Virus record (IMG/VR): IMGVR_UViG_3300007735_000515 | Coordinates: 1-24,638 of that record | From: a virus | Strand: one strand, 5' to 3' | Length of the DNA: 24,638 bases | In this document: positions 1 through 24,638 of the stretch, piece after piece | How positions within the stretch are numbered: position 1 is the stretch's first letter | Layout: each line of letters starts with the position of its first letter | Position numbers and translations under genes: made by a program | The notes under the pieces: model-generated | Told to the model about the DNA's origin: nothing | The model's input: only the letters and a program-made list of their open reading frames with translations | Databases searched by the model: none

Positions 1-35
1 GTCATCAAAATTTTTTGTCCCCAAAAAATGATGAC
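1..35. repeat. Imperfect inverted repeat at window edge
   Basis: Bases 1-17 and 22-35 are complementary around a TCCC loop, with three extra A residues bulged in the left arm. It could be a third hairpin in the series that follows the leftward gene. It lacks a clean GC-rich stem plus U-run, so I do not call it a terminator. The 11-base string GTCATCAAAAT at its left end recurs at 1098-1108. Confidence 0.5.
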
Positions 36-39
36 AAAA

Positions 40-55
40 AAAAGACAAAGTATCA
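40..55. repeat. 16-bp direct repeat, copy 1
   Basis: AAAAGACAAAGTATCA occurs here and again, exactly, at 866-881. The two copies bracket the leftward gene at 135-830, its leader and its terminators. Both copies form one arm of a hairpin: a perfect one here and an imperfect one at 870-897. Confidence 0.7.
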
Positions 56-74
56 ATGAGTGATACTTTGTCTT
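42..74 (-). terminator. Distal rho-independent terminator of the leftward gene
   Basis: A perfect 14-bp stem (42-55 with 61-74) surrounds a 5-base loop. Read leftward, it is followed by eight T residues, which is the intrinsic terminator layout. The stem is AT-rich, so it may be weaker than the one at 84-118 and serve as a back-up. Confidence 0.65.
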
Positions 75-83
75 GAAATAAAA

Positions 84-118
84 AAAAGGGGATAACGAAG
101 TATCCATTATCCCCTTTT
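84..118 (-). terminator. Proximal rho-independent terminator (possibly bidirectional)
   Basis: The 12-bp perfect stem AAAAGGGGATAA / TTATCCCCTTTT has an 11-base loop at 96-106. It lies 17 bases beyond the stop of the leftward gene and is followed, leftward, by a run of T. A shorter T-rich stretch also follows in the + direction, so it could stop transcription both ways. Confidence 0.8.
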
Positions 119-134
119 AACTTTTTTAACTTTG

Positions 135-830
135 TTATCTAGTATTTTTATGTTCTAGCTTGTAAGTATTAAAATCCTCTCTTAACTGATTAAGATTAGT
201 GTCAATCCATAAAGCAAAATCATACTCTTTCATAGCTAACTCTTTCATTTTTGGAACAAAGTCATCACGAAACTTTTTGATATTAGTTTCTTCCAATTTA
301 TCACTTGCTTTTTGGATAGCGTCCTCTCTATCAATTAATGCCTTTTTTCCCTTTGAACCAAAAAATCCGCTTTCTAATTGTTCATCAGAAATATCACTTA
401 ACGGATATAAATTTCCGTCCTGTCCTGTAAGTGACTTTGCTTTTTCCCTTTGTTCCTGTTTCTTAATTGCATCAACGCTATCAGATTTTGGGAAAGTAAA
501 CTCTTTGTTTATTTCTAAAAAATCTCTAACATATTTCCAATAGTGATTTTTAAAAGTATTTTCCGTTATCTTTTTACTTTCCATCAATGCCTTTTTTGTT
601 TCCTCTCGGCATAATTGGAACATGGCATAGCTAGGTTTATATCCAAAAATACCAATTAAATTTTCTGATATGTCATAAAACAATTCATCATTGTTTCTAA
701 CATTATCAATAGCTTGTTCAAAGGGAACAATTACACTTTCATGTAATTGGCTATATTCGTCCTTTGATAAAACAAGGGTTGCTTTTTGAACAGCTAACTT
801 TGCTTTTTTTAAACTAGGTTTTTGTGACAT
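135..830 (-). CDS. Unrecognised 231-residue protein, leftward monocistronic gene
   Basis: I do not recognise this protein. It is hydrophilic and Lys/Glu-rich, with several predicted helical charged stretches (about residues 75-110 and 160-215). It has no membrane segment, signal peptide or obvious catalytic motif. The ATG at 828-830 is the first start after a good promoter (942-970), with only a weak AAGTGAG-like ribosome site ahead of it. The gene sits alone in its own transcription unit: promoter, roughly 100-base leader with a hairpin, then two tandem terminators. It runs opposite to the late operon. That arrangement fits an early or independently expressed phage gene, such as a host-takeover or superinfection gene. 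The function remains unknown, but the coding call is firm because of its length and surrounding signals. Confidence 0.8.
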   Translation of the reverse strand: MSQKPSLKKAKLAVQKATLVLSKDEYSQLHESVIVPFEQAIDNVRNNDELFYDISENLIGIFGYKPSYAMFQLCREETKKALMESKKITENTFKNHYWKYVRDFLEINKEFTFPKSDSVDAIKKQEQREKAKSLTGQDGNLYPLSDISDEQLESGFFGSKGKKALIDREDAIQKASDKLEETNIKKFRDDFVPKMKELAMKEYDFALWIDTNLNQLREDFNTYKLEHKNTR

Positions 831-865
831 GGTAAATACTCACTTTCATTTTTAAAGTTATTAAG

Positions 866-881
866 AAAAGACAAAGTATCA
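866..881. repeat. 16-bp direct repeat, copy 2
   Basis: This is an exact second copy of the string at 40-55. It lies in the transcribed leader of the leftward gene, so the repeats flank that gene on both sides. Confidence 0.7.
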
Positions 882-897
882 GAAATGATACGAAGTC
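870..897 (-). promoter_or_regulatory. Leader hairpin upstream of the leftward gene
   Basis: GACAAAGTATCA, a four-base GAAA loop, then TGATACGAAGTC. The inner six and outer three base pairs match and the middle three do not. It lies between the promoter at 942-970 and the start codon at 830, so it would be in the 5' untranslated RNA. It may be an RNA structure or a protein-binding site. It echoes the perfect hairpin at 42-74 on the far side of the gene. Confidence 0.45.
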
Positions 898-941
898 CTA
901 TGAATTGAAAAGAAACATAAATTTTTCAGTTCATGTGAAGA

Positions 942-970
942 ATTATAGCATAGAAACCTGACAAAGTCCA
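942..970 (-). promoter_or_regulatory. Leftward sigma70-type promoter with extended -10
   Basis: Reading leftward there is TATAAT (947-942), preceded by TGC, giving the extended -10 form TGnTATAAT. A 4-of-6 -35 match, TGGACT (970-965), sits 17 bases upstream. Transcription would start near 935 and give a leader of about 105 bases before the ATG at 830. Confidence 0.75.
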
Positions 971-1153
971 GCTTTTTGTCCCCTAGTATACCCCTATAAC
1001 CCCATTATTTGATGAGCCTCGTCCCCGTCCGAATTCACTGAGATTTGCACAAATGATATTGTAGTTTTATAAAATCGAAAAAAGGAAACACCCCCCGTCA
1101 TCAAAATAAAAGGCATTTCAAAAAAATTTTTATAAAAAATTTAAAAAAACGGG
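971..1153. other. Non-coding part of the 831-1153 gap
   Basis: The 323-base gap 831-1153 holds the leader hairpin and promoter annotated separately. The rest (971-1153) shows no ORF I would support. It has several short C-rich strings (GTCCCC at about 979 and 1021, CCCCCC near 1092), a second copy of GTCATCAAAAT (1098-1108) and an A/T homopolymer-rich stretch (1114-1150) just past the stop of the metallopeptidase gene. I see no convincing terminator for that gene and no clear replication-origin iterons. Confidence 0.4.
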
Positions 1154-1498
1154 TTAGATTGCTTTGGGGTCGAAGTTGTATAACTCTGAGTAAACGTCTT
1201 TGATGCGGAGGAACTTCTTACCGTGCTGATCAAAATCATCATCGCCACGTACATACAAAGCTAGATGCACCATCTCATGAAGCAGGGTTTGAAATATAGT
1301 AATAAAATGCCCACAGGAAGCAGAACTAATCTCAATAGCCATCTCATGCTCATCAAAACAACCATAGATACCAGGGTTTTTAATAACACGAAATGTAACT
1401 TTTGAGGACTTGGGCATAGGAAGGGTGTTGAAAGGCGGCAGCTTACACGCCATATTGTAGAGAATTTCTAAATTTTTCTTTGTAAGCGTAGTTTTCAT
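1154..1498 (-). CDS. SprT-like zinc metallopeptidase homologue
   Basis: The 114-residue protein carries HEMVH at residues 74-78, the HExxH zinc-metallopeptidase signature. It is followed by H92-G in the context QHGKKF, the third zinc ligand as it appears in SprT/Spartan-like domains. Family members bind zinc and some cleave DNA-protein crosslinks; the phage role is unknown. At 114 residues this is a minimal catalytic core without the C-terminal zinc ribbon of cellular SprT. It is transcribed leftward, divergent from the packaging genes. The ATG at 1496-1498 has no clear ribosome site, and a possible -10 (TAGAAT, 1510-1505) lies very close to it, so a short-leader or leaderless start is possible. 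Family assignment is good and activity is inferred. Confidence 0.8.
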   Translation of the reverse strand: MKTTLTKKNLEILYNMACKLPPFNTLPMPKSSKVTFRVIKNPGIYGCFDEHEMAIEISSASCGHFITIFQTLLHEMVHLALYVRGDDDFDQHGKKFLRIKDVYSELYNFDPKAI

Positions 1499-1510
1499 GT
1501 ACCTATTCTA

Positions 1511-1543
1511 CCAAAAATGTGCTTGATTAATATAACATTTTGG
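1511..1543. promoter_or_regulatory. Operator-like inverted repeat in the divergent promoter region
   Basis: CCAAAAATGT (1511-1520) and ACATTTTGG (1535-1543) are inverted copies differing by one T, separated by 14 bases. The repeat overlaps the -35 and spacer of the rightward promoter and lies just upstream of the leftward metallopeptidase start. A dimeric regulator bound here could control both directions. Confidence 0.4.
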
Positions 1544-1551
1544 TATATATT
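1523..1551 (+). promoter_or_regulatory. Rightward promoter ahead of the packaging genes
   Basis: TTGATT (1523-1528), a 17-base spacer and TATATT (1546-1551) match sigma70 spacing. An overlapping extended -10 reading (TGGTATATA, 1541-1549) is also possible. A start near 1557 would precede the preferred terS ATG at 1601 by about 45 bases. Confidence 0.5.
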
Positions 1552-1600
1552 GGCCGCAATAGCTGCAAATAAATTTCTAGGATGTAAACAGCGACATTTT

Positions 1601-2182
1601 ATGGCAATAACAATCATTCCAACAGCGAACATACCGCTTCCAGACGATTTTGAGTCGGAAGAACCTACTACATTAGAACAAAAAGTTAAAATTGCTGCCA
1701 AAACCATGCAGATTTTAGATGAAGCAGGTGCAGAAATCCCAGTTTCAACACAAGAAAAGAAAGAAGCTGAAGAAATATTTAAAAATTTTACAAATCCTGA
1801 TGTAACAGCACCTTTAAATGCAGCAACCAAGCAAGCTTTGAATGTTCCAGCTACAGTTCAGCATTTATATGCTATGTTATCTGACTATGATCATCAAGTT
1901 GTACAAGAAGCCGTCCAATTGAGACGGTTTGTTACAAATAAACTTATAGAAGATGCAGGATTAACAGATCCAAGACATAGATTAAAAGCTTTAGAGTTAT
2001 TAGGTAAGATTAGTGACGTAGGTTTGTTCTCAGAGAAAACAGAAATTACAGTTAAAAATTTATCACAAGAAGATTTAGAAGCACAGATTAAGGCTAAGAT
2101 GTATAAAATTCTTGGTAAAACTGCAGTTATAGATACAACCTTTGAAGTTGTTGAAACAAAAGACATAACACCAGATATTTAA
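1601..2182 (+). CDS. terS: Putative terminase small subunit
   Basis: A 193-residue protein directly upstream (one base) of the large terminase. The small subunit recognises phage DNA and passes it to the large subunit for packaging. The C-terminal half has the charged helical pattern HRLKALELLGKISDVGLF (about residues 139-156), which I associate with small terminase subunits of aquatic phages. The N-terminus is acidic and Pro-rich. I chose the ATG at 1601 over one at 1517 because 1517 lies upstream of the likely promoter and would add a hydrophobic stretch unlike the rest. The MAI start is also shared by the next genes. The ribosome site is weak (AGGATG about 16 bases upstream). Identity rests on position and partial family resemblance. 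Confidence 0.65.
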   Translation: MAITIIPTANIPLPDDFESEEPTTLEQKVKIAAKTMQILDEAGAEIPVSTQEKKEAEEIFKNFTNPDVTAPLNAATKQALNVPATVQHLYAMLSDYDHQVVQEAVQLRRFVTNKLIEDAGLTDPRHRLKALELLGKISDVGLFSEKTEITVKNLSQEDLEAQIKAKMYKILGKTAVIDTTFEVVETKDITPDI

Positions 2183-2183
2183 T

Positions 2184-3725
2184 ATGGCTATAGATATTTC
2201 AGGTTTCAGCCAAGCTGATATTGACCATGCACTTGCACATATATCTGTATTGCCTAAACATGAGCAGCTACAGTTTTTAGCACACTTAGAAGAATTAGAA
2301 AAAAGTCAAACACTTGAAAAACGACAAACTACATTTTTAGAATTTATACAACATGTATATCCAGGATATAAGGTAGGTAATCATCATCGTAGACTTGCGA
2401 AAATATTTGAAGACATTGCCAACGGCAAAAAGAAAAGAGTTATTGTTAATATTGCGCCACGACACGGGAAGTCTGAGCTTATATCATATCTTGCACCTGC
2501 TTGGTTTTTGGGAAAATATCCTGATAAAAAAATTATTATGGCGTCTCATACTGCTGATCTTGCTGTTAATTTTGGTAGGCGAGTTCGTAATTTGGTTGGT
2601 AGTGATGCTTATAAAGATGTATTTCCTAATGTAGAGTTACAAGCAGATAGTAAATCAGCATCTCGTTGGGGTACAAACTATAATGGAGAATATTTTGCTA
2701 TTGGTGTTGGTGGTGCCCTCGCTGGTCGTGGGGCTGATTTGTTTATCATTGATGATCCACATTCCGAGCAAGACGCCAAGCTGGGACGTCCGGATGTTTT
2801 TCTGCCTGCTTGGGAGTGGTTTCAGTCTGGTCCAATTCAACGTCTTATGCCGGGCGGTGCGATTATTGTGGTGATGACTAGATGGTCTAAGTTAGATTTG
2901 ACCGGCCAAATAGTTAACCAAATGATCAAGACGGAAGGTGTAGACGAGTGGGAAGTTGTTGAATTTCCAGCGATTATTGAAGACAAAGAAGGTAACGAAG
3001 CTTCACTTTGGCCTGAATTTTGGCCACTTGAAGAATTACAGGCAAAAAAGGCGTCCCTTGATGTTAGATATTGGAACGCGCAGTACTTACAAAACCCAGT
3101 ATCAGAAGAAGGTGCGCTCATCAAGCGTGAATGGTGGAAGATATGGGAAGACGAGAACCCACCAAGTTGCGAATTTACTATTATGTCTTTAGATGCTGCA
3201 CAAGAAGCCAATACGAGAGCCGATTATAATTCGTTAACTACGTGGGGTGTCTTTTTTAACGAAGAGACCAATAATTATAATATAATACTACTAAATGCTA
3301 TCAAGCAACGGTTAGAGTTTCCTGAACTCAAAGAATTAGTGTTAGAAGAGTATAAGGAATGGCAACCCGACGCCTTCATAGTAGAAAAGAAATCTAACGG
3401 AGCTGCTCTCTATCAAGAGATGAGAAGAATGGGCGTTCCGCTAGGGGAATTTACACCTGGAAAAGGGCAAGACAAAATATCCAGAGTTAACTCCGTGGCA
3501 GATCTCTTCAGATCTGGTATAGTGTGGGCTCCTGATAGAAGATGGGCGCACGAACTGATTGAAGAATGTAATGACTTCCCATCAGGTGCTAACGATGACC
3601 AAGTGGACTCAACCACTATGGCTCTCATGAGATTTAGACAAGGTGGGTTCATACGATTACCTAATGATGAACCTGATGAAATATATGGGTTCAAGAGTTC
3701 TAGAAATAGATTGTACGCGATATGA
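2184..3725 (+). CDS. terL: Terminase large subunit (ATPase-nuclease)
   Basis: The motor that translocates DNA into the prohead and cuts it. The N-terminal ATPase has a Walker A variant, APRHGKSE (residues 91-98), Walker B LFIIDD (186-191) followed by a conserved PHS, and the coupling motif VVMTRW (229-234). The C-terminal RNase H-fold nuclease shows its acidic residues at D337 (IMSLDAA), E401 (FIVEKKSNG) and D471/D472/D475 (NDDQVDS). Its 513 residues are normal for the family. The start is one base after terS, and the stop overlaps the next small ORF in an ATGA arrangement, which suggests translational coupling. Both catalytic domains look intact. Confidence 0.95.
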   Translation: MAIDISGFSQADIDHALAHISVLPKHEQLQFLAHLEELEKSQTLEKRQTTFLEFIQHVYPGYKVGNHHRRLAKIFEDIANGKKKRVIVNIAPRHGKSELISYLAPAWFLGKYPDKKIIMASHTADLAVNFGRRVRNLVGSDAYKDVFPNVELQADSKSASRWGTNYNGEYFAIGVGGALAGRGADLFIIDDPHSEQDAKLGRPDVFLPAWEWFQSGPIQRLMPGGAIIVVMTRWSKLDLTGQIVNQMIKTEGVDEWEVVEFPAIIEDKEGNEASLWPEFWPLEELQAKKASLDVRYWNAQYLQNPVSEEGALIKREWWKIWEDENPPSCEFTIMSLDAAQEANTRADYNSLTTWGVFFNEETNNYNIILLNAIKQRLEFPELKELVLEEYKEWQPDAFIVEKKSNGAALYQEMRRMGVPLGEFTPGKGQDKISRVNSVADLFRSGIVWAPDRRWAHELIEECNDFPSGANDDQVDSTTMALMRFRQGGFIRLPNDEPDEIYGFKSSRNRLYAI

Positions 3726-3889
3726 TTGTTTATGAAGTTAAGAATATGTTCAATGGTAGAAAGTTACGCGTTATAAAGAAACGTGTGTCTGACAAGAACA
3801 AAAGATTTTATGATAACTTTAATAAACGTAGAGGCGAAAATTATTGGTGGAAAGGTTACGAACCACTAGATGCAGATAACAAAGGATAA
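3722..3889 (+). CDS. Small basic 55-residue protein coupled to terL
   Basis: A short ORF fills the space between the large terminase and the portal gene. Its ATG overlaps the terL stop (ATGA, 3722-3725), and it ends three bases before the portal start, with AAAGGA in its last codons serving as the portal ribosome site. The product is Arg/Lys-rich (NGRKLRVIKKRV near residues 11-22) with an aromatic patch NYWWKGYEP (40-48). I do not recognise it. The tight overlaps on both sides support real translation. It could be a small packaging accessory protein, but nothing in the sequence proves this. Confidence 0.65.
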   Translation: MIVYEVKNMFNGRKLRVIKKRVSDKNKRFYDNFNKRRGENYWWKGYEPLDADNKG

Positions 3890-3892
3890 ATT

Positions 3893-6340
3893 ATGGCAAT
3901 AGACAAAAGTGTAAGTCAAGCTCCTCAGGGCATTGAAGAATTAGCAGCTGCTCAACCTGATTTAAGTATTGAGATTGAAAATCCAGATTCAGTTACATTA
4001 GATGATGGCAGCATGGAGATTACCATTCAGCCAGGTAAAGAAACTAATGATGAGTTCAACGCTAACTTAGCAGAAGACATGGACGAAGGACAACTAACAG
4101 AATTGTCTGGTGATCTTATCGGTGAATATGATGCTGATGTTAATTCAAGAAAAGATTGGCTAACTACTTATGTTGATGGTTTAGAATTATTAGGCTTAAA
4201 AGTAGAAGATAGAACAGAACCATGGCCAGGTGCATGCAACGTGTACCATCCACTCATGACTGAAGCGTTAGTTAAATTCCAAGCAGAAACAATGATGGAA
4301 ACATTCCCAGCTGCAGGTCCGGTTAAAACACAAATTGTTGGTAAACAAACTCCTGAAAAAGAAGAAGCTGCTGAACGTGTTCAAGAAGATATGAACTATC
4401 AGTTAACTAATGAGATGCCTGAATATAGACCTGAACATGAAAGAATGTTATGGGGTTTAGGTTTAGCTGGTAATGCGTTTAAAAAAGTTTATTTTGATCC
4501 ATCACTTAATAGACAAGTAGCGATGTATGTTCCAGCAGAAGATATGGTAGTTCCGTATGGCGCGTCTAATTTAGAAACTGCAGAACGTGTAACACACGTC
4601 ATGAGAAAAACTAAGAATGAGTTACGTAAATTAATTGTTGCAGGGTTTTACCGTGATGTTGAGTTAGGTGAGCCGTTTTTAGATGTTGATGAAGCTGAGA
4701 AAAAGATTGCAGAAAAACTAGGGTTTAATCCGTCAGAAGATGATCGATATAAAATTCTAGAGATGCATGTTAATTTAGATTTAGAAAATGGTGATAGCGA
4801 AGATGGTATTGCACTACCTTATGTAGTAACTATTGAAAAAGGTACAGGTTCAATATTAGCAATACGTCGTAATTGGAATCCAGATGATGAATTAAAATCT
4901 AAACGTCAACATTTTGTTCACTACGGATATATTCCTGGATTTGGTTTTTACTGCTTTGGTTTAATACATTTGATTGGAGCGTTTGCTAAGTCAGGCACAA
5001 TGATCTTAAGACAGCTCGTTGATGCAGGCACATTGAGCAACCTACCAGGGGGGCTTAAGTCACGTGGTCTTCGTATCAAAGGTGATGATACTCCCATTGC
5101 TCCAGGTGAGTTTAGAGATGTTGATGTACCATCAGGTGCTATCCGCGATAACATCTTGCCGTTACCATATAAAGAACCTTCACAAGTTTTAGCTCAATTA
5201 ATGAATCAGATTATTGAAGAAGGTCGCATGTTTGCAAATGCGGAAGGATTAAAAGTTTCTGATATGTCAGCTAATGCTCCAGTAGGAACAACATTAGCTA
5301 TATTAGAACGCACATTAAAAGTTACATCAGCTGTGCAAGCTCGCATTTATTATGCGATGCGTCAAGAATTTAAATTACTTAAAGTTATTATTCGTGATTA
5401 CACTCCGCAAGAGTATTCTTACGATCCAGAAATTGGTGATAGACGCGCTAAACAATCAGATTATGATAATGTAGATGTAGTTCCTGTAAGTGATCCTAAT
5501 GCAGCTACTATGTCACAAAAAGTTGTGCAGTATCAAGCAGTTATGCAAATGGCAGCTCAAAATCCACAAATCTATGACTTAGCAGAACTAAATCGTCAAA
5601 TGCTTGAAGTATTAGGTATTAAAAATATTGGTAAGTTAGTTCCAGCTGCAGAAGATAAGAAACCAAAAGATCCTGTAACTGAAAATATGAACTTAATTAA
5701 TGGATCTCCTGTTAAAGCGTTTATATATCAAGATCACCAAGCACATATTCAAGTGCATATGGCTGCTATGAACGATCCTAAGATTGCACAAATGATAGGT
5801 CAAAATCCACAAGCTCAAAATATTCAAGCTGCTGCTATGGCTCATATTAATGAGCATATTGCTTTTGAATACAGAAAACAACTAGAAGAGCAATTAGGGG
5901 TTCCTTTACCTAATCCAGAAGATGAAATACCTAAAGAAGAAGAACTTCAAATTTCTCGAATTGCTGCACAAGCTGCTCAACAGTTATTACAAAAAAATAC
6001 TGCGGAAGCGCAACAACAGCAAGCGCAACAACAAGCACAAGATCCGTTGATTCAAATGCAACAACAAGAACTTCAATTAAAAGCTCAAGAAGTTCAAATT
6101 AAAGCTCAAAAAACTATGGCTGATATTCAGTTAGATCAAGCTAAACTAGAATTAGAAAAAGCTAAATTATTATCTCAAGAAAAAATTGAAGGTGTAAAAA
6201 TAGGAGCTAAAACAACATTTGATAAAGAAAAGCTACAAGCCGATCAACAAGCTCGAGGAGTTGAATTAGGTATGCAAGCAGTTCATAAACAACAAGATTT
6301 ACAAGCTAGTACAAAGGAATTACAAACAACTGAGGAGTAA
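3893..6340 (+). CDS. Portal protein (large, podovirus/P22-like size)
   Basis: Portal rings form the DNA gateway at one capsid vertex and bind terminase and connector proteins. This 815-residue protein follows terL in the standard position. It has the mixed alpha/beta body of large portals, including the helical stretch around residues 430-500 (QLMNQIIEEGRMFANAEG, then APVGTTLAILERTLKV), which I associate with the portal crown/stem helices of this family. The last 150 residues or so are a long Gln/Ala/Lys-rich helix (about 665-790), like the C-terminal barrel helix of P22-type portals. An acidic N-terminal extension (1-75) is less typical. RBS AAAGGA precedes the ATG. Confidence 0.88.
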   Translation: MAIDKSVSQAPQGIEELAAAQPDLSIEIENPDSVTLDDGSMEITIQPGKETNDEFNANLAEDMDEGQLTELSGDLIGEYDADVNSRKDWLTTYVDGLELLGLKVEDRTEPWPGACNVYHPLMTEALVKFQAETMMETFPAAGPVKTQIVGKQTPEKEEAAERVQEDMNYQLTNEMPEYRPEHERMLWGLGLAGNAFKKVYFDPSLNRQVAMYVPAEDMVVPYGASNLETAERVTHVMRKTKNELRKLIVAGFYRDVELGEPFLDVDEAEKKIAEKLGFNPSEDDRYKILEMHVNLDLENGDSEDGIALPYVVTIEKGTGSILAIRRNWNPDDELKSKRQHFVHYGYIPGFGFYCFGLIHLIGAFAKSGTMILRQLVDAGTLSNLPGGLKSRGLRIKGDDTPIAPGEFRDVDVPSGAIRDNILPLPYKEPSQVLAQLMNQIIEEGRMFANAEGLKVSDMSANAPVGTTLAILERTLKVTSAVQARIYYAMRQEFKLLKVIIRDYTPQEYSYDPEIGDRRAKQSDYDNVDVVPVSDPNAATMSQKVVQYQAVMQMAAQNPQIYDLAELNRQMLEVLGIKNIGKLVPAAEDKKPKDPVTENMNLINGSPVKAFIYQDHQAHIQVHMAAMNDPKIAQMIGQNPQAQNIQAAAMAHINEHIAFEYRKQLEEQLGVPLPNPEDEIPKEEELQISRIAAQAAQQLLQKNTAEAQQQQAQQQAQDPLIQMQQQELQLKAQEVQIKAQKTMADIQLDQAKLELEKAKLLSQEKIEGVKIGAKTTFDKEKLQADQQARGVELGMQAVHKQQDLQASTKELQTTEE

Positions 6341-6344
6341 CTAA

Positions 6345-6539
6345 ATGGACCAAACGCTAGAGCTATTATTGTCTCGAATAGATGATCAGCGCAAAACAGT
6401 TTTAATAAATTTAGGAGACGGAGCAGCAAAAGATTTTGCTTCGTACCAAAATATGACAGGATATATACGAGGTCTATCCGTCGCAGAAAGTATAATTAAA
6501 GACCTTGCACAAAGAATGGAGACATTTGAAGATGAGTGA
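6345..6539 (+). CDS. Small conserved-type protein after the portal gene
   Basis: A 64-residue, largely helical protein. It starts four bases after the portal stop, and its GAGGAG ribosome site lies inside the portal stop region. It overlaps the GroES-like gene by 8 bases at its end. There are no cysteines, membrane segments or motifs that I recognise. The pattern (short amphipathic helix, GDGAAKDF, then helix ending METFEDE) suggests a small structural or assembly helper. Position between portal and scaffold genes and tight packing support coding. I cannot assign a function. Confidence 0.75.
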   Translation: MDQTLELLLSRIDDQRKTVLINLGDGAAKDFASYQNMTGYIRGLSVAESIIKDLAQRMETFEDE

Positions 6540-6975
6540 CATACTCACAATGAATAAAGATATTGTCGATGCAGCAGGTCGACCTATCAATATTCCAACA
6601 ATAAACGAAGTAGAACCGGAAGACATTCCGATTGAAGAAAGAGGATTGCAATTACCTGAACCAAAAGGGTATAAGATTTTATGTGCGATCCCAAATGCTG
6701 CAGAAGAATACGAAAGTGGTTTAGTTAAAGCTGCACAAACTAGAACTATTGAAGAACATTCTACAGTTGTTTTATTTGTAGTTAAGGTAGGTGATTTAGC
6801 TTATAAAGATGAATCAAGATTTCCTACTGGTCCATGGTGTAAAGAGGGTGATTTTGTTTTGACACGTGCATACGCAGGTACAAGATTTAAAATCCACGGA
6901 AGAGAATTCCGCATTATAAACGACGATACTGTAGAAGGTGTGGTGCAAGATCCACGCGGCTACACTCGCGCATAG
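6532..6975 (+). CDS. GroES-like (Cpn10) co-chaperonin
   Basis: GroES caps GroEL and helps fold substrates; phages such as T4 (gp31) carry their own version for capsid protein folding. From residue 46 the 147-residue protein follows the Cpn10 fold order. YKILCAIP matches the first strand. EEYESGLVKAAQTRT lies where the GroES mobile loop carries its GIVL motif. VVLFVVKVGD, CKEGDFVLTRAYAGTRFKI and EFRIINDDTVEGVV match the KVGDxVxF...YxGxxxKI...ExxIxxxxDIxAIV pattern of the C-terminal half. The first 45 residues are an extra Pro/acidic extension. I chose the ATG at 6532, not 6505, because it overlaps the previous stop and has GGAG upstream. Its location just before scaffold and capsid genes fits a capsid-folding role. 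Confidence 0.75.
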   Translation: MSDILTMNKDIVDAAGRPINIPTINEVEPEDIPIEERGLQLPEPKGYKILCAIPNAAEEYESGLVKAAQTRTIEEHSTVVLFVVKVGDLAYKDESRFPTGPWCKEGDFVLTRAYAGTRFKIHGREFRIINDDTVEGVVQDPRGYTRA

Positions 6976-6984
6976 GAGAAAATT

Positions 6985-8010
6985 ATGGCTGAAGTAAAAG
7001 ATGGCGATATTGTATTTGAATATCCAGATGATGATGATGAAATTTCAGGTAACAAACTACCTGATGAAAAAGAAGTTTTCATTCAAAAAGAAAAAAATGA
7101 AGTAAAAGTAGAAACAAAAGCAGATGATATTGCTCTAGAAATAGAAGACGATACACCTCCTGAAGACAAAGGTAAAGAACCCTTACCTAAAGAAAAAGTA
7201 GAAGAATTAGAAAATGATACGCTAGAAGATTATTCAGAGCGTGTTAAACAGCGTATGGCTCAGCTTAAAAAAGTTTGGCATGATGAAAGACGTGCTAAAG
7301 AAGCTGCTGATCGTGAACGTGAAGAAGCAATTAAATATGCTAGACATATTGCTGAAGAAAATAAAAAGTTAAAAACTACTTTAAGTAATGGTGAAGAAGC
7401 ATATATTAAAACTCTTAAAGAAGCTTTAGAACAGCAATTAGCTTTAGCTAAAAGAGATTATGGTGAAGCATACGATTTAGGCGATAAAGATAAAATTATT
7501 GAAGCACAGTCTAAAATGAATGATGCTCAGTTTAAATTGTCTCAAGCTCAAAATTATGAAAGAAAGTATGATCCTTCTTTACAAAACAATGAAAAAGATG
7601 TATATATACAACAAAATGAACAACCTTCATTTAAACCAGACGATAAAGCCTTAAAATGGCAAGAAAGTAATGATTGGTTTGGTAAAGATGAAGAAATGAC
7701 AAGCCTTGCATTAGGCTTACATGAGAAATTAGTTAGAAGTGGGATCAGTCCTACATCTGATGAATATTACCGTCGTATTGATACTACGATGCAAAAACGA
7801 TTCCCAGAATACTTTGGGGATGCAACGCTAGACGAGGAAAAACCCGCCGAGCGCACTAAACCTTCGACTGTAGTTGCTCCGGCAACGCGTAGTACCGCGC
7901 CTAAAAAAGTACGATTGACGAAGACACAAGTAGCGTTAGCCAAGAAATTTGGTCTAACACCGGAACAATATGCAAGAGAAACTTTAAAATTGGAGAACGC
8001 AAATGGATAA
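6985..8010 (+). CDS. Putative capsid scaffolding protein
   Basis: Scaffolding proteins guide assembly of the major capsid protein and leave before or during packaging. This 341-residue protein has the expected build. The N-terminus is very acidic (DDDDE at 16-20, overall Asp/Glu-rich to about 80), the middle is a long charged coiled-coil (about 80-195), and the C-terminus is basic. That tail (KKVRLTKTQVALAKKFGL, about 309-326) looks like a helix-turn-helix coat-binding end as in P22-type scaffolds. It lies between the portal and capsid genes and overlaps the next gene by 8 bases. No protease motif is visible, so it is not a protease-scaffold fusion. RBS AGGAGA precedes the ATG. Assignment is by architecture and position. 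Confidence 0.7.
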   Translation: MAEVKDGDIVFEYPDDDDEISGNKLPDEKEVFIQKEKNEVKVETKADDIALEIEDDTPPEDKGKEPLPKEKVEELENDTLEDYSERVKQRMAQLKKVWHDERRAKEAADREREEAIKYARHIAEENKKLKTTLSNGEEAYIKTLKEALEQQLALAKRDYGEAYDLGDKDKIIEAQSKMNDAQFKLSQAQNYERKYDPSLQNNEKDVYIQQNEQPSFKPDDKALKWQESNDWFGKDEEMTSLALGLHEKLVRSGISPTSDEYYRRIDTTMQKRFPEYFGDATLDEEKPAERTKPSTVVAPATRSTAPKKVRLTKTQVALAKKFGLTPEQYARETLKLENANG

Positions 8011-8452
8011 TAACAGAATAGATCGTGAACAAGACACAAGAGATGATTTTCAAAGACCCGATAGCTGGAAACCTGCATCATTATTACCTGAATTTAAAAA
8101 GGTACCTGGTTGGGCTTATAGGTGGATTCGTACAAGTGTTATGAATGATCCTGATAATCTAAATGTATCCTCCAAAATGCGTGAAGGATGGGAACCCGTT
8201 AAATTAGCGGACCACCCTGAAATGAAGTTAATGGTCGACCAAAATTCCCGTTTCAAAGACGGCGTTGAAATTGGTGGATTATTACTTTGCAAGATTCCAG
8301 AAGAGTTCGTTGCCCAACGTAAGGCTCACTATGCTAAACAAGCACAGCAACAAGCCGATGCAGTTGACAACAGCTTTATGAAACAAAATGACCCACGTAT
8401 GCCTCTTTTCTCAGAGAAGAAGTCTACAACGTCATTTGGTAAAGGTAATTAA
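8003..8452 (+). CDS. Hypothetical head-region protein
   Basis: A 149-residue, hydrophilic, Trp-containing protein between the scaffold and decoration-like genes. It contains WAYRWIRTSVMNDPDNLNV (about 36-54) and REGWEPVKLADHPEMK (about 60-75), a pattern I recall from uncharacterised proteins next to phage capsid genes. The middle, GGLLLCKIPEEFV, may be a small beta-turn-helix element, and the C-terminus is Gln/Lys-rich and probably disordered. It overlaps the scaffold gene by 8 bases, so its translation is probably coupled. The function is unknown. A head-assembly role is suggested only by position. Confidence 0.8.
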   Translation: MDNNRIDREQDTRDDFQRPDSWKPASLLPEFKKVPGWAYRWIRTSVMNDPDNLNVSSKMREGWEPVKLADHPEMKLMVDQNSRFKDGVEIGGLLLCKIPEEFVAQRKAHYAKQAQQQADAVDNSFMKQNDPRMPLFSEKKSTTSFGKGN

Positions 8453-8475
8453 TATAAACTTATAAGGAGAATAAA

Positions 8476-9099
8476 ATGGCATATCCAACCATTAACAGTC
8501 CTTACGGTTTTGAACCAGTTAATCGTTATGACGGTATTCCGTACGCCGGGGCAACTTTACAGATCCCAATCGGTGCTGCATACAATACTCCAATTTATAA
8601 CGGTTCTTCAGTAAAAATCGTACAGAACGGAACAATTGAATTATCAGGTGCTACAACTACCGGTACTATTATTGGTGTTGCGACTGGTTTCCAATACACC
8701 AATTCATCAGGCCAAACAGTTCAAGCTCAATACTACCCAGGTACTAGCGTTACTAACGCTATTGCTTACGTAGTTGTTGATGCATCAGCTGAATTTAAAG
8801 TAGCACTAACAGTTTCAGGCGCTCCTACAGTAGTAGTTGGTGCTAATGCAAGTATTGTTGGTACAAACTTAGCTGAAATTCAAAACGGTACTGGCTCAGC
8901 AACAACAGGTAATTCACAAGCTTCATGCGTGATCCCTGCTAACGGTGCTGGATCAGCAACAACATTACCATGGAGAGTAGTTGCAGTAGTTCCAGACACA
9001 GCTTACTTGTCAGGCTCTACAGTGCTTTATCCAGAAGTACTTGTAAAAATTAACAACCCACAATTAACTGCCCTTACTGGCGTTAATTACGTAGCTTAA
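8476..9099 (+). CDS. Putative capsid decoration/virion protein
   Basis: A 207-residue, Gly/Thr/Ser/Val-rich protein, mostly beta-strand by appearance, placed immediately before the major capsid gene where decoration or head-stabilising proteins are common. The start MAYPTINSPYGFEPVN resembles the conserved N-terminus of uncharacterised virion proteins from many aquatic phages. A strong ribosome site (AAGGAGA) lies upstream, as for the major capsid gene, which suggests high expression. No catalytic motif or signal peptide is seen. An alternative is another minor head protein. The structural call is firmer than the decoration role. Confidence 0.65.
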   Translation: MAYPTINSPYGFEPVNRYDGIPYAGATLQIPIGAAYNTPIYNGSSVKIVQNGTIELSGATTTGTIIGVATGFQYTNSSGQTVQAQYYPGTSVTNAIAYVVVDASAEFKVALTVSGAPTVVVGANASIVGTNLAEIQNGTGSATTGNSQASCVIPANGAGSATTLPWRVVAVVPDTAYLSGSTVLYPEVLVKINNPQLTALTGVNYVA

Positions 9100-9115
9100 C
9101 TAAGGAGAATAAAAC

Positions 9116-10030
9116 ATGGCTATTTCACGTGCACAGCTCCTAAAAGAGCTATTACCAGGTCTTAACGCGCTATTCGGTTTAGAGTACAAGCGTTATGGCG
9201 AAGAACATAAAGAAGTTTACGAAACAGAAACTTCAGAACGTTCATTCGAAGAAGAAACAAAACTTTCAGGTTTCTCAGCAGCACCAGTCAAAAACGAAGG
9301 CACAGCTATCGCTTATGACAATGCTCAAGAAGCTTGGACAGCTCGATACAATCATCAAACTATCGCTCTTGGCTTCAGCTTAACTGAAGAAGCTGTAGAA
9401 GATAACTTGTATGACACATTATCAGCACGTTACACAAAAGCTTTAGCTCGCGCTATGGCATACACAAAACAAGTTAAAGCAGCTGCAGTATTAAACAATG
9501 GCTTCAACACTTCTGGTTCTTACAACGGCGGTGATGGTGTTTCATTATTTAACACAGCTCACCCACTTGTTTCTGGCGGTACAAACAGCAACACTCAATC
9601 AACTCCAACAGACTTGAACGAAACAGCGTTAGAAAATGCAGTTATTCAAATCGCTGCTTGGACAGATGAGCGTGGTCTTTTAATCGCTGCTCAACCACGT
9701 AAGTTAGTAGTTCCACCTGGCAATCAGTTCGTTGCAACACGCTTGCTCGAAACTGAACTTCGTGTTTCTACAGCTGACAACGACATCAACGCTATTAAGA
9801 ATAATGGTTCAATTCCAGAAGGTTACACAATTAACCACTTCTTAACAGATCCTGATGCGTACTTCTTAACAACTGATGTTCCTAACGGCATGAAGCACTT
9901 TGTGCGTACACCATTATCAACATCTATGGATGGCGACTTCGACACAGGTAACGTACGTTACAAAGCTCGTGAGCGTTATTCATTTGGTTGGTCAGATCCT
10001 CTCGGTATGTGGGGTTCACCAGGCGCTTAA
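9116..10030 (+). CDS. Major capsid protein, Mu gpT-like
   Basis: The main shell protein, expected to have the HK97 fold. The 304-residue sequence shows features I associate with Mu gpT-type major head subunits: an N-terminal helical start (AISRAQLLKELLPGLNALFG), a helix around residues 100-125 (SARYTKALARAMAYTKQV), the loop DGVSLFNTAHPLVSGGT (about 140-156), then RGLLIAAQPRKLVVPPG (about 186-202) and the C-terminal RYSFGWSDPLGMWGSPGA. The AAGGAG ribosome site is strong. A terminator directly after the gene limits read-through, so capsid output may be tuned separately from the downstream virion genes. Codon choice looks more optimised (more GC-ending codons) than in neighbouring low-expression genes. 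Confidence 0.92.
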   Translation: MAISRAQLLKELLPGLNALFGLEYKRYGEEHKEVYETETSERSFEEETKLSGFSAAPVKNEGTAIAYDNAQEAWTARYNHQTIALGFSLTEEAVEDNLYDTLSARYTKALARAMAYTKQVKAAAVLNNGFNTSGSYNGGDGVSLFNTAHPLVSGGTNSNTQSTPTDLNETALENAVIQIAAWTDERGLLIAAQPRKLVVPPGNQFVATRLLETELRVSTADNDINAIKNNGSIPEGYTINHFLTDPDAYFLTTDVPNGMKHFVRTPLSTSMDGDFDTGNVRYKARERYSFGWSDPLGMWGSPGA

Positions 10031-10055
10031 TAGCAACTGGCTACGTACTATTAAA

Positions 10056-10086
10056 GGGGCTTGCTTAAAACGCAGGCCCTTTTTTC
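10056..10086 (+). terminator. Rho-independent terminator after the capsid gene
   Basis: Stem GGGCTTGC (10057-10064) with GCAGGCCC (10072-10079), one G-T wobble, a 7-base loop and a run of T (10080-10085). It separates the head operon from the pqqA cassette. Confidence 0.85.
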
Positions 10087-10125
10087 ATGGTTTTACGTAA
10101 GAATAAAAGTCAAAAAAGTAATATA

Positions 10126-10154
10126 TTGACAACTGTACACATAGGGTGTACTAA
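10126..10154 (+). promoter_or_regulatory. Strong sigma70-type promoter for pqqA
   Basis: A perfect -35, TTGACA (10126-10131), a 17-base spacer and the -10 TACTAA (10149-10154). Transcription would begin near 10161, about 28 bases before the pqqA ATG. It is the closest match to the bacterial consensus that I see in the window, and it sits inside the structural gene block right after a terminator. Confidence 0.85.
10135..10151. promoter_or_regulatory. Operator-like palindrome inside the pqqA promoter
   Basis: GTACAC (10135-10140), five bases, GTGTAC (10146-10151): perfect six-base arms lying in the spacer and running into the -10. A bound regulator would block RNA polymerase. No candidate regulator gene is adjacent, so a host or distant phage protein would have to act here. 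Confidence 0.5.
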
Positions 10155-10188
10155 AATATAGAACAATTGATTTACTAAGGAGAACGTT

Positions 10189-10260
10189 ATGTGGACTAAA
10201 CCAGTAGCAACAGAAATGAGATTTGGCTTTGAAGTAACTATGTACGTAATGAACAAGTAA
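10189..10260 (+). CDS. pqqA: PqqA: PQQ precursor peptide
   Basis: This 23-residue ORF reads as a complete PqqA, the ribosomally made peptide from which pyrroloquinoline quinone is built. In known systems PqqE (radical SAM), with chaperone PqqD, crosslinks a Glu and a Tyr of PqqA; the product is then cut out and oxidised by other Pqq enzymes. The required pair is present as E15 and Y19 in EVTMY, the same positions as in the 23-residue Klebsiella peptide as I recall it. The MWTKP start and RFGFEVTMY core also match proteobacterial PqqA. RBS AAGGAG lies 5 bases before the ATG. The gene has its own promoter, an operator-like site and terminators on both sides. No other pqq gene is in the window, so host enzymes would be needed. 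It is too short for default gene finders. Confidence 0.92.
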   Translation: MWTKPVATEMRFGFEVTMYVMNK

Positions 10261-10289
10261 TGATTATAGTAACTGATTGCTATTAAATT

Positions 10290-10311
10290 AGGGGCTTCGG
10301 CCCCTTTTTTT
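10290..10311 (+). terminator. Rho-independent terminator after pqqA
   Basis: Stem AGGGGC / GCCCCT closed by a TTCG tetraloop (C(UUCG)G in RNA, a very stable loop), followed by T residues to 10311. It ends the one-gene pqqA transcript 30 bases after the stop. Confidence 0.92.
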
Positions 10312-10312
10312 A

Positions 10313-10321
10313 TGATATAAT
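10313..10321 (+). promoter_or_regulatory. Extended -10 promoter restarting the virion operon
   Basis: TGATATAAT is a perfect TGnTATAAT extended -10, sitting immediately after the pqqA terminator. No good -35 exists (that position lies in the terminator stem), but extended -10 promoters can work without one. Transcription would begin near 10328, just before the structured leader. Confidence 0.6.
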
Positions 10322-10359
10322 GCTTGCAAATAGTACCAATTCAGGTATTATTTGGGAAT

Positions 10360-10413
10360 CCGGGTTACCCGGTTTATTAGACTGTCCCGGCAGACGCATA
10401 TAAGACTAATAAG
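10360..10413 (+). ncRNA. Structured RNA leader (possible Mu-gpT-DE-type element)
   Basis: The 114-base leader between the presumed start (about 10328) and the virion gene ATG (10442) can fold into two units. One is a CCGGG/CCCGG hairpin (10360-10364 with 10368-10372). The other is a TTATTAG/CTAATAA stem (10374-10380 with 10406-10412) that encloses CTG/CAG (10382-10384 with 10391-10393). The inner loop carries a second CCCGG (10386-10390) that could instead pair with CCGGG at 10360, a pseudoknot or switch. I recall a metagenomic RNA class named Mu-gpT-DE, found downstream of gpT-type capsid genes. Position makes membership plausible but it is untested. Confidence 0.5.
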
Positions 10414-10441
10414 CCTAACTTTATATGAAGGAAAAATTATT

Positions 10442-10915
10442 ATGGCATCTACAACCTTTTCGGGTCCAGTGACGTCTACAGCTGGTTTTATTACAGGCGC
10501 AGGCGTAAACTCAACAGTAACAGCATCTACATTAACAGTAACAGCAGCTGACTACAATGGTCAGACAATTAACTTAAGCCGTGCAGCAGGTATCACAGTA
10601 ACATTACCAGCAGCTACAGGTTCAAATGCTGTATACAGATTTGTAGTTTCAACAACAGTTACATCAAACAGCTACAAGATTCAAGTTGCTAACTCAACAG
10701 ATGTAATGAACGGCATTTTAAATGTGTCAGGTGCAACAGGCACTCCATTCGGTACACTTCCAGCTTCTGATACAATCACAATGAACGGTTCAACTTCAGG
10801 TGGTTTAGCTGGTTCAGTTGTAACAGTTACTGATATTGCTTCAGGTATTTTCGAAGTATCTGGTGCTTTAATTGGTTCTGGCGTTGTTGTTACACCATTC
10901 AGCGCAGCTGTATAA
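10442..10915 (+). CDS. Putative virion protein downstream of structured leader
   Basis: A 157-residue Thr/Ser/Gly/Val-rich, beta-type protein with no charged catalytic motifs, typical of virion surface or decoration proteins. The pattern ADYNGQTINLSRAAGITVTLP (from about residue 35), then a YRFVVSTTVTSNSYKIQV-like strand pair, fits a beta-sandwich. I chose the ATG at 10442, with AAGGA 10-15 bases upstream, over one at 10352. The earlier start would translate through the leader hairpins, and its first 30 residues look unlike the rest. The gene has its own promoter, leader and trailing hairpin, so it appears to be separately regulated and perhaps highly expressed. Its exact role is unknown. Confidence 0.75.
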   Translation: MASTTFSGPVTSTAGFITGAGVNSTVTASTLTVTAADYNGQTINLSRAAGITVTLPAATGSNAVYRFVVSTTVTSNSYKIQVANSTDVMNGILNVSGATGTPFGTLPASDTITMNGSTSGGLAGSVVTVTDIASGIFEVSGALIGSGVVVTPFSAAV

Positions 10916-10923
10916 TTAATCAT

Positions 10924-10945
10924 GGGGGGCGTTTAGCCCCCTTAC
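10924..10945 (+). terminator. GC hairpin after the virion gene, weak terminator
   Basis: GGGGGC (10925-10930) pairs with GCCCCC (10936-10941) around GTTTA. Only a broken T tract (TTACTT) follows, so it may be an inefficient terminator that lets some transcription reach the next gene, or a 3'-end stabiliser. Confidence 0.6.
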
Positions 10946-10967
10946 TTAAAAACAAAGGAGATTAATT

Positions 10968-11480
10968 ATGATGCAATATGATGTAAGACAAGCTCACATA
11001 AATTCTAGTGGTTATTTAGTAAAATATCCTGTACGAGTTAAAGGACTATCATTTACTGGTACTGCTAGTGCTGGATATATAGTTTTATTTGATACTTCAT
11101 CAGCTCCTGTATCAGCAAGTGTAACCTATGCTCAAAGTGGAACTACAGTAACTGTAACTAAAGTTGCTCATGGTTTAAATACTGGAGACGTTATAGGTAT
11201 TCATTTTGCTTCTAATGGTTCAGGTGTTTCAGCAACTGATGGTACATATACTATTACTAGAACAGGCGCAGATACATTTACGCTTACCGATATTAATTCA
11301 CGCACAATAACAAGTACTGCTGCAGTGTACGCTATTGGTAAATGGCTTTTAACATATGAAACTACGGCTGGTGATACATATAATAATGCTCCTATCGTTC
11401 CTGGTGAAGGTGTAAGAGCAGAAACAGCTGTGTATGCTGAAATTTCTAATGTAGATTCTGCGCAAATTTATTATGGCTAA
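10968..11480 (+). CDS. Putative virion structural protein with internal beta domain
   Basis: A 170-residue beta-rich protein. The N-terminus, MMQYDVRQAHINSSGYLV, resembles uncharacterised proteins of aquatic phages that occur near the capsid gene. Residues 50-120 form an inserted-looking domain (VTYAQSGTTVTVTKVAHGL...GDVIGIHF...DGTYTITRTGADTFTLTD), a pattern I associate with small beta-sandwich modules reused in tail and decoration proteins. The AAAGGAG ribosome site at 10954-10960 favours the first of two adjacent ATGs. It overlaps the next gene by 8 bases. A decoration, spike or connector accessory role is possible. Confidence 0.7.
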   Translation: MMQYDVRQAHINSSGYLVKYPVRVKGLSFTGTASAGYIVLFDTSSAPVSASVTYAQSGTTVTVTKVAHGLNTGDVIGIHFASNGSGVSATDGTYTITRTGADTFTLTDINSRTITSTAAVYAIGKWLLTYETTAGDTYNNAPIVPGEGVRAETAVYAEISNVDSAQIYYG

Positions 11481-11727
11481 AAAAGGCGTATCATTAGCAG
11501 TCGGACGTGGTGAGAAGCTCCCTGTGTCTAAAGGCGCAGGTCTCACTGCTAAAGGTCGTGCTAAATATAATGCGGCTACAGGATCAAACTTAAAGGCGCC
11601 ACAACCACAAGGCGGTGCTCGTAAACGTTCATTCTGTGCTCGTATGTCTGGAATGCCTGGTCCTATGAAAGATGAAAAAGGTAGACCTACTCGTAAGGCT
11701 GCTTCTTTAAAAAGGTGGAAATGCTAA
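11473..11727 (+). CDS. Small basic conserved phage protein
   Basis: An 84-residue, strongly basic, Gly/Lys/Arg-rich protein. The stretches GVSLAVGRGEKLPVSKGAGL (5-24), TGSNLKAPQPQGGARKRSFC (36-55) and KDEKGRPTRKAASLKRWKC (66-84) look highly constrained. I recall near-identical proteins in many phages and some bacteria under a domain-of-unknown-function label (possibly DUF6321; number not verified). Its two cysteines, C55 and the C-terminal C84, do not form an obvious metal site. It overlaps the preceding gene by 8 bases and shares one base with the next start. Nucleic-acid or ribosome binding is conceivable from its charge, but no function is known to me. Confidence 0.8.
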   Translation: MAKKGVSLAVGRGEKLPVSKGAGLTAKGRAKYNAATGSNLKAPQPQGGARKRSFCARMSGMPGPMKDEKGRPTRKAASLKRWKC

Positions 11728-11945
11728 TGAGTACAGAAAGAGAATTAGCCGAACACGGTATCGAAATAAAACATATTCAAACAGATGTGGATACTCTTAT
11801 GGAAGATATGAATGAATTAAAAAAAAGACTTGACGCCATTGAGAACACTCTTAATGAAATTAAAGGTGGTTGGAAAGCATTTATTTTTATTGCAGGTCTT
11901 GGATCAGCCGTAGTTAGTTGGGTAGTTACACACTGGTTAAAATAA
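11727..11945 (+). CDS. XhlA-like coiled-coil membrane protein (holin-associated)
   Basis: A 72-residue protein with an acidic/basic heptad-like coiled coil (about residues 3-46) and one C-terminal membrane helix (51-71, AFIFIAGLGSAVVSWVVTHW), ending LK. This matches the layout of the haemolysin XhlA family, small phage membrane proteins linked to lysis. The ATG at 11727 shares its A with the previous stop (TAATG) and has GGTGG 8 bases upstream. Earlier GTG/ATG starts at 11715 and 11721 are less likely. No endolysin lies next to it, and a second holin-like gene sits at 24149. The family call is architectural; a lysis role is inferred. Confidence 0.65.
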   Translation: MSTERELAEHGIEIKHIQTDVDTLMEDMNELKKRLDAIENTLNEIKGGWKAFIFIAGLGSAVVSWVVTHWLK

Positions 11946-11946
11946 T

Positions 11947-12189
11947 ATGAAATCTTTTATAGACAGAGTGTTTAAATCAAAACAACAAAAGCAAAAGGAA
12001 CTATTAGATGACATCACTAATACAGAAGTTATTGAAGAAAATAAAGAAATACTTAGCAAACAAATTGAAATAAGTATTAAAAAACACGTAGAAGAAGTAA
12101 AAGAAGAAGTAGTTAAACATAAAAAACCTAACCACTTCCCAGATTGTAATTGTTTTAAATGTTTAAGGTGGAAACAACATGCCCAGTAA
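11947..12189 (+). CDS. Small charged protein with C-terminal Cys cluster
   Basis: An 80-residue Lys/Glu-rich helical protein. Most of it (8-60) could be a coiled coil. The C-terminus has H63 and C67-x-C69-x2-C72 in the context HFPDCNCFKCLRW, a possible metal-binding knuckle. It begins two bases after the XhlA-like gene and overlaps the next gene by 11 bases, so it is likely coupled to both. There is no signal peptide or membrane segment, so it is not an Rz/Rz1-type spanin. I do not recognise a family. Confidence 0.7.
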   Translation: MKSFIDRVFKSKQQKQKELLDDITNTEVIEENKEILSKQIEISIKKHVEEVKEEVVKHKKPNHFPDCNCFKCLRWKQHAQ

Positions 12190-12739
12190 ATCAAAAGCAC
12201 AACACAACTTAATGGCTGCAGTGGCTAATAACCCAAAGTTTGCTAAAAAAGTTGGTATTAAAAAATCAATAGGAGAAGAATTTATGAAAGCAGATAAAAG
12301 TAAGAAGTTCGCATCAGGCGGATCACTTAAAGAAGTTAATTCAAGTGAGAATCCTGGTTTATCAAAATTACCAACGGAGGTTAGGAATAAAATGGGCTAC
12401 ATGAAAAAAGGTGGTATGGCTAAAGGCTATGCAAAAGGTGGTTGTGCAACTAAATCTGATGCAAAGATGATTGCTAAAAAAGAAGTTAAAGGACATGAAT
12501 CATCAATGCATGGTATGAAAAAAGGTGGAGCTTGTAAAGGCTACGCTAAAGGTGGCATTATAGAAAAAGGCACTAAAGAAAAATATGCATCTAAAGCTGC
12601 TATGATGAAACACGAAAAGAAAGAATCTAAATCAGAAGAAATGAAAGAACACGGTATGAAAAAAGGCGGCATGTGTGGTAAGTATGCACGTGGCGGTGGC
12701 GTGGAGAAAAAAGGTAAAACAAAAGGTAAATTAATTTAA
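12179..12739 (+). CDS. Lys/Gly-rich repeat protein with KGKTKGK tail
   Basis: A 186-residue, very basic protein. The N-terminal 35 residues (KSKAQHNLMAAVANNPKFAK, then VGIKKSIGEEF) resemble a small domain I recall as DUF3008-like (not verified). The rest is low complexity with repeated KKGGMAKGYAKGG, KKGGACKGYAKGG and KKGGMCGKYARGG units carrying regular Cys/His/Met residues, ending GKTKGKLI. That end matches the tag on several neighbours (12751, 13380, 15677). It may bind DNA, RNA or an acidic virion surface. The repeats resemble no enzyme. A ribosome site, AGGTGG, precedes the ATG. The function is unknown. Confidence 0.75.
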   Translation: MPSKSKAQHNLMAAVANNPKFAKKVGIKKSIGEEFMKADKSKKFASGGSLKEVNSSENPGLSKLPTEVRNKMGYMKKGGMAKGYAKGGCATKSDAKMIAKKEVKGHESSMHGMKKGGACKGYAKGGIIEKGTKEKYASKAAMMKHEKKESKSEEMKEHGMKKGGMCGKYARGGGVEKKGKTKGKLI

Positions 12740-12750
12740 GGAGTATAAAA

Positions 12751-13377
12751 ATGGCTGGTTTAAAAATATTTGGAAAAACATTAGTAGAAGATGAAGACAT
12801 GCCAAAACTTAAAATTTTAGGTAAAGAAATTACTGAACCTGAAATGAAAATTTTAGGAAAAACAGGTAAAGAAATTAACGAAGCCATGAAAGGTGATGGT
12901 AAGTTAAGAGTTTTTGGACAAACGTTAGAGGATATGCGTCAAAATAGACGTAAGACTGGAGAAACATTTCCATCTAAATTTACTAAAAATACATTATCAC
13001 AATCAAGTATTGATAATTTACAACCTTCTGTAGCTTCACGAGTAGATTTTAGTGATGAAAAAAAAGGTCCTAATTTTAAAGTAGCTAAAAAACAAACTAA
13101 AAAAACTGAAACAAAAGAAGGAGAAAGAGGCAGTGTAGATAGAACTGATGAAGTTAAAGCTTCTGGTCCTGATATGGGTAAAGTAAATAAAGAAGAATCT
13201 AAACCAGCTAGAGAATTTACTGCCACAGAAAAAGCTCAAAATTTAATGTCTCCTGGTTATAACAAGAAAAAAGGTGGCGTTATTAAAAAGATGGCTTCAG
13301 GTGGTAAAGTAGGTTCTGCATCACGTCGAGCTGATGGATGTGCAATGCGTGGTAAAACAAAAGGGAGAATAATTTAA
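12751..13377 (+). CDS. Unrecognised protein with KILGK repeats and GKTKGR tail
   Basis: A 208-residue charged protein. The first 60 residues contain four short similar units (LKIFGKTL, LKILGKEI, MKILGKTG, LRVFGQTL) spaced about 15-20 residues apart, like repeated beta-hairpins. The middle is Lys/Glu/Ser-rich and probably disordered. The C-terminus, KKMASGGKVGSASRRADGC, then GKTKGRII, nearly matches the next protein's end (SSASSRADGCC, GKTKGRIV). AAGGAG lies upstream. It is followed two bases later by the next tagged gene. The shared tail suggests a common partner or location for these proteins. Confidence 0.75.
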   Translation: MAGLKIFGKTLVEDEDMPKLKILGKEITEPEMKILGKTGKEINEAMKGDGKLRVFGQTLEDMRQNRRKTGETFPSKFTKNTLSQSSIDNLQPSVASRVDFSDEKKGPNFKVAKKQTKKTETKEGERGSVDRTDEVKASGPDMGKVNKEESKPAREFTATEKAQNLMSPGYNKKKGGVIKKMASGGKVGSASRRADGCAMRGKTKGRII

Positions 13378-13379
13378 TC

Positions 13380-13661
13380 ATGGCTGAAAAAGATCCAAAT
13401 CAAATGGCAGCTGAAAAGCTAGATAAAGAAACAAAAAAAGCTCAAGCTGATCAAGCAGCTAAGTTAGAAGAAGCATCAGAAAAAGTAAGACAAGGTAAAA
13501 TTCAACCTCCTACAAATAATGATATGGGTCCACTACCTAAAAAGAACTCTAAAGGTGCTGGATTAGTAAGACCTTATAAAAAAGGTGGTTCAGTTTCATC
13601 AGCTTCATCACGTGCAGATGGCTGTTGCACAAAAGGTAAAACAAAAGGTAGGATTGTATAA
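13380..13661 (+). CDS. Small tagged protein (ADGC-GKTKGR tail)
   Basis: A 93-residue protein. The N-terminal half is an Ala/Lys/Glu/Gln helix (1-45), followed by a Pro-rich linker (PPTNNDMGPLP) and the C-terminal tag KKGGSVSSASSRADGC, then TKGKTKGRIV. The tag is shared with the upstream protein almost residue for residue. Its stop overlaps the next start by one base. I recall this ADG(x)nGKTKGR ending from small proteins of many uncultured phages. No function is established as far as I know. The helical N-terminus would be the specific part and the tail the common part. Confidence 0.75.
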   Translation: MAEKDPNQMAAEKLDKETKKAQADQAAKLEEASEKVRQGKIQPPTNNDMGPLPKKNSKGAGLVRPYKKGGSVSSASSRADGCCTKGKTKGRIV

Positions 13662-13957
13662 TGAGATCATCACGTGGTATGGGCTCAATTAAAAAATCTA
13701 AAATACCAGGTGCTATGCCTAATAAGATGCCTAAAGGCAAGGTAAAAGCCCGTCGTGATAATACTGACTTTACACAATACAAAGAAGGTGGAAGCGTGAA
13801 TGCAGCGGGTAACTACACAAAGCCATCACTTCGTAAAAGAATCGTATCACAAGTTAAAGCTGCAGCAACACACGGTACAGGCGCTGGTCAATGGTCCGCT
13901 CGTAAAGCACAGTTAGTTGCTAAGAAATATAAAGCTGCAGGTGGCGGATACAAGTGA
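13661..13957 (+). CDS. Small basic protein with GQWSARKAQ motif
   Basis: A 98-residue, highly basic protein. The N-terminus (RSSRGMGSIKKSKIPGAMP) is low complexity. Residues 52-98 form a compact conserved-looking module: AGNYTKPSLRKRIVSQVKAA, then HGTGAGQWSARKAQLVAKKY ending in GGGYK. I recall this module in many phage and some cyanobacterial or planctomycete proteins, where it is of unknown function. It is probably a small helical domain with nucleic-acid-binding charge. It overlaps the previous gene by one base and the next by four (GTGA). It also shares the KEGGSV linker with its neighbours. Confidence 0.75.
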   Translation: MRSSRGMGSIKKSKIPGAMPNKMPKGKVKARRDNTDFTQYKEGGSVNAAGNYTKPSLRKRIVSQVKAAATHGTGAGQWSARKAQLVAKKYKAAGGGYK

Positions 13958-14301
13958 GTTGGTCTAAAAAGTATAAAGAGTCTATTGATTGTAAGAATCC
14001 TAAAGGGTTTTCTCAAAAGGCTCATTGTGCTGGACGTAAAAAGAAAATGGCAAGTGGTGGCTTAGCTAAACCTCAACAATCGTTAAAAGCTTGGGGTGAT
14101 CAAAAGTGGAGAACTAAGTCTGGTAAAAAGTCTAGTGAGACAGGGGAGCGATATTTACCAGAAAATGCAATTAAAGCTTTAAGCCCACAAGAGTATGCTG
14201 CTACAACAAAAGCAAAAAGAGCAGGTAAAGCTAAAGGCAAACAGTTTGTAGCTCAACCTAAATCTATTAAACAAAAAGTAAAACCTTTTAGAAAAATATA
14301 A
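13954..14301 (+). CDS. Small basic protein with GERYLP motif
   Basis: A 115-residue basic protein that starts at GTG (13954), overlapping the previous stop as GTGA. The N-terminal SWSKKYKESIDCKNPKGFSQ, then KAHCAGRKKK, holds two cysteines. A MASGG linker follows, and then a module SLKAWGDQKWRTKSGK ... TGERYLPENAIKALSPQEYA (about 43-88) with a basic tail. I recall the second module as a widespread domain of unknown function in phages and environmental bacteria (possibly DUF5872; not verified). Its conserved Trp, Arg and Glu residues suggest a real fold. The function is unknown. The gene is the last of a coupled run of small basic proteins. Confidence 0.75.
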   Translation: MSWSKKYKESIDCKNPKGFSQKAHCAGRKKKMASGGLAKPQQSLKAWGDQKWRTKSGKKSSETGERYLPENAIKALSPQEYAATTKAKRAGKAKGKQFVAQPKSIKQKVKPFRKI

Positions 14302-14303
14302 AT

Positions 14304-15230
14304 ATGGTAGATAGAACCTCAGGAACCACGAGTTTTAACCTAGATTTAAATAACCTTGTTGAAGATGCATTTGAGCGTTGTGGACAAGAACTACGTACTG
14401 GATATGATCTACGTACTGCACGACGTTCTTTAAACTTGATGACAATTGAATGGGCTAACCGCGGTATTAATATGTGGACTGTAGAACCTGGTCAAATTAA
14501 TATGAACCAAGGACAGATCATGTATGCATTACCTACTGACACTATAGATCTTTTAGATATGGTAACTCGTACTGGCACAGGATCAAACCAACAAGACATT
14601 AATATTAACCGAATTAGCGAGTCAACGTATATTACAATACCAAATAAAAACGCTACAGGCCGTCCTATTCAAGTATGGATTAATAGACAAAGTGGCCAAG
14701 AAAACCCTACTACGATAACCACTGCTGAAGCTTTAGATGCAACAGAAACAACGATTACATTATCTTCTACTGTAGGCTTAGCACAATTTGGATTTATTAA
14801 AGTAGATAGTGAAACAATTCAATATGGTGGTATAAGTGGTAATGATTTAACAGGTTGCATACGCGGTGTTAATAATACAACTGCGGCAACACATACAACA
14901 GCATCAAGAGTTTATGTGCAAAACTTACCCACAATAAATGTATGGCCAGCACCAGATCAAAGTAATTTTTATCAGTTTGTATATTACAGACTACGACGTA
15001 TACAAGATGCAGGAAATGGTGTGACCGTAGAGGATATTCCATTTAGATTTATACCTTGCATGGTTGCAGGATTAGCTGCGTATTTAAGTATGAAATTACC
15101 TAATGTAGCACCTGATAGAATTCAGATGTTACGAGCAGATTATGAAGCAGCGTTCCAATTAGCTGCAGATGAAGATAGAGAAAAAGCATCAGTTAGGTTT
15201 GTACCACGAGAAATGTTTTATCACGGATAA
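14304..15230 (+). CDS. Head-tail connector/tail-tube-A-like protein
   Basis: A 308-residue protein. The N-terminal helical part (FNLDLNNLVEDAFERCGQEL, 11-30; RTARRSLNLMTIEWANRGIN, 37-56) and PTDTIDLLDMV (77-87) fit connector or tail-tubular-A-like proteins that join portal to tail in short-tailed phages. INVWPAPDQSNFYQFVYYRL (211-230) belongs to the same pattern. The C-terminal helical region (240-308) is typical. Residues about 136-207 (ALDATETTITLSSTVGLAQF, then DLTGCIRGVNNTTAATHTTA) look like an inserted beta module. The start is two bases after the previous stop. Structural role is likely; the exact connector position is inferred. Confidence 0.65.
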   Translation: MVDRTSGTTSFNLDLNNLVEDAFERCGQELRTGYDLRTARRSLNLMTIEWANRGINMWTVEPGQINMNQGQIMYALPTDTIDLLDMVTRTGTGSNQQDININRISESTYITIPNKNATGRPIQVWINRQSGQENPTTITTAEALDATETTITLSSTVGLAQFGFIKVDSETIQYGGISGNDLTGCIRGVNNTTAATHTTASRVYVQNLPTINVWPAPDQSNFYQFVYYRLRRIQDAGNGVTVEDIPFRFIPCMVAGLAAYLSMKLPNVAPDRIQMLRADYEAAFQLAADEDREKASVRFVPREMFYHG

Positions 15231-15234
15231 TTAA

Positions 15235-15666
15235 ATGCCTAGTAAATATTCAAGTGGTAAACATGCAATTGCCCAGTGTGATAGATGTAATTTTAGGTAT
15301 CCACTAAAGCAACTGAAAAGATTGGTTATTAAGACCAAAAATGTTAATATACTTGTATGTCCTGAATGTTGGGAACCGGATCAACCACAGTTAAGTCTTG
15401 GTCTTTATCCAGTAAATGACCCACAAGCAGTGCGTAATCCAAGACCTGATAGTCCTAGTTATTATCAATCAGGATTAGATGGATTACAAACTATAGAGCA
15501 AACAGGACCATTGCAAACTGAAACTGGAGTACCTTTAGGTGGTAGTCGAGTATTTCAATGGGGTTGGGCACCTGTAGGTGGCGCTTCATATTTTGATTCA
15601 GAGTTAACACCTAATTATTTAGTAGGTGCAAGTGCTTTAGGTTCAGTAACAGTAACAATTTCATAG
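15235..15666 (+). CDS. Zinc-ribbon virion-associated protein
   Basis: A 143-residue protein. Two CxxC pairs, CDRC (15-18) and CPEC (42-45), are spaced as in a zinc ribbon. The segment HPR-like PVNDPQAVRNPRPDSPSYY follows (about 58-77), then a Gly/Thr-rich tail. I recall proteins with this exact order (ribbon then NPRPD) beside connector genes in aquatic phages; their function is unreported to my knowledge. Neighbours suggest a connector or tail accessory, with the zinc ribbon as a structural clip. The start is five bases after the previous stop, without a strong ribosome site. Confidence 0.75.
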   Translation: MPSKYSSGKHAIAQCDRCNFRYPLKQLKRLVIKTKNVNILVCPECWEPDQPQLSLGLYPVNDPQAVRNPRPDSPSYYQSGLDGLQTIEQTGPLQTETGVPLGGSRVFQWGWAPVGGASYFDSELTPNYLVGASALGSVTVTIS

Positions 15667-15676
15667 GAGAAATAAA

Positions 15677-15871
15677 ATGGCATATAAATCAGGCGCAGAC
15701 GGTATTACTAAACAAGGTAAAACTAAAGGTCGTAACTTAGGTGACGACGGAGCTAAAGTAGGCATTTCAAAAGGCCCTAAACATGCAGGTTCTAAAGGTG
15801 GTAAAAAGAACATTGACATGAAAACTATGGGTCGTGGTATGGCTAAAGTTGCAGCACAGAAAAAAGGATAA
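15677..15871 (+). CDS. Small Gly/Lys-rich protein with N-terminal GKTKGR tag
   Basis: A 64-residue, very basic protein. It carries SGADGITKQGKTKGR at residues 5-19, the same ADG...GKTKGR tag that ends three proteins at 12179-13661, but here at the N-terminus. The rest is Lys/Gly/Asp-rich with GISKGPKHAGSKGGKKN. AGGAGA lies just upstream. The tag's change of position suggests it is a portable module rather than a chance tail. Confidence 0.75.
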   Translation: MAYKSGADGITKQGKTKGRNLGDDGAKVGISKGPKHAGSKGGKKNIDMKTMGRGMAKVAAQKKG

Positions 15872-15876
15872 TTATC

Positions 15877-16095
15877 ATGGCAGAATATAAACAACCTATC
15901 ATTGTGCCTAACGCAGATATTAGTCTTTCACAAGATCCTAATAAGCTACGTTCACAAGATTTAAATTTTAAAACAGGTAGACAACGTGTAAGCGCGGGTG
16001 ATCCAGGTCGTCAAGATATTAAAACTGATGGCATTAAAATTCGTGGTACAGGTGCAGCTACTAAAGGTGTAAAAGCTAGAGGTCCGATGGCTTAA
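15877..16095 (+). CDS. Small protein with IRGTGAATKG tail
   Basis: A 72-residue protein. Its first 30 residues are acidic/polar (QPIIVPNADISLSQDPNKLR), and the C-terminus IKIRGTGAATKGVKARGPMA is basic and Gly-rich. I recall this RGTGAATKGxxxRGPMA ending from small proteins encoded near tail and connector genes in many aquatic phages; no function is known to me. It starts five bases after the previous stop and ends two bases before the next start. It may belong with the other tagged small proteins. Confidence 0.7.
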   Translation: MAEYKQPIIVPNADISLSQDPNKLRSQDLNFKTGRQRVSAGDPGRQDIKTDGIKIRGTGAATKGVKARGPMA

Positions 16096-16097
16096 TT

Positions 16098-16748
16098 ATG
16101 GCATTAGGTGCTCTAACATATAGTCAGCTTGTAACTGAAATACAGGATTACACAGAAAATACGTTTACTACAACGGATATAAATACTTTTATCCAACAAG
16201 CAGAACAACGTATTTACAATACTGTTCAGTTACCAGCACTTCGCAAAAATGTGACGGGTACATTAAGTACTGGCAATAAGTACCTTGCTATGCCTACAGA
16301 TTGGTTAGCTACGTTTAGTTTGGCTGTAATTAATACCGACAATGAATATTTATATTTATTAAATAAAGACGTGAACTTTATTAGGCAATCGTTTCCTGAT
16401 ACTGATTCTGATTTTTATGGTGAACCACAATATTATGCTGTATTTAATGCAACTTCATTTATTGTAGGTCCTACACCTGACTATAACTATGCAGTAGAAT
16501 TACATTATTTTTATTATCCTGAATCTATAGTAACTGCAGGTACTTCATGGTTAGGTACTAACTTTAGCTCAGCGCTTTTATATGGTTCTTTATTAGAAGC
16601 ATACACCTACATGAAAGGTGAAAAAGATGTTATTGATAACTACAGAGTTAGATATGATGAAGCTATGTTATTACTCAAACAGCTTGCTGACGGTAAAGAT
16701 AGACAAGATGCTTATAGATCAGGCCAAGTTAGATACCCAGTTCAATAA
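16098..16748 (+). CDS. Phage adaptor-like virion protein
   Basis: A 216-residue protein. The pattern TYSQLVTEIQDYTENTFT (7-24), ADI-type TTDINTFIQQAEQRIYNTVQ, LAMPTDWLATFSLAV (63-77) and VELHYFYYPESI (128-139), with a helical C-terminus, matches proteins I have seen labelled phage adaptor protein, including those of SU10-like podoviruses (recalled, not checked). Adaptors link the portal to the tail nozzle. It lies with the connector-like gene at 14304. No catalytic motif is seen. The structural call is good, the specific adaptor position moderate. Confidence 0.65.
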   Translation: MALGALTYSQLVTEIQDYTENTFTTTDINTFIQQAEQRIYNTVQLPALRKNVTGTLSTGNKYLAMPTDWLATFSLAVINTDNEYLYLLNKDVNFIRQSFPDTDSDFYGEPQYYAVFNATSFIVGPTPDYNYAVELHYFYYPESIVTAGTSWLGTNFSSALLYGSLLEAYTYMKGEKDVIDNYRVRYDEAMLLLKQLADGKDRQDAYRSGQVRYPVQ

Positions 16749-16759
16749 AAGGATATTAA

Positions 16760-17215
16760 GTGGCTCTATCACAAACATTAGCAACAAGTTTTAAAGTTGA
16801 AATTTTAGATGGCATTCATAACTTTGGTACTGGCGTTATACGTGCAACCACTGCAGCGGATACATTTAAGATTGCTCTTTATACATCGCTTGCAACATTA
16901 AATGCAGCTACAACTGTATATGATGCAACGGATGAAGTTACAGGCACAGGATATTCAGCAGGTGGTAATACCCTTACTATATCTCAAGCTCCAACTTCTA
17001 CATTAAATGAAACTGTAGCGTGGTTAAACTTTGCAGATTCTAGTTGGCCTAATGCTACCTTTTCAGCAGCGGGTGCTTTGATATATAATAGCACTCAAGG
17101 TAATAAAGCAGTAGCAGTATTAGATTTTGGCGGAACTAAAACAGCTGCCAATCAAACATTTACAGTAACATTTCCGGCGTCTACATCAAGCGCTGCAATT
17201 ATAAGGATAACATAA
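16760..17215 (+). CDS. Beta-rich virion protein, GTG start
   Basis: A 151-residue protein starting at GTG with AAAGGA upstream. It is Thr/Ala/Gly-rich with alternating hydrophobic residues. TFKIALYTS (35-43), then TGTGYSAGGNTLTIS, AWLNFADSSWPNATFSAAGA and a repeated-strand C-terminus fit a single beta-sandwich domain. Its layout parallels the protein at 18645 (VFKMLLATS ... TGGYTTGGKNLV ... AIIRNST), and the two flank the methyltransferase-DUF115 gene. Its stop is adjacent to that gene's ATG. Probably a tail or surface protein; the role is not proven. Confidence 0.7.
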   Translation: MALSQTLATSFKVEILDGIHNFGTGVIRATTAADTFKIALYTSLATLNAATTVYDATDEVTGTGYSAGGNTLTISQAPTSTLNETVAWLNFADSSWPNATFSAAGALIYNSTQGNKAVAVLDFGGTKTAANQTFTVTFPASTSSAAIIRIT

Positions 17216-18643
17216 ATGACAACAGTTTCTTCTGTATTTTCAGAAGCACCGCAAGTAAAAGTAAGTAATGTAAGACCTTTAGAAAAAGATTTATATAAGA
17301 TGATGTGGGATATACCAGAATATAGAGCAGTAGCTCCTGGTGAACTCATAGCACAAGAATTTTTGAATCAAGCTAGACCTCCTAAAGGGGCGTCAGTATT
17401 AGATTTAGGATGTGGCACTGGACGTGGCGCTCTTAACTTAGCTTTTTTCGGTGGCTTAAATGTCACTATGGTTGACTTCGCAGATAATTGTTTAGACGAA
17501 GATATTCGACCAATGTTAGAAACACAGAAGCATGCTATGAGATTTGTAGAGGCAGATTTATCTGAACCACTACCTGTTAAAGCAGCTTATGGTTTTTGTA
17601 CCGATGTGATGGAGCATATTAGACCTCATCACGTAGATAAAGTATTAGATAATTGTTTAGCTGCTTGCCAACATGTTTTCTTTCAGATTGCTACTGAAGA
17701 TGACTTAATGGGTAAAGTAGTAGGACATAAACTTCATTTAAGTGTGCACCCATATGAGTGGTGGTTAAAGAAGTTTATTGATAGAGATTGTATTATTCAT
17801 TGGTCTAAAGAAGCACCTGGATACTGTTTATTCTATGTAAGTGCATGGATGAAAGGTGAAGATATTGTTGATAAAGGTGTTATTAATACCGATGACGAGA
17901 CCATTAAAGCAAATGTAGAATATAACATTCAAAGGGGTTTTATGCAGGTTCAACCTTACCCTACGAATGATCAAGAAGTTATGATTGTGGGTGGTGGACC
18001 ATCATTGAATGAACACCTTGAAACCATTAGACAAAAGAGGGCTGATGGTGTTAAACTAATCACAATTAATGGGGCCTATAAATGGTGCCTTGACAACGGT
18101 ATTACGCCTTCTGCTATGGTTATGGTAGATGCTAGACCTTTCAATGTACGATTTACTGAACCTGTAGTTGATCATTGTAAGTATTTTATTGCTTCTCAAT
18201 GTGACCCTACAGTGTTTGATGGGCTTCCAAAAGACAGAACATATATATGGCATACGAGCGCGGATTTGCTTAATGACATATTAGCTAAACATTATAAAAC
18301 GTGGTATCCGGTTCCAGGAGGATCAACAGTCCTTTTAAGAGCTATACCATTATTTAGAATGTTAGGATTTAAACGGTTTCATCTCTTCGGATGTGATTCT
18401 TGTTTAGATGAAAAAGAAGTTCACCATGCATATGAGCAACAAGAAAATGATGGACAGCCGATCATACCCGTAAACGTGGGCGGGAAAATATTCAGCTGCA
18501 ATCCGTGGATGATTTCTCAAGCACAAGAATTTATTGATTTGATTCGTATGCTAGGGGATGAAATCGAGTTAAACATTTACGGCGGGTTACTCCGTCATAT
18601 TTTAGAAACAGGCGCTTCATACGCCGACATTAAGGAGATTTAA
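17216..18643 (+). CDS. Methyltransferase-DUF115 fusion protein
   Basis: A 475-residue two-domain protein. Residues about 45-215 are a class I SAM-dependent methyltransferase: motif I VLDLGCGTGRGA (61-72), VTMVDFADN (83-91) for the ribose contact, and a DVMEHIRP motif (130-137). Residues about 253-475 match the DUF115/MAF-type fold: VMIVGGGPSLNEH (255-267), LITINGAYKW, MVMVDARP and the later PGGSTVLLRAIPLFRMLGF. DUF115 relatives include flagellin-modifying transferases of nonulosonic acids and a pterin pyrophosphokinase. Together they suggest transfer and methylation of a sugar or small group. The gene sits between two related virion proteins with no spacing, so a virion protein or surface glycan may be the target. 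The target is inferred; the domains are clear. Confidence 0.82.
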   Translation: MTTVSSVFSEAPQVKVSNVRPLEKDLYKMMWDIPEYRAVAPGELIAQEFLNQARPPKGASVLDLGCGTGRGALNLAFFGGLNVTMVDFADNCLDEDIRPMLETQKHAMRFVEADLSEPLPVKAAYGFCTDVMEHIRPHHVDKVLDNCLAACQHVFFQIATEDDLMGKVVGHKLHLSVHPYEWWLKKFIDRDCIIHWSKEAPGYCLFYVSAWMKGEDIVDKGVINTDDETIKANVEYNIQRGFMQVQPYPTNDQEVMIVGGGPSLNEHLETIRQKRADGVKLITINGAYKWCLDNGITPSAMVMVDARPFNVRFTEPVVDHCKYFIASQCDPTVFDGLPKDRTYIWHTSADLLNDILAKHYKTWYPVPGGSTVLLRAIPLFRMLGFKRFHLFGCDSCLDEKEVHHAYEQQENDGQPIIPVNVGGKIFSCNPWMISQAQEFIDLIRMLGDEIELNIYGGLLRHILETGASYADIKEI

Positions 18644-18644
18644 T

Positions 18645-19103
18645 ATGGCTGCATCAGCATGGCAATTATATAATAGTGCCAAAAAATATATAGGTAATGG
18701 AACGATCACTCTAGGAGCTGGCGTATTCAAAATGTTATTGGCGACAAGCGCAAGTAATGCATCAACATTTACTTTAACTGCTTACTCACAAATTACTAAT
18801 GAAATCGCTGCAACAGGTGGTTACACAACAGGTGGTAAAAACTTAGTACCAGCAACCGCATACTGGACAGTAGGTGCTTCAGCAAAACAAATGAAGTTCA
18901 CTATGTCTACAGTAGGTTTAGCATTTACAGCTTCTGGTGCTTCATTGACTAACATTAAATATGCAATCATTCGTAATTCAACTGGCGCTACTGCTGGTAG
19001 ATTACTATGCTTCTGCCAATTATCATCTAGTCAATTTACTGTTACATCACCTAATACATTGACAGTTTTACCCGCTGCTTCTGGCATCTTTACCTTAGCT
19101 TAA
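18645..19103 (+). CDS. Beta-rich virion protein, second of a related pair
   Basis: A 152-residue, Ala/Ser/Thr-rich, mostly beta protein. SAKKYIGNGTITLGAGVFKM (11-30) and then LLATSASN parallel the opening of the 16760 product, and AIIRNSTGATAGRLLCF (108-124) its later strands. It starts one base after the methyltransferase-DUF115 stop, with AAGGAG overlapping the end of that gene. The pair may be a duplicated tail or capsid surface subunit and a plausible substrate for the enzyme between them. Similarity is by eye only and needs structural comparison. Confidence 0.7.
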   Translation: MAASAWQLYNSAKKYIGNGTITLGAGVFKMLLATSASNASTFTLTAYSQITNEIAATGGYTTGGKNLVPATAYWTVGASAKQMKFTMSTVGLAFTASGASLTNIKYAIIRNSTGATAGRLLCFCQLSSSQFTVTSPNTLTVLPAASGIFTLA

Positions 19104-19112
19104 GGATAAGTC

Positions 19113-20336
19113 GTGGCATCAGAAGGCTGGGGACGCGGGACCTGGGGCTCTGCTGAATGGGGGCTAGGTATTATAGCCGAACCAGCGCCTGGCTCGGTTG
19201 CAATTACAGGTTATGCGCCTACTGATGTAATAAGTAATGTAATCACGCCCGCAGTTGGGGCGGTAGCAATAACAGGTTATGCACCTAGTCTTGTAAGAGA
19301 TAGTGCAATTACACCTAATGTAGGATCAGTAAATATAACTGGGTTTGCTCCTAGTTTAATTACCGATAATATAATAACCCCATTCGTTGGGGCAATAGCA
19401 ATAACAGGATATGCGCCTTCAACTACACAAGGAGCAAGTGTAACGCCTGATGTTGGAAACGTAACAGTTACAGGAGTAGCTCCTACTGTAATAGTAGATG
19501 CTATTGTTACAACGGTTACAGGTAGTTTGACAGTTACAGGGGCAGCACCAAATGTAGGTTTAGATAGAATTATTACCCCCTCTGTAGGTAGTATCTCTAT
19601 TGCAAGTGAAGCTGGTGTAGCTATTGTAGGGCAATTAATAATAACTGTAATAGGTGAGTTATCAATTGCAAGCGCGCCGCCTAGCTATATATTAACTGCA
19701 ACTCCTGCAGCAAATGATTTAACATTTACAGGTTATGCTCCTCAAGCAGTACAAGGTAAATTCTCTAATCCAGAAACCGGTACTGTAACTATAACAGGAG
19801 AAGCACCTAGTATTGTAAGTGGTAAAGCTATAACACCAGATGTTGGAACCGTAACTGTATCTGGAATAGCACCTGATGTAATAAGTGGTAGAGTAATTAC
19901 ACCTAGTGTTGGATCAGTATCTATAACTGGATATGCTTCAAATATAAATGTAGGTGTACAAGCAGTTCCAGACAGCGGTGTTGTAAATATAACAAGTTAT
20001 GCTCCGTATTGGAATTTTGGTGTTATACCAAGTGTTGGAACTTTAACTTTAGTAGGCCAGACACCTAGTGCTGTAACAGGAAAAATAGTAACTCCGTCAG
20101 GCGGCGCAGTTATTGTAGGTTCAGCACCAAGCGTTGTAGTAACCGGTAATGTAGTTACACCAAATGTAGGTATAGTAACTTTAACAGGTATAGCGCCTTC
20201 AGCTGTAGTGGCTAGGGTTATATCTCCACCAAAAGGGGTATTAACATTAGTAGGTGGAACGGTTACTTTAAGTAATTCTAACTGGAATACGATAAACACA
20301 GCTCAAACACCTAACTGGATACAAATAGCTGCATAA
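19113..20336 (+). CDS. 22-residue-repeat fibre/surface protein
   Basis: A 407-residue protein starting at GTG, ahead of the tail fibre gene. The N-terminus is Trp/Gly-rich (GWGRGTWGSAEWGLG, 5-19), a cap seen on some phage tail proteins. From about residue 22 to 390 it is built of some 17 tandem units of about 22 residues with the pattern ITPxVGxVxITGYAPxxV. A few units are degenerate (7, 8, 9, 13). Such regular short beta units suggest an elongated beta-helical or beta-prism shaft. There is no enzymatic motif. It probably contributes to the tail or a fibre, or coats the virion. Confidence 0.7.
   Translation: MASEGWGRGTWGSAEWGLGIIAEPAPGSVAITGYAPTDVISNVITPAVGAVAITGYAPSLVRDSAITPNVGSVNITGFAPSLITDNIITPFVGAIAITGYAPSTTQGASVTPDVGNVTVTGVAPTVIVDAIVTTVTGSLTVTGAAPNVGLDRIITPSVGSISIASEAGVAIVGQLIITVIGELSIASAPPSYILTATPAANDLTFTGYAPQAVQGKFSNPETGTVTITGEAPSIVSGKAITPDVGTVTVSGIAPDVISGRVITPSVGSVSITGYASNINVGVQAVPDSGVVNITSYAPYWNFGVIPSVGTLTLVGQTPSAVTGKIVTPSGGAVIVGSAPSVVVTGNVVTPNVGIVTLTGIAPSAVVARVISPPKGVLTLVGGTVTLSNSNWNTINTAQTPNWIQIAA
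19176..20282 (+). repeat. About 17 tandem 66-bp coding repeats
   Basis: The repeat is clear at the protein level (22 residues, ITPxVGxVxITGYAPSxVxxx) and diverged at the DNA level. Unit length is mostly exactly 22 codons, with two shorter units near residues 190 and 285. Copy number could change by recombination between units. Confidence 0.75.
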
Positions 20337-20373
20337 ATGTAGTAGAATATAACAAAATTTAAAGGAATTTATT

Positions 20374-21582
20374 ATGGCAAGTACCTATTCAGACCTTAAG
20401 ATAGAACTCATAGGAACCGGCGATCAGTCTGGTACATGGGGAACCACAACTAATAATAACTTAGGCACAGCTCTAGGTGAAGCAATTACAGGTTCAGCAG
20501 ATGTAGCGTTTTCAAGCGCTGATGTTACTGTAACGCTAACAGATACAAACGCAGCTCAAACTGCTCGTAATTTAAGATTAAACTTAACAGGTACTTCAGG
20601 TGGGGCCCGTAATCTTATTTTAGGTTCTGGTTGTCAAATTGAAAAACTATATTTAATTAATAATGGTTTAGCAGATGCAGTTACTGTAAAAAATACAACA
20701 GGCACAGGTATTGCAGTTCCAGCTGGTAAAACTATGTTTGTATTTAATAATGGCACTAATGTTGTTAATGCTGTTAATTATGTTGCCGGTACAGCTGCTT
20801 CTGGCGCTAACTCAGATATTACATCACTATCAGGTTTAACTACTCCTCTTTCAGTAGCACAAGGTGGTACAGGCATTACTTCTTTTGGTACAGGTGTCGC
20901 AACATTTTTAGGTACTCCGTCTAGTTCTAATTTAGCTGCTGCTGTTACAGACGAAACAGGTAGTGGTTCTTTGGTTTTTGCTACTTCACCAACACTTGTA
21001 ACTCCTGTATTAGGTACTCCAACTTCAGTCACATTGACCAATGCAACAGGTCTTCCATTATCAACAGGTGTCACAGGAACACTGCCCGTAGCAAACGGCG
21101 GAACAGGATCAACAACATTAACAGCCAATTCTGTAATGTTAGGTAACGGCACATCAGCACTATCTGCAAATATGGTAGCACCTGGTGCGAATGGTAACGT
21201 CCTTACATCAAACGGAACGACTTGGACATCAGCAACGCCATCAGGTGGTGGCGTAACATCATTAAATGGTCAAACAGGTGCGATTACAAATACTACTCAA
21301 TATGCTATAGGTAGTTATGTGATGGGAAGACCTGCAAACAGTAATAGTTATGACAATTCTACAGTAGCAGGCTCAAGTTTATACGCCACCATTAACCCAT
21401 ATTTTTCAGGACAACAAGAAGGGACACCATTTGCAGGTTGGGGAAGAATTCCTACGTGGGCTCCCCAAGGTGCAGGAGGTGTTGAAGGTTCTGTTGTAAT
21501 TCAATTAGTTAATACAGGGTCATGGCGTTGCGTATCTCAAGCAAATTCAGGGTATCCAGGTCTTTGGGTTCGTTACGCATAA
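20374..21582 (+). CDS. Tail fibre protein
   Basis: A 402-residue putative receptor-binding fibre. The N-terminus STYSDLKIELIGTGDQSGTW, then GTTTNNNLGTALGEAI is a virion-anchoring module I recognise from many aquatic phage fibres. The middle has shaft-like repeats of the LSVAQGGTGITSF / LPVANGGTGSTTL type (about 163 and 238) and VTSLNGQTGAI (about 300). The C-terminal tip (from about 310) ends GSWRCVSQANSGYPGLWVRYA, a compact Gly/Trp/Tyr-rich domain as in host-binding tips. RBS AAAGGAA. The tip would determine host range. It is followed by a small fibre-linked gene and the modification cassette, which makes it a possible substrate. Confidence 0.82.
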   Translation: MASTYSDLKIELIGTGDQSGTWGTTTNNNLGTALGEAITGSADVAFSSADVTVTLTDTNAAQTARNLRLNLTGTSGGARNLILGSGCQIEKLYLINNGLADAVTVKNTTGTGIAVPAGKTMFVFNNGTNVVNAVNYVAGTAASGANSDITSLSGLTTPLSVAQGGTGITSFGTGVATFLGTPSSSNLAAAVTDETGSGSLVFATSPTLVTPVLGTPTSVTLTNATGLPLSTGVTGTLPVANGGTGSTTLTANSVMLGNGTSALSANMVAPGANGNVLTSNGTTWTSATPSGGGVTSLNGQTGAITNTTQYAIGSYVMGRPANSNSYDNSTVAGSSLYATINPYFSGQQEGTPFAGWGRIPTWAPQGAGGVEGSVVIQLVNTGSWRCVSQANSGYPGLWVRYA

Positions 21583-21599
21583 ATTAAAAAGGAAAATAT

Positions 21600-21884
21600 A
21601 TGAAATATAGTCAAGTTAGAAACTGTAAATGGGCGACAGAAGATCATTCATCTATTGAATGTGAAGTGTTTTTTGATGATATTAATTCAGAAGAGTGGAC
21701 ACCTTTTTGTGCAAATCCTAATGACCACTACGAACATGGTCGTGAAATATTTGCAAGAGCAGCTGCGGGTGAGTTTGGTGAAGTAGCAGAATATGTTCCA
21801 CCGCCACCACCACCAAAACCAAAATTAACTGACCCAACAATAGATGTTACACCAACAGAGGTTACAACAGAACCAATTCTTTAA
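21600..21884 (+). CDS. Small acidic protein linked to tail fibre
   Basis: A 94-residue acidic protein. The core (MKYSQVRNCKWATEDHSSIE, then WTPFCANPNDHYEHGREIFARAAAGEFGEVAEY) resembles small proteins commonly encoded right after tail fibre genes in phages, possibly fibre chaperones or assembly factors. A poly-Pro stretch (VPPPPPPKPK, about 66-75) leads to a disordered Thr/Pro tail. It has a weak AAGGAAA ribosome site, and its stop shares an A with the next ATG. A fibre-assembly role is plausible by position only. Confidence 0.7.
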   Translation: MKYSQVRNCKWATEDHSSIECEVFFDDINSEEWTPFCANPNDHYEHGREIFARAAAGEFGEVAEYVPPPPPPKPKLTDPTIDVTPTEVTTEPIL

Positions 21885-22486
21885 TGGTAATACATAAAAT
21901 AAAAGAACCATTTCCTCATTTAATTATTGAGGATTTTTATAGCGAAGATGAATTAAAACTTATATGGCGAGAACTAGATTTTTTAACCTCGCCTAACAAG
22001 TTGATGCCTGCCAATTTAGATGGTTCAACTCAAAATTCAAATGCCTTGTCATTAAGTCTTGTTAATATTTATAAAGATTTAAAATATTCAAATATATCTT
22101 TTATAAATAAAAAAATACTGTCATGTGAAATTAAAGATGCTTTTTTATCTTTAAGTGAGTTTTTTGGGCATATGTCTTTAATAAATCATATGTTTATAAA
22201 AATAAAATATTATGAAAATGGTCATAATTATCATAAACATCAAGATATAGCTAGATTTACAGGAATAAATTATTTATATAAAGAACCTAAAAAATTTGAA
22301 GGCGGTGATTTGTATTTTGATGATTATAAATATAAAATAGAGCTAAAAAATAATATGTTTATATTATTTATGGGTTGTTTGTGGCATTCTGTTACACCAA
22401 TTATTTTAAATGAAGATGCTTATATAACAGGAAACGGTAAATATTCAATTACTAATTTTTTAGGTATAGATGAAAACATACGATAA
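21884..22486 (+). CDS. 2-oxoglutarate/Fe(II)-dependent oxygenase (first)
   Basis: A 200-residue protein of the prolyl-4-hydroxylase-like superfamily. The iron triad appears as H119-Q-D121 in HKHQDIARF and H168 in GCLWHSVTP, with K186 as a possible 2-oxoglutarate ligand. FEGGDLYF (128-135) is the usual strand before the second half. These enzymes hydroxylate amino-acid side chains, sugars or nucleic acids. The gene starts on the previous stop (TAATG) and overlaps the next oxygenase by 17 bases. It is markedly more AT-rich than the capsid genes. The substrate is unknown; it may be a virion protein or a surface glycan. Confidence 0.78.
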   Translation: MVIHKIKEPFPHLIIEDFYSEDELKLIWRELDFLTSPNKLMPANLDGSTQNSNALSLSLVNIYKDLKYSNISFINKKILSCEIKDAFLSLSEFFGHMSLINHMFIKIKYYENGHNYHKHQDIARFTGINYLYKEPKKFEGGDLYFDDYKYKIELKNNMFILFMGCLWHSVTPIILNEDAYITGNGKYSITNFLGIDENIR

Positions 22487-22955
22487 TTTTTTAACTGAAC
22501 AAGATAAAGATTACATACAGTCAATTATCAAAAGTCCTAAATGGCAATGGGGACATCAATCAAAAAGTCAGGATACTAATTATTTTTGGAAATTAGATAA
22601 ATTAGAGTTTGATGAATTTTTTAATCCTTATTTAATTAACAAAATTAAAGAATTAACAAATGATGATTTGGCTATAGAGCGGATTTATATGAACGGCCAA
22701 ACAGGTGGCAGTCATGGAACTTTACACAAAGATACTGAATATGAGAATGGTAGAACATTCATAATCTACTGTAATCCTGAATGGAATATAGAATGGGGTG
22801 GCGGCACTTACTTTGCAGAAACTGATTCAATAATTAATTGCAAACCTTATTCAGCGGTGTATTTTCAAAACAATATAGACCATTTTGCTATGCCTTTAAG
22901 CAAAGATTATAATGGTTTACGAGTAACATTAGCATTTAAGCTTTTAAAGATATGA
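22470..22955 (+). CDS. 2-oxoglutarate/Fe(II)-dependent oxygenase (second)
   Basis: A 161-residue oxygenase with a full set of ligands: H86-K-D88 in GTLHKDTEY, H138 in NNIDHFAMP, and R151 in NGLRVTLAF, 13 residues later, as expected for 2-oxoglutarate binding. WGGGTYFAETD (109-119) is the conserved middle strand. It is short but complete for a core double-stranded beta-helix. It overlaps the first oxygenase (17 bases) and the sulfotransferase-like gene (4 bases), so the four genes are probably one translation-coupled unit. The two oxygenases differ enough to suggest different substrates or successive steps. Confidence 0.8.
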   Translation: MKTYDNFLTEQDKDYIQSIIKSPKWQWGHQSKSQDTNYFWKLDKLEFDEFFNPYLINKIKELTNDDLAIERIYMNGQTGGSHGTLHKDTEYENGRTFIIYCNPEWNIEWGGGTYFAETDSIINCKPYSAVYFQNNIDHFAMPLSKDYNGLRVTLAFKLLKI

Positions 22956-23632
22956 AATACTCAATTTTTCACACCTCGCATTGTGGCTCAACTTTATTAG
23001 CTTCTCTTTTAAGTAAATCTATCCCCACATTAACAGAGCCATCGTGGTCACACGAATTAAAAGATAAAGAAGATCCAATATCTTATATTAATAAAAATCA
23101 CATAGATAATCAGCTAGTAAAATATTCAAGTGTATATTGTTATTTAATGCCACAAGTTGAAGGTAAAAAAATATTTTTATATAGACCACTTATTTCTCAT
23201 TTAAACAAATTAAAAAATAGTCAAGAAACAACATTTCATTTAAATGTAATAACTTCTAACTTACATCCTAAAACAAAGTCTTGGGATATGGGAACGACTG
23301 AAACAACTGTACAAACTTTATTGTGGATGGATAGATGCTTTTGGGTTATAGACTCAAAAGATGTTTTATTAGTTAATGCTCAAGACTTATTTGATGATCC
23401 ACAAAAAATAGCTAAAAAAGTCTGTCGGTTTTTTGAAATTGAATATGTTCCTGTTGAGATTAACTACCAAGTTAAATTAGCAAATCTTAACCATTCTAAT
23501 GAGCCAATTAATGTAGATAATGTTGATATTAAAATAAATTATTTGGAACCTATTGAGTCTATTGATTTTAATCTTTTAAGGTGGGTAGATAAAATTATAG
23601 AAAACCATCCAAAACTTAAATACTTTACATGA
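22952..23632 (+). CDS. Sulfotransferase-like protein
   Basis: A 226-residue protein. The N-terminal loop FHTSHCGSTLLASLLSK (6-22) is like the 5'-phosphosulfate-binding P-loop of PAPS-dependent sulfotransferases. IFLYRPLISHLNKLKNS (74-90) stands where the 3'-phosphate-binding region (R...S-type) occurs, and the C-terminus has DLFDDPQKIAKKVCRFFEI (145-163), a stretch common near the end of such enzymes. It would move sulfate from PAPS to a hydroxyl group. It overlaps its neighbours on both sides by 4 bases. The next gene encodes an APS-kinase-like protein, the enzyme class that makes PAPS, which strengthens the call. Confidence 0.75.
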   Translation: MKYSIFHTSHCGSTLLASLLSKSIPTLTEPSWSHELKDKEDPISYINKNHIDNQLVKYSSVYCYLMPQVEGKKIFLYRPLISHLNKLKNSQETTFHLNVITSNLHPKTKSWDMGTTETTVQTLLWMDRCFWVIDSKDVLLVNAQDLFDDPQKIAKKVCRFFEIEYVPVEINYQVKLANLNHSNEPINVDNVDIKINYLEPIESIDFNLLRWVDKIIENHPKLKYFT

Positions 23633-24051
23633 AAATACTTATTATGGGTTTGTCAGGAAGTGGCAAATCCGAGTTAGCTAAAGAATTACATAGTTTGTTT
23701 AAAAATAATAAAAAATCATCAATCCGTATTAATGGTGATGAGGTAAGAGAAGCCAACAACGATTGGGACTTTAGCCCTGAAGGTCGAATAAGACAAGCCG
23801 AAAGAATGGCAAAGTTAGCCAAAAAAAGCGAAGCTGATTACGTCATAGCTGATTTTATAGCTCCTACCAAACAAATTAGAGACATTTTTAGCCCTGATAT
23901 GTTAATATGGCTAGACACCGTGAGGTCTAGCAAATATACCAATACTGATGTGTTATTTGAACCTCCTTTAATGTATAATTACAGAATCACAGAAAAAAAC
24001 GCCAGCAAATGGGCGCAAATCATTTATAAAGACATTAACAATGGAACTTAA
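23629..24051 (+). CDS. Adenylylsulfate (APS) kinase-like protein
   Basis: A 140-residue P-loop kinase: Walker A GLSGSGKS (7-14), RINGDEVREANNDWDFSPEG (33-52) in the position of the APS-kinase DGDxxR...GFS motif, then RIRQAERMAKLAK (53-65), and VIADFIAPTKQIR like the VSFISPxxxxR strand. The reaction is APS plus ATP to PAPS. At 140 residues it is shorter than bacterial CysC (about 200) and lacks part of the C-terminal lid, so activity should be tested. It overlaps the sulfotransferase-like gene by 4 bases, so donor synthesis and use are encoded together. I do not use the cysC symbol because the protein is shortened. Confidence 0.78.
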   Translation: MKILIMGLSGSGKSELAKELHSLFKNNKKSSIRINGDEVREANNDWDFSPEGRIRQAERMAKLAKKSEADYVIADFIAPTKQIRDIFSPDMLIWLDTVRSSKYTNTDVLFEPPLMYNYRITEKNASKWAQIIYKDINNGT

Positions 24052-24053
24052 TT

Positions 24054-24155
24054 ATGAAATATATAATTTGGGTTTTGGTTGTGGCATGCCTATTGGTTTG
24101 TGTTCACTCCCATCCAGCCTTCGCTAAAACCTTATTACAAGGACTTAAATGCTAA
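24054..24155 (+). CDS. 33-residue signal-peptide microprotein
   Basis: A short ORF between the APS-kinase-like and holin-like genes. The product has a classic signal-peptide shape: KY at the start, a hydrophobic core (IIWVLVVACLLVCV), and a likely cut after AFA (21-24 region), leaving only KTLLQGLKC. Its stop overlaps the next ATG (ATGCTAA). It has no clear lipobox. It could be a tiny membrane or periplasmic lysis accessory, but the length allows little certainty. Confidence 0.5.
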   Translation: MKYIIWVLVVACLLVCVHSHPAFAKTLLQGLKC

Positions 24156-24631
24156 CTCTATTCTCAACACTAATATCTTTTTTGTCGGGCGGATTGCCTC
24201 GTCTATTAGATTTCTTTCAAGACAAATCCGATAAAAAACAAGAACTTGCTTTAGCTCAACTGCAAATCGAACGTGAGTTACAACTTAAAAAAGCAGGATT
24301 AGAAGTTCAAGAACGTATTGAAGCTATTGAGTTACAGGGTATTGAATCTCGTGCCGCAGTAGATGAAAGAACTGCATTATATAATCACGATATAGAAATA
24401 GGTAAAGGGGCATCACGCTGGGTTATAAACTTAAGAGCAAGTGTTAGGCCTGTGATTACGTATGGCATGTTTATATTATTTGCGTTTGTAGAGATATTTG
24501 GTTTTTACTACGCTACACAGTCTAACGTAGAGTTTATGACTGCGCTTCAAACCTTGTGGAGTAAAGATACACAAATTATTTGGGCATCTATTGTATCATT
24601 TTGGTTTGGTACTCAAGCCTTTAAGAAATGA
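24149..24631 (+). CDS. Holin, 3-TM/GTA-holin-like
   Basis: A 160-residue membrane protein. A short hydrophobic N-terminus (LTLFSTLISFLSGGLPRLL) is followed by a charged coiled coil (about 26-88) and then two hydrophobic segments (about 99-121, RPVITYGMFILFAFVEIFGF; about 143-157, IWASIVSFWFGTQAF). The sequence WVINLRASVRPVITYGMF is a hallmark of the 3-TM holin family found in phages and gene-transfer agents. Holins permeabilise the inner membrane at the end of infection. No endolysin lies within the window; it may be just beyond the right edge, which is only 7 bases away. The stop at 24631 leaves the gene complete. Confidence 0.8.
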   Translation: MLTLFSTLISFLSGGLPRLLDFFQDKSDKKQELALAQLQIERELQLKKAGLEVQERIEAIELQGIESRAAVDERTALYNHDIEIGKGASRWVINLRASVRPVITYGMFILFAFVEIFGFYYATQSNVEFMTALQTLWSKDTQIIWASIVSFWFGTQAFKK

Positions 24632-24638
24632 AACTAAG

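Follow-up and report, generated by a model that had tools for sequence, protein, structure and literature searches.

The viral DNA analyzed here (IMG/VR record IMGVR_UViG_3300007735_000515, all 24,638 nucleotides of it, referred to below as the window) carries a gene for PqqA, the PQQ precursor peptide, that is a real phage gene, looks functional, and is one member of a large, overlooked set. Phage pqqA most likely raises the supply of a PQQ precursor that is consumed during synthesis, under control of the host type. For the cassette in the window, we consider it quite probable that pqqA was derived from a host, is placed under a host PQQ control site, and increases the amount of the consumed precursor during infection. 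PqqD and PqqE crosslink a Glu and a Tyr residue of PqqA in the course of PQQ synthesis, after which proteases, PqqB, and PqqC act.

The window encodes a member of the PqqA family

The pqqA open reading frame (positions 10189–10260, + strand) has 23 codons and encodes the peptide MWTKPVATEMRFGFEVTMYVMNK. An original prediction made from the letters of the sequence had identified this product as a PqqA carrying the Glu15/Tyr19 pair, and the results named as speaking against it had included the lack of a significant profile match and relatives without a conserved E-x3-Y. Profile searches gave the opposite of the former, with 38 bits against Pfam PF08042 (cut-off 21.1) and 36.3 bits against NCBIfam TIGR02107 (cut-off 20), both far above chance. 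E15 and Y19 have the spacing that fits the PqqE crosslink, and E-x3-Y is retained in every relative examined. PHROGs yielded no match for the peptide.

The window peptide exactly matches PqqA on a contig of a Methylophilaceae metagenome-assembled genome. This contig appears to be chromosomal because its neighboring open reading frames resemble thiamine-synthesis and regulatory genes. Across 13 phage pqqA copies, picked without a motif criterion, pN/pS is 0.18, and the phage peptide is therefore under purifying selection that acts at the protein level. The leader of PqqA is conserved together with the core in the phage copies, with conservation at the same positions as in the PqqA family.

The pqqA cassette lies within a phage gene region

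The features of the cassette and its upstream neighbor, all on the + strand, are as follows.

9116–10030, +: gene for the major capsid protein, preceding the cassette (Pfam Mu-like_gpT, 38.6 bits; PHROG 371, major head protein)
10053–10083, +: intrinsic terminator of the capsid gene, consisting of a 12-bp stem with a T run behind it (z −4.2)
10084–10100, +: putative host-type PQQ regulatory box, TTCATGG-TTT-TACGTAA (12.5 bits; center at 10092, about −42 from the predicted transcription start)
10122–10127, +: predicted −10 hexamer TATATT (5/6 to consensus; placed by its spacing to the box center and hairpin)
10135–10151, +: predicted 5′-terminal mRNA hairpin, GTACAC-ATAGG-GTGTAC (folds; compensatory change in relative L019)
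10177–10182, +: ribosome binding site AAGGAG (from the sequence; a similar purine-rich site has the same position in most relatives)
10189–10260, +: pqqA, PQQ precursor peptide (PF08042 and TIGR02107)
10290–10312, +: intrinsic terminator for pqqA, in which a T run comes after AGGGGC-UUCG-GCCCCU (site scan and folding)

This layout agrees with most of what had been predicted: a strong ribosome site ahead of the ATG, a UUCG terminator, and a position between a separately terminated capsid gene and the next phage gene. No further pqq gene was noticed among the open reading frames of the 24.6-kb record, again as predicted, and no Rfam match was found in the window. The capsid protein is 64–73% identical to the capsid proteins of several annotated phages, and pqqA directly follows the capsid gene in the window and in relatives L001, L019, L049, and L051. 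The neighboring phage genes, the same placement in relatives, and the presence of pqqA in complete isolate genomes establish that the gene is phage-encoded and not host contamination.

Elsewhere in the window, four small basic proteins encoded at 12179–15871 (+) carry a tag resembling SRADGCxxxGKTKGRI(I/V) or GKTKGKLI, which is near the C terminus in three of the four. Near the contig end (21884–24051, +), genes for two 2OG-Fe(II) oxygenase-like proteins, one unassigned protein, and one APS-kinase-like protein stand in a row.

The promoter appears to be of an activator-dependent type

One part of the original prediction fared poorly. A near-consensus promoter with TTGACA (10126–10131) as its −35 element had been proposed, and this assignment is probably wrong: the site scan did not report that promoter, and relatives point to another architecture. 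The comparative data place a −10 (TATATT) that overlaps TTGACA, with a 5′-terminal hairpin closely following it and a regulatory box on the upstream side. The window promoter thus looks activator-dependent, with a box of the host type, rather than of the TTGACA type. When scanned with a matrix derived from host pqqA promoters only, the window contains a single match of 8 bits or more, which is the box at 10084–10100; its second half deviates from the palindrome. We infer the −10 from its spacing on both sides, given that TATATT is 30 bp from the box center (phage peak, 30–32) and that the hairpin starts 8 nucleotides after it (phage peak, 6–8).

The GTACAC-GTGTAC repeat was also considered as a protein operator, but an mRNA hairpin fits better because the arms vary while pairing is kept and because the start of the hairpin coincides with the expected start of transcription. 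For example, the stem in relative L019, GTATAC-ATTGG-GTATAC, represents a compensatory change relative to that of the window. Hairpin stems are enriched in viral pqqA leaders, and −10 hexamers are enriched approximately threefold 6–8 nucleotides ahead of the stem (26 versus 8.9). Host pqqA leaders show this trend less clearly for the hairpin.

Host and phage pqqA promoters share a palindromic box

PqqA peptides of the MRFGFEVTMY type are found chiefly in Methylophilaceae and Methylophaga genomes. Among 150 Methylophilaceae genomes, 149 encode PqqA, with 1–12 copies each, and 140 encode a PqqE that scores over the cut-off. The many pqqA copies of host genomes are dispersed. Multiple pqqA genes alongside a single pqqBCDE set are already known (PMC4109929), and the phage copy may be regarded as an extension of this existing host dosage strategy.

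The promoters of host pqqA and pqqB share a 17-bp palindrome, CTMAKGA-AAA-TCMTKAG, whose center lies approximately 52 bp upstream of the −10. The same palindrome accounts for the k-mers recovered from viral leaders (TTMATGRTTTT) and from host leaders (AAAATCMTGA). A box matrix was built from 96 host sites only and was afterwards applied to viruses. By this measure, 67.5% of 123 non-redundant viral leaders score 8 or more, compared with 0.9% of shuffled leaders. Moreover, 81 of the 98 matches scoring 12 or more in 1.4 Mb of viral loci fall 30–220 nucleotides upstream of pqqA, against an expectation of 2.2 in that interval. Eight host genomes together contain 15 sites that deviate by no more than one mismatch, of which 14 are located at pqqA or pqqB, where pqqB was identified from its sequence and not by profile search. 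In Methylophilaceae, the palindrome marks the pqqB operon as well as copies of pqqA and is a candidate PQQ regulon site. Host examples are present at loci L383 and L407 (pqqB) and at L381, L387, and L395 (pqqA), and Methylophaga has the form CTCAGGAAAATCCTGAG. One perfect box, at L384 (host genome G033, position 1854002), is not near pqq genes but lies between a divergently oriented gene pair whose products look secreted.

The box keeps a fixed distance from the −10 upstream of pqqA and pqqB, with the distance between its center and the −10 peaking at 51–53 bp in hosts and at 30–32 bp in phages, where there is also a minor peak at 51–53. The phage box is thus typically nearer the −10 by 21 bp, or two helical turns. 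Compared with known activator sites, the host distance resembles class I and the phage distance class II. Among named phages, the best box scores are 18.4 (Melnitz), 17.1 (P19250A), 15.1 (Venkman), 12.8 (Manatee Spring), and 12.5 (MEP301). MEP401 and MEP402 have no recognizable box, which indicates that regulation through the box is not universal. We found no earlier description of a PQQ box in the literature searched; work by Ge et al. in 2015 reportedly dealt with Methylovorus pqqA genes.

Viral pqqA genes are common and mostly unannotated

When the window peptide was used for a tblastn search of 50,697 phage records (INPHARED), 12 matches were obtained, and for nine of them Methylophilales served as the isolation host (Venkman, P19250A, MEP301, MEP401, MEP402, and Melnitz with four records). 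All Methylophilales phages examined therefore carry pqqA, where those examined are these nine records; HIM624-A, Venkman EXVC038S, and MEP431–434 are outside this count. The remaining three matches comprise one uncultured podovirus and two records of Acinetobacter host DNA filed as phage. The latter two, named Acinetobacter phage MD-2021a (L088 and L089; CAKLQF020000010 and CAKLQH020000055), contain pqqABCD as an operon and resemble host chromosome, and their PqqA matches were rejected as phage genes.

Viral pqqA was also sought in IMG/VR by using DNA patterns. The pattern for GFEVTMY matched at least 120 contigs, and all 120 matches listed are short PqqA open reading frames. A pattern for the leader only (M-W-T-x-P-x-A-x-E-M-R-F-G) likewise matched at least 120 contigs, and none of the matches listed lacks E15 or Y19. 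A variant PqqA (GFEITMY) is present on a very large phage contig of 356 kb (L223). The alphaproteobacterial type (GMEVTxYE) was set aside as a viral form, since it was seen on a single contig judged through its open reading frames only. Counting independent phage lineages by shared open reading frames was likewise abandoned because mosaicism merges most contigs, and we claim no number. Within the capsid family of the window, 6 of 81 rows have pqqA; five form one clade and L051 is separate, such that the tree needs two changes.

PqqE scored over the cut-off in none of 50 pqqA-carrying viral records, many of which are fragments. A PQQ alcohol dehydrogenase was detected in one of the 50, leaving pqqA alone in 49. 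A 72-kb viral contig (L143, record G049) carries pqqA with a PQQ-dependent alcohol dehydrogenase (608 bits), resembling a report from Lake Baikal.

The suggestion that viral pqqA is widely overlooked, and the proposal to search viral contigs for it, were borne out by these searches. None of the seven phage records inspected has a PqqA-named feature in its annotation, and two of them have an antisense open reading frame annotated over pqqA. Our literature search of the papers describing Methylophilales phage isolates found no report of the gene, whose length of only 23 codons accounts for its being overlooked. Nevertheless, phage pqqA is not wholly new, having been reported once before: the Lake Baikal virus population VP_266, a predicted Methylophilaceae phage, encodes PqqA (PMC7678222, 2020). 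The passages on VP_266 deal with neither isolates nor regulation. It is likewise a virus-encoded PqqA in a methylotroph phage, but there it accompanies a viral methanol dehydrogenase, whereas in the window pqqA is alone.

Discussion

The profile scores, the E15/Y19 pair, the lack of PqqE among the 50 viral records, and the distribution among phages argue for the central idea of the original prediction, which is that the phage supplies a lone, consumable substrate to a methylotroph host. We propose that pqqA was acquired horizontally from a host that was probably of the Methylophilaceae type, with its PQQ control site retained. The host regulator of the pqqA and pqqB promoters would bind the box at 10084–10100 and, presumably as an activator rather than a repressor, recruit RNA polymerase to the −10 at 10122–10127. 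The product would be a short mRNA bearing hairpins at its two ends, from which PqqA would be translated. Host PqqD and PqqE would then crosslink Glu15 and Tyr19 of the phage peptide, and host proteases, PqqB, and PqqC would complete PQQ. Because one peptide is used per PQQ, extra pqqA would keep PQQ-dependent methanol dehydrogenases loaded during the shutdown of host expression, presumably to the benefit of the phage.

Other roles for the gene can be envisioned. The original prediction offered as its alternative a decoy that titrates PqqD/PqqE and thereby lowers host PQQ, and surplus substrate could indeed compete; conservation of the leader along with the core would also suit such a peptide. 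However, a decoy would gain nothing from retaining the two residues that are crosslinked or a control box of the pqq type, and its case is weakened by the leader-selected viral copies, all of which keep E15 and Y19 among the matches listed. We regard it as very improbable. Scarcely more credible is some other function in infection, either regulation of host PQQ genes by the peptide or a role of the short transcript as RNA. A promoter and hairpin this elaborate for a 23-residue product might hint at such a function, but the positions conserved are those of the PqqA family and selection acts on the protein.

It is also conceivable, though unlikely, that pqqA is a selfish or neutral passenger, acquired by recombination from cassettes that are repeated in host genomes and carried without benefit. 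The many dispersed host copies and the recurrent gains even inside one capsid family would be expected of a passenger. Purifying selection on the peptide, the presence of the gene in every Methylophilales phage examined across unrelated groups, and a conserved phage promoter geometry that differs from that of the host all speak against it.

The provision of a consumed precursor under host-type control therefore remains our preferred reading, and it has parallels. Chromosomal Methylophilaceae pqqA (PF08042/TIGR02107) encodes an identical or nearly identical peptide in a short unit with a strong ribosome binding site, a terminator, and the common 17-bp box. The phage copy differs in its location in the late region, in a box usually 21 bp nearer the −10, and in a weaker second half-site. 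Cyanophage psbA is a host-derived auxiliary metabolic gene that replaces a fast-consumed component and occurs in most phages of one host group, and phage pqqA shares these traits. Unlike psbA, it provides no enzyme or subunit but a peptide substrate that is consumed stoichiometrically; it also appears to retain a host control site.

With less assurance, but on balance in favor, we extend this reading to methylotroph phages as a group. Their auxiliary gene would provide substrate alone and be connected to a previously undescribed host PQQ regulon, with the regulator site reset from a class I-like position near −64 to a class II-like one near −43 and the phage copy responsive to the PQQ or methanol state of the host. 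The gene offers a sequence marker for methylotroph phages and a case in which the provision of a consumed substrate by an auxiliary gene can be tested, and the box is a candidate site for the regulation of PQQ synthesis in hosts. If this reading is true, PQQ supply would be a general target of the viruses that kill methanol-oxidizing bacteria in lakes and coastal seas.
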